Of a DNA stretch of 64,000 nucleotides, positions 1 to 64,000 are shown one piece after another (the first letter of the stretch is position 1; every line of letters starts with the position of its first letter). The position numbers and the translations under genes were made by a program. This stretch comes from Xestospongia muta. Taxonomy: Eukaryota; Porifera; Demospongiae; Haplosclerida; Petrosiidae. The notes beneath the pieces are model-generated. The model worked only from the letters and a program-made list of their open reading frames with translations, did no database searches and had not been told where the DNA came from. The DNA is taken from the NCBI GenBank assembly GCA_963693285.1, contig OY848917.1, forward strand, positions 8,370,192 to 8,434,191, written 5' to 3'.

Positions 1-487
1 TGTAGGCCTAGCATGGCCATTTCAACTTCAAATAATGCAATCAGCCTTAAAATCTTAAATGTAGGCCTAGCATCATTGAGATCATGTAGATGGCATACCA
101 CTTCAAATAATCGAGGTGCCATTCATCTACAAAATCCCATATTAGCTTGTTTAAGCACAATTGATTTTGAATCAAACATATAAATTATGTTCATTGACAC
201 TCTGTCTACCATATATGACTTCATCTAACAACAAGAAACTGTATGTATAGTTCTGATAAATAGGTCACATTATATAACTATAGTACAACAATACCTTAGT
301 TAAAGCTATAACAGCAGTCATGTGACACGTATTTGTTTATGCACCAAACAGTACACTGACCTTAACTAGAATTAATACAATATGACATTAGTAACTTCAT
401 ATATTGGTTAGAGATCAGTGCTTATTATCTCTAATTCAGGTAAATACACACCTACAAATACAAGATATGCATATATATTAGAGAGAA

Positions 488-542
<55 letters not shown>

Positions 543-960
543 TGTGTAATTTCTCTCACTTTCTATTTTAATTACTACAATGAGCTTACATAATATTAGA
601 CAGAAATGGATCAACGTCATACTCAATACCAAAGGCAGTGGTTATAGAAACAGAAATCTATACATGTACATGCATAATGTTATATGCACATGTAACATAT
701 CATGACAATTTCTTTCATTTGTGCAGCAACAAATTATCCTAGAAAGTTCATATGATATTTCAGTACTACTTTATGATATTTCCTCTAAAATAATTAACTA
801 CAGCTATATAGGAAGAAACATGTTTTTCTTCCAAAGCAAAATCAATCAGCAGAGATTTAGTAAAATTAATTCATGAAACAAGAAACACAATATCAACTGT
901 AAACACTATAAAAAGTTAATTGAGATATGATAAGGTTGAATATTAACAAATTATTTTGTG
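1..960. other. Non-coding stretch with a duplicated block
   Basis: I see no supportable gene. Positions about 400-700 resemble 7070-7330: both share the motifs 'ctaattcaggtaa', 'tggatcaac' and 'ctatacatgtacatg' in the same order. This block may therefore hold decayed exons of the - strand family described at 7-8 kb. The apparent - strand ORF across 408-632 is mostly a translated GA microsatellite. Confidence 0.4.
481..539. repeat. (GA)n microsatellite
   Basis: An almost pure GA run with a few GAAA interruptions, read directly from the sequence. Confidence 0.95.
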
Positions 961-1533
961 ACAATGACGACACTCTAAATCAACATGTCTTTTGACTTAG
1001 TTTTACCTGACCACTTAACCTAACCACTGTACTATTAACAACTACATCTGTGAGACATGGGAAGGTCTTAACATTTGCTCACACCCAGTCTTTGACATTC
1101 CTAACCTCCTGTTTCCTTTGGTTATGATAGCCAACAAATAAGAAAATGTCCTCTTTCATTCATTCTCTTTGCTCACACCCAACTTTAACATACCTCTCAT
1201 TCTGTCTCCTCTCTCCTTTGGTCATAATGTCCAATCCATAAAGGAATGGTCTCTTGACTCACAAACATGTTTACATCTAAAATTTGGTCAAAGTTGTCAA
1301 CAACCGATCACTATATAAAGAACTAAGAGAGAGACACTTAAATATTCAAAAACATTCTCTTAAAATGGAAGTAAAGTGAACTTTCAAGTTCTTCAAGGAA
1401 CTATCTCTTTCTACATCAAAATATAACTCTCAAGAAAATGATACAGATGCTATCATTATTGGTTGTTGTCTTGTTACTGACTACAGAACTATGTACCAAT
1501 CACTATAATAGTGTTGAGATATATGAGATTCAT
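960..1533 (+). pseudogene. Collagen C4-like unit 1: promoter and truncated signal-peptide exon
   Basis: This is the first copy of a repeated promoter/first-exon unit. A conserved upstream block (the CTAACCACT region near 1020), a TATA box at 1311-1320 and an ATG at 1438 match copies at 1.7-2.2 kb and 14.9-15.4 kb. The ORF from 1438 starts MIQMLSLLVV, a hydrophobic signal peptide. It runs out after about 20 codons into sequence starting 'caatcactataatag' at about 1499, which elsewhere (14683) lies at the far upstream edge of the unit. The break is therefore a tandem-duplication junction and the collagen body is missing. Only a promoter and a signal-peptide stub remain. Confidence 0.6.
1311..1320 (+). 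promoter_or_regulatory. TATA box, collagen-like unit 1
   Basis: CTATATAAAG lies about 118 bases before the ATG at 1438. The same element at nearly the same spacing occurs at 1995-2004 and, as CTGTATAAAG, at 15208-15217. It sits in a longer conserved block with 'caaagttgtcaacaac' just upstream. Confidence 0.6.
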
Positions 1534-1994
1534 TAACTAAACTATGCTTATACAACATTTATTGAAACCTAATGTAACTCACAAAATATTGTACATTGGA
1601 CCTTATGATCATCCAGACTTTGTATATAAGATGAAAAAATAATTGAAAATATTAAATCATGAGAGACATATCATACAACCAGATATGACCAGATTGAATA
1701 ATATCAAAAATGTTTATGCAAAGCAAGACTCTAAGTCAACATGTTCTTTTTGTTAGGTCTTCCACCTTCCAAGTAACCTAACCACTATACAGGTAACAAA
1801 TTCATCAGTGAGATGGGAGATGGTCTTATCTACTCCTTTGTTATCATAAAGAATGACTTCCTTGACCTCAACCTTTGATATACATGTCCACCTGTCTCCT
1901 TTGGTCACAATGACCAACCCATACAAGAATGACATCTGAGCTTACAAACACGTTTACATTCTAAAATCTGATCAAAGTTGTCAACAACTGATTA

Positions 1995-2004
1995 CTATAT
2001 AAAG
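1995..2004 (+). promoter_or_regulatory. TATA box, collagen-like unit 2
   Basis: CTATATAAAG lies 108 bases before the signal-peptide ATG at 2112. It is conserved with the other copies of the unit, so it is a plausible core promoter of the short-chain collagen gene. Confidence 0.6.
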
Positions 2005-2111
2005 AACTCACAAACATACACATTTAACTATCAGAAACAATTCTTGAAATTCAAGTGAACATTCAAACACTTCAAGGAAATCTCTCCTTCTACATCAAAC
2101 TAACTCTCAAG

Positions 2112-2885
2112 ATGATGATACAAATACTATCACTGTTAGTTGTCCTCTTACTAACTGTAGAACAATGTACTACAGCTGCTATTCAAGCTAATCATATTGT
2201 TTTAAAAGTATTCAGTTCCAATCTATTTATTATAGAAACCAGTTAAGATAGTACAACTGGAAAAGATGGTATCAATGGCAAAGATGGCAGTAAAGGAATA
2301 AAGGAAAACCTGGATCACAAGGACCAACAGGACCAAGAAATGGAGTGTGGTCTTTACTAGATGGGGACAAACCACCTGTCCTATAACCAATGATATAGAA
2401 TTATTCTATAAAAGAAAGCTGCCGGGAGTCATTATGATAAATATGGAGGAGGAGCTAACTACATTTGTCCACCTGATGAACCTGAGTTTTTCTCCAATAC
2501 ACCTGGTATATCTGATCACCAGTCTTACATCTATGGAGCAGAGTATCAAGCTTACGGTGGTCTTTTATTCCCACATCATGAACACAATGTCCCCTGTGTT
2601 GTATGTTATGTTTCCACTAGAATATTATATCTAATAATACCAGCAAAGATTACATGTCCTAAAACATGGACCACAGAATATCAAGATTACCTCATGGCTG
2701 AACGATACGATCATAAAAATAATGCAGTCTATGAGTGTGTTGACAAAGATGTTGAATCTATTCCAGGCAGTGTTGCTAACACTAATGGTGCTTTATTCTA
2801 CCACATTCAAGCTGCATGTAATGGTCTCCTCTGTCCTCCTTATGACAAAGAGAAAGAGTTAGCTTGTGTGGTGTGTACCAAGTGA
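2112..2885 (+). pseudogene. Short-chain collagen C4-like gene, frameshifted
   Basis: The parts are in order: a signal peptide from 2112 (MMIQILSLLV), a short Gly-X-Y tract at about 2258-2340, and a C-terminal domain open from 2412 to the TGA at 2883-2885. The C-terminal domain has the hallmarks of sponge short-chain collagen C4: GGGANYIC, YIYGAEY, VPCVVCYVSTR, LMAERY, NGALFYH and CVVCTK. Such proteins are secreted collagens of the sponge skeleton (spongin). Damage is visible. The first-exon donor, GT in the 5.2 and 15.4 kb copies, reads CT here. The reading frame changes in the collagen tract (about 2294 and 2342) and again near 2418, where domain homology passes from frame 1 to frame 3. It may be a recent pseudogene; base-call errors in a draft assembly are the alternative. 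Confidence 0.75.
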
Positions 2886-3417
2886 AAAAGTGTGTTGAAA
2901 TCAACTATTATGACATTGATTTGATTTTAAGTGATTTTTGTACTTTGTACTTTATGATACAATATTTTGAATATAGAAATTTAAATTTACCTGTTAAAGC
3001 TGTCAGATACAACACATGTAATTTCACTCTACAAAACAATTAATATTAAATATAAAATGATCAAATTTAACTCTCTTTCAAAGAATATATACCATAATTT
3101 GGTGGTTGATAACACAACTTTATTAAAAACAAAGACATCCAAATTCTTGTGATAGTTTCTAGCATTATAATCACAAATTTACCAAAGAGCAAGATCTTTG
3201 AGGTGATAATTATTCACTTTACATACCACAAAATGTTAATGCCATGAAATTTTCCAGCTATCCCACTATGGTACTTTTAACAGTTGAAATTCACAAACAG
3301 TAAGTTCTTCAGCAATTTGCATTAAAAATGCTATCTGCTCTGAAAGCATGCCATCAAAATGAAAGCTAACTGATCTATCAGAAAACTGGATAACCACAGG
3401 CAAACTGCTCATTCAAT

Positions 3418-3651
3418 AACATGGACCACAGAATATCAAGGTTACCTCATGGCTGAGAGATTCAACAACAAACGTAATGCAGTCTATGAATGTGTGGATA
3501 AAGATGCTGAATCTATTTCAGGCAGTATTGCTAACATTAATGCCAATTTAATGGTGCTTTATTCTATCATGTTCAAGCTTAATCTAATGGTCTCTTTTGT
3601 CCTTCTTATGACAAAGAGAAAGAGTTAGCCTATTTGGTGTGTACCAAGTGA
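3418..3651 (+). pseudogene. 3' fragment of collagen C4-like gene
   Basis: This matches only the last part of the C-terminal domain (the tract from TWTTEY through LMAERF, ECVDKDAES and the final VCTK). A duplicated 'aatttaatg' near 3545 and other changes break the frame. It is a detached fragment between the 2.1 and 5.2 kb copies, with no promoter or first exon of its own. Confidence 0.65.
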
Positions 3652-4452
3652 ACAAAATTATTTTCTAAATTGTTTAACATTGATTTTGATTATGAGTGAT
3701 TTAGTAATTTATAATTTATGCTATAATTTTGAAATAGGAATTCACATTTGCTATAAAAGGCGTCAAATGTACACATGTGAAGTATATTATGCAACGTGTA
3801 AATGTCCTTTGCAAAGAGTTGTCCCTAACTAATAAAACAAGTGGTTGTTGTATTAACCATTAATTTGATTACTTATTACTTAAACAAAATACTTGGTGTC
3901 TTCTAAAATAAGCTCAAATAAGTCATTTAATTAAAAATGAAAAGTACTAAAGTGTAGAACCCTAACCACAGTAGTAGTTGAGTGATATTACTTCGCAATT
4001 GTTATGAGTACTTATCAAATACTTAAAATATAAAATATGTAACAGGATTAGCAAATAGTTTTAAAAGGCAATTAATCATAATGGGTGTGGCATTGACTAC
4101 TGACATGTCATGCAAGTGACAATGTTTTAAGCTCTTTATTTTACTGATATAGGGAACAGACAGACAAACAGACACACAAAACAAGTACTGTAACCAGTAC
4201 CTATGCAGAGAGTGGAAAGGGTTAATAATATATTATTTGTTGTTATACTTTGATAAAGTCCATGTGCAATAAATTGATACCATAATCATCTATTATTATA
4301 TGCTATAAGATATTTTTATTAGAAAACATTTCACATAAGTAAAGATCCACTTTATAATGCTCAGTTTAACTATAAACATTAGTTTAACTTTAATAGTATT
4401 TTCTGTATATTCCATTAAACTAGTAACATAACATATTACATTACAATAATAC

Positions 4453-4543
4453 CTTTGATATAGGTTGGAATTCCTCAGACATGTGACATATTGGATGTTT
4501 AAAATGAATAGTCATCTGTCCTAAATGTTGAAACTTATCATCC
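4453..4543 (-). pseudogene. Isolated exon of the unidentified - strand family
   Basis: On the - strand a CAG acceptor at 4544 and an AAG|GTATT donor at 4452 bound a 91-nt open segment beginning DDKFQHLGQM and ending EEFQPISK. The short LGQ core and the flanking splice sites resemble the exon at 16.9 kb (SQLGQISHDI). No neighbouring exon could be joined with confidence. Confidence 0.35.
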
Positions 4544-5034
4544 CTGAAAGAAAAGGAAATAGTTATGATCTATAGAAAATATGTAACTAAACTAGAGACA
4601 AATCAAGTGTTATTAACGAGACATAAAATCAATTACAAGATATAACATCAATTACTTAGTAGTGTAGCTGTTGACATACTTCAATAAAAAGGTTGTCTTA
4701 AAAGTATCAAATTTATACATACATATATATTATATAACATAAGGCTTAAGGTGTAGCTTAAAATTTAAAGACAAGTTCATTATTGTCTTAAAATAGGAAC
4801 TACACCTTCAGGAAATGTGTTAAAACAATTAAACTAAAACTTTAATTTCAATAGTTTTCTAGAGACATATAAATTCCAATGGTAGCAAATAAAATGCTGT
4901 ATTACAATATTGTAATTTTATAGATTGATATAGACACTCACAAAAATTCAGTAGATATCTTTTTTATTGGAAACAATAGTTATAAAAATAATAAAGATTG
5001 ATAAGACAAAGTTAAATATTATCTATTAGTTTTA

Positions 5035-5936
5035 ATGACAAAGACAACATGTCCTTTGGGTTAGGTCTTTCTGACCAAGTAACCTAACCACTGTACTGAT
5101 AACTACTACATCTGTGAGAAAGGGAAGGTCTAATCTACTCCTCTGTCTCTTATGAATAGAACAATGCACTACAGCTGCTATACAAGGTAATCATATCATA
5201 TTAAAAGCATTCAATTTCAATTAATTTATTATAGAAACGAGTTGAGATAAGAGATGTATCTCTCCTACACTAAATGTCACTACCAACACACCTTATATTC
5301 AAATACTACAAGAAGTGATGGTCATGATGGCATACAAGGTCCTCCTGGACTAGCTGGTACACCTAGAAGAGATGGTACCAATGGTAAAGATGGCACTAAA
5401 GGAAACAAAGGAGAACTTGGACCACAAGGACCTCCAGGACCAAAAAGTGGAGGTGTGGTCTTTACTAGATGTGGACGTACAACCTGTCCTACAACCAATG
5501 ACACAAAATTACTCTACAAATGGAAAGCTCCTGGTAGTTCATGGGACCAAACTGGAGGTGGAGCTAACTACATTTGTCTACCTGATGAACCTGAGTTTCT
5601 ATCCTATACACCTGGCATATCTGATGCTCAGTCCTACATATATGGATCAGAGTATGAAACTTACTATGGTCCCTTCACTTAATGATCACAATGTCCCCTG
5701 TGTTGTATGTTATGTTTTGACTAGAGCATCATATCTAATGATACCTAGCAAAGATTACATGTCCCAAAACATGGACCACAGAATATCGAGGTTACCTCAT
5801 GGCTGAGAGATTCAGCCACAAACGTAATGTAGTCTATGGATGTGTTGATAAAGATGCTGAATCTATTCCTGGAAGTGTTACTAATACTGATTGTGCTTTA
5901 TTCTACCATGTTCAAGCCCAATGTACTGGTTATTAG
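5035..5936 (+). pseudogene. Short-chain collagen C4-like gene copy 3
   Basis: This is the best preserved collagen body. An ORF from 5254 carries a Gly-X-Y tract at 5317-5445 (DGHDGIQGPPG, then DGTNGKDG and GPQGPPG) followed by the C4-like domain (VVFTRCGRTTCP, GGGANYICLPDEPEF, YIYGSEYE). The frame breaks near 5680, just before VPCVVCY, and again near 5748; homology ends at TAG 5934-5936 without the final CVVCTK. At the 5' end the conserved upstream block (about 5040-5150) is joined directly to the last bases of exon 1 (5160-5187), so the TATA box and most of the signal peptide are deleted. It is probably not expressed as a secreted protein. Confidence 0.7.
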
Positions 5937-6614
5937 AACTGTAAAAATGTATTTTAGAGCTATACTTTAAGACAGCTCAGCCAAAAGACTATCTTTTTGA
6001 GTATTAATATCATAAATTAATTAATAGTGTCTAGTCTTTATACCCAGACTCACATGCTTACCCACTTAATTATGTGAGAGAGGGCTTTCCTTGCATTAAA
6101 TCAGAGAATATCTGAGTAAAAACTATAGCTTCTCAATTTCATCTTGTTACTACTTAAATAAGTCAACCACATCTCAAGGATAAAGTAAACTTTAGCATAT
6201 GCAGCATAATTTATGCATACCTAGCTTTTAACTTAGCCCTTGAGTTATTCAACTTCACATTGTTCTAGATGTCTTATACATATCTCTTAGTTGTTTTAAA
6301 TATATCTGTTTTTTTCTTTCTTCAAGTTTACTTCATTGCTAACATCAAGTAAATATTCTTGCTGCAAACATAACTGATCATGTTTTTTGGATACCTGTGG
6401 TTCCAGGCTCCAGTAAAGAAATTATTGCATTCCTAAGTGTGATCAAACCACACACATATATATATAAACTAAGGTGAGATTTTGTTGTTCAGTATATTCG
6501 CCTTGTGCTAAGGTACTTGGCAATAAGTCAAGTTTTAAAATGAAAATAATGCCATGTTTCCAATGTCAAATGAAAACAGTGGTAGTTAGCTCTTACAGTA
6601 TTGTTAATTAATTT

Positions 6615-6745
6615 TGCTGCGCATGGGCACAAAGTGAGGTTACTGTAGTCTGTCAGTGTGTGTGCGTGTGTGTGCGTGTGTGTCTGCACTGCCTGTTACC
6701 AGGGATTGTTTTTGAACTACTAGAGACACATAAAAACAGTGGTAG
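6615..6745. repeat. Dispersed repeat with internal (TG)n
   Basis: The segment 'gctgcgcatgggcac' ... (TGTGCG)n ... 'gtctgcactgcctgttacc' ... 'ttttgaactact' recurs in inverse orientation at about 23105-23215. It is GC-richer than the surroundings and looks like a small interspersed element. The family was not identified. Confidence 0.6.
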
Positions 6746-6839
6746 TTAACTCTAACAGTAGTGTTAATATTACTGTAGTCATTATAATTATATTATCAAT
6801 GTAATATATCCTTTTACTAATAGTTAACTAGTATGTACT

Positions 6840-8350
6840 TACAATAATGAAATCTTTCTTTCAATCTTTTTGTTCTTGTTCTTCATATAATGAAAACACA
6901 GCTCCAGCAATAATAAGACAATGGACATTATTTTCATGACCTACATTATGTAAAACACTGGCTCTCATTAAATTGACAGGAACAATAACATTATTATCCA
7001 TACACTAGTACATGGACTATATAGTATTGATAGAATAGAGAATGTACCTTTAAAATTGGTAGAAATTGTAATCCTCCTTTCAAAGCTAATTCAGGTAAGT
7101 ACACTCTCACAAATATTAGAAAGAGAAATCAGATTTGTTTGTCATCTATAGAGGTCAATTAGTACTGTCTACTTCTTCTCTCTCTATCTCACCACAATGA
7201 ACTTTTATAATTTTAAACAGAAGTGGATCAACATCACATAGTCACACTCAATACCAGTAGTAGTGGTCATAGGACCAACAACCTATACATGTACATGTAA
7301 TATATGTTATTGAACATGTAACATACCCTGGAGTCTCTATCACTGAGATTAGACTTAAAGTCCAATGTAGAGGAAACCATGAAGGGTATCTTCCTCTCAA
7401 GGTCTACTTTCAATGCTTGAAGAAATAAGTTTCTAAATGCTAGTAGATAACCAATAATGACAGTATGATGTATTAAGTGATAATTACCTATACATGAACA
7501 GACTATATTGTTACATATACCACATGTTGTGTTGGTGTGTATGTTAGGAATTACTCTTATTGGAACAAGTGTATCTACTAGGACAGTTCTAATATTAGGA
7601 CACTTTATTACATCACTGCTCTAGCATTACATTACTCCTTTAAAAGTTGTCATTTTATTAGTACATAATAATGACCTGTTAATTAGTTCATATTGTAAGT
7701 GTACTGACCTTGAACATCTAAATATTATTCAGCTTCATATAGTACAATACACTGATAGTAATAACATTTCTAATAATAACAACAAACAACAAGTAACACT
7801 CAACATTATGTGATACATGACTTACCTTATAAAGAGATCTTCTGAAGAGAGAGAAGATATTTCTTTGGAGTAAAGGTATGATCTCAGTCAGATATCTAAG
7901 AAAGGTCATCACTGCATGACACAATTTAACTATTGTTGTCAAAGCAGCTTCAGAACTACACAACAGATCAAGTGAATGTACATGTACACAAAACAGCAGA
8001 AGATAAGTTGTTCTTTCTTCATGATCTATAACTCTCCTGTTCAGGATGAACCTCTTGTGGAGATACTTTACTCTTTGTCCTATTGGATGTTGAACCCTAT
8101 AACGGCCCATTCCTTGAGATACATGTAACTATAATAAATAATTACATAGGACAATATAAACTGGTATTAATATAATACTACATATATAGATATTAATCTG
8201 TTCAGTATTAGATACTACAATATAACAATTTATTACTAACTACTTCATCTCTTTTGCAATGATCAGCACACAACTGTCTCATAACAGTCATTACTTCCTT
8301 AGCAATTTGTTCCAGAAATCCATTAATAGAATTCATACATTTTTCACTAA
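6840..8350 (-). pseudogene. - strand multi-exon gene, copy D (BAR-like?)
   Basis: I do not recognise this gene with certainty. Read 5' to 3' on the - strand, the supportable exons are: about 8244-8349 (includes INGFLEQIAKEVMTVM and ends RDEV before GTTAGT); 7827-8129 (acceptor CTATAATAG-type, starts LHVSQG, donor AAG|GTAAGT); about 7330-7440 (starts FRNLFLQALKVDLERK, donor AGG|GTATG); about 7040-7096 (LPELALKGGLQFLPILK, donor AAG|GTACA); and about 6853-6930 (donor ATT|GTAAGT), which has an in-frame TGA where the 10.0 kb copy has GGA. Compared with other copies (see 11.2 and 12.1 kb), the 7827-8129 exon has lost frame near 8040. Long amphipathic helices suggest a BAR-like coiled region, which is only a guess. 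Confidence 0.4.
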
Positions 8351-8389
8351 TTTGAGGTCACTATCAAATATGTAAAAGAACTAGTACAG

Positions 8390-8760
8390 ACTAACTGACA
8401 ATTAGTTTGTTTCCATAACTTACACAATATCATATCATAGATCACTTTATAGGACATGTACTGTAGGTCATCTGATCTCTCATGATGTAGGGACTACATC
8501 TAGATTGGTTTAGACTAATACATGTACTAACCAGTGTCTATAAAGCTTCATTAAAGTAAGTACATGATCTATAAAGTGATCTATGATATGATACTGTGTA
8601 GGTTATGGGAACAAACTAATTGTCAGATAGTCTGGACTATGAATATGATATCTGTTCATACTTGATATATTGACAACTTTGAGGAAACATTGATTAGTTC
8701 ATCTGATCTCTCATTTATGTGGTAAGTATATGTTCATCACATATACATGTACATATACAT
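8390..8760. repeat. Repeat R1, inverted copy, with inverted arms
   Basis: Most of this segment is the reverse complement of 12700-13005 and 17160-17465 (shared 'aactgacaattagtttgtt', 'gatcactttatag', 'acactggttagtac'). This copy also contains opposite-facing arms: about 8390-8480 and 8555-8640 pair with each other around 'acatctagattggtttagac'. It is a repeat of unknown class. Confidence 0.6.
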
Positions 8761-9969
8761 TAATATTACTAAATTATGTACATTAAGAATATCTATTGAA
8801 TTTTATTCTTTTACATGTAGTTTCTTCCTTTGTCAAGTAGAAACATTTGAAAATTAGAAATTTGGACGTTGTCTAAAATATTCTCATTAATAAAAATTTC
8901 ATATTCATAGTCCATGTTTTGATCTGTTGTATAATTTGTATATCAAATAAAACACTGACCCTGACTAGAATTAATACTATAGTACCAGTGATTTGAATGG
9001 AGAACAACAGTGTTTTATTATCCCAATTTCCATGTTATAGGGGTGTGGTTTTGTATACTGTTTAAATATTATTCCAAAAAAATTATGAATTCAAAAAATG
9101 ATTGAATACATACACCAACTAATTACACAGTTCATATACATATTATAGTATTCTACAGTAATAATCTATAATATTAACTAGTTAAAATACTACATACTAA
9201 GTTATCACTAAAACTATAATAAGTTTTAGTTAGACAATCTACTGAACTAAAATTGTGTCTCCATATCAACTTCTTTGTCCTTGTTCTTAGATATCTATTA
9301 AAGATACAAACAATACACATATTAAATATGTTATAAATTATATAATAATATAATATAATACTGAATGACATTGGATGATATTATTGCTACTTAAATTTGC
9401 AATAAAATAATTGTCAATGATAACTTTATCTTCAATGAGTATCATATATGACAATGGAATTATTATTAGGTTGTCTTTGAAAGGATAAAAAGTTCATTTC
9501 GAATGTTCTAGTTAGATAGTAACTCTTCAATCTAGTTTTAACTATAACAGTCATACTATGACTATATGTAACGATAACGTACTTATTATTATATTATATC
9601 TATAATATTATACACTTACAACAGGTCTCCTGTATACTAAGTTATAACCATCTCTATAAGTAGACAATATGGAAACATGACTACAACAAATCACGTGTCA
9701 GAAAAGAAGATTCTGTAACAAACTAAATTAATAAACAATGTAACATATGTTAATCTATTACACTTACTAAATCCATTAGAACATAATATGGCTTCTATAG
9801 TTTTGGAACATCTTTTTGATGATCAACTTCTTTGGCAAGTGTCATGATACAAGATGAAGTCAACTAGGAGTTAAATAACTTATAAGTACAATGTGTATAA
9901 TGAACTCATTACTAATATATTATCAATGTACTATATTATGTTACCAATGGTTAACTAGTATATACTTAC

Positions 9970-10282
9970 AAATAATGAAATCTTTCATTCCATCTTTTTG
10001 TGTTTGTTGTCCAAAGAATACAAACACAGTTAACAAAAGCCATTCTATTATTTCTGAACAAGTTCCACCTAGATAGACACTCTTTAACATAACATCATTA
10101 TACCTACAAGATAAATACAATATTTATATGATAATCACATAATCTCATTAATAGTCCAGGTGATATATAGTCTAATACATATACTTACCAGGTGGTATAA
10201 ATTTCAGCAATAGTAACCTCTCTTTTAATGTTTAATAGAGTTTCTTAAAAGAGAGCTGATGTCAGAACTTGAGTCATATTAA
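9970..10282 (-). pseudogene. - strand gene, copy A: two joined exons
   Basis: Exon 10189-10282 (acceptor CTACAG, donor CTG|GTAAG, 94 nt) and exon 9970-10103 (acceptor TTGTAG, donor ATTT|GTAAG, 134 nt) join in one frame through a split Trp codon. The second exon begins YNDVMLKSVYLGG and ends KDGMKDFII. In the first exon TAA at 10245-10247 interrupts the frame where the copy at 11464-11557 has CAA, so copy A carries its own nonsense mutation. The protein family is not recognised. Confidence 0.45.
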
Positions 10283-10429
10283 CTGTAGTAATACAAAACA
10301 ATATCACTTATATACATGTAGTACACTAGAGTACTAGTGTTTGTATATATACTCATAGTACATAGTATATTGTGATACTATATCACTACACTATATACTG
10401 ACTATACTATTATATGTTGTTATACTAGC

Positions 10430-10640
10430 TCTCTTACCATACAATTCTAGATTTCTCTATATAAATACATAGGATTGAATATGTAACAGAACTTCTGATA
10501 GTCTTGCTATCTCTTGAGTCTCAGAATTATAGTTCATTGTAACTACAACATTTTTAATAACAACAAACAACAAGTAACACTAAACATTGTGTGATATATG
10601 ACTTACATAATAAACAAATCTTCTAAGATGTGAGAGAGGA
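10430..10640 (-). pseudogene. - strand gene, copy A: further exons
   Basis: The stretch before the donor near 10438 reads MNYNSETQEIARLSEVLL on the - strand, then reaches a TAG followed by an in-frame RNLELY. The copy at about 11710-11820 is almost identical, including the TAG. About 10560-10640 matches the 3' end of the 7827-8129 exon. These exons lie upstream of the two at 9970-10282 on the - strand. Confidence 0.4.
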
Positions 10641-10652
10641 TATTCTCTTATC

Positions 10653-10657
<5 letters not shown>

Positions 10658-10714
<57 letters not shown>
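10658..10714. repeat. (TA)n microsatellite
   Basis: A pure AT dinucleotide run inserted in an exon-like copy; bases on both sides align to 7.83-7.88 kb. Confidence 0.9.
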
Positions 10715-10716
<2 letters not shown>

Positions 10717-10779
10717 TGATATTCTCTTGTAGTAAAGGTGTGATAGAAGCAATAGAAGCCGCTGTATGACATACGAGAT

Positions 10780-11160
10780 GTGTTATGTGGATAATTTCTA
10801 CTCTAATAATTTAAGTGCCATCAAAATTCAGTACAAAGCCAAAAGGTACCTAATATTAGAGCATGATAATATATGGTAGGTACACACTGTACTAGAGAGT
10901 ACCTATGTTAAAAACTATATGGTGTTAAAATTCCACAAAAAATTTACATTATAACTGTTTTTGCTGTGTCATTCTTCATCTTAACATGAATAGAAACAGT
11001 GTCAAAACTATGAGACCACACCCAGTTAGGTTGATTTTACTTTCATTAGTTTGTATTATTGAAATTCACAAAATAACCTTAACCTTACAGATTTGGTTGA
11101 GTCATGTTAGCTTGTTAAAGGATTGTGGTTGCAATGTTAATGGTTTGAATGTTAATAGTT
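10780..11160. repeat. Repeat R2, copy 1
   Basis: This is nearly colinear with 16165-16520 ('agtgccatcaaaa', 'cctaatattagagcatgat', 'gtactagagagtacctatg', 'catgaatagaaacag'). No coding content was seen in it. Its inverted-repeat core 'gtactagagagtac' is palindromic. Confidence 0.7.
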
Positions 11161-11196
11161 TGTGTACATCATGCATGTACATGAAACAATAAGAAA

Positions 11197-11295
11197 TACC
11201 TTGCTATTTCTTCATGAGCTCTTTGATAACTCTTCTGTCCAGGATGGATCCTTTGTGGTGGTACTTTAAGTCCTCCTTTAATCTTTATCACAAAA
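11197..11295 (-). pseudogene. - strand gene, copy A: exon with intact frame
   Basis: On the - strand this reads in one frame as KIKGGLKVPPQRIHPGQK followed by SYQRAHEEIAR, ending at AG|GTATTT. It aligns to 8010-8100 and 12080-12160, where the same stretch has lost frame. This copy therefore shows the original reading frame of that exon. Confidence 0.45.
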
Positions 11296-11329
11296 CACAG
11301 CTAAGAAAAATGCTTCTATTTTTACTATA

Positions 11330-12440
11330 ATGAATTCGACCTAGATAGACCCTCTTTAACAGAACTTTTATTATACCTACAAGATAAATACAATATTTAT
11401 ATGATAATCACATAATATCATTAATCGACTAGGTGATACATACAGTATAATACATATACTTACCAGGTGGTATAAATATTAGTAATGGTAGCCTCTCTTT
11501 TAATTTTTAATAGAGTTTCTTGAAAGAGAACTAATGTCAGAACATGAGTCATATCAACTGTAGTAAATACAAGACAATATCATTTACATACGTGTAGTAT
11601 ACTAGAGTACTAGTGTCTGTATATATTCTCATAGTACATTGTATATTGTGATATTATATCACTACACTATATACTGACTATACTATTCTATGCTGTTATA
11701 CTAGTTCTCTTACCATACAATTCTAGATTACTCTATATAAATACATAGGATTGAATATGTAACAGAACTTCTGATAGTCTTGCTATCTCTTGAGTCTCAG
11801 AATTATAGTTCATTGTAACTACAACATTTTTAATAATAGCAAAGAACAAGTAACACTAAACATTGTGTGATATATGAGTTACCTTATAAAGAGATCTCCT
11901 GATGTGAGAGAAGATATTCCCTTGGTATGATCCCAGGAAGATATGGATGGAAAGGCAGTCACTGTATGACACAAGTTAACTTGTCAGAGCAGCTTCAGAA
12001 CTACACCACAGATCAAGTACATGTACATAAAACTGTACCATATGATATATCATGTTCTTTGTTCACAGACTCTACAATACCTCTCCTGTCTGGATAAACT
12101 TCTTTCAATTGTGGTGGTACTTTAAGTTTTCCTTTAATCTTTGTCTTAGTTGGATGTTGAGCCACATAATGGTCTGCTCCTTGAGATACATGTAACTATA
12201 ATAAAGAAAATATGTAGGACAATGTAAACTGGTAAATAATATAATACTACATGTATAGATATTAAACTGTTCAGTATTAGACACTACAATATAACAATAT
12301 GTTACTAACCACTTCATCTCTCTTGTCATGATCAAGATACAACTGTTCCATAACAGTCTTTATTTCATTAGTAATCTGTTCCAGAAATCTATTAATAGGA
12401 TTCACAGCTTTTTCACTAATTTGTAGTATTATTAAAAATA
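11330..12440 (-). pseudogene. - strand gene, copy B: 3' exons
   Basis: Exons on the - strand in order: about 12310-12430 (ISEKAVNPINRFLEQ ... DHDKRDEV, then GTTAGT); about 11890-12196 (LHVSQGADHYVAQHP, KIKGKLKVPPQ, later out of frame); about 11710-11820 (as copy A, same TAG); 11464-11557 (DMTHVLTLVLFQETLL, open, 94 nt); and about 11330-11377 (one base longer than copy A, so frameshifted). The block is colinear with 9.97-11.3 kb, showing a tandem duplication. The helix pattern of the 12.3 and 12.1 kb exons (a long helix ending DHDKRDE) is loosely like BAR domains; I give this low weight. Confidence 0.4.
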
Positions 12441-12699
12441 TATAAAGATCTAGTCAACAACAGACATTAATGAATTGTAATACAATAATATAGTGAGGGA
12501 TATTACCTCTTAAGGACAGTGTGTAGTACAATTGAGGAACTCAGAGTTCACAATTGGAAATGCTATCAAATATTGTTGTTGTTGAGAGTGCCTTTGACAA
12601 TGTCCAAATTTTTGTTCCAATTGACAAAGGAATAAACTACAAATAAAAGAATAAAACACAATAAATATTTTATTAGTAATTCTTAATGTACATAATTTA

Positions 12700-13005
12700 G
12701 TAATATTAATGTATATGTACATATATATGTGATGAACATATACTTACCACATAAATGAAAGATCAGATGAACTAATCAATGTTTCCTCAAAGTTATCAAT
12801 ATATCAAGTATGAACAGATACCACATTTATAGTCCAGACTAACTGACAATTAGTTTGTTCCCATAACCTACAAAGTATCATATCATAGATCACTTTATAG
12901 TCCATGTACTTACTTTAATGGACCTTTATAGACACTGGTTAGTACTTACAGTAGTCTAAACCAATCTAGACATAGTGTCCCTCAAAGTCATACTCTCTAC
13001 AATAA
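12700..13005. repeat. Repeat R1, copy 2
   Basis: Same orientation as 17160-17465 and inverse to 8390-8760. It ends at 'actctctacaat', where it is interrupted by the insertion at 13006-13499. Confidence 0.6.
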
Positions 13006-13499
13006 TATATAATTTAAACCAAAGTTTAAATGTTGTTAATGGGCATGGATCCAAGCCACAGCACACATGTGCAGTTTAGATAAGAACACATGCTCTGCTC
13101 GCTAGGCAAGCTAACAGATTTACCCACCCTCCATGCCTAGTATGGTATAGTTTGGTCCATTATAACTTCTATCTGAGTTCAGATGTGACAGAGGATCTGA
13201 GCAATGGGTTGAGCAGGCACTCACTCCATCCAGTCATATCACCCAAGGACATGCCTCATTTCAGAATTTATAAGTGATTGGAGCTACCATGATTCATTTA
13301 GAGATCATTTAGCTTGTTAACCCCTTAAAAGTAGAGTCATGCACTTTAATGATTTTATCCGCCCAGCCTGGATCCTCCTCTTCCCATACTATACTGTTCT
13401 GGAAAGTAGGGAGGCAACAACAGAATATTCCTAACGTTTAAAGGAGGGTTCAAAATGTAGTATCAAAAAGCTAGACCAAACTATTATCATATCAGCATT
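13006..13499. mobile_element. Unclassified insertion inside a duplicated block
   Basis: In the parallel copy the sequence passes directly from 'catactctatacaat' (17453-17467) to 'ccactatatatcat' (17471). Here the same two flanks are about 495 bases apart, so this stretch is an insertion in copy B (or a precise loss in copy C). It is GC-richer, has 'agtttggtcc' at 13150 and 'agaccaaac' near 13473 facing each other, and contains no ORF. Its ends and class could not be fixed. Confidence 0.5.
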
Positions 13500-13599
13500 A
13501 ACCACTATATATCATAAACATATACATGTAATGTTAATATTACAAACATGTATTATAAATGTTGTTGTTGTATTTAACATTAGTAGATTGTCAACTTAC

Positions 13600-14110
13600 T
13601 TTCTTTGTCTTGTAAATGAGACAGACTATCAACAAAAGATGTCATTAAAATAGACTCCTCTTCAGGACATACTGTCATCCTCTCTACACATATAAATATG
13701 TAACAAGTGATAAAAATAATTTTAGAAATTGAAAGCAAATATAGTGATGACAATGCTAAAAAATATGGAAATAGAATAGGAATAATACATACAAAGTCCT
13801 TACATAAGTAGCCTAGTACTATCAGTAAGTTATACATTAAAAAATGTAACGATATTGTATCACTTACTTACTAATAATTGCTACGTGCACATAGTTCAGA
13901 ATTACTATACTATACAATATTTCAAACCTGAATAAAATAATTAAAAAGAAACAAGTCATTTAATATTACATCACATTACTTATGTATGTATATTAAAAAT
14001 AACATCAAACAACAGTGGATGTGACTGACCTTTGAGACAAACTGTTTCAAAGATAAATTTTGGTATAGCTGGTTCTGACAAATACTTAGGGTTAAATCTT
14101 GTATTTTCCT
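13600..14110 (-). pseudogene. - strand gene, copy B: upstream exons
   Basis: Two exons join on the - strand. The one ending at 14030 (donor AAAG|GTCAG) reads NPKYLSEPAIPKF ... FETVCLK. The next is 13600-13683 (acceptor TGTAG, 84 nt, donor GAAA|GTAAG) and reads ERMTVCPEEESILMTSF ... HLQDKE. The junction gives a Gly/Glu-type split codon in frame, and both exons recur at 17.85 and 17.6 kb. The start and identity of the gene are unknown. Confidence 0.45.
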
Positions 14111-14682
14111 TTGGGTGTGGTCATATTGTCATGTTATGTTATAAAACATATCTCATCTTTAAAGAGAGAGAAAGAGAAAGAGAAAATGAGAGAAAGACAG
14201 ACAGAGACAGAATGAAAGAATGTAAGAAGTGCAACAAGACATTATACAGAGCATACTGAAAATAAGGAGAATTATTCTTACATAATGTCTATCTTGTTAT
14301 AGCTACTAATTACAGAGTCTCAAAAGGTAATTCCTACTCAAATTTGAATTAACAACAGTAAGAGACAAATATGATGGATTTAATACTTGTTGTTAAAGTT
14401 GATCTACAGATAAGTTATGTCTCAAGAACACTATATACAAAGATACAACAGCTTGAGTAACAATCTAGAGGAGATATTAGGAATGTATTAGTAGACATGT
14501 GTATATAAGGTTGCCTTCATTGTTTTAACAAATTAAGTCTAAACTCAAATTAAGTTTTAAAATTAATGTTAAAACTCTTGATAGACTATAACTATAGTTT
14601 CCTAAATTGCCTATAAATATAATAATATTACAGTATTATTATTAAAACTAAATAATAAGTACAAACTAAATAGATAATATAA

Positions 14683-15530
14683 CAATCACTATAATAATGT
14701 TGTGATATATGAGATTCACTTATTGGATCTTTTGAATTTATAAACTATGCTTACACAACATTTATTGAAACCTAATGTTACTCATAAAGTAATGTACATT
14801 GGAAATTAAGATCATAAAGAATGCTTTGTATATAAAATGAAATAAATCATTAAAAATCATTTCTTTAAAAAGATATATCATATAACCAGATAAAACCAGA
14901 TTGAATAATATCAAAACTGTTTATGACAAAGACAACACTCTAAATCAACATGTCCTTACTGTTAGGTCGTCTACCTTTCAAGTAACCTAACCACTATAGT
15001 GATAACAAGATCATTAGTAAGATAAGGGATAGTCTTATCTACTCTTTTGTCATCATAAAGGATAGTTTTCCCTGACCTCAACCTTTGACATACATGTCCT
15101 CCTGTTTCCTTTGATCACCATGACAAACCCATAAGGGAATGAATGGTCTCTTGGTTTACAAACATGTTTACATTTTAAATTTGATCAAAGTTGTCAACAA
15201 CTGATTACTGTATAAAGAACTGACAGACAGAAATTTAAGCATCAGAAAAAAATTAACATACAATTAAAGTGAACTTTCAAGCTCTTCAAGGAAACATTTT
15301 AATCTTTCAAGATGATGATATAGATATTATCATTGTTGCTTGTCCTCTTACTAACTGTAGAACAATGTACTACAGCAGCTGTACAAGGTAATCATATTGT
15401 TTTAAAAGCATTGAATTCCAATTCATTTATTATAGAAACCAGTTGAGATAAGAGATGTACCTCTCCTATACCAAATGTCACTACAAACACACCTTATATT
15501 CAATTACTACAATGTGGGGAGAACAATCCA
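14683..15530 (+). pseudogene. Collagen C4-like unit 4, truncated
   Basis: A full upstream block, TATA box (15208-15217), first exon with ATG 15312 and intron donor 'caag|gtaatc' (near 15387) match unit 2. The fourth codon is TAG (15321-15323) instead of CAA, which kills the signal peptide. Homology in the second exon continues only to about 15510 ('ccttatattcaattactaca'), before the Gly-X-Y tract. The rest is replaced by unrelated DNA. Confidence 0.65.
15208..15217 (+). promoter_or_regulatory. TATA-like box, collagen-like unit 4
   Basis: CTGTATAAAG, at the position of the TATA box in units 1 and 2, with a single A-to-G change. Confidence 0.45.
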
Positions 15531-15915
15531 TTGTTGTATTGTTTACAGCAAACTAATTGGTTACTAAGCACATTAGCAGTTACAGTATATTGTTAAATTT
15601 TCTTTCTTGTTCCATACAACAATAGAATAGAAAGATGAGAAAAGGATATAACTACATTATACATCTCTTAGGAAAAATTAAACATAGTTCAAGTGGTTAT
15701 AATAGTTTTCATTCTAACAAAGGTATGTAATCTATTAAAATCATACTCTTAGTTTTGCTTTGGCTGAGTCATCAATCTTATCTTAAAATCTGTTCAGTTT
15801 TGAATTTGACAATGTGCATGACAGATATGTAGCTTTTCACATGTCTCTGAATTCTTAAAAGAAGAAGCGTGGTGCTAAAGATATAATACTGAAAAGTCAA
15901 AAAGGCATACGTTAA

Positions 15916-16100
15916 GTACTAGCCATAGTGGGAGGTACTAGTTATAGTAAGAGATATAATTATAGTAGGAAGTACTAGTTATAGTGGGAGGTACTAGTTA
16001 TAGTAGGAGGTACTAGTTATAGTGGGAGGTACTGGTCATAGTGGGAGGTACTGGTCATAGTGGGAGGTACTAGTTATAGTGGAGGTATTAGTTGTAGTGC
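15916..16100. repeat. 20-bp minisatellite
   Basis: About nine imperfect copies of 'tactagttatagtgggaggt' (variants tactggtcatag, aagagatataatt). The repeat is read directly; no function is visible. Confidence 0.85.
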
Positions 16101-16164
16101 AAAACTGACTATTTAACTAGTATACTATAATATAACTAGTACCAAGGTACTACTCATAATGGTG

Positions 16165-16520
16165 TGTTACATGGTCAATTTCCACTCTAATTATCAAGTG
16201 CCATCAAAAATTAAGTACAAACCCAAAAGGTGCCTAATATTAGAGCATGATAATATATGGTAGATAGACACTGTACTAGAGAGTACCTATGTTAGAAATT
16301 ATATGGTGTTAAAATTTCACAAAAAATTTACATTATAACTGTTTTTGCTGAGTCATTCATCTTAACATGAATAGAAACAGCGTCAAAGCTACGAGACCAC
16401 TAGGTTAATGTTATTTTCATTAGTTTGTATTATTGAAATTCCACAAAAAAACCTTAACCTTATAGATTTGACAAAGTCATCTTAGCTTGTTAAAGGATTA
16501 TGGTTGCAATTTATTAGTTT
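16165..16520. repeat. Repeat R2, copy 2
   Basis: Colinear with 10780-11160; see that entry. Confidence 0.7.
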
Positions 16521-16880
16521 GAAAGTTCTCATTCTACCTTACAATGGAGCAAGATTTACATAATCATTCATTAAGTACTCTAACATCAAAAGAAATCAAA
16601 AGGGATACACACATAATACATAACACATGATCCAAAACAATACTTAGACTGTTTGACATGTAAAGTGTACCGGGCTAAATAAACTAGTCAATAATAATGT
16701 TTTTTATCAAATTTACTGCTATTTTCAATTATAGTGTATTTAACTGATAATGATATGGAACCACTTTATATAAAAAATAGATTGCATTTCCAAAAGACAA
16801 CATGTCACTGACTTTCTATCATATAATCAGTTCATAACAAAATTTGTTTGTTAATTTGGTCAGATTATAATTATATAGTA

Positions 16881-17920
16881 CCTTTGATAAAAGCTATGTC
16901 ATGTGATATCTGTCCTAATTGTGAGATAATAGTGACCACCTCTAGAGAATAAAGAGAAAAGTGATTATTAATAAATATTTCATTTTATAAAAAATCCTTT
17001 AAAATCATATCAATCAACTTCTTACCCTGAATAAAGAATTGAGATGATCCAATATTAGTATTAGTAACTCCACATTAATGATGTTGGGTGTGGTTTAGGG
17101 TTTACCTACAAATAAAAGAATAAAAGACAATACATATTTTATCAGTAATTCTTAATGTACATATTTTAGTAAATATTAATGTATATGTACATGTATATGT
17201 GATGAACATATACTTACCACATAAATGAGAGATCAGATGAACTAATCAATGTTTCCTCAAAGTTGTCAATATATCAAGTATTAACAGATACCATATTTAT
17301 AGTCCAGACTAACTGATGATTAGTTTGTTCCCATAACCTACAAAGTGTCATATTTAGATAACTTTATAGATCATGTACTTACTTTAATGGAGCTTTATAG
17401 ACACTGGTTAGTACTTGTAGTCTAAAGCAATCTAGATGTAGTCCCTCAAAGTCATACTCTATACAATCATCCACTATATATCATAAAACATATACATGTA
17501 ATGTTAATATTACAAACATGTATTATAAATGTTGTTGTTGTATTTAATATTAGTAGATTGTCAATTTACTTTCTTATGAAGCAGACTATCAATAAAAGAT
17601 ACCATTAAAATGGACTTCTCTTCAGGAAACACTATTGTTCTCTCCACACACATAATTATGTAACAAATGTTGATATACACATGTAACATACCACAACAAT
17701 TTGTCTCATTTGTGCAGCACCTAATCCTACCAGAAATATTCATATAATAGTTCTGAATTACTTTACAATATTTGCTCACTAAAGCTGAATAAAGAAAATA
17801 AAGCTGATGCATACTAGTGGATGACACTGACCTTTGAGACAAACTGTTTCTGATAGAGTTAGGTCTGAGTAATCGTTGGAGTTGGGTTTGTATTTCCTGT
17901 AATTGTAGGCACATTGTCAT
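16881..17920 (-). pseudogene. - strand gene, copy C
   Basis: Exons on the - strand in order: about 17828-17895 (acceptor TTACAG, reads KYKPNSNDYSDLTLSETVCL, donor AAAG|GTCAG); about 17575-17640 (ERTIVFPEEKSILMVSF, but the acceptor AG reads GG and the 3' end is shortened); about 17025-17070 (TNTNIGSSQFFIQ before GTAAGA); and 16881-16937 (VVTIISQLGQISHDIAFIK, donor AAAG|GTACT). The first two duplicate 14.03 and 13.65 kb. The lost acceptor suggests copy C is also dead. Confidence 0.4.
17160..17465. repeat. Repeat R1, copy 3
   Basis: Colinear with 12700-13005. It passes without interruption into the block that in copy B follows the 13.0-13.5 kb insertion. Confidence 0.6.
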
Positions 17921-18044
17921 GATTTATTATCCAATGTATCTCATTATTAGCTAAAGTAATCTGGAGAGAGACACATAGAGAAAGAGAAAGAGGAAGTCCT
18001 TTAAGTCTTAAATCACATGATATGCTCTATACTTATCTTAGGTC

Positions 18045-18362
18045 CTAAAAACACTCTAGAGTGATCAGATAAGAATGTATAAAATATGTACAAAAAACAT
18101 TTACAGCTTTAAGGTGTGAAATATCTGATCTTAAGTCAGAGAAAAGCAAGAGGTAAGACTTGATAAATAAGGGACAAGTGTAAGGGAGATTGTCAATGAT
18201 GACTAGAGATACCTTGACACAGTCACAATGAGACCAACTTGAGCACATTTCATACTGAACTATCAGCAGAGACTTATCACAGTATGAGTATACACATTTT
18301 ATAGTATTATTTGGAAGGCCGGGGTTAGACTTTACATCACCACAAAGTAGTAACTGTAACAA
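18045..18362 (-). mobile_element. Non-LTR retrotransposon ORF fragment with 2A-like motif
   Basis: The - strand ORF begins MLQLLLCGDVKSNPGL and is followed by a Cys/His pattern (CxxxxCDK, then MCSSWSHCDCVKVS and PYTCP), as in the PHD-like finger of CR1/L2-type ORFs. A leucine-rich run plus DVxxNPGP is the ribosome-skipping 2A-like motif known at the N-terminus of some invertebrate non-LTR elements. Here the motif has K for E and ends in L instead of P, so skipping should be impaired. The ORF then decays; no reverse transcriptase follows on this strand. Confidence 0.6.
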
Positions 18363-19140
18363 TAAGAGTGTAAGTAGTGTAAGTCACCACAAGAGACACA
18401 GATAGAGAGATGACTGTGCTTGGTCTTAGGTGAGATCTTTGGTGACAAGGTGGATAAGAAGAAACACAATGGTTCTGTCAGCCAACAGAGAACCAAGAGG
18501 TAAAACAGTGAGTGTTAGACTAGCAGAAAGCTAGTAACAAGAGTTTATAACAACAAATGGCCACCTTCGAATCAGTTTTATTAATACCTTCAGGCAAATT
18601 TGTGATGGACTTCAATTTATCATGTAGTTCTACAAGTAATTTTCATAAAAACAGTTATATCTTTAAGAAATTGTAGACTAAGGTAGTTTGTACATCTCTT
18701 ATTTAAAATCTCTGTAGCAGCAGTCATTATTCTTTGAGATATGAGTGGATAAGGTTACGCCTTCTTTATGGAATAAGTCAGTTTCAGAATTCAACAAGTG
18801 GTCAGGTTATCTGCAGTTTGTCTTTAAAGATTGGAGACAAACAGATTAAAGAACAGACTCAGATTTCATGAGTAAGTCATATACAGTTTCTGTAAACTTT
18901 GACAACAGGTAACGCAGGTTGCATGTCTGTGTGAATGGACCTCTTGGATATGTTTAATCAATTACATGAGACTTAATAGATAAAGCAAGTAGAGTAGGTA
19001 GACTTTGACACTTCCAAGATTCATGGACTACTTGTAGAAGGAAGATAATCAGCACTTCAGATTCAGCACAATTTCTAATTTCTAAATAATACCCAACATA
19101 TGCGCATGCGCAATAGCAATTTTTTCAACTGCATCAACCG
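18363..19140. other. No clear gene
   Basis: The - strand just upstream of the 2A-like ORF (to about 18500) is probably the 5' part of that element. A short - strand open stretch near 18560-18650 (LVELHDKLKSITNLPEG) is exon-like but unplaced. Nothing else is supportable. Confidence 0.3.
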
Positions 19141-19147
19141 AACTGGT

Positions 19148-19342
19148 TCTTTCTGATGGAGTGTAGTGCTGTGTTGGAACATTTGTCGGCTGATGGACGT
19201 TTGTGTTCCTATTATTCAAAGGAATCCCCCAAAATTTTTGGACAACTTACAATGAGTGATGGATAGCTCAAAAAGTTGCTGAGAAAATACCCGATAGAGT
19301 CAAGCTGAAAGATATTATAGACAGTGCAACATTTACTCAGAA
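19148..19342 (+). pseudogene. Decayed exon, unidentified
   Basis: An ATG near 19157 opens MECSAVLEHLSADGRLCS. After a frame change the segment ends AQKVAEKIPDRVKLKDII ... TFTQK at a good donor (AAG|GTAAAT). An in-frame TAG separates the two halves. It may belong with the decayed exon at 21256-21439, in which case the reverse transcriptase between them sits in an intron. This is inference. Confidence 0.3.
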
Positions 19343-19442
19343 GGTAAATAAATTGATCTGTTGTTTTTGTTATGATAATATTATACCATTATATTCAGTA
19401 GGAAAACAGTAGTCTTGACATCAATAGCCTGGGTCACCAGCC

Positions 19443-20764
19443 AACTACTGGAAAAACTCCAATATTGTACCTATTCCCAAATCGAAAACCTCTTCTTCAC
19501 CTTCAGACTATCACCCAATCTCTCTACTTTCCCTCCCAAGTAAGATCTTGGAACATCACATATTTAACTATCTGTATGAATTTTGTTCTGCTCACAATAT
19601 CCTCTCTAATTGTCAGTTTGGTTTCTGACCAGAATTCTCAACTAAAACAGCTCTATTATCTATTGTCAATTCTTGGTTTTCTTCACTGAATCGCAAAAAT
19701 GCAGTCTGTGTAGTTTTCTTTGATCTCATAAAAGCATTCGACTCTGTCCCTCACTTGACTCCTTATCTTTGCTCGACCTTCTTCCTCTTCTTTTGTCTTG
19801 GCTCCATAGCTACCTGCAAGGCCATACTCAACAAGTAATCATAAATGCTTCTCTATCTTCTAAATCTGAAGTCTCCTCTGGTGTGCCCCAAGGTTCCATT
19901 CTTGGGCCTCTCTTATTCATCATCTATATAAATGACATTGCTAAACTGTTTGTCCTCTCTTCACCCACCCTCACTCTTTATGCTGATGACATTCTTCTCT
20001 CACAAGAAATTTCTTCTTCAACCTCGATGTCCACTGTTCAGTCCAACATCAACCTTATTTCATCATGGATTACCTCTCATCATCTTATCATCAACTCCAA
20101 AAAAAACAATACATGATTGTCTCTCGTAAGTCTCCCTCTTTTCTAACCTCCCTCCCTCCTCTTTTCTTAGATGGTTCTCAACTTGAACAAGTCAAATCCT
20201 TTAAATATCTTGGTTTTATTATCACCACTAATTTATCGTGCTCTCCTCACATCCAATCAGTCCACTTTAAAACTCGTCAAACCATTGGAACCATCTACTG
20301 TAATTTCTATAAACATGCTTCTCCTTATACTCTTCTCACTTTGTATCGCTCTCTTGTCATTCCCTATTTTTCTTACTGCTCTTTTGTTTGGGACCCACCT
20401 GTATCTTCCACTAATGCTGAAATTCTTGAGAAAACCCAACACTTTGCTCTAAAAATGTGTTCTGATAAATGGGGACAATGATTACTCATCTCTCCTCTCA
20501 ACTTTTAACCTTCCGACCCTCTTAACTCGTCGCTCTATTTCCAAATTATGTTTTCTCTATAAAATCACTAACAACCTCCTCTACTTTCCTTCCGATATTT
20601 TCATTCACAAACCTTTGCCAAGTTATGCTTCTCATCACTTTGATCCTCTTACCTTTACCATTCCTTTTTCTCGCTCATCTGCTTCACAAAACTCATTTGT
20701 CCCTTCTGTTCTCTCTCTGTGGGATTCACTTCCTTATTATGTAAATCATCTTAAACATTATTAA
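19443..20764 (+). mobile_element. Non-LTR retrotransposon reverse transcriptase, 5'-truncated and broken
   Basis: The RT blocks appear in order: NIVPIPK, SDYHPISLLSLPSK, NCQFGF, FFDLIKAFDSVPH, SSGVPQGSILGPLLF, the catalytic LYADDI, INSKK, and KYLG. The C-terminal tail WDSLP is near the end. This is the order of CR1/jockey/L2-type elements. The frame is broken by TGA at 19626-19628, a shift near 19760, another in the A-run at 20098-20107, and one near 20475. The YADD site itself is intact. There is no endonuclease upstream, so the copy is 5' truncated, as is usual for dead-on-arrival insertions. Confidence 0.85.
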
Positions 20765-20948
20765 ATCTAAAATAAATATGTTCTTTTTTACTAACCATCA
20801 ACTCACCATCACTTATCACACTAAAACCTACCATATACAATCAGTCACTTATTCTATCACTGTACTATATATGATACTATATCCTGTACTTTAATACCTT
20901 AATTCTGTATTATTAATTGTTGTTCTATTCAGTTGTGCCCTTTAAACT

Positions 20949-21014
20949 ATATCATTTATTATCTAGATCATCAACACAAGTACTTGTGTTGATGATCTAG
21001 ATAATAAATGATAT
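20949..21014. repeat. 66-bp perfect palindrome
   Basis: The left arm 'atatcatttattatctaga...' and right arm are exact reverse complements over 32 bases each, around a central TA (20981-20982). There is no mismatch and no spacer. It lies just past the 3' end of the reverse transcriptase copy. Confidence 0.95.
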
Positions 21015-21255
21015 TGCAACAAATCTGGCTTCCTTACAACAGGAACGTTGTAAATGAAAAAGGGACCACTCTCTTAAAAGCGTACAATCTTTGACCAGCA
21101 GAACATTTCTAGACAGAAATTGATAATGAATTTGAGCCTCCAGTTTTGGAAATCCACGAGCAATACCCATCATTGAAGGTTTGGAAAATAGTGAGTTGTT
21201 AATAAAACTTGTTAATATCATTATTTACATGTGTTAATTTCTTCTCTATTCCAGT

Positions 21256-21439
21256 TTAGGATAGAATTCAGAACTGTTATCAGGCTGGATGAAGAATCAA
21301 CATCCATTCATTCATGGAACGTTGCCTGACTAGGAAAAAAGAATGATTGCTTTTTCTTGATTGAAACTCAAGCATAGGCCAAATTGAAACAGCTTCTCTC
21401 CACTCTTGATTACAAGAAAAGCAAAGAACTTGTGGATGA
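21256..21439 (+). pseudogene. Decayed exon, unidentified
   Basis: An acceptor-like 'ttccag' precedes one frame reading FRIEFRTVIRLDEEST, then LGKKNDCFFLIETQA and AKLKQLLSTLDYKKS, ending at GAAG|GTATT. Two in-frame stops (TGA near 21328, TAG near 21376) interrupt it. The frame is otherwise consistent over 60 codons, which points to a dead exon of unknown family. Confidence 0.35.
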
Positions 21440-23100
21440 AGGTATTTTATTACTAATTCAAAGTATGTATGACATGATGTTTTAATAGGTCTTGTAGCTT
21501 TTCAGTTATTATTTGAATTGTTGATCCCTAAAATCTACATTGAGAAACTAGTACAGTAACTTTTAGTAGTTTTCTGAACAACTGTATATTTACAGTCATA
21601 ACAAACCCTTTTTGCTGGGTTACAATGAATGGGTCCAACTAGGCACACTAATTACTTTGTATTGAAAATATTTTATGATCAAAGTATAATGTGGTAAGCT
21701 AACATCAGTATATGTTGAATTACCCTTAACATGTTTAATTTTGTTCAGTGATTCATACATGATCATATCTGTTGAAGAGACCTCTTTCCATATCAAAGTA
21801 GAGGAGAAGCTATCTGTGATCTGAATTCTTTTGAGAGTACCTTGATCCACATGGTGTGTTGTTACTTTGTTTATGACATTGCATACCTAACGTCTCTCCA
21901 GTCACTTCTATTGATGATCTAGTACTATATGTTTGGACTAGAAGACTCACAAAAAGATACATCTGCACTCATAGAGATTGAGATGAACAATAGTTTGTAT
22001 TTATAAAGTAATTCAGAGTTATTATATATATACAGTTTATTATATTGTATATGTATATGTCATCACTATTTAACTCTTATTAAGTTCAAGTATTTTTGTT
22101 ATACTTTTCTAATGTTCTAAACTTACTTCTGTGTAAGTAGTTTTTTTCTTCAATTTTAAAACAGTTTCAAATTTACAATCACAAGAGCTGCAATACACAG
22201 TTATAAGGTGTAAATGCCAGCCTTGTAATTTATACTCTAGGGTTAGTACAGAAGATGAGAATGGACATTTCTATTTCCTACTTCTTCTACATTATGTCTT
22301 CATATAAATGAATATTTGCAATGTGAAAATACTAAAGGTCACATGAAGTTAATAAGTATTGCTCAGCCAATATCGTTTCAGTTGGTGACATTGATCAAAG
22401 CTGTCTTTCACATTCTTTTCATTAATGAAAAGTCCTTTATATTACCATGGCCTTATAAAGCTGTAACTTGCCCCATTTTTCTCTATGTTTTACAAATATT
22501 CATAATCATGTAAAACGTGATGAATGAAAGGCACTAAAGTGCCGAACCTCGCTGTAGTTTCAAAGTTATTTATAAATACTATGCCAGCTTAGGCCCAGCT
22601 ATGACGTTACTAGGTAGCATTGCAAGAAAATTTATTAACATTCTAGAAGGTGTGGTCACATTTATCAATATTTCATATACAAAATTTATTGTAACTTGAA
22701 GATGAAACGTTCATTGGAAACGTCCCGTAGTACAAATATAAATCAATATATTATCTATTAGTAGCAGTTTTGTCAGTGCTTTGAGACGTTTTCTGAATGC
22801 GTCACTTCGCTCCAAGTCCATGTACAATCTTGAAAACACTTTTCAGAACTTTTATGACGATTGCTTCGACCAACGGCCTTCTGTCTTGCTGATGCGTATT
22901 CCTCTAAGATTGTCTACAACATAGTAGAAAATCTCCACATTAAGTTTTTTTTACTTTTCGAGAAACGGCACCTAGACCTCTGCAGCCTGAAAATTCTTTT
23001 GCGAGTTTTAAGCTTTTTTTTCCTTGACGATGTTCTTGATACTACTGTTGTAAAGTCCACACGTTTCTCTATTCCTTGCTAAAGGTTAGTAGTTGCTAAC
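21440..23100. other. No supportable gene
   Basis: A - strand open stretch at about 21720-21850 (GTLKRIQITDSFSSTLIW) ends at a splice-donor-like GGTAAT and may be another dead exon. About 22520-23100 is richer in CG dinucleotides than its surroundings and probably holds transposon remnants. No domain was recognised. Confidence 0.3.
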
Positions 23101-23104
23101 GCTT

Positions 23105-23215
23105 CGCTTGCCAAGTTATAGCAGTTCAAAAATAATCCCCGGTAACAGCAGTGCAGACACATACACACACACACTGACATACAGTACCCTCGCTGTGCGC
23201 CCACGCACAGCGACG
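23105..23215. repeat. Dispersed repeat, inverse copy of 6615-6745
   Basis: Contains 'gcagttcaaaaataatcccc', 'ggtaacagcagtgcagac', (CA)n and 'cgctgtgcgcccacgcacag' in reverse-complement order to the 6.6 kb copy. Confidence 0.6.
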
Positions 23216-24769
23216 TTAACAAATCTGATTGGTGACCTAGAATTCCTTCGTTGGGAGTGTCTGACTTGTGGATCTGAAGGTTGGTAGCACAGATATACCC
23301 TTGGCAATTAATTTTTGAACTATTAAAGAAACAGACGTAAGTTTTATAATTTTGCCAGTTATAATATTTATAGATCTATCTGGTACACACCTTGGCATTG
23401 CCGCCCTTCGTTAAGTTAGGTACAGAGTAGACTGCGCACGCGTAAAAAAGCTAATAAGTTTAACCAGCACACAACTCTTCAGTCTTCGTGTAAGAATTGT
23501 TTGTATTTACAATTCTGATTATTTCTGTATGCTGTAGATCTACTAGTACATAAGTCTCTCTCTTAACCATAGTAAGTTAGAGTTCATTGATGAGTAGTAT
23601 ATGCTAGAATTAGAAGTTTAAAATTCAATCTTTTATAAGTACTCTTTGTTAACTTGGTAGTACATTTCCTTCTTTCCTTTGGGATTATTTGGAGGAATAT
23701 GTATTACAATTCTTGGTTTTTACATGAATTAACAAAATATGTTAATTGCATTCTTTTTGCAATCACAATCATGTGTTTGATGACATAAGCACCAATCTTC
23801 TCTCAATATGGTATACAGTTTCCATGTCAGAAAGAATATAGGTTTGTTTTAAGTGGTACTTTGTTGATTGGGTGTCAAGAACATATGAAAGTGTAATACT
23901 TACAAAGAAAATGTTTGTGCTATCTCATTCTGTTAATGGAGTAACAACTACAACTATTAATATATTAGTTAGAAAGATACTTTAAAATACAACTGTTACT
24001 TAAACACTTGCCATAGCCCATTGACAAGACAGCAAACACATTTTTTTTGAAGTGGGCAGTGATACCAGACTATGAGATAATTAATTATTCTTTTTTATTA
24101 GTCTAATCTTAATTTTAAAGCAGTTTCCTGGTAACACTAGCATTGTTTGATTCAATTTTTTTCTTTATTTTGAAGAAGAAATTTTATTTCAAAGCAAGAG
24201 AAAATATTTGACTCTCAAGTTTACAATGGCTCCTGCATGCACAATGGCAAAGTTATGCTTCGAAAAAAGTTTTAGCTTTCTAGCTTCATACTACTGTCAA
24301 AGTTAGAACTACTATAGTATAGACAGCCTTTTTACTAAGTTTTAAAGTTGCATCTTATACAAAAACATTAGACTAAATACCCAACTACAAGAGTAATACT
24401 AGTTGCCCCGTAAATTTATATTGATCAGCCTTGTCTTCCTGAGCTAAAGCAAATGATATTTTTTAATTACAAAAATTACAACACATTTACTGGTATCTCA
24501 TCTGATGGTTTACTTTGTTCGTGGCATTCCTAAGAATTCATGTGTAATGAGCAATGAAAACAATTAATAACTTTTGACAGGTTATTGCTTATTCATTTAA
24601 CTGATATTGCTGATAGAATTTTTTGGTTTATTGTTGTTTATACACTATACTACGGATATGCCTTAGCTATTAATACAGGTATTATACATACACATACCTA
24701 ACTGCACCCTAGACATAACACAACACGCAATACACACACAATTATTGTGTATACTGGCACTTACAAATG

Positions 24770-24895
24770 CTGGCTCTAGATGCTTGGACTGAAATACCCT
24801 ATGCTGCTGTACGGCTGTCAGACAGGTATAACAGAGAATAACATCCTTTTCCACATCATAGGGAAGAAATGGATAATCAACTGAGATTGGCAAGA
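24770..24895 (-). pseudogene. hAT-type TTF zinc-finger fragment
   Basis: The - strand frame reads RKILPISVDYPFLPYDVEKD, then CYTCLTA and HLEPAFV. The pattern of a Trp/Pro-rich lead-in, D-x-x-C-x-x-C and a distal AF motif is that of the TTF-type zinc finger in hAT transposases and ZMYM-like proteins. Stops flank it on both sides and no transposase core follows, so it is a small relic. Confidence 0.45.
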
Positions 24896-25142
24896 TCTTT
24901 CTCTAGTACCAATTTCCTTTTTAAGAAACACAAAGTTTTGATATGTAAGCAGTTGTTTGAGTAATTCTATTGGAGACTCTAGCTTTTATTTTTACTTTTC
25001 TTTGACTCCCACTACATAAGAAATTTCTTTTAAAGCAATGTGTCCATGCTATTGGGTTGAAGAATTTGCCTACCAAGACCGATACATGAGTCTGCAACAA
25101 ACATTTTATTAATGCTTCTGGACGACAATTGGAACCTGACAA

Positions 25143-26507
25143 AGTTCATTTTCTATATCTACCCGTCCTGTTTACATCTCAAATTCCAACTAATTTCTAT
25201 TTCTTCCTCGCACTTTCATGATTTAAAAAAATTTCAATTAATGACCCACTGTATTAGTTTCAATGTCTTATTCCTTATTCCATTCTTGTCACATGTGCAA
25301 TTTCTATTTGAATTCGATTTTTTCTTGTTGCCTAATAAAATGCAGAGCACAAGTACCACAATCTGTCTCTTAGAACAAGCATCATTGAGAAATTTCCAAT
25401 TGGGTTTAGTTACTGATTTTGTTTGTATATTGTAGGTTTGTCATATACAGAAACTGAGGACAAATATTCCATATATGGAAACTGAGGATGAAAATTCCAT
25501 CTCAGAATTGTCTTTTACAAAAGCTGGGGATGGAGATTTCGACTTTTTATAATCCTAGTTGATTTGAATTGGAAATAGGAATTAGAATGTCTGCCCTTGG
25601 ATTCCATAAAAATGATAAAATATAAAATGACCACTGTTTTTCGCATTTCAGTATGATATGATTCATGCAAATGTGCATTTATTACAAATGCTGTGACAGG
25701 CATTCTCTAACTGTAGATAAAAGTTTTTAAAAGGATAGGAAATGTCATTTATAGCAAAGGTGATCAGATAAAAGGCTAGGAAGAATTTATATCAGATAAA
25801 AGCTACAAATAATTTTATAAGTTAGACCCCACAAACTGATAAGTATATTAAAGACTCAATGTCATGACCAAGTTAGGTTGATGATGTTCTGATTCTTTTA
25901 ATTCCTCAACAATGCTGGGATATATGTCAATGGTCAAACTAGAATTGAACATGAGTATAGTCTATTGGATTGGGCTGTTCCTTGTTGCTTCGTGGGAAGG
26001 GTCTAGCAAATGTTACATTAAAATATAATCCATTATGATAAGTGTAAATAAGGAAGCTATACAACAGTAATGATCTTACCTCTAAGTACAAAATTGTCGA
26101 TAACAATCATGAACAGATTCTTTGGTAGACCCTTTATGCTCATCACCAAAGAGGAGGGTCTGTCTTAATGGACTAAAATTGTATTTAATCACTAGTAAAC
26201 TCACTTCTATTGCATATAAATGTGTAGTGGTTATGCTAACTTGAAAATTATTATAATATCTTGTGCTTTCATGTCGTTTGTTAAGTAGAATCATGTCTGC
26301 ATACTCCCAACACACCTTATGTACAATTAAACAAATTTCTTCAAGTGTTCTATGATAATGAATTACTACTAAAGCTACCAGTTTTAGTACATGGTTTCTT
26401 ACATACATTTTGCCAACTCTATTAATAATGTATTATTATAACTCCACTAGTGATATTTCTGAGGATAGTTAACTGTTCTGTTTTTATATGCATTAACTTT
26501 TCTTTAG
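25143..26507. other. Upstream region of the ROCO gene
   Basis: No reliable coding region was seen. A two-fold repeat of 'aaactgagga.aaatattcca' occurs at 25450-25500. The promoter and any 5' UTR exon of the gene that starts at 26512 should lie here; an acceptor-like 'cttttctttag' at 26497-26507 implies a non-coding exon upstream. Confidence 0.35.
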
Positions 26508-26511
26508 AAAC

Positions 26512-26550
26512 ATGGCTACAGGAATGACTAAGAAGAACAAAAAGTGGACT
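26512..26550 (+). CDS. ROCO-Death gene, first coding exon
   Basis: An acceptor-like polypyrimidine tract ending TTTAG (26507) precedes AAAC and an ATG at 26512. The 13 codons read MATGMTKKNKKWT and stop exactly at a consensus donor, GTAAGT (26551). The exon therefore ends in phase 0. It is basic and has no signal peptide. The next exons that continue the frame are the optional 3-nt microexons at 28.9-34.9 kb and the exon at 35108. Omitting all microexons, the five constitutive exons total 2400 nt, exactly 799 codons plus a stop. That is independent support for this start and these junctions. Confidence 0.6.
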
Positions 26551-28904
26551 GTAAGTTTACTAATTGAAAATTTAATTTTGCATAAAAACTGTGAACATCA
26601 ATACTATATGTGGCTGGTTATAAAGCCCACAAGACTTTGCATGAAAATTGTAATATACTCATATCCCTAACGTACATGTAAACTATAAATGTAGGTTATG
26701 TGTACCTTTCTTTTAAACTTTGTATAAATTACATTGAACAACATTACTATAGTTAATCCTCTTCATCATATATGTGCAAATGTGTTACTATTGCACTCAC
26801 AACAAGCTTGTGTAAGTATCTTAATAGGCAACTCATATCACATAGTAGGAATGAGCATTTTGGCTTCACCTTTTTTTCTTTAACTGAAATAACTGTTTAG
26901 ATATAATAGTATATGACAAGGTCGTTCAGATTACTGTCCCATTTCAACAAATATTCAAGGTTTTATGTGAATGATAAAAAGTAGGTATAAGTTTGTAGGT
27001 ATGGACATGAGTGTTCTCTGTAGGTATAACCAAAAATACCATATCCAAGATACATTCCAGTCCACCCACATCATTATTCTCCATAGAATTCTATAGAAAT
27101 ATGCCATAAATTTAGTTCTTTTAAAAGTATTTATTGTCTATTAAGTTCAAAGCAGATATACTTATAGAATTTACCCTAGTTACCTCAATAATAAACAACA
27201 CTAAATAATGTTTTTCAAGATTTATGTTCTGTTATGGCAATCAACCTTAATGACTAGTTCCATAATATGAACTACAATATAATGTATACATTGCTAAAGT
27301 AAGATTTGTTAAGGAAAATGGATTATTGTGACTATGGGAAATCCCATAGTTTATATATTTTACATTGAACTTGACAAGAATAATGGACAACTTATAAAAG
27401 CCTACTTAAAGATTCAATATTTCTGTAAATATCATTAAAGGAGAGAATAGTGTATACCTTTTAACTCCTAAGGACAAAACAGTAATTTCTATAAAGTTAC
27501 AGTACTGGAATGTACTCCAGATATGATACTATATTGTAATTACTGTGTCATTTATCCCATCACATTCTTGTCTCTTAAATGAAAATGTTAACTATGAGCA
27601 CTAAGGAAACTTCTTTGCAGGACAATTGAACTGACTGTCAGCCAAATCTCTTTCTTAGTCTTTTGAATCTTGTCCATTGTCTCTATGAAGTGCTTCAAGC
27701 ATGTAAAGGACAGCAATAAATTAATGTTAGCAGTAACAATTTATTAGCCATATTATAAAAATACTTGTAGGTTAAACTTTTTTGGAGCATAGTTCAAACT
27801 TACATTTTTTGAGAGGTTCCTCTTAACTGTTACTCTAGATGTGACGGTCATTATATTGATCATTTTCATTATTTAACTTGTCACCACCTAATATAATAGA
27901 AGTTTAATTGCAATATATGATTAAGGAATTGTTAATGAAACTAGATTAACAAATTAATATTATAAACTAGTTTATATAATAAATCAGTTTACAATTACAC
28001 TTGTTTTCATGGCTAGCAATGAAAATGTTCTGAGTAGAAAAACTGATTGACTGTTGCCATAGCCACACACACACATGGACACAGTGAGTATTTAAAGAGG
28101 ATACACAGATGCACTAGTTCACTATTTAAAACTTTATTGAGATTTTTGATCAAAGTGTAGTAAACATGAAGGTGTTAAAGCCATCAAAGTTTAGAGCCCT
28201 TTCTTCAGAGATTCCACAAAAAATGGATACCTAGTGGAGAAAATGTTTAACAATGATATTGCTAATTGTACAATAAGTAATTCACCATATTCTCTTAAGT
28301 AAAAGCCACCTTAATTTGTTTCCTCTGTTCCTTCCATTAATACTTATACTTGGAGACTCGTATTAGCTTACTCTATGAACAAACCCTTTTGTTATTAGGC
28401 ATTATTATTATTATTATTAAATAGTACAAGATCATTTCCTATTAGAGCTAGAGGACATATCCTCATCTACTGCCAAACAGTCTTAGCATAATAACAAATT
28501 TACAATGTGGTCAGTAGCTGTTTTTTTCATCATGTCAACATTACATTACACACTTTGATGGTACACAGCTTAGTAGTAACTTAGTTTGTAATGATGAATT
28601 TGAAAGGACAAATTATCAAGACACAAAATGGAACAAGCAAGCAGCCTTTGAGCAATATTTTAGCAATGTAGTGAGCTGATCAATAAAACTACAGATAATG
28701 GTGTGGTAGACAGCATACAGACAGTTCTCCATTGACAAACTTTATTATATATATTATTTATGGGACTAGTAATTGTTTAGTAATTTTAGGTATACGAATT
28801 GAGCTTATGTAATCTCATACACTACATTCTTTGTGGACTGTAAATCAGTTTACTACTTCTAAGCATATTACATAACTACATAGAGCTATATAATATCTAT
28901 TATC
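26551..28904. other. First part of the long first intron
   Basis: AT-rich, with stops in all frames. A short (CA)n lies near 28063 and (TTA)n near 28398-28420. No exon or transposon ORF was recognised before the tandem array begins. Confidence 0.4.
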
Positions 28905-31900
28905 ATAGTCTCTTTTTACCTTTATCTCTTAACATTTGATGTTACTACCTGACATATGGATTTATTATATTGTAGGAGGTAAATAACTATTAACTAATAA
29001 AATATGATTAATATCATGGTATTTTTTTAGTCCTTTTGTTTCCTTCTTTATATTTGAACTTACAACCTGACATACAGATGTGTTATACAATAGCACATAA
29101 TTGTGATCTATTGCAGTATAATAAGTAACTATTAACTAATGAAATATGATTATTTTGAAAGTTTGTTTAGACCTTTTGTTTCCTTCTCTTCCCTTATATT
29201 TCATGTTAGTACCTGGCCTATTGATATATTATTATATAATTGCCAATAAGTCTGATCTATGGTAGTATAATAAGTAAACTATTAACTAATGAAATATGTT
29301 TTTCATCATTATTATATTTGGGTGGTTCTTGGTGTAACTTGACTATGATGACATCATAATTAAATGACACATAGTGATGTCATCATAGGACAAGTTGTTA
29401 CATCATCAGTCAAGTTACACCAAGAACCACCCTTTATATTTAATGATATTACCCAATCTTTTGGTATATTATATAATAGTGGGTAAGTATGATCTATCTT
29501 AGTATAATAAGTAACTATTAACTAATGAATATGGCTATTGTCATAGTTTGTTTATCCTTTTCATTTCCTTCTCTATATTTGATGTTACTAACTGACACAT
29601 GGATATATTATTATATAATAGTGGGTAAGTATGATCTATTGTAATATAATAAGTAACTGTTAATTAATGAAATATGATTATTGTCATAGTTTGTTTATCC
29701 CTTTTGTTTCCTTCTCTACCTTTATATTTAATGTTACTACCTGATATATGGATCTATTATATAATAGCTGGTAAGTTTGATCTATTGTAGTATAATAAGT
29801 TACTATTAATTATTGAAATATGGTTATTGTCATAGTTTGTTTATCATTTTTGTTTCCTTCTCTACCTTTATATTTGATGTTACTACCTGACATATGGATG
29901 TATTATATAATAGCCAGTAAGTCTGATCTATTGTAGTATAATAAGTAACTATTAACTAATGAATATGGCTATTGTCATAGTTTGTTTATCCTTTTCGTTT
30001 CCTTCTCTATATTTGATGTTACTAACTGACACATGGATATATTATTATATAATAGTGGGTAAGTATGATCTATTGTAGTATAATAAGTAACTTTTAATTA
30101 ATGAAATATGATTATTGTCATAGTTTGTTTATCCCTTTTGTTTCCTTCTCTACCTTTATATTTAATGTTACTACCTGATATATGGATCTATTATATAATA
30201 GCGGGTAAGTTTGATCTATTGTAGTATAATAAGTAACTATTATTATTGAAATACGGTTACTGTCATAGTTTGTTTAATCCTTTTGTTTCCTTCTCTACCT
30301 TTATATTTAATGTTACTACCTGATATATGGATCTATTATATAATAGGAGGTAAGTTTGATCTATTGTAGTATAATAAGTAACTATTAATCAATGAAATAT
30401 GGTTATTGTCATAGTTTTTTGTTTATCCCTTTTGTTTCCTTCTCTACCTTTATATTTGATGTTACTACCTGATATATGGATATATTATATAATAGTATGT
30501 AAGTCTGATCTATTGTAATATAATAAGTAACTATTAATTATTGAAATATAGTTATTGTCATAGTTTGTTTATCCCTTTTGTTTCCTTCTCTACCTTTATA
30601 TTTGATGTTACTACCTGACATTTGGATATACTATATAATAGACTGTAAGTCTGATCTATTGTAGTATAATAAGTAACTATTAATTATTGAAATATAGTTA
30701 TTGTCATAGTTGTTTATCCCTTTTGTTTCCTTCTCTACCTTTATATTTGATGTTACTACCTGACATATGGATGTATTATATAATAGCCGGTAAGTCTGAT
30801 CTATTGTAATATAATAAGTAACTATTAATTAATGAAATATAGTTATTGTCATAGTTTGTTTAATCCTTTTGTTTCCTTCTCTACCTTTATATTTGATGTT
30901 ACTACCTGACATTTGGATATACTATATAATAGACTGTAAGTCTGATCTATTGTAGTATAATAAGTAACTATTAATTATTGAAATATAGTTATTGTCATAG
31001 TTGTTTATCCCTTTTGTTTCCTTCTCTACCTTTATATTTGATGTTACTACCTGACATATGGATGTATTATATAATAGCCGGTAAGTCTGATCTATTGTAA
31101 TATAATAAGTAACTATTAATTAATGAAATATAGTTATTGTCATAGTTTGTTTAATCCTTTTGTTTCCTTCTCTACCTTTATATTTGATGTTACTACCTGA
31201 CATTTGGATATACTATATAATAGACTGTAAGTCTGATCTATTGTAGTATAATAAGTAACTATTAATTATTGAAATATAGTTATTGTCATAGTTGTTTATC
31301 CCTTTTGTTTCCTTCTCTACCTTTATATTTGATGTTACTACCTGACATATGGATGTATTATATAATAGCCAGTAAGTCTGATCTATTGTAGTATAATAAG
31401 TAACTATTAACTAATGAATATGGCTATTGTCATAGTTTGTTTATCCTTTTCGTTTCCTTCTCTATATTTGATGTTACTAACTGACACATGGATATATTAT
31501 TATATAATAGTGGGTAAGTATGATCTATTGTAGTATAATAAGTAACTTTTAATTAATGAAATATGATTATTGTCATAGTTTGTTTATCCCTTTTGTTTCC
31601 TTCTCTACCTTTATATTTAATGTTACTACCTGATATATGGATCTATTATATAATAGCGGGTAAGTTTGATCTATTGTAGTATAATAAGTAACTATTATTA
31701 TTGAAATACGGTTACTGTCATAGTTTGTTTAATCCTTTTGTTTCCTTCTCTACCTTTATATTTAATGTTACTACCTGATATATGGATATATTATATAATA
31801 GTATGTAAGTCTGATCTATTGTAATATAATAAGTAACTATTAATTATTGAAATATAGTTATTGTCATAGTTTGTTTATCCCTTTTGTTTCCTTCTCTACC

Positions 31901-34900
31901 TTTATATTTGATGTTACTACCTGACATATTGATGTATTATATAATAGGAGGTAAGTCTGATCTATTGTAATATAATAAGTAACTATTAATTATTGAAATA
32001 TGATTATTGTCATAGTTTGTTTATCCCTTTTGTTTCCTTCTCTACCTTTATATTTGATGTTACTACCTGACATATGGATGTATTATATAATAGCTGGTAA
32101 GTCTGATCTATTGTAATATAATAAGTAACTATTAATTAATGAAATATAGTTATTGTCATAGTTTGTTTAATCCTTTTGTTTCCTTCTCTACCTTTATATT
32201 TGATGTTACTACCTGACATTTGGATATACTATATAATAGACTGTAAGTCTGATCTATTGTAGTATAATAAGTAACTATTAATTATTGAAATATAGTTATT
32301 GTCATAGTTGTTTATCCCTTTTGTTTCCTTCTCTACCTTTATATTTGATGTTACTACCTGATATATGGATATATTATATAATAGTATGTAAGTCTGATCT
32401 ACTGTAATATAATAAGTAACTATTAATTATTGAAATATAGTTATTGTCATAGTTTGTTTAATCCTTTTGTTTCCTTCTCTACCTTTATATTTAATGTTAC
32501 TACCTGACATTTGGATATACTATATAATAGAATGTAAGTCTGATCTATTGTAGTATAATAAGTAACTTTTAATTAATGAAATATGATTATTGTCATAGTT
32601 TGTTTATCCCTTTTGTTTCCTTCTCTACCTTTATATTTAATGTTACTACCTGATATATGGATCTATTATATAATAGCGGGTAAGTTTGATCTATTGTAGT
32701 ATAATAAGTAACTATTATTATTGAAATACGGTTACTGTCATAGTTTGTTTAATCCTTTTGTTTCCTTCTCTACCTTTATATTTGATGTTACTACCTGACA
32801 TATGGATGTATTATATAATAGCCGGTAAGTCTGATCTATTGTAATATAATAAGTAACTATTAATTATTGAAATATGATTATTGTCATAGTTTGTTTAATC
32901 CTTTTGTTTCCTTCTCTACCTTTATATTTGATGTTTCTACTTGACATTTGGATGTATTATATAATAGCACGTAAGTCTGATCTATTGTAATATAATAAGT
33001 AACTATTATTATTGAAATATGGTTATTGTCATAGTTTGTTTAATCCTTTTGTTTCCTTCTCTACCTTTATATTTGATCTTACTACCTGATATATCAATGT
33101 ATTATATAATAGCCGGTAAGTTTGATCTATTGTAGTATAATAAGTAACTATTAATTATTAAAATATAGATATTGTAATAGTTTGTTTATCCCTTTTGTTT
33201 CCTTCTCTACCTTTATATTTGATGTTACTACCTGACATTTGGATATACTATATAATAGAATGTAAGTCTGATCTATTGTAGTATAATAAGTAACTTTTAA
33301 TTAATGAAATATGATTATTGTCATAGTTTGTTTATCCCTTTTGTTTCCTTCTCTACCTTTATATTTAATGTTACTACCTGATATATGGATCTATTATATA
33401 ATAGCGGGTAAGTTTGATCTATTGTAGTATAATAAGTAACTATTATTATTGAAATACGGTTACTGTCATAGTTTGTTTAATCCTTTTGTTTCCTTCTCTA
33501 CCTTTATATTTAATGTTACTACCTGACATATGGACGTATTCTATAATAGGTGGTAAGTCTGATCTATTGTAATATAATAAGTAACTATTAATTATTGAAA
33601 TATGATTATTGTCATAGTTTGTTTATCCCTTTTGTTTCCTTCTCTACCTTTATATTTGATGTTACTACCTGATATATGGATATATTATATAATAGGATGT
33701 AAGTCTGATCTATTGTAATATAATAAGTAACTATTAATTATTAAAATATAGATATTGTAATAGTTTGTTTATCCCTTTTGTTTCCTTCTCTACCTTTATA
33801 TTTGATGTTACTACCTGACATTTGGATATACTATATAATAGAATGTAAGTCTGATCTATTGTAGTATAATAAGTAACTTTTAATTAATGAAATATGATTA
33901 TTGTCATAGTTTGTTTATCCCTTTTGTTTCCTTCTCTACCTTTATATTTAATGTTACTACCTGATATATGGATCTATTATATAATAGCGGGTAAGTTTGA
34001 TCTATTGTAGTATAATAAGTAACTATTATTATTGAAATACGGTTACTGTCATAGTTTGTTTAATCCTTTTGTTTCCTTCTCTACCTTTATATTTGATGTT
34101 ACTACCTGACATATGGATGTATTATATAATAGCCGGTAAGTCTGATCTATTGTAATATAATAAGTAACTATTAATTATTGAAATATGATTATTGTCATAG
34201 TTTGTTTAATCCTTTTGTTTCCTTCTCTACCTTTATATTTGATGTTTCTACTTGACATTTGGATGTATTATATAATAGCACGTAAGTCTGATCTATTGTA
34301 ATATAATAAGTAACTATTATTATTGAAATATGGTTATTGTCATAGTTTGTTTAATCCTTTTGTTTCCTTCTCTACCTTTATATTTGATCTTACTACCTGA
34401 TATATCAATGTATTATATAATAGCCGGTAAGTTTGATCTATTGTAGTATAATAAGTTACTATTAATTAATGAAATATAGCTATTGTCATAGTTTGTTTAT
34501 CCTTTTCATTTCCTTCTCTATATTTGATGTTACTAACTGACACATGGATATATTATTATATAATAGTGGGTAAGTATGATCTATTGTAATATAATAAGTA
34601 ACTTTTAATTAATGAAATATGATTATTGTCATAGTTTGTTTATCCCTTTTGTTTCCTTCTCTACCTTTATATTTGATGTTACTACCTGACATATGGATAT
34701 ATTATATAATAGGATGTAAGTCTGATCTATTATAGTATAATATGTAACTATTAATTATTGAAATATGGTTATTGTCATAGTTTGTTTATCCTTTTTGTTT
34801 CCTTCTCTACCTTTATATTTGATGTTACTACCTGACATATGTATGTATTATATAATAGGAGGTAAGTCTGATCTATTGTAGTATAATAAGTAACTATTAA

Positions 34901-34930
34901 TTAATGAAATATGGTTATTGTTATAGAGTA
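28905..34930 (+). repeat. Tandem array of candidate single-codon microexons
   Basis: About 41 direct units, period 142-149 (mostly 145-146). Unit order: donor GTAAGT, 'gatctattgta', 'aataagtaacta', 'ttattgtcatag', pyrimidine-rich 'ccttttgtttccttctctac', branch-like 'ttactacctgac', then 'tattatataatag' and three variable bases before the next GTAAGT. Triplet starts in the 38 intact units: 29480 tgg, 29622 tgg, 29768 ctg, 29914 cca, 30056 tgg, 30202 cgg, 30347 gag, 30496 tat, 30642 act, 30787 ccg, 30933 act, 31078 ccg, 31224 act, 31369 cca, 31511 tgg, 31657 cgg, 31802 tat, 31948 gag, 32094 ctg, 32240 act, 32385 tat, 32531 aat, 32677 cgg, 32822 ccg, 32968 cac, 33113 ccg, 33259 aat, 33405 cgg, 33550 gtg, 33696 gat, 33842 aat, 33988 cgg, 34133 ccg, 34279 cac, 34424 ccg, 34567 tgg, 34713 gat, 34859 gag. 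Three damaged units precede them (28976 gag, 29094 cac, 29243 cca). TAATAG and GTAAGT are present in all 38. Phase 0 gives one codon each (W, L, P, R, E, Y, T, N, H, V, D) and no stop. That the triplets are spliced in is inference. Confidence 0.7.
29320..29432. mobile_element. 113-bp MITE inside the array
   Basis: Terminal inverted repeats of 25 bases match exactly, starting GGGTGGTTCTTGGTG and ending with its reverse complement. The flanks 'attatattt' (29311-29319) and 'tttatattt' (29433-29441) form a 9-base target duplication with one mismatch, which would fit a Mutator-like element. It sits in the spacer before the first intact unit (29480). It has no ORF, so it is non-autonomous. Confidence 0.85.
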
Positions 34931-35107
34931 TTAATTTTAGAGCTTCTTACTTTTAATTGCAAACTTAGCTTTTTATTTGTATTAACGTTTCCATTACGAT
35001 AATTATTCTAAAATTTTAATATTTGTGATCTATATTTGTATGTATTAATTATCAGTAACTGTAACAATGCTTACTTTAATGTTTTTTTTATATTCTCTCT
35101 TGTCTAG

Positions 35108-35123
35108 AGAATGGAATTAAGAG
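35108..35123 (+). CDS. ROCO-Death gene, 16-nt exon
   Basis: 'tcttgtctag' (acceptor, ends 35107) precedes 16 bases coding RMELR plus the first base of the next codon, then GTCAGT. It enters in phase 0, compatible with the first exon and with any number of 3-nt microexons. It leaves in phase 1, matching the 36085 exon, whose first two bases AG complete a Glu codon. The MELRESYKRALADG junction reads naturally into the Roc domain. The donor GTCAGT is only moderate. Confidence 0.6.
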
Positions 35124-36084
35124 GTCAGTTCTAATTGTCTCAGATAATTTTCATGTATTATTGACAAGAACAAGAACAAAAAAACAATTATCCTCTGTCC
35201 ATTATGAAAGTAACTAATTAAGATCAGACGGTTGTAATAATAACTGCATATTTTCACAACACCTGTAATGTAACTATTTAGATTAAAGTATGTCAGAGGA
35301 GAATATACAATAAAATAAAATTGTGAATCAAGCTATTACACATTTGTCAATATTACATGTGCATATAGTAAACTCTGATTATTAAGAATTATCACTGTTA
35401 CTGAATATCACAAACAATTTGGCTGTATGGAAAAAATAAGACTTGTTTGTTTGAGTGGGTTAAACCTTTTTCAGATAAACTTTTAACAATAACCTTGATA
35501 GAAGTTGATAAACAGTTGGTTCAGTTAAACTTGTCAATTAATTTTTAGATAGATTATAACCACAAAAGTCATAGCATAAAATGTACTTTTTTCACTGGTA
35601 ATGTTTACATTTAGCTTTCATGTAAACAACACATTACTTCCAAAATGTCAACTTGATTGTTTGTATTTGATGTTTTACCTAGTCTTTTAGAATTCGCACT
35701 ATGACATTACAGCTTAACCTTAGGGTATTGTTAAGGACTTAGTGATAAATATCTTTTTTTATTTGACTATATTCTTAATCAGAAATTTAATTTTAAGACT
35801 GTGCTGCACTTCTATTTCTTACTGAGAAAAGTTTTTATCTTGCCATTACTGCCTACTACAAAGAGCATGCTACTTTTGGTTTCAAATCATGTGTGAATAT
35901 ATGAATATGTCCATTGTTGTCATTTTATTCTATAGCTGTTAAGTTTGCTTTCTACATTTATTTCTTCCCCATAGACATAGTTCCCAACTCTCTTATTTTG
36001 ACAATTCTAATATTTTGCTATATAAAATGATTATATTCCAAAGTTTAGATATTTTATATGATTCTAATATTTTTGAAAATACAG
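35124..36084. other. Intron of the ROCO-Death gene
   Basis: AT-rich; no coding content was seen. The - strand reading of this area is closed. Confidence 0.5.
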
Positions 36085-38111
36085 AGTCTTATAAAAGAGC
36101 TCTAGCTGATGGAGAGAGGAATGTACCTTATGCTCGAGTCATGCTTCTCGGTACAGCAGGTGTAGGAAAGACTACCTTTAAGCGATCGCTGATGAAACTA
36201 CCATTTGAGCGTAACACTACCAGCACTGGTCTTTCAGATATATATCGTATTCGCCCATTTGGCCATGAGTGGAAAACTTTAAAGGATGATCAATGGAAAG
36301 TAGCCACATACAAAGATGAGTTGGAGGAAATGGCGCACCTACTGTCATCTATCTACAAAGATAATTTAGGTGCACATAATCCAAGTAATGCAATTAAAGC
36401 ATCATTGCTTTATGATACTACTAGTGCACAGTTGTCACTTGATGTTGCTGAGGATCAAATTGAAGAAATGGAAGAAAGGAAAGTAAACAAGATTCTTAGT
36501 GAAGCTATTGACTTAGTTAATTCTCAAACAACCACCAATACCGATGCTCAACCATTTTTACATATTTGGGACTGTGGTGGTCAACCTGCATTCCTTGAAC
36601 TTCTACCAGCATTTCTCACTCCTCGTACCTTGTTTGTTCTAATGTTTGATGCATCAAGAGGGCTTAATGAAGGATGGAGGTCTGTGCTGAATAAAGATGG
36701 TCATGAGAAATTCCTTGAAGAAGTTAACATGACCACTTTAGAGCTTATGCTTAGTTGGATGGCAAATATTCATGGTCATCTTGCTAAAGGCAATCAAGGT
36801 AAAAGCTTTCCTGGCTATCCTCGAATGCTTTGCATTGGCACTCGTGGAGATTGCCTGGAATCTGAAGAGCAAAGGAGTGCAGTTAAATCTGAATTGGAGT
36901 CTCATATAAAAGGAAAAGCATTCAGAGAGCTCATCGAAGATGTCTTCATAGTTGATAACACAACATCTGGCTTTTTGATGTTTGAAGACCGTAATCTTGC
37001 AGACATACGAAGAATCATTAGTACATTTACTTATGAAAAGCTCATTGTCAAGACACCTGTAAGCTGGGTACTCTTTCGGAAGGTAATTCAAGCCTTGGAA
37101 GAAAATGTTGTGAGTCTTGAAGAAGCTCATATCATTGCACGTGCTTGCAAGATTTCACCTGATGATGTTCCTAAAGTCCTTCTCTTTTATCATGATTTAG
37201 GGGCTTTACTATTCTATCCTCATATTGAAGGTCTTAAAAACAAAGTTGTTGTTAGCCCCAAATATTTTGTTGATGTTATTGGTAAATTGTTTACCATAGA
37301 TGATTGCAGTCATAACTTCTGTTTACTTGACATTTGGGAAAAGTTTCAAAAGAAAGGAATTTTAATTGAGTCTTTGTATAAATTTGTTTGGGAAGAAAGT
37401 AAAGATTTCCATCCTGATGCTCTGATAGATCTCTTAGTAGATTTTCGTATAGCTGCTGAAGTTCATACCAGTATACATCATGATCCTAGTATCAAGCAGT
37501 ACTTCGTACCTGCAATCCTGAAATCATTTCCTGGAGATCCTTACAAGGTTTTAACTGGTAGTTGTATGCACGCGTCACCTTTACACATCTCATTTTCAAC
37601 TGGTTTCGTACCACCAGGTTTTTTTACACGTTTTGTCACTACTATCGCCAGTAATCGTACTTATAAGCTTTGTTTTGATCATGGTGTTTATAGAAACCAT
37701 GTGACTTTTCGCTGTGATGATTCATTTGTTGCTTTCACAGACCTTCAAAATGCAATACTTGTTGATGTAGCGAGCTATGATCGAACTAATTTCATTATGC
37801 CATTTGTTAAATTCTGTCAAGACCTCAAAGTGCTTATTGAGAAAAGTGCAAAAGCAGTTGAAATAACACTTAGTAAGTCACAGACAAGATTTACTGAAGA
37901 AATGTCTTATCATGTCACTTTTGAAATTAAATATGTTTGTCAATCAGATGAGTGTGCTCATCAACTAGATCATCAACATTATATTGAGACTTCTACAAGG
38001 CAAACTAGTAGTAACTTTGTCTATTGTGAGAAAAGCGAAAAGAAATTTCCATACCGTCCATTATCCTCATTGGAAGTATACTGGTTCAAGGATGATGTGA
38101 CAAATCAGAAG
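36085..38111 (+). CDS. ROCO-Death gene, Roc GTPase and COR exon
   Basis: A 2027-nt exon between an ATACAG acceptor and an AAG|GTATAC donor, open throughout. Numbering the protein without microexons, the Roc GTPase shows the P-loop GTAGVGKT at 41-48, the switch-II motif DCGGQP at 181-186 and TRGD (the N/TKxD position) at 271-274. The COR domain follows from about 320 (TPVSWVLFRKVIQALEE) to about 560, and a Cys-rich tail to 694. Roc and COR always occur together in ROCO proteins; COR mediates dimerisation and couples nucleotide state to output. No LRR, ankyrin or kinase domain is present, so the N-terminal stub and the tail are the only extra parts. The unspliced frame extends upstream to 36015, but the codons before 36085 look intronic. 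Confidence 0.85.
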
Positions 38112-38572
38112 GTATACTGTAGATTTCACTATTGTTTCATTTGTATGACCATTTTGTACTTAGAAAATACAGCATATCCCTCATGACAACACAAGTCAGA
38201 AGTGCTCTCAGTGAGTATTTCAAATAGTTTTAGCTAATGTTATTGTCATTTCAGAGTAATTAACAGTGAAGATCACATTGCTAGTAATGAAGATACACAT
38301 GAAAACATAGTTAGTTAAAAATTAATTATTATATAACTTTATAGGCTGTGTTTACAATCCTGACAGTAAATACAATAATTCAATGATCAATTAATACTGT
38401 ACCCTATACCACAAATCTTTGAACCCAACTGTATTAGTTTCACATTAAAGTATATGGCTTTTTATTTAGATTTGTAGGTTTCGATAGGAATTGTATGCAT
38501 AGTGACTGAAAAAAGAAATGATTTGCTACAGATATTTTAACATCATTAATTATAATAATTTTTTTTCAATAG
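38112..38572. other. Intron of the ROCO-Death gene
   Basis: Closed in all frames. It ends in a pyrimidine-rich 'ttttttttcaatag' acceptor at 38572. Confidence 0.5.
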
Positions 38573-38597
38573 GTTAGACAAAAGAAGCCCAATAAAG
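38573..38597 (+). CDS. ROCO-Death gene, 25-nt linker exon
   Basis: Reads VRQKKPNK plus one base between CAATAG and GTAAAA. It enters in phase 0 from the Roc-COR exon and leaves in phase 1, where the Death exon supplies AT to make Asp. The phase match on both sides is the main support. It encodes a basic linker between COR and the Death domain. Confidence 0.6.
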
Positions 38598-39478
38598 GTA
38601 AAATATTCTAACAAATAAATCTGATGTGACATATACAGAATCATATATATTTCACATAGCCATAGTTATTGTTATTATGTCTTTTCAATTCTATTCTACA
38701 TTTTTGTATTACATCTAGGTTAACATTATGAACTTTCTAGGCCATGTGATTTGTAAATCAACAGGCTCACATCTTTAATTTTAATGTTAACATAGTGTTT
38801 TCGTCTTGTATTCATTCCATAACTCTTTTAATGACAGTTATCATGTCATGCACCACACATACTATATTTCCTCAAAAAATGCCTCCCATGCCTTCTTATG
38901 TTTATTAAAATTAAAGAAGCCATGAAAGTAACTGCAAAGAATTTTCTTCATTTAAAGTTTTCATTGTTTACTGATAAATAGAATCTTGTCTTACAAAATG
39001 TCATGATGTCTTATATCAAAGTAAACACTGGTCTTGAATAATAGCCTCCCTCAGGTGGATCATAAAAACATAGTATTCACAGCTGCTATTTAATGAAGTA
39101 TAGTACAATGAAGGTGTCACTATGATATAGTTTTAGATATTGTACATACCTTTGATGTCTCATAATGAGGTGACATAATCGTGCCTATTATTTGAAAGTG
39201 TCTATAATTGTATATAATAATTATTTTTGCATTTACCTTAATTTTCCATCTTATAACCTTGTTACATAATAACTATTAATAAAATAGTTCAAATTACTAT
39301 ATACTATTCATATATACCTTTAGTACCATATCCATAATTATGTTACTAGACCTTTCTATCAGTGGACCCAGATAGTAAGGGCATTTTGTAAGGACTTTAT
39401 AGAAGTGGTTAATTTTTGAAAATAATATATAAGATTCAGTTTAATCAGTCATTAGTAATGGACTATTGTTTTTTCTAG
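38598..39478. other. Intron of the ROCO-Death gene
   Basis: No coding content was seen; it ends 'gttttttctag'. Confidence 0.5.
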
Positions 39479-39771
39479 ATATTTTAAAGGAAAGTCCCAA
39501 TCACTATGAAGCACTTTCAAAGTTGGCAGATATTAGTGCTAAATGGGAAGAGATAGGTTTGGCCCTCAAGGTTCCACCCAATAAGTTAGATGGCCTACAA
39601 AGTGATCACAGCAGTGTAACAAGCAAGCTTTCAAAAGTAATAACTCTGTGGATGGAATCTAAGTCATTACCTGTTTCCTGGGAGACATTGATTTCTGCCA
39701 TTGAGGGGCCTATTGTTAACAACAAACAGAAGGCTATGGAGATACGTGATTACCTCTATAGTCAACATTAA
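39479..39771 (+). CDS. ROCO-Death gene, Death-domain terminal exon
   Basis: From ILKESPNHYEALSKLA to the TAA at 39769-39771. The pattern KWEEIGLALKVPPNKLD ... LWMESKSLPVSWETLISAI is a Death domain (helices 2 to 5), closing the protein with IRDYLYSQH. Roc-COR plus a C-terminal Death domain is the architecture of DAPK1-like and MALT/PIDD-like signalling hubs, where the Death domain recruits partners to control cell death or inflammation. That functional reading comes from family knowledge, not from this sequence. Confidence 0.8.
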
Positions 39772-40320
39772 CATTACAAGTGGTATATGTGTTACCATAT
39801 GATTACATTCTGTGCTTACACAATAACTGAAAACATTTTTAGTCATGTCATGCTACTTACATTTTATTATTATGACACAATGCTAATATCTTGCTACTAT
39901 TTGTTTGTAAATATTTATCCCAAAACATTGCGTGTAAATATGATATTACTCTATTTCCTCGAATAGAGGCATGGTCTAAAGGCTCGAATTCAGGTTGGGT
40001 TATAGCCACAGGCATTCAATGAAAGGAAGGAAATTTATTAACTGGATGTAGCACATGATCTTCACTTTTGTCTTGTGTTTGAAAAGTTCAAAACCAATAT
40101 CTCAGTTTCAATTTCTCTACCATCAGATGAGCTCTAATGTTTCCCATCTCTCATTAGTACTATATAGGCCACCAACAGATATAAAAAAATTATTGTAATA
40201 GACAATGGGTTAGGATGGTATATCTGGTGTCTTGATCCTAACCAACTTCTCTTAACATGATTCCTTCACCTTTCTTACAATTTTTCTCTGCAATGCTGCA
40301 ATAAAGCTGGTAAAATTGCT

Positions 40321-41781
40321 GAAGATAATCAAGAAATCCAAATGTTAGCTTGTTGTTGCAATGTATGGACAAATGACATTTATTGGGAGAGGGAGAAAGA
40401 CAAAGTTATTGTTGAAGTAACAGAAAACTATCATTGTGTTACAATAGTTACATCAATAGATATTGTCATAAAAAGCTGCATATTTTCAATATTGCTATTA
40501 AGAGAATATTAAAGTTGGGTGAGATGCACTAATTTAAATGTCAGGAATACCTCATTGCTCCTAGCAATGTAGCAAAAGCTTGTAGTCTTCCTGTTAGTGA
40601 AGGCATGCTTTATAGTATAAAAGATAATATCAATCACTGAGTGCAAAATGTAATGTTAGTGATAACAATGACACCAATAATGAGGATATTGAACAAATTG
40701 TGAGAGGTAATTATCCCATTCTTTGCATTACTCCTTCTGTGACAAAAGCAATTTTCAATGCTGAAATGTCACTTCAAGAGGACCATTTTTAATTTAAAAT
40801 AGATGTTCTTATAAATAGACGTTCTTATTTCACATCCTCACTTTTATCATCAAGTTACTTGTCAATCAAGGATCATTGCAGTCAACTCAATGTGTTTGCT
40901 GGACATAACCCTTTGGTAAGTATAAATTAGTTTGAATATGTAAATCTTATGGCAATCATCATACTTGTACCACATTAATTTTATACTATATCACACTCAC
41001 ACCACTCTGTACTGTATCATAATTCATTCTGTTATAGAGCCTTTCTTATTCTCCATTAAATGAATATGAAATAGAAACTATATCTGATCGACTCATCTTA
41101 ACAGGTCAGTGTATAGTGTTAGTGGCTCATTATTGGTCATAGCCATCTTTTTGGGATGTATTGCAAATACAGTGTGCTATGTAGTAAGATAAACCTGAGG
41201 ATTGTTATGTCACAGCATATGCTATATGCGTAATACAGTATGATGCAGGTTGGGCTATAACATGCTTATGGCTTGATACCGTGGACATTAAAAATGATGT
41301 CTCAGTCCAGTATTTACTAATGTTAGCGCTTTATCTGGATATGAATGACACTTTATCAAGCCTGAGCACATGTAATCAACACTTTGAACTTCAATGTTAT
41401 TATATCACCACTTTTTTATTTAATATTGACCATAACATAATTATAATTATCTTATTTTTAACAACAAAGTTTATTTTGGTATCTCAATACAAACATGTTT
41501 TTTTTTATTTTCGTAAAACAGGTAATTTGGCTAGAGAGGTATCTACTATACCAGATAGTGTATTGGATCAACAACCTCCCATTCTAGTAATAACTACACA
41601 AGCTAAAACTGCAGAGTGGAATCAATTAGGTGTGCAACTAGAACTGAATGATGTGACTTTAGCTGAATCTCATGACTATACCAAGATGTATCAGCTATGG
41701 ATTATGGAGAAAGCTGAAAATGCAACTCAAAGGAAATTAATATCTGCTTTAAGAGCAATTCAACAAAATAATTTAGCATAA
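40321..41781 (+). pseudogene. Decayed ROCO-Death paralogue, 3' part
   Basis: Three exons join in one frame: a segment ending FAGHNPL at 40915 (donor GTAAGT), 41038-41104 (67 nt, SLSYSPLNEYEIE ... LILT, donor GTCAGT), and 41522-41781. The last is a second Death domain (AKTAEWNQLGVQLELND ... LWIMEKA) ending at TAA. The first segment is open back to about 40625 except for a TAA at 40790-40792. Further upstream (40321-40500) another frame reads EDNQEIQMLACCCNVW and VIVEVTENYHCVTI, like the COR-to-Death linker region of ROCO proteins, then breaks. The terminal exons are intact, so use as an alternative 3' end of the upstream gene cannot be excluded. Confidence 0.55.
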
Positions 41782-42065
41782 AAGTATGAGCAACATCTGA
41801 AAACAGTTTCCATATGAACCTAAGATATATTTCAAATTCCTCCACAATCAGACTTTGTCCAATAGCAATCTTTTTCCTTTTCGATTAAACTGTATGCATT
41901 TTTCTATGTTGTATGTTTGGTTATTTGTATTTACCATTTGCTTACTTTTTTTAATTTTACTGGTCAAATTGTGTTGAGAAATGTAGTTACTTTATGTTTT
42001 CTACATTTTTCTGATCAAATTGTGTTCTCTTTTCATTTTATTAAAGTTGATTACTTTCCATACCA

Positions 42066-42067
<2 letters not shown>

Positions 42068-42129
<62 letters not shown>
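42068..42129. repeat. (TA)n microsatellite
   Basis: A pure TA run. The apparent ORF through it (41917-42198) is an artefact of the repeat. Confidence 0.95.
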
Positions 42130-42130
<1 letters not shown>

Positions 42131-42199
42131 GAGGTTTTTTATTTTTAGTATTAATTTTGACCTTAATTATGTATATTTTAGTGAACTATTTAATTTGAC

Positions 42200-45100
42200 T
42201 AATTTAGTTCAAGGTTGCAACCTTCCTTATTTAATACTTTTGTCAATGTGTGAACATTTTTTTCAAAGAAGACTTTTTTAGTCTAATATCATCAATATAG
42301 CACTGTTCACATAATCAATTCTATAATTATACAAGCTTTAATAAAGAGTATTTAAGAAACTTATCAAAGCTATTTTCCTAAGAGACAGTAGCAGATTTGA
42401 AAGTAGTGAACATTTTCCACTACTACAACAAGATGATTTATTTCAATATGAAGAATGGGAGCCACACAATTGAAAGTGAGCTAATTAAGGATATAAAACT
42501 TTATTAATTGTTGCATGTTTTACATGTATAATTCATTACAAGTACTCCTTTTCAAGCAAAACAATTAATTGATATTATTATAATAATCATCAATTTGTTT
42601 CCAAGTTAACTGAAAATTAATAGTATGTTTTTCTTATAATTGTGATCCTTATATAATATTGTAATATTTTAATTAATGTAATTATTACATGTTTTATATA
42701 ATTAAAGCACACATTCTATTATGGCCGATGGTTTAGGTCAAATAAATGATGTCTGATCATAACAATCATGTCCTTTTTGAAAACAAATAATGATTTACTA
42801 ATGTACAAAGCAACATAGTAAAATTATTTGCAGATATGGCAAAAACTGTCAGCAGTTTTGTTGTTTATAAAATACTATCAGTGACTAAAGTAATATTGTA
42901 CATGCTTCCTTTTTTTATGGTACTATATTTAATGGTTACTTTATTATCAGTTGATGAGCATTTATATAACAATACCCTCATTGACAGTTAGAATCCTAAC
43001 AATATAGCATAGCAAAATGTAATTTTATCATAATGGATATAACTATTCATCATTCAATGAATGCTGTTAGTGGTCATGGATCATATAGATCTATATTAGT
43101 ACATATTGGATTATAACACTGGATTGATGCCTTTATTTATGTTAAAACAACACAATTAAATATATAGAGTAATTAAGAGTAAATAATAAGAAAATGATAT
43201 AGATTTCATTTAAAATTAAGACGTTACTTCTTTTTGTACTTACATATATACTCCTACTAGTAGTGTAGTTAAAGTATGAGTGTTTGCTAAATTGTATGTA
43301 CTTTAGAACTATGACATTTAAACAATGCTTGGCAAATGTTAATTTGGCAATATTGTTAGGCAATTTTATAAATTGTAGTAATTGAACATCAGAAGAGGCA
43401 GATTGTATTTTAAACACATAAATAATTTTTGATAATGATGCATTTCTTTTGTAACCAATGTATGCAATCTACTTATGTTGTTTGGACAAGAAAGTAAACA
43501 TTTATTTATCAAATATTAGACTTATATTTAAATTGAAAAAAGGGCACTTGTTACATTCAGAAGTGAAACAATTATTGTAGTTGTAACTATTATAAGAAAA
43601 GCTTGAAAAAACAGAATAGTGTTCATCAATAATAATCAATGGCGTTAATGTTCATCTATATATATAATGTATATAGTAACAGTAATGCAAGCTCCCTTGT
43701 AGACATAGTATCTGACAACTTAATATTCATACAAAGTTGAAACAAAGGTTAATATTAGAGGTAAATAGGTATTTACAAGTTAATAAAAACGTCAAAATGT
43801 TTATTAAAATTTATTAAATGTAGTGATGGAGGTGCAAATATTTCAAACAAGACTAAAGTAGGAATAGATGTATAGACATCTCTACATAGTAGCCACATAT
43901 ATATCATGATTATGATGCTTATTGTCACAATAGATGTAGACCTTTGAGGCAAACAGTCAATCATTAATTTGAACTCTGAAATCCTACAGTAATCTGATGA
44001 AATTATGAAAATATTAGATAAATGTTGGTAAAGATTTGAAATCTTTGAAAATTTATTAACATACCAGGATTTGAATGATCTCTTATCTGCCAGTGTCATA
44101 TATGTGTGTGTTTGCTTCATCATCTAGTCAAACTGTTTTGAACACTTTAAAAGCTAGCACATATTTCAAAGATTCCTGATGGTATATAGTTAACTTCAGA
44201 TGACTAATTTGAATACATTGAATCTGTCTAAATTTTGTGTATTAAGATTTATTACCTTATTGATTCATATCACTTTGCCATAAATATTTAGAAAAGAATA
44301 ACACCTACTGCTTTCCTTAAATTACACAATAACATTATTTGGAATTGACATTGTGGACTAAATCACTGTACTTGTATTGTTTGACAGCTTAAGCAACTAA
44401 CTTCTTTAATCCAGAATGACCAATCATTTATTAACAATTTTTCACTCCTCCACTCTCTTAAAAAGAATTACCATATAAATTTAAAAATTTGAGTCAAACT
44501 TTAAAGAAGAAAATGAGGTAAAACAGCAAGTGATTTGATGATGCAGACTAGTAATGAAGACATGATAACTTGACAAATGTCCAATGGAGAATTTGTATAC
44601 ACTCTCTTTTCAATTAAATATAAGATTTAAATTGTGAATGTTTAACTACTATGTTTCAACTCTATTATGATAGATTTTAATATTTATGTGGTGACTGGGT
44701 TATTGGTTTATTGGTTTTGAAAATAAATGTCTCTTTTCACCAGATAAGATATTTCTATAGGATTCATTTTATTTCAAATAGAGTAATAAATAAGAGTGAG
44801 ATCAGGACACAAGGAGTCGCCAATATCAAACTTTTACAGAAGGAAGATATTTGCATTGTTGGAGTGTTAGCTTTAGTAATATTCATCTGGCAAGAAGGTA
44901 ACATTAAATCTGACATATCTTGTGTTAGATGTATAACAACATGTTGAAATCACACTCCTAAATATAGAATTATTTTAAGAGGTAACTGTGTGTTTGCTCA
45001 TCTGAATCTACAATGTTAGAAACTATTAGTTTAATCAATCATGTAGTCTATTTATTGCTTTGTACATTAGGTGCACAAACAGTTGATCGTTCTAACTGAT

Positions 45101-46540
45101 GATTATCTATACATAGATTATTTTGAATACTTTAATATTACAACCAAATACTCTAATTTACTGTCACACCAACTACTGATATACAGAGCTGTCCTAATAA
45201 TCAAGAATGTTATTCTCTTTTCTACTACAGTAATGTAATGTTACCTTCTAACATCACACTGATATTTATGGATGAACAGCATCTGTTACAAGAAAATATT
45301 ACATGTTTTATTTATTGTCTAAATAAGGTACAGCTACCTTTAAAAGGTTAGAGGGTAGTTGGTTTTTATTTTTCAATAATGAAGTCAACTGTTATCATCA
45401 GATGTACCTATGTTAATAGCACTGGTATAAGTATTTACAACACAAAGATTGTGCATATTAAAGAATGACGATTATTGATTATAATGAGGAAAGATCATTA
45501 TGATCAAGACTAGCCTTGTACCCAGGCTTTATTAGAATGCCTGGGTATGAGGCTAGATCAAGATTGCTTCATACAATTTGTCACTATAATATAACAGTGA
45601 TATTGGATTAATCATTAGTTCAACATCAAATGTTATTGTTACAGACAATTCTTTCAGTCTAAATAAACATCATGCAATGATAACTACTAACTTTTCTAAC
45701 CATCACTCATCCTAGTATTTCATTCAGCAATGATACAAATAAAACTAGTTGCACTGTTTCTTAATCCCTACCTTTTAAACTAAAAGCTACTTTTGTTAAA
45801 AATTCATTCATTAAAGCTAACAATCACTACTGTTGATTTTAAAGTATTTAAAATAAGACTTTCAAAGGCAAAAACCTCATTTATGTCATAAATTTCTACA
45901 TGAACATAGTTTTTAATTTAAGAGCCTTCTCTTTATGGAGTTATCAATGAAAACAGAAAGAATGAAAGAGTGCCACGTCATCCCTATAAAGACAATAGTA
46001 CTCATTATACATCTTAATACAAATATATTGCTGTTTAATAAAAATACTCTAACAACGCTTAAATTATAAATCAATCCCATTTGTTAAATAAACAATGTTT
46101 TGTTCACTACAACTGTTGTTGTGTGTACTATAGGTATGTAGTAAATAGAATACATCTGTTATTTCTATTACTTTAATGATTACATGTATACATTTGCTTT
46201 TAGTTTGTAAACACTCTGTCAATTAAGTCTAGTTAAATGTCTGGTCACCCATTAACTTTGTGTGCATAAATTCTATATGGGCAAACTATTTCAGATATTG
46301 TCAAGTAAATACTTACATTAATTTTGTAGAAGCTATTTAATTAGGACAATATTTGTATCTAGTTAGTATATATAAATACAATTAATTGTCTTACTAATCT
46401 CAAGATTATGTAGCACAATATACTCCATAGATCACTAGTTAGATAAAATAGTATAGATATATAACAACATGATTTTATTTAAAATAACAATATTGCTTTT
46501 CTATTTTAATATTCCAATTAAAATATTATTGTTGAATCAT
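42200..46540. other. Intergenic, no gene seen
   Basis: AT-rich DNA with scattered short ORFs on both strands, none with domain character or splice-site support. The only structured item is the small palindromic insertion at 45510-45555. Confidence 0.5.
45510..45555. mobile_element. 46-bp palindromic insertion with 8-bp target duplication
   Basis: TAGCCTTGTACCCAGGC (45511-45527) faces GCCTGGGTATGAGGCTA (45539-45555), 15 of 17 bases pairing. The insert is flanked by GATCAAGA on both sides (45502-45509 and 45556-45563). The 8-base duplication suggests a hAT-type mini-element or solo end pair. Confidence 0.6.
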
Positions 46541-46551
46541 TAATTGTTAGG

Positions 46552-48092
46552 ATGGAGACACTTTGTCTAACTTGTTCTAAGCAAAGGATCACTTCTAAAT
46601 CAGTGATACGTCTCATTCTCTGGCATGCTATGATGTTTGTCCATATCAATTCAATGCAATGTATTGGTGCAACTGTCTTCAACAACAGCAATATTAGTCG
46701 CTACACTGTTTTTGGTATAGGAGTGTGTCTGGTATACCTTTCATTTCCACTGTTTGGTCTACTTGCTGATGTAATTAAAGACAGGTAGATATAAAACTAT
46801 CATTACTTGTGTACACTTCTCGTTTTTGTCATGGATAATTGGTGGCTTGGCAATTATTGTTAAGACATATTTGCCAGAGAATGAAAGTTTTTTCTTGATA
46901 GCCTTTGGTATAGGTTTTATACTGGAATTGATTGGTATATGTTGCTTTTTATCCAATATAGTTCAATTCAGTCTTGATCAAGTAATAGGTGCATCAGCTG
47001 ATGAACTAAGTGCTATTATCTATTGTTTTACTAAGTGCATACCTTTATCTCATGTCGTTTTAGAATTGGACAGTGTATGATCAAACGGTTTTTCATTGCA
47101 CTAGTAGTGACATTTATAGCATCAGGTATGTCTGTATCTGTAGTATTAATAACTGGTTATCTCTTTAAACATTGGCTTGATACTACTTCAAACATTGTCA
47201 ATCCAGTCAAACACATTGGTCAAGTACTAAATTTTGCCAGAAAAAAAAATATCCAAAAAATCGTAGTGCTTTTACCTACTCGGAGAAAGACTATCCTTCA
47301 CGTCTAGACTTAGGTAAAGGAAAATATGGTGGGCCCTTCTCAGTAGAGCAGGTAGATGTTAAAACAGTTTTAAGGTTAATTCCTTTGTTAATTTCTACAG
47401 TGGGCCTTTTTTGTGCAAGAGAATTTACAGTGAATTGTTTTTTAATCGTAAACAAAACATCACAGTTTATTTTTGCTTTATCTTGAATGATTCATCATAC
47501 TTCTCAGTAGCTGTAGTGCTCATTCTTCATTTATCAGATGTTGATATATCCATGTTTCTATAAATTCATTCCTAGCATGCTCAAGAGAATTGGTCTAGGA
47601 CTTACTTTTGCTTTATTGACAACATTATACTATGTTATCATGTTGGCTTGTAAAGACAGTTTATATTTAAACACCACTTCATACAAAGCAGTTGTCGTTC
47701 CCCAAATTTTGTACGGGATTGCTTATGCATTTATTATTCCAACATCATTAGAGTTCACAATAGCTCACTGTCCACATAAGATGAGAGGATTTTTAGTTGG
47801 AATATGATATGCAGCAATTGGATTTGGTGGTTTTATTAATGTAGGTGGAAAGTATCTGTTTAGTTGCCAAGGAGAAACACACTGTCAGAGTCTTTACTAT
47901 TATGTATTAAAGAGTGTCATTATTCTCATAATACTTATTATGTTCCTGATACTAACCAGACGTTATAAGTTTCGAGTCAGAGATAATGAAATCAACGTAC
48001 ATTTAATAGCTGAGGAACATTATGAAAGATATTTGAATCAAGAAATTCAATACAGAAGAGAAATGGGACTATCACTTGAATCAACAGACTAA
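46552..48092 (+). pseudogene. POT/SLC15-like peptide transporter, frameshifted
   Basis: Segments in different frames line up as one multi-pass transporter: METLCLTCSKQRITSK and ...LFGLLADV (46552-46788), SFLSWIIGGLAI ... DQVIGASADELSAIIY (46815-47030), IASGMSVSVVLITGY with NPVKHIGQVLNFARKK (47070-47250), DYPSRLDLGKGKYGGPF (47290-47345), and MLKRIGLGLTFALLT ... CPHKMRGFLVGI (47538-47807). The DQ..ASA.ELS and YGGPF motifs are characteristic of a POT/SLC15-like MFS family expanded in sponges, as I recall it. Frames change near 46780, 47070 and 47255. TGA at 47806-47808 replaces an expected Trp, after which the frame stays open to 48092. It appears to be single-exon and dead. Confidence 0.65.
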
Positions 48093-51000
48093 TTACATTT
48101 TCTTTAGTATATTAATTTAGTGTCAGTTACCTTTGCTTACAAAGTAAACTTGTTGTTATACTTTAACCAATTGCTATAGTATGTTGTATCTGTATTCTGT
48201 CCATCTATTAGACATTTGTTAAGTTTGTTGGTTTGTTTTATTTTAAAAACAGGAAATACCACAACAGATGGGGGTCATTGAAAAAAAAAGAAGCTAAGGA
48301 GAATCCATAGCATTAATTGAGCAGTATTGCCATCTTGCTAGTGCACATGACAAATAAAAAAGCAAGTTAATAATGATTGGTTCAATCAGCCAATTCATTT
48401 TTAAAGCATGCATGCACTGGTAAAAAATCAATATAATTTGTACCTGAAAAGTGAGTTGATGAAACAGATAAAATCTGATGGGAGAGAGTTAAAGGTTGGC
48501 ACTATTAAAAACTGAAATGAACATCTGTAAGAACTTATGTTTGTTCTCATTAGATGCAGTTTGTGCTCATTTCTAGTGCTTTGGTATCCAAATTGTCTAT
48601 TTATTATGAACTACAAGAACAGACAGATAGGATCTCTGCAGTATACATAGACAGTGGTGAACATAGCATTTCCATTTGAAAAGGAAGAGTTTGAGGAGAC
48701 TTTATAATGTTTTACTGAAAGAATGCCACGTAACTGCTTTGCACTAATTTATTTACACTAAAGTTATTGAATTTACATACCTATAGGTAAAGGCATCTTT
48801 CAACTTCCAGCACAGAGTACATAGAAAGTGTTATGATCTCCTTTAATATAAATTAAGTGTCAAATAAATTACAACAATAGAAAATCAACAAGTAATTATA
48901 TTTATGAATATAAAAGCAAGTATTTATTGTTTAAAGCAGAAAGTTTATCTACAATTATTAAAGAGGCTGTCAGTTTACTTGATGCAATGAGGTAATATGT
49001 TTAGAAAAATTTTCACGGCAGTATATAGATTTGTGTTTTCTTATAGTTTTCCAGGTATTTTGTTTCTGTTTATCAACATTGGCAAATAATAAGTAAATAA
49101 GTAATTCAATCTGAACATTCAAAGTCCAGTTGAGTGACTGTAACTGGTCAGGTTTATGAATATATCTTGATTAATGCTAGAAAGTATGTTCAAATTTATA
49201 TAAATTTTTTTCAGCAAGAATTCATTTTGTGACTGCTTTTAATACTTTGTAATGGCAGTCATTTTGTTCTTAATAGTGACTAAACTATACTGCAGACAAA
49301 ATATGAGACTGGCAGAGTTTTATGGATATCTAAATGATATCCTGTTTTATGTTATTAAAAAGAATTAAACTAATTTGGATTATAAATTTATTTGAGGCTT
49401 TTTAAACAGAATGTGGACTACAATACTCTGTAGTGTGTACATTATTGTTTATCTTGTTAAAAATGTTGACTTACTTGTTTGTATATTAATATATTATGTG
49501 AGAAGCCTTACTTATCTTCTTTTCAAGGTTGATCTGTGAGAAAATGTTACTTTATTTTAACAGCCATTATCACTGCTGTCCAACTTAAATCAGTACTTTA
49601 TTAATGTTCAATCCATTTTTAAGGATCATCATTGTATTTGTACAATATATATTCCAAATTATTATAGTACAGGGTATATGTCCTATGGTTACTCTAGTCA
49701 TGAGTAGGTGTGTCCTTCATTGTAATAGGTATTGATATGTGTAGATGTGCAAAAAATATAGAACTATACTGGTATGTCTCTAATGAAAAATAAAGGAATT
49801 GGAGGACAGTCAGCACACATCTATCAGCCATATACTGTTTTCTAATTTCTACCTTTTAAACCAAAAGCTAGTTTTGTTAAAAATGCGTTGATTAAGGCTA
49901 AAAAATCACTACTTTTATTTTAAAGTACTTGGTTGTTTGAGAGGATTCTAGTATGGATATCCTCATGCTTTTCATTGTAACTTAAAGAAGAAAGAAATAG
50001 AACTTTGTACATAAATAGCCAGGTATCAACATTAATGACAAGCTGCATGCTGTTCAGTACAACTTCACTATACACTCTGTCAATCCTATATACACAACAC
50101 TGCAATAATTATAGATACAATGCCAATCATTAATTGTACTGATTGGCTCCTTAGTTATACATTTTATAATGGATTTATGTTTTCATTCCAACCTTGTTTC
50201 TTTTCTTTTTAGCATTGTCGTGATATGTTCTTTATTCCTTGTATAGCAAGGATGATATCAACTACGAGGCATGTCTATTAGATAATCTTAGAGAAAGTCA
50301 CGTTCATCTTCCTATGAATTTACAGTATATTGGGAAGATCATCTCTCGAATTTCTAAATAATCTGCACAGTTTTGTCTTATCTCAGCTATTTTTTGTCAC
50401 ATTTCACTTATTTCCTTTTTAGTAAATTAACTAAACGTATGGGTGTGGCTAATGTTTCATGTGAATGCTTGAGCAAGTGCACCAATTAGACATAACTCCA
50501 GCTGTAGGAACTTGGAAGGGTGCAGCCAACCAGCAGTACATGTACATGTCTCACTCTGTCAGTCCAATAAACGAATGCAAATAATATAGCAGGGATGACA
50601 ATTGTATCATCCCTGAATAGGCACAGAATTCATGACTATATCACTGGTATTATTTAATAATAATGGTGAATACTTGTTTGCTTAATTTTTTTAAAAATTC
50701 AAGTCTTTAATAGCCAATAGTGAAAGATGTAGCATAATGGAAGAGACTCCATGTATGTTTTACTATTTGTGATATTAACTTTTGTTAATGGTGATTACAG
50801 TGAGTGATAACAGGAAGTTAGTGGAAACTTAGACTTGTTACACTAGTTAGAGAGAAGAGTTTCTAATCTAAAAACCATCTCTCACTCAATGAGTGCTTAT
50901 TAACTCTGACATACTGGTGGTCTCAAGAACCTCCTCTATCTATGACATTCATGAGACAAGTCATTCATCCAACACAATTATAGATTGATATTACTTTCAC

Positions 51001-51512
51001 TGAGATGTAGAAAAGCTATATAATGTATAAACTTTTATTGACCATCCAATAAAATTCCTGAACATTTTACTGAACAATTCTCTTTACCTTAATATTAACT
51101 TTAACACATTATATTTTGGCTTTCCCTTACGTCATCTAAAATGACTTAGATCTGAGAGACAATTAAAAATTGCCACTGCAATTACTTAATTTCCTTTCTA
51201 AATGTGAGATATATTTGGATAGTTTATTTGAGATTATAATACATCTGTACACCATCTTGTACATACTGAGTCATTGTGGTGGACAAAGAAAAAATATGAA
51301 CAATTCAGGATTTTCACTAACTTCTATTGTGATGTTTAGAAACTTTGATTTAGCCTATCAATCATTTATAACATGTGAATTATTCTAGGGAGTATTGAGA
51401 TATTCTGATGTGTTCTGGGTACATATGTCTTTGGCTAATACATTGTTTCAAGCCAGGATATCCCTAGATAGGCACTACTGATGTGGCCTGATAGTGAAAA
51501 AACCAAATTCAG

Positions 51513-51566
<54 letters not shown>

Positions 51567-52200
51567 AATATATATATGTACACATGTATGTATGTATTTT
51601 ATATTACAATAAAGAAAAAAATACTATTAAATTATTACAACTATACACAAGATGCCGTTAGCTCAGACTACACATAGTGTCACAATCCAGATCCAACTTA
51701 TATGATTGAACAAAGGACAAGGACATGACAAGTGTGAAATTCACTTATACTCACTGCACAATTAATGGTCATTGTTATCATATGCAATAATATATCAGAG
51801 TTCTTGTGTGTGATTTTTCAGTTATCCACTTGAGAAGACCATACAATAGACTGTGCCAGAATTCACGTCATAATACATGACTAAATTACTATGGAATGTA
51901 CCATCTATATATTCCATACTATTTATTATTCTGTACCGTCTGTGTATTATCAGTACTGACACTATATAAATTAATTGCTTCATTTAGCCATATGTGGTTA
52001 TAAAGGTTATATATATATAGCAAAATATTTGTTGTAATAAAGTAAACATCATATACTTTTGTTACTAATGTAATAAATGTATCATGGAATTGATTTTTCA
52101 TGTAAATAATTGTTTGAACTATGATGATAAGACATTGGAGTAGACCTGTTACTATTAAATTTATACATACACTACAATGTAATTTGTAGGGATGCATGAA
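48093..52200. other. Intergenic, no gene seen
   Basis: No coding region can be supported. A (TA)n run lies at about 51517-51560. About 49800-49900 and 45770-45840 share a short similar stretch ('taccttttaaac.aaaagcta'), which suggests a dispersed repeat. Confidence 0.45.
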
Positions 52201-52209
52201 ACCAAATGA

Positions 52210-52940
52210 AAATAATCAATTTATTTTCGCAGTGAGCACCAATCTGCAGATCCAGACAAGTAATTATGTCTTTGGACGATTTGACACTAAAGCACCATTT
52301 TAGACAAAATTGGATTAGATGAAGAGGCACTAAACCAGAAGGACGCAGCCTGTTGGCTCTGTATTTCTTTTACTACCAACGTTAATTGTTATTAAAGGTC
52401 ACTGCTGTGATTTGTAAGGTGTCAAATTGTTTCAATATAAATGTTTGTTCCCTCTCGAGATGTTCAGTTGACTGTGGCTGTATTCACTTCCTACTACATG
52501 ACTATGTAATACTCTTTATGTTACTACAGAATGTGTTATAGAAACAGCATATACTATATGATTCTCTTTTTGTCATGGAGAAAGAGAATTGTGTATGTAA
52601 CCGATTTATTGATGACAAAATATACTAAATAAAAAGTGAAAATTGTCCTGAAACAAGTTTATATCCAGTGGTTGGCACCAAAGCATGCATTTTAGACAAA
52701 ATGGGATTGCATAAACTGGCACCAAACCAGAGGGGTACAACCTGATGACACTGTATGTTTCTGACTACCAACATTCATCATTACTAACAATATTGCTGTG
52801 ATTTGCAATGATGTGTCAAATTGTTTTAGTGTAAAATGTTAGTTCCCCTCTTGAGATGGTCAGTAGACTGCAGTTGAATTCTCTTCCTACTATATGATAG
52901 TCTTCATGTTACTACAGAATGTGTTCTAGAGACATTCCTT
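52210..52940. repeat. Tandem duplication upstream of the fibrinogen-like gene
   Basis: 52240-52555 and 52664-52937 are diverged direct copies (shared 'ttttagacaaaat.ggatt', 'gtgtcaaattgtttta', 'gttactacagaatgtgtt'). The start of the first copy, 'gatccagacaagtaattatgtctt' with gaps, also resembles the bases just before and at the ATG of the gene at 53072. The 5' end of that gene thus appears to be part of the repeated unit. Confidence 0.6.
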
Positions 52941-53071
52941 AGTCATTATCTTCAATTTCTTTGTTTATTTAATAAATGTAATCCATAGCTTCCCTGCATA
53001 TATATCCATAACACTATGTTAACTGTCTGTGTACGATCAATACTGACATCAGAGGATCCAGACCAACAATC

Positions 53072-54121
53072 ATGTCTTGTAAGCTGTCATTTGTCTTTCT
53101 TGTCATGATTTTTATTACCTGCTCTGTTGTGGAAGGTTCCCTTCATTGTATGAATGATTGCAACAGTTTTGGCCAAAGATCATTCACTGCTTATGAAGGG
53201 TTGTGCTGTTCACCATCAAACAAAGGAGATATTATTCGTGTCACTAAAGATAATGGTCGCACTGGTTATGTAGTATGTCCAGATACTATACCAACATGGT
53301 GTTTTGAATTCAAAACTTGTTATGATATTCTACAATCAGATCAAAATGCTCCCTCTGGCTATTACAACATAACTGTCAATGGTAGCTTAGTTGAAGTGTA
53401 TTGTGATATGATGGGTAGTAACTGTGATGGAGAGGGAGGCTGGACAAGAGTAGCATTTGTTAACATGAGTGAGCCTGGGGCATCCTGTCGTCCTGGACTA
53501 AAAGAATATGACAACATCATTAATGGCAACTTACTTTGTTGGATATATCATGAACACTACATTTATTATGGTTGTAACTTTACCTTCTTTCCTACTTATG
53601 ATGTCAACTATACAAAGGTGTGTGGTCGTGTTAGAGGATACCAATATGGATATCCTTATGCTATTTATTGTAACTTAAACAACTGTAACTGGTTTGATTC
53701 TCAAATAAAAACATATGGAGTGACTCTTACCTACAGTAGTAATCCTCGTAAACATATTTGGACTTATGCTGGTGGCTCCTATGAACAAGGAACAGGATCA
53801 GTTGATTGTCCCTGTAATAATGGCAGTCAATACCAGAACCGTTATATACCATTTGTTGGTAATGATTATTACTGTGAATCAGGACGTAGTGTTGGTGAAC
53901 ATGGTTACATCTTATATCCCAATGATCCCCTCTGGGATGGTCAGGACTGCCCTGGACTTGAGGCTACCTGTTGTACATCTTATAAGATGCCATGGTTTGT
54001 GAAGACATTAAATGAAACAGTTAGTGAAGACATTGAGTTGACTACATGTGGTCATTACTACTATTATCTGACACATGTTCATGGTACTCCTCTTGACCTT
54101 ATTGAACTTTATATCAAATAA
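53072..54121 (+). CDS. Secreted fibrinogen-like domain protein
   Basis: An intact 349-residue single-exon ORF. Residues 1-22 form a signal peptide (SFVFLVMIFITCSVVEG). From about residue 80 the start of a fibrinogen-related domain is clear: CYDILQSDQNAPSGYYNI, VEVYCDMMG, then GGWTRVAFVNMSE. The rest is Cys-rich (about 27 Cys) with many Tyr and several N-x-S/T sites, and differs from classical fibrinogen C-domains; it lacks an obvious Ca-binding tail. Such proteins are extracellular and often act in recognition or adhesion; here that is only family-level inference. The gene follows a tandem-duplicated upstream region. No intron, frameshift or overlapping partner was seen. Confidence 0.8.
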   Translation: MSCKLSFVFLVMIFITCSVVEGSLHCMNDCNSFGQRSFTAYEGLCCSPSNKGDIIRVTKDNGRTGYVVCPDTIPTWCFEFKTCYDILQSDQNAPSGYYNITVNGSLVEVYCDMMGSNCDGEGGWTRVAFVNMSEPGASCRPGLKEYDNIINGNLLCWIYHEHYIYYGCNFTFFPTYDVNYTKVCGRVRGYQYGYPYAIYCNLNNCNWFDSQIKTYGVTLTYSSNPRKHIWTYAGGSYEQGTGSVDCPCNNGSQYQNRYIPFVGNDYYCESGRSVGEHGYILYPNDPLWDGQDCPGLEATCCTSYKMPWFVKTLNETVSEDIELTTCGHYYYYLTHVHGTPLDLIELYIK

Positions 54122-54595
54122 TAACCTACACATACAGTTTTTACTAAAATTGCTGCATACATTTACACACTGTTTTTATTGAATTACATGTATTATGATT
54201 ATCTAATTAGTAATACCGTATATACTCGAATAGAGTCACTGTCATAGTAATTTTTGTTCTTTCTCAAGCAATTTTTATCCTATGACAAGAAATATCAAAA
54301 AATTATTATCCTGCCAAGAAAAAAAATTATCCTAGGGCATAAAATAGCTCATCTTAGGATGAAATATCTTAAGATAACTCCTATTCTAGGAGGATTTTTC
54401 TCACAATATTTTTATCTTAAGATAAATATTTCAGACAAAATATTTCAAGGCACTTTTCACACTAAGACTAATATTTGAAGTAGATAGGAAATTGTAAGTT
54501 ACTCATTTTATGCAAATACACAGCAAGTAGTATTAATGATCTTGTTGAATAATGTATACCGTTTTTAATTTAAGATTTTCTGAATACGTTTTGTG

Positions 54596-54878
54596 CGGAA
54601 GCCGAAGGCGGACATCCAATTCTACTTCGAATTCAATACTCTGCTTTGAAGTTTTCCGAAAATATCCAATTCTACTTTGCAACTTTCCAAAAATATTCCA
54701 ATTCCAATTCTATTTTCTATCCTTCGATGGAATATTTAACAACTAAAATCCTATAGCCCCACCCTAACCTGAAACACGTCGCTTCGCTCCATTCTAAGAG
54801 ACAGCTCTCTGTGCTCACTTCACTTTATTGAGCGATGGAAAGTAGAATTGGAATTGGATGTCCGCCTTCGGCTTCCGT
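54596..54878. mobile_element. 283-bp MITE with long inverted ends
   Basis: The left end CGGAAGCCGAAGGCGGACAT is the exact reverse complement of the right end, and pairing continues into CCAATTC-rich interior sequence. There is no ORF. A clean target duplication was not identified. Confidence 0.8.
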
Positions 54879-55027
54879 AGTTTTGTTTTAAAGTAATAAC
54901 ATGTAATTAATACAAAAATAACTAAAAACATAAAGTCCATAATGACTTCTCAAAAATTACTAGAAAAAATATAACAGTTGCAACTGTTCCAATACCAACA
55001 TACAACTCTATTGTTATGCACTATATC

Positions 55028-55890
55028 TGGTAATAGTAAAGTGTATTGGTTAACAAAGGACTAATACAGGCAAATTACTTGCTTATCTTTCCTTAATAAA
55101 TGAATTCGCCATCATATACAACAAACGTCTCTGCCTTTTTCTTATTTGCTTTTTTTAGTAACAGCGTATTATTCTGAGTATCGTTTTACATAATATACAT
55201 CTAATAGATCAAAGCCATCTCACTCTGCCTTTGCCATTCTTCTTAGCTTTCCTTTCAAAAAGTAACATGTTACTGAAGGTCAACAACTCTCTTTGATACT
55301 TTCCTGCATGTTTGAGTTAGTACAAGTATTTCTTGTCAATTTACTGTATTCTTCGACAATGCTAGACTACATGTACAATATATTGAAATCAGCCATTTTG
55401 GTCTTCTAAGAAAAAAATTTACTACAGGAGAAAAAAAATTTCAAGCAAAAGGTTAAAATATTATATTCTAGGAAAAACATTTTCAGGAAGGAACAAATTT
55501 TTTCGTGACAACACTCTCGAATATAGACAAGCTGTAATCTGCCTGGACTAAAATAGGTTTGAATGCCATGCACAGATCTCAGCAAATTGTTGCTGTGAGA
55601 AGAGATTTTATTATGAGTGTTCCCAAATAGATTAATGATTCCTGCTAGAATAAAGGCCTCCATCAATTAGAGGTTGTTCCCAGCCTGATCAAAAATCCTA
55701 GAAAAGAAATAGAACCATAGGCCCTCTATTCCAGGAAGACTACAGGCGTTGATTTGTATGTAACACAATATAGTGACATATTATTATAATTGCACTATTA
55801 TCATGTATGTTTTTATATCTGATCATCAGCAGGATCTGAAGTAAGTTATGTAGAAAATAGTGACTACTTTGATTGACAGTAATTTAAATT

Positions 55891-55927
<37 letters not shown>

Positions 55928-56302
55928 CACACATTCTAACTTCCATTATTCTTACATAGCAAACAATGCTTTTGAATTGGGCATGACTGATTGCACTCTA
56001 TAATGTCTTTTGAGTACTTTATTAGCTTATGGCAACTCTCCAGTCTTAAATCTTAACAATAATCTACAAAAACAACAGTACAAAAAATAATTTTAATACA
56101 ATTCTTTAGAATAAACTATTATAACCATGTTAAATTGCACCATGACATCAGGGAGATTAACAAGAAGTATATATGAAACAAGACATCACACTCACTATTA
56201 ACATGTATAAATATGTATGACAAAATTTTGATCATTACTTATCAATGTATTTCACTAGTGATAGCGTTAACTATATGAACTTATATTAACAAACACATGT
56301 TG
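55028..56302. repeat. Direct repeat, left copy (flanks the RhoGAP gene)
   Basis: Colinear with 59712-60668 ('ggttaacaaagg', 'aatgaattcgc.atcatata', 'aaaaagtaacatgttactgaagg', 'gacatcagggagattaacaag'). The left copy is longer by about 270 bases at 55556-55832, present only here. (TA)n lies at 55892-55923 in this copy only. No coding content was recognised. Confidence 0.75.
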
Positions 56303-56611
56303 CACTAACTTTCTTTGTTTGACTTCCTATTTTGTATTTTCCAACTAACATTATAATAGACTAAATTTTTGCCAAAGATGTATTTATATTATATACACAG
56401 GACATGCTTGCACCAAAGATTACAATAAGCAGAAATGAGACTATGGATCTAAAGTAATAACTTTGTTTTTAACATCAGCCATTAATATTTAAAAAACTAT
56501 CATAACATCAAAATAATAATTGATAGAATATTGTATTCACAGATTTTATAAAATAAACTTTACATATTATTATTGGGAAATAAAAACAAGATCATTAATA
56601 TCATTGTAATA

Positions 56612-59199
56612 TCAATCAGTACTAAACAAATCATCACAATTATCAGTTAAGAATTTAACCAAAGCATTAGCATTACTTAGTGGTAAATTTGGAAAAAATG
56701 ATGGTCCACAAGAAGTTGCTAAAATACCACTTGTCATGTGGTTTTCTTCAGAATATTCGGTTATCTATAAAAGAAGACATATTAACATTAATAGATCATG
56801 TATAAATGTGTAGGTAAAATGTAGTCAAGTAAACGAGAGTATTATTATCATTAGCTTTGAAGACAACAATAATCACCAGAACATGAAAAATGTACTTCAC
56901 AAACACACATTTCTTATATTATTATATATTTATTATTTTGTTGTTACTGTTGAGGACATCTTACCTTTTTAAAGAGTTCAGACAACATCCTCAAAGAAGC
57001 AACAGAGACTTCATCAAGACTCTCTAGTAATTCCTTGAAGGCATCTACCTGTAGGAATCATATATAGGATTAGTAGTTTCTATTGATATATTTGACAATT
57101 AAGTAATTGTCCCATGTCATATACAATCAATTCATATACACTATGAAATAGATTGATTGATTTAACCAATCTGTTATCATTTCATACATATGTTATATGA
57201 TGAGATATTGAGATATTTAATATACACAACTCAGTTCAAGTCAATAGTTGATTGTCACAATTATCATTTTATGTATAAGGTATTAGAAAATAGCCAACTT
57301 ATTTCTGTATACACAATGTAGTCTATTGTCTTAAGTTTCTTATTACAATTAGTAATGTCTTGGCAACTGTAGTGGTAGTCTATTGTCTACTTCTTATGTT
57401 TACACTGTAGTAACACGAAACGATAGAACATCTGTTATCTACTCCTGTTTACACCATTACTATCACTAATATCTTGGCAACTGTACTATATTAGTAATTA
57501 AAACATAGTGGTGTTTACTATATTACTCAGTGTCACATTATGTACTATTTGAAATAAATCTGTCAATGGATTGATTAAATTATAGTGATAGTTATATTGA
57601 AGGATTAATAATATATGTTGATCATTTTATAATTACTTATTTTTGGAATGCTGTAAAAGATTATTCAATAAAATTATAAAAATTCTTTAAGTCATACAAT
57701 GTATATTACATATACATTTACTACACTACAATATACATATTTTAACATTTTAACATACTATAAATCTTCTAAGATAAATCTTACATTTTTGGTCTTTACT
57801 GCAGTAACAACTTGATTCAATGTTTGTCTTGATGGGATGAGAGATGTGGGTTTTTCCCTGAAGTGCACTTTTAATAGACTAGTGATAATGTTTGGATCTC
57901 GTATTTCAGTTAAATCTACTTCCTCACCTAAAATAATGGATGATATTGTAATCAAAGATATAATTATGTAGTGTCATGTTCCTGATTGACAATATAATTG
58001 TATGACACACCTCTATTATTATTATTATACAAAACACATATTACAATAAACATACGAATGTCAATGACAGTTTTTTTTAAGATGAGACTTTAAATGTAAA
58101 TTTACACGTACTATTAATTAAGACCAATTTAATTTAATTAATCAATTTATTAAGTATATGTTTACATACCAACAATAAACTGACTCCTAAGACGTTTGAT
58201 GATAGTGATATCACCAGGGATGCGAAATAGTCCAGGTTCTTTAAGAACTTCATCTTTATTTAAATAGCTAACACATTGTAACAACAATGGATCAACAACA
58301 CCAGTAGGAAGTTTATCTATAAACAAAGTCAACATATAAATGTATTAAAATAATATGAACATGAAAATGATATCTTTTAAGATGTAAAAAGAAAAGAGAG
58401 TTTACATGTATTTAGAATAATCAAGTGATATTTTCCTCTCACTATGTTGTACATATATGGTAATACATGTGGACCCTCAGATAATACTAGCTATACCATA
58501 AGCTTTAACTACATTATACAATTATACAAGTTGTCAATGTAAACAAAACCTGTGACTTATATGTATATAGTCATCAGTGTATATGACTTACCAGGATATC
58601 TATCTTGATCATACTCAGGAATAACTGGAGCTGTATTTGTTGATGTGTTACAACCTCTAGATGAAAACGCTCTTCTCCACATCTGTGATGACTGGGCATT
58701 TGAATCAACTCTGTACAATATAACATGAGAATTACAATGAAGTATAGCCAAAGTAGACACTTAAGACCTTTAATTAGACATTGTTTATATAATAACAAGA
58801 AATAAATGATGGACTATATATTATTGGACAAGTATTACATGTAGCATTTCAAGTGTCACAGCTTTATATGTAATGGATGGCCTTGATCCTCTAGAAAAGG
58901 TTTTATTGTATATGTAAGACACACCAGTATCCTTCATTAAAATAGTTAAAACACATATGATACAGTAGCAAGTGATAAACAGTGACACTATTAGTTATAT
59001 GTAATATGTATATGTACCAGTACATGTACACTCCACTTTATTAATACTACATACCAACTATAACTTTGTGTACTAACCTGTTATTTCCATGAACTGTTCT
59101 GTTACGTCTCTTTGTAAATGACCTAAAACTCTCTTTCATTTTACCAACAAACTTTCTCCTTCCAAGAGGTGATTGTTCCAAATCAGGTTGCCGTTTGTG
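56612..59199 (-). CDS. RhoGAP-domain protein, six exons
   Basis: Exons on the - strand: 59078-59199 (ATG at 59139-59137 if complete), 58592-58710, 58170-58316, 57785-57927, 56965-57048, 56612-56764. All junctions are GT-AG and keep frame. From the ATG they total 708 nt, 235 residues. The domain begins KLPTGVVDPLLLQCV. The arginine finger lies in EPGLFRIPGD, then PNIITSLLKVHFREKPTSLI, and ENHMTSGILATSCGPSFF ends the fold. RhoGAP domains stimulate GTP hydrolysis by Rho-family GTPases. The frame is open upstream of the ATG to a TGA at 59202-59200, inside a palindromic insert. The first exon starts abruptly and is rich in Arg/Ser, so an N-terminal part may have been cut off. Confidence 0.85.
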
Positions 59200-59391
59200 T
59201 CAAAATTAGAAAATTAACATGATATATTAAATAAGTCATTATTTATTAAATAACTCTTGATTTACTTCTTATTTATTTAATAAATCATGCATTATTTAAG
59301 AAACACAATTTATTTAACAAATATTGAGCATTAAAACCAAATCAGAACTTGTTAACTGTGCTATTGAATGCATTCAATTTGACACAAATGG
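59192..59391. mobile_element. MITE-like insert at the 5' end of the RhoGAP gene
   Basis: 'gtttgtgtcaaaattag' (59193-59209) and 'caatttgacacaaatgg' (59375-59391) are near-perfect reverse complements about 200 bases apart, with AT-rich, non-coding interior. The element begins exactly where the RhoGAP reading frame meets its upstream stop. The target duplication is not clear. Confidence 0.5.
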
Positions 59392-59711
59392 TGTGCCATA
59401 CATACTATCACAAACATTAACCTTGGCTAACATACCAATAGTTGAAACAGCAACTCAATGATCACATCCAGTATGCATATGTAAAAGCTAGACAAATTCT
59501 GATGTCATATTGAAAGCCAATGTCAGGTCTAAATTATATTTTAAAAACCATATGTGTGGATGAGCTATGAGGTTAGGTTTTGGGCTACAGTCACTATAAT
59601 ATAGTATATAATATAGGTGATCATTTAGCCAGTCTTCCTTGTCAGAATATGCTCATCATAATTATTTAGACAATCAATCCGCCCACTTCTCTTGTACATA
59701 TTTCATCATCT

Positions 59712-60668
59712 GTTAAATAGTAGTGTTTTGGTTAACAAAGGGTTAATACAGGCAAATTACTTGCTTAATAAATGAATTCGCTATCATATACAACTAACTT
59801 CTCTGCTTTTTCTTATTTGCTTTTTTGGTAGCAGTGTATTATTCTGAATACCTTTTTCCACAATATACAAATCTAATAGATCAAAGCCATCTCTCACTGC
59901 CTCTGCCATTCTTCTTAGCTTTCCTTTCAAAAAGTAACATGTTACTGAAGGTTAACAGCTTTCTTTGATACTTTCCTACATTTTCGAGTTAGTATATTTT
60001 TTGTCATTTTACTACATTCTTCGACAATGCTAGACCACTTCTAGGTTATGCAATTGGAATCACCCATTTTGGTCTGTAGAAAAGAAAATTTACAATAGGA
60101 AATAAAAATTTCAGCAAACGGTTAAAATATTATATTCTAGGACAAAAATGTTCACGAGGGAACAAATTTTTTCATGACAACACTCTCGAATTTAGACAAG
60201 CTGTAATCTGCCTGGATCTGAAGTAAGTTCTGTCGAAAATAGAGACTACTTTAATTGACAGTGATTTCTTTTTTTTAATTACAATATTTACCACACATTC
60301 TAGCTTCCATAATTCTTACATAGCAAACAATGATTTTGAATTGGGCATGACTGATCACACTCTATAGTGTCTCTTGAGCACTTTGTTAGCTTATGGCAAC
60401 TCTCCAGTCTTAAAACTTATCAATAATCTACCAAAACAACAGTACAATAAAAATAATTTTAATACAATTCTTTAGAATAAACTACTATAATCTTGTTAAA
60501 TTACACCATGACATCAGGGAGATTAACAAGAAGTATATATAAAACAAGACATCACACTCAACATTAACATGTATAAATATATATGACAAAATTTTGATCA
60601 TTTCTTATCAATGCATGTCACTAGTGATAGTGTTAACTATATGAACTTATATCAACAAATATATGTTG
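59712..60668. repeat. Direct repeat, right copy
   Basis: Second copy of the block at 55028-56302. It is cut at 'atatatgttg' by the gypsy LTR; the intact left copy continues 'atgttgcactaac' at 56297-56309, giving the empty target site. Confidence 0.75.
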
Positions 60669-60934
60669 TGTAATGCAACGACTGTACCAACAGAGAGTTC
60701 CGTGTTCTCAACTTTGACTTAACACACACACAAAGCACATAGCAAAATACAGAACTTAAATAAAGTGTACAAACAAAGAACAATATAAAAGAAGAATAAA
60801 CAAGAGCAATGTAACCAGACAACAAAGAAAAATAGACTAAATATGATAAGGTCTAATTAACACATTAACACTAATTAACAGATCAGTCTGTATAACAATA
60901 AACAAAGGTAAGGTCTTAAGTCAACTGCATTACA
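60669..60934 (-). repeat. 3' LTR of the gypsy element
   Basis: TGTAATGC at the left end and GCATTACA at the right end are inverted, with TG...CA termini. Just outside, at about 60937-60948, the - strand carries a polypurine tract (AAAGGAGGGGG) directly before the LTR, as expected for a - strand element. Confidence 0.85.
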
Positions 60935-60973
60935 TTACCCCCTCCTTTGAAAGAATGAGTCCCTAATTCTGTA

Positions 60974-63920
60974 TTAATATGAGATCACAGTACCATAACT
61001 ATCAGGAGGGTACCTGGTCCTTGTAGGGTAGCGTTGTGTAGGTGTTTCAGTGTGGTCTATGTCATCATCAACCAATTCCAAACAATCTCCGATGTTAGAT
61101 GTTACTGTTGGTTGAATTGACTTGTCAGGTCTACTTATGATGTCTGGAAAACGAGTACCAGGATGGCATGGTTTCAGTCTGTCGAAATGAACAACTATTC
61201 GTTTTTTCTTATTGTTACGATGTTGAATTCGGTAAGTGACATCAGACAATTTCTTGATGATCATGTATGGTCCTAACCATGGATGGTGTAATTTCTTAGA
61301 CTTGCCTTTGGCAACTACTGGTGAGTAAAGCCAAACCAAATCTCCAACTGAATATGGCTTCCCATGAATTTTCCGATTATAATATTCTTTCTGTCTTTCG
61401 TGCTGTCCCTTTACCTTCTCTCTAACATGCTGATAGGCTGTAGAGATAGTCCTCTGTAATTCAGCAACATATTCATTTGTTGTAATCTGTGCTTGCTGGA
61501 ACCCATACATAACATCAATTGGTAACTTCGCCTTTCATCCAAACATTAAAAAGAATGGAGAATAGCCAGTAGATGACTGAACACTTGTATTGTAAGCCAT
61601 ACAAACCTTTGGAAGCTGCATTTCCCAATCAAAGGGATGGTCCTTAGTCGACGTGGCTAGCATATTGAGCAATGTCCGGTTGAAACACTCCACTAGTCCA
61701 TCACATTGTGGGTGGTATGGTGTTGTCCTTGTTTTGTGAATGTTAAGTAACTTGCAAACTTCAGTCAATAGCTCTGACTCAAACTGTCTCCCTTGATCAG
61801 AATGCAACTGCTCTGGTGGAGAAAATTGACAAAACAACTCATTCACTAGCTTCTTTGCTACTGTTTTAGCTTCCTGGTTGGGAATGGCATAGGCTTCCAT
61901 CCATTTTGTGAAGTTGTCTCCGGCTACTAATATGTATCTGTTGCCACCATCACTTTCTGGTAAAGGGCCAAGTATGTCCACAGCTACTACTTGCATAGGG
62001 TATCCAGACTTAATTGTTGTAAACTTCCTTGTGGCACAAGTAGGACACGTATTACACCATTCTCTTACATCATTCCAATGACCTGGCCAGTAAAATCTCT
62101 CTTTTAAACAACTAAGAGTCTTTTCCTCTCCTAAATGTCCACTTAGTTCACCTCCATGTAATTCGTTCAATACTTCCTTCTGTAGCTTCTCAGGAACCAC
62201 CAACTGTAAATGGATAAAGTTCCATCTTGACTTTTGAATTTTCTAAATAGCAACTTTCCTTTAACACCAATTGGTCCCAAAGTTGAAGCAATCTACGACT
62301 TTTTGGATTGTCATTTACCGACTGGTCGGGTGGTCTCTTTCCAATTTCTTTGGCTCTCAGTATTTCTCCCACCATTGGATCATCAAATTGCAATTTATAT
62401 AACTCTGCAATAGTTCTGTCACCAACCAGCTGTACTGTCCCAATTGTTTGAATTGATTCAATTACTGAGTGATCATGGCTCTCTCGTCCACACTGTTGAC
62501 AAGGCATTCTTGATAGTGCATCAGCATTACTATGTTTTTTTCCTCGTCTATGGATGACCTTGAAGTTATATTCTTGCAACCTCTCTAGCCAACGGGCTAG
62601 TTGTCCTTTTGGTTCTCTGAAATTTGTCAACCAGGTAAGTGACCCATGATCAGTCCTTAATATAAACTCTTTACCTAGCAAATAAGGGCAGAAAAGATGA
62701 ATGAAATGAACAACAGCTAACAATTCTCTCCTGGTTACACAGTACCGTTTCTCATGTTTGCCTAGTAATCGACTGGCATACGCAATAACTTTCTCACTTC
62801 CGTCCTCTTGCATCTGCGATAGAACAACACCAATCCCGGTATTACTAGCATCAGTGTCTAGAACAAAAGTTCGGTTGAAGTTAGGAAATGCCAGTACAGG
62901 GGATGAGGTCAGCTTTTCCTTTAGTTGTAAAAACGACTGTTCACATTCTCTTGTCCAATTGAAAGCAGCAGATCTCTCTGCTAACTTGTGCAACGGTTTG
63001 GCAATAGTTGCAAAATCTTTAATGAATCTTCGGTAATACCCAGCAAGACCTAAAAATTGTTGAACTTCCTTCTTAGAGGAAGGAGTTGGCCAATTTGTTA
63101 CTTTCTCTGTTTTTGATGGATCAGCAGCAATTCCATTTTTGGAGACTATGTGCCCAAGATACCGGACTTCTTGTTTGAAGAAGTCACATTTGGCTGGTTG
63201 TAGCTTCAATCCAGCTTTTCTTAACCTTTCTAGTACTGCTCGGGTTCGTTTCAGGTGCTCCTCAAAGTCTCGACCCAAAATAATGATGTCAGCCAGGTAG
63301 ACTAAGCAACTAGACCACTGTAAACCAGCCAGTACCAAATTCATCAGTCTCTGGAATGTAGCTGGAGCATTACACAACCCAAATGGCATCACTTTAAACT
63401 CAAAAAGTCTCTCGTGAGTGCAAAAAGCTGTCTTTTCTCGATCCTCTTTGTTCACTTCCACCTGCCAATATCCACTAATTAGATCCAATGTGCTAAACCA
63501 CTTTGATCCTGACAAGGTATCCAACGTATCATCAATGCGAGGTAATGGATAGGCATCTTTTCGAGTGACAGCATTGAGCTTCCTGTAGTCAACACACATT
63601 CGAATACTTCCATCTTTCTTTTGGACCAGAACAATTGGTGATGCCCATGGGCTATTTGATGGCTGTATGATGTCATCTTGAAGCATTCCTTGTAACAATT
63701 TTTGTACCTCCTCCCTTCTATATACTGGCATACGCCGTGGAGCTTGTCGGATTGGTGGAGCATTTCCAACAGATATGGAGTGTTTCAGTACTTTCGTTCT
63801 TCCAACATCTTGTTTAGACATAGCAAATACATCATTGTAGGCAATAAGTAGGAGATAAAAGGTCTTCTTTTGTTCTTCACTCAGATCCTCTCCACACCTT
63901 TCAACAATACCCCATAGCAT
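60974..63920 (-). pseudogene. Gypsy pol: reverse transcriptase, RNase H, integrase
   Basis: Order on the - strand: RT (63920 to about 63100) with DGSIRMCVDYRKLN, FSTLDLISGYWQ and MPFGLCNAPATFQ; RNase H (FVLDTDASNTGIG, RTDHGSLTWL); then integrase with an HH-CC finger (HGGELSGHLG ... CNTCPTC), core motifs VDILGPLP, SDQGRQFE and the Glu in GLVECFNRT, and a C-terminal GPY/F-like module (HHPWLGPYMI). Defects: the catalytic YLDD box reads YLAD (Ala codon at 63293-63291), a one-base frameshift near 62205-62215 between RNase H and integrase, and TGA at 61537-61535 in the integrase. The protein cannot be functional. Confidence 0.85.
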
Positions 63921-64000
63921 TTGCTTTTTGTCTTCTTTGTCTTCTTTGTCTTTTTGTCAATAAACAAAGGTAAGGTCTTAAGTCAACTGCATTACAGTTG

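Follow-up and report, generated by a model that had tools for sequence, protein, structure and literature searches.

Thousands of candidate one-codon exons appear to stand in tandem arrays within immune-like genes of the sponge Xestospongia muta

The ROCO gene of the window and its array

The window, a 64,000-nucleotide stretch of contig OY848917.1 (assembly GCA_963693285.1) of Xestospongia muta, holds a ROCO gene with a long tandem array upstream of its main exon (Table 1). The main ROCO exon matches Roc (1.1e-9) and COR-A (2.8e-11), the nearest named protein relatives are from Amphimedon queenslandica (44%), and this exon and all 15 of its close paralogs have array units upstream on the same strand. 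The open-reading frame (ORF) behind it probably belongs to this gene as a further downstream exon. Candidate exon 1, compared in two paralogs, is conserved but for one M to L substitution. Exon 2 had been placed at 35108-35123 in a preliminary description; it stands as a candidate exon but with a later start, being better read as 14 bases than 16, because by eye only the 14-base form would connect exon 1 to the ROCO exon without a frame change, the 16-base form throwing the latter out of frame. The AG needed for the 14-base form is missing in one of the eight aligned paralog loci (L038).

Table 1. Positions of genes and array features within the window
Feature	Position	Strand	Details
Candidate exon 1	26508..26550	+	Predicted; ATG at 26512; reads MATGMTKKNKKWT; ends in phase 0 before GTAAGT; conserved in two paralogs examined
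Three degenerate array units	28970..29251	+	Without TAATAG or GTAAGT; cores near 28970, 29088 and 29237; recognised by eye; the anchor-based unit set also contains those near 29088 and 29237
Array of 38 candidate single-codon exon units, TAATAG-NNN-GTAAGT	29474..34867	+	TRF, motif scan and unit alignment
Candidate exon 2	35110..35123	+	14 bases, AATGGAATTAAGAG; 16-base form begins at 35108; conserved in eight aligned paralog loci
Main ROCO exon, Roc and COR-A	35975..38186	+	Acceptor CATAG at 35970-35974; ORF open to 38183, 3' boundary provisional
ORF with weak Death-domain match	39445..39771	+	E-value 0.00073, 20.1 bits, under the cut-off of 22.6

TRF places the tandem repeat of the window at 29431-34926, with a period of 146, 37.8 copies and 89% matches. 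An exact scan found 38 TAATAG-NNN-GTAAGT sites in the array (starts 29474 to 34853, 142-149 bp apart), and zero sites there at any other spacing from 0 to 15, which bears out the earlier claim that exactly three bases separate the two motifs in every unit; the 12 freely varying triplets were also recounted as 12, with all four bases at every position. The reported GC contrast kept its direction but not its figures, the triplets having 60.5% GC and the spacers 24.0% across the 38 units (earlier 56% and 30%), and the branch-like element survives as CTGAC or CTGAT, which in 35 of 38 units starts 27 or 30 bases upstream of where the AG ends. The span first given to the array holds on its right but not on its left, where 28905-29430 contains an inverted repeat and the three degenerate units, none of them among the 38. 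Heterozygosity, calculated for 39 window units picked by a relaxed motif, is 0.70, 0.72 and 0.57 at the triplet positions against a spacer mean of 0.104. In phase 0 the triplets would translate as WWLPWREYTPTPTPWRYELTYNRPHPNRVDNRPHPWDE.

Copies across the genome and their host genes

The array is no lone oddity but one of many: TAATAG-NNN-GTAAGT occurs at 7486 sites genome-wide and the reversed pattern at 73, so the motif of the window is not due to chance. Spacings of 4-12, pooled, show no excess genome-wide (770 sites vs. 874 in the control). A general surplus of 3-base exons behind a TTTYAG acceptor was sought and not found overall (139 vs. 114). Many of the TTTYAG places listed adjoin ROCO genes on contig C5, and by these we recognised family C, the third and a diverged one, whose spacers and acceptor differ from those of the others and which precedes two distant ROCO genes. 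All three families share the AG-NNN-GT design, each with different spacers.

Three of three family-B arrays with both sides fetched are flanked on each side by a 99-base, phase 0-0 ankyrin exon, and all six of these flanking exons match Pfam Ank above the cut-off. At L053, the ROCO frame opens exactly at the acceptor that follows the family-C array, in phase 0 and with no other exon seen between; the host frame of family C was read at this locus, the ROCO exon at L054 lying beyond the stretch examined. Host genes were checked at few arrays, those at L008 and L009 not being among the arrays assigned, and in these checks related arrays of predicted exons also occur in ankyrin genes and in further ROCO genes of this sponge. 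Among the ankyrin hosts are C1:15242500-15265500 and C1:7147000-7169000. Descent of the units from a collapsed ankyrin exon was considered and rejected, the similarity of family-B arms to the introns of ankyrin exons being not clearly above shuffles (12 comparisons, best p 0.04). Taken at the level of sequence, the genome appears to carry thousands of one-codon exons in tandem arrays within immune-like genes.

Splice-site conservation, stop avoidance and rival readings

Family-A units were located by an anchor outside the motif and kept where at least 7 of the 12 motif letters were present (2 further anchors were set aside). Among the resulting 216 units the AG differs at A in 1 and at G in 0, and the GT at G in 8 and at T in 2, while the three triplet bases differ in 142, 148 and 116; the full TAATAG and GTAAGT are present in 177. 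This alignment shows that the putative splice-site AG and GT are conserved around freely varying triplets. Some arrays are decayed, with 14 of 83 B2 units lacking the G of the AG.

Genome-wide, TAG fills the triplet at 9 sites (7 in arrays) vs. 1988 for TTG, TCG and TGG together, 753 for GAG and 345 for AAG and CAG; TGA at 0 vs. 134 for CGA, GGA and AGA; and TAA at 4, all isolated sites outside arrays, vs. 553 for AAA, CAA and GAA, although such counts are not independent, as units are copied within arrays. TAA and TAG together number 13, close to the 10 in the reversed control. Starting from the acceptor G, TAA and TGA would also spell a full donor (GTAAGT, GTGAGT), and for this reason a constraint on splicing could account for their absence. 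TAG is less ambiguous as a stop, even if the triplet itself resembles an acceptor; CAG, which does so too, is retained (31 among 100 places listed of the 345 AAG and CAG). Other triplets are scarce too, namely GCN (46/7486) and those with C as third base (9/516).

Across 388 consecutive units, a set that leaves out loci fetched for TAG, stops number 0 in phase 0, 12 in phase 1 and 22 in phase 2, and shuffled columns lead to an expectation of 12.4 in phase 0, with a minimum of 4 in 2000 shuffles; with the TAG-fetched loci included (455 units), the three phases hold 2, 14 and 22. Antisense stops occur as well (TCA 16, TTA 4, CTA 0 in 516 triplets), and phases 1 and 2 and the opposite strand were rejected as readings because of the stops they contain. 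Family C has stops in 0 of 28 and 0 of 41 units, an absence that is weak by itself, since shuffles yield 0 in 32% and 10%. A TAG unit was found in the array upstream of a broken ROCO copy on C12, which is consistent with coding; three further close ROCO paralogs carry stops in the ROCO exon yet lack any TAG unit. Overall, the array triplets behave as phase-0 codons would.

We consider it very likely that the array is a run of phase-0 single-codon exons within the coding region of a ROCO gene, spliced serially and coding a hypervariable peptide. The preliminary description had already proposed single-codon exons separated by introns, and that proposal now draws support from stop avoidance, strict length, conservation of AG and GT, the phase-0 ankyrin flanks and the third family.

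Single-codon exons might instead serve as alternatives, with one or a few units entering each mRNA by a Dscam-like choice or by random skipping, so that variation would lie between transcripts and not genes. Near-identical tandem exon units do look like known alternative exon arrays, and any subset of 3-base units preserves the frame, but the near absence of TAG and TGA points to each unit being of consequence in the majority of transcripts, and most family-A units retain both motifs complete; we think such use somewhat unlikely. Less likely again is an origin of triplet variability in targeted mutation or triplet replacement, beyond selection on random change. It would fit the 8.235-Mb array, where, of the unit pairs at a spacer distance of 0.015-0.03, 37 have identical triplets and 41 differ at all three bases, with 26 and 15 between, and the C12 array, where two triplet bases differ in 6 of the 13 pairs whose spacers are <0.005 apart. 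Against it, recent duplicates mostly preserve the triplet (in the window, 22 of 24 pairs at a spacer distance <0.005 are identical), gene conversion over short stretches would give the same pattern, and stop avoidance shows selection acting on the triplets.

For the ROCO genes, the array could belong to a 5' leader or upstream ORF, with translation beginning inside the main exon (MIIFQS...). The frame dependence of exon 2 on its 14-base form, together with the AG lost at one of eight loci, speaks for this, as do the residues immediately before MIIFQS, which by eye vary among ROCO paralogs; arrays in ankyrin hosts, on the other hand, lie within the coding region, and the L053 frame opens in phase 0 straight after its array, and we judge a leader position improbable. 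A satellite or mobile-element family, with the triplets as non-coding spacers or coupling sequences and the splice-like motifs belonging to the element, would have the thousands of copies, repeated unit blocks and degenerate edge units usual in satellites, but is very improbable given the avoidance of stops in one frame of one strand, the phase-0 flanking exons and the recurrence of one AG-NNN-GT design in three spacer families.

Known exon systems and the proposed splicing

As described in PMC10526429, Schistosoma micro-exon genes (MEGs) number 35; they have 10-20 exons of 3-81 bp, their introns run from 100 to almost 5000 bp and their products are secreted. Alternative splicing of these genes is discussed as a source of protein variation. 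In that description the MEGs are like the sponge arrays in that a single gene holds a long succession of tiny exons, some of just 3 bp, and the predicted sponge exons do form such a series; we do not class them as MEGs. They differ from the MEGs so described in being all exactly 3 bases long, in tandem units of ~146 bp, with hypervariable codons, in thousands of copies and in ROCO and ankyrin hosts. The secreted product of a MEG has an N-terminal signal peptide; candidate exon 1 of the window is by eye not signal-like, and the array hosts encode Roc/COR and ankyrin domains. Splicing of 3-nt exons in animals is documented for mouse Ncam and Drosophila TnT (PMC8042270), which are single exons and not an array with differing codons. 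Array units share with microexons, exons of up to ~30 bases, a short segment flanked by acceptor and donor signals, and in-frame coding, optional for microexons, is indicated by phase-0 stop avoidance and the phase-0 flanking exons.

An acceptor adjoining a donor is also seen in recursive splicing and in the single-nucleotide exon of Arabidopsis APC11, but the latter is a single exon, and at ratchet points AG is followed directly by GT, whereas the sponge units have three bases between and would leave one codon per step, tens of times. Dscam-type arrays have exons that encode parts of Ig domains, one being chosen per cluster. The sponge arrays would be like these in diversifying an immune-related protein with tandem duplicated exons, and unlike them in having one-codon exons whose joint inclusion stays in frame. 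A survey of open-licence PMC papers on sponge, tandem and hypervariable microexons, MEGs, sponge immune genes and recursive splicing listed no description of tandem one-codon exons.

In the serial splicing that we favour, each ~146-bp unit would carry the end of one intron, a one-codon exon and the beginning of the next intron. As three exonic bases offer no room for both splice complexes simultaneously, the ~143-base introns would be removed one by one through intron definition, in a manner resembling recursive splicing but with three bases left per step. The exon bases read by U1, -3 to -1, would be the variable codon itself, and a constant, full-consensus GTAAGT would thus let the codon vary. 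We infer inclusion in mRNA, which stop avoidance supports indirectly, and the number of units per mRNA from the genomic sequence: most units, or all of them, are probably joined into a hypervariable peptide, tens of residues long, that would lie close to the N-terminus of ROCO proteins and, in the other hosts, between two ankyrin repeats, and skipping of a unit would stay in frame because every unit is one codon. Unequal exchange would grow and shuffle the arrays and hold the introns similar; the codons would be kept different by selection for residue differences, or by targeted mutation. The likely purpose would be recognition variability of cell-death or immune signalling proteins. Tentatively, a genome-wide system may write hypervariable peptides, residue by residue, into ROCO/Death and ankyrin proteins and, with in-frame skipping, form a splice-built repertoire for recognising self from non-self or microbes, which to our knowledge would be unlike any known immune diversification.

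If spliced as predicted, the arrays would stretch the view of the smallest and most numerous consecutive exons that a spliceosome can handle, and would serve as a natural test case for models of intron definition and of recursive splicing. Ordinary gene prediction would then miss tens of residues in each protein, and an early-branching animal would possess a new source of recognition diversity.

Architecture and conservation of the units

The window array comprises 38 exact TAATAG-NNN-GTAAGT units, 142–149 bp apart. Exactly three bases separate the two motifs in each, as the preliminary description had it, with no site at any other spacing, and our recount also returned its 12 kinds of freely varying triplet, all four bases (A, C, G, T) occurring at each position. 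The triplets are indeed GC-rich relative to the near-identical spacers, although the earlier figures of 56% and ~30% become 60.5% and 24.0%, whilst the branch-like element previously assigned to every unit is present in 35 of 38 (CTGAC or CTGAT, starting 27 or 30 bases before the end of the AG). The array had also been drawn further leftwards; its 38 units stand within 29431-34926, and to the left we see by eye only degenerate units, an inverted repeat among them.

Features of the window
Feature	Position	Strand	Description
ORF pieces	19402-20764		By eye, reminiscent of a non-LTR reverse transcriptase in decay; one stretch looks YADD-like
Inverted repeat	29320-29432		MITE-like (by eye), arms ~24 bases (GGGTGGTTCTTGGTGTAACTTGAC and its complement), at the array's degenerate left edge
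Tandem repeat	29431-34926		Period 146 bp, 37.8 copies (TRF, window)
ROCO exon	35943-38183	+	Roc and COR-A domains
ORF	45157-45351		Resembles one 3' of the array in L009, a stretch fetched from the same genome; possibly extracellular receptor family (by eye)
Exon-like ORFs (several)	46522-48092		Multi-pass membrane protein, transporter-like (by eye)

Across the genome (158,027,690 bases, 28 contigs) we counted 3270 + 4216 = 7486 exact sites, against 30 + 43 for the reversed pattern; spacings of 4–12 bases pooled gave 770 sites vs 874 in this control, so the three-base length is strict. Further arrays were read on contigs C8 and C12.

Units of the array families A, B and B2 were located by an anchor downstream of the motif, anchors with <7 of 12 motif letters being set aside (2 in A, 3 in B, 8 in B2). 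Among 216 family-A units from seven stretches, the acceptor A was changed in 1 and its G in 0, the donor G in 8 and its T in 2, whereas the triplet bases departed from the commonest letter in 142, 148 and 116; all 12 motif letters were present in 177. The AG was kept despite changes to TAATAG (TAAAAG, TTTTAG, CAATAG, TAACAG, TTACAG and others), one family-A unit excepted. In family B (40 units) the AG was changed in 2 and 0 and the GT in 0 and 0, against 23, 27 and 24 for the triplet bases; decay is further advanced in B2, where 14 of 83 units have lost the acceptor G. In relaxed-motif units of eleven arrays, mean spacer heterozygosity was 0.05–0.21, whilst triplet positions 1 and 2 reached 0.56–0.74 and position 3 ranged from 0.00 (a C2 array, all G) to 0.63, a range that fits a third codon position combined with a donor preference for final G. 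Two stretches, L044 (C2:14318000-14327999) and L046 (C1:34078000-34087999), have a third base that is nearly always G (heterozygosity 0.00 and 0.06) and highly variable first two bases. In L042 (C1:17666000-17675999) the triplets in order give a strongly hydrophobic, L/W/V/G-rich peptide.

Stop codons and reading phase

Genome-wide, TGA triplets numbered 0 vs 134 for CGA+GGA+AGA (reversed control 13), TAA 4, without any second site nearby, vs 553 for AAA+CAA+GAA (control 13), and TAG 9, 7 of them within arrays, vs 345 for AAG+CAG (control 2), 753 for GAG (control 0) and 1988 for TTG+TCG+TGG (control 0). Scaled-up column frequencies, from a 516-unit sample that includes loci fetched for TAG, predict ~60 TAA, ~325 TAG and ~47 TGA. 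With the loci fetched for TAG left aside, 388 consecutive units contained 0, 12 and 22 stops in phases 0, 1 and 2 (shuffled expectation for phase 0, 12.4), and the full 455 units 2, 14 and 22, the phase 1 and 2 counts assuming all units joined in order and all being non-independent trials, as units are copies of one another. Antisense stop triplets in the 516 units were TCA 16, TTA 4 and CTA 0. TAA and TGA would, unlike TAG, turn the acceptor G into the start of a complete donor (GTAAGT or GTGAGT). Other triplets are rare too: GCN occurs at 46 sites genome-wide, mostly array units (C1 38, C2 7, C5 1), and third-base C is also scarce. Judged from sequence, the triplets behave as codons read in phase 0.

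Six of the seven array TAGs lie in decay-rich arrays (L017 with two, L019, L020, L021 and L023), with 4–10 exact units per 14–21 anchors each. The seventh belongs to a family-A array whose motifs are intact, upstream of the C12 ROCO copy, which has three in-frame stops in its ROCO exon; of the other close paralogs, three also have stops in this exon but carry no TAG unit.

ROCO and ankyrin host genes

The window ROCO exon has 15 close paralogs (87–93% identity) on C1 at 8.19–9.05 Mb and on C12, and motif units occur on the same strand, ≤16 kb 5' of the exon, in the window and 15/15 paralogs. Array flanks are 93.7–95.5% identical in the two paralogs compared; the arrays themselves differ. A predicted gene model starts with exon 1 (MATGMTKKNKKWT, phase-0 end), continues through the triplets and an exon 2 of 14 bases, and stays in frame into the ROCO exon; candidate exon 2 is kept in eight aligned loci, its AG missing in one. 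Among named proteins, those of the demosponge Amphimedon queenslandica come closest (44%). Three ROCO proteins with 80–82% identity (P0005–P0007) are perhaps from a related sponge.

TTTYAG-NNN-GTAAGT showed no overall genome-wide excess (139 vs 114), and many of the listed matches sit next to more distant ROCO genes on C5. Two stretches (family C), each upstream of a ROCO gene at 49% identity, have units of ~141–161 bp with mostly ATTTAG as acceptor, GTAAGT or GTAGGT as donor and exactly three bases between; strict-form sites number 22 and 28, and other spacings of 0–15 yielded none save one at 13. Filtered units contained no stop (0/28 and 0/41), a result also obtained from 32% and 10% of shuffles; alone, this absence is weak evidence. 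In the family-C stretch L053 the ROCO reading frame starts right at an acceptor, in phase 0 and 187 bases beyond the array's final triplet; the acceptor used may lie further on. Spacer likeness is slight between A and C (z 1.7, 2.3) and somewhat greater for A–B and B–C (z 2.4 to 4.9).

At all three family-B loci fetched on both sides (C1 7.15, 11.45 and 15.25 Mb), the nearest recognised exon to either side is an ankyrin repeat of 99 bases, on the same strand and in phase 0 at both ends, all six being Pfam Ank above cut-off. Assuming both flanks belong to one gene, the array would insert residues between two ankyrin repeats. Host genes and triplets thus agree, at the level of predicted exons, on phase 0.

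Predicted splicing and triplet diversity

Anatomy, length, frame and conservation of the units are established from the genome sequence. Splicing would be serial, one intron after another, and at ~143 bases the introns would be of a size for intron definition. Pairing of U1 spans the last three exon bases (−3 to −1) and the first six of the intron (+1 to +6); as the exon side of this site is here a free codon, the constant GTAAGT would carry recognition. The strong stop avoidance suggests, short of proof, that most units enter most mRNAs.

Near-identical window units share triplets in 22/24 pairs. Other arrays contain some pairs whose spacers have barely changed yet whose triplets differ at two or three bases; any one of gene conversion, selection and targeted change could account for such differences.

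Literature searches returned no description of tandem arrays of one-codon exons. Among the closest relatives are the Schistosoma micro-exon genes, with exons of 3–81 bp (PMC10526429), isolated 3-nt microexons (PMC8042270) and recursive splicing (PMC8605326), none of which, as described there, is such an array. That one design, on differing spacers, turns up in two gene families would be hard to account for if it had no function.
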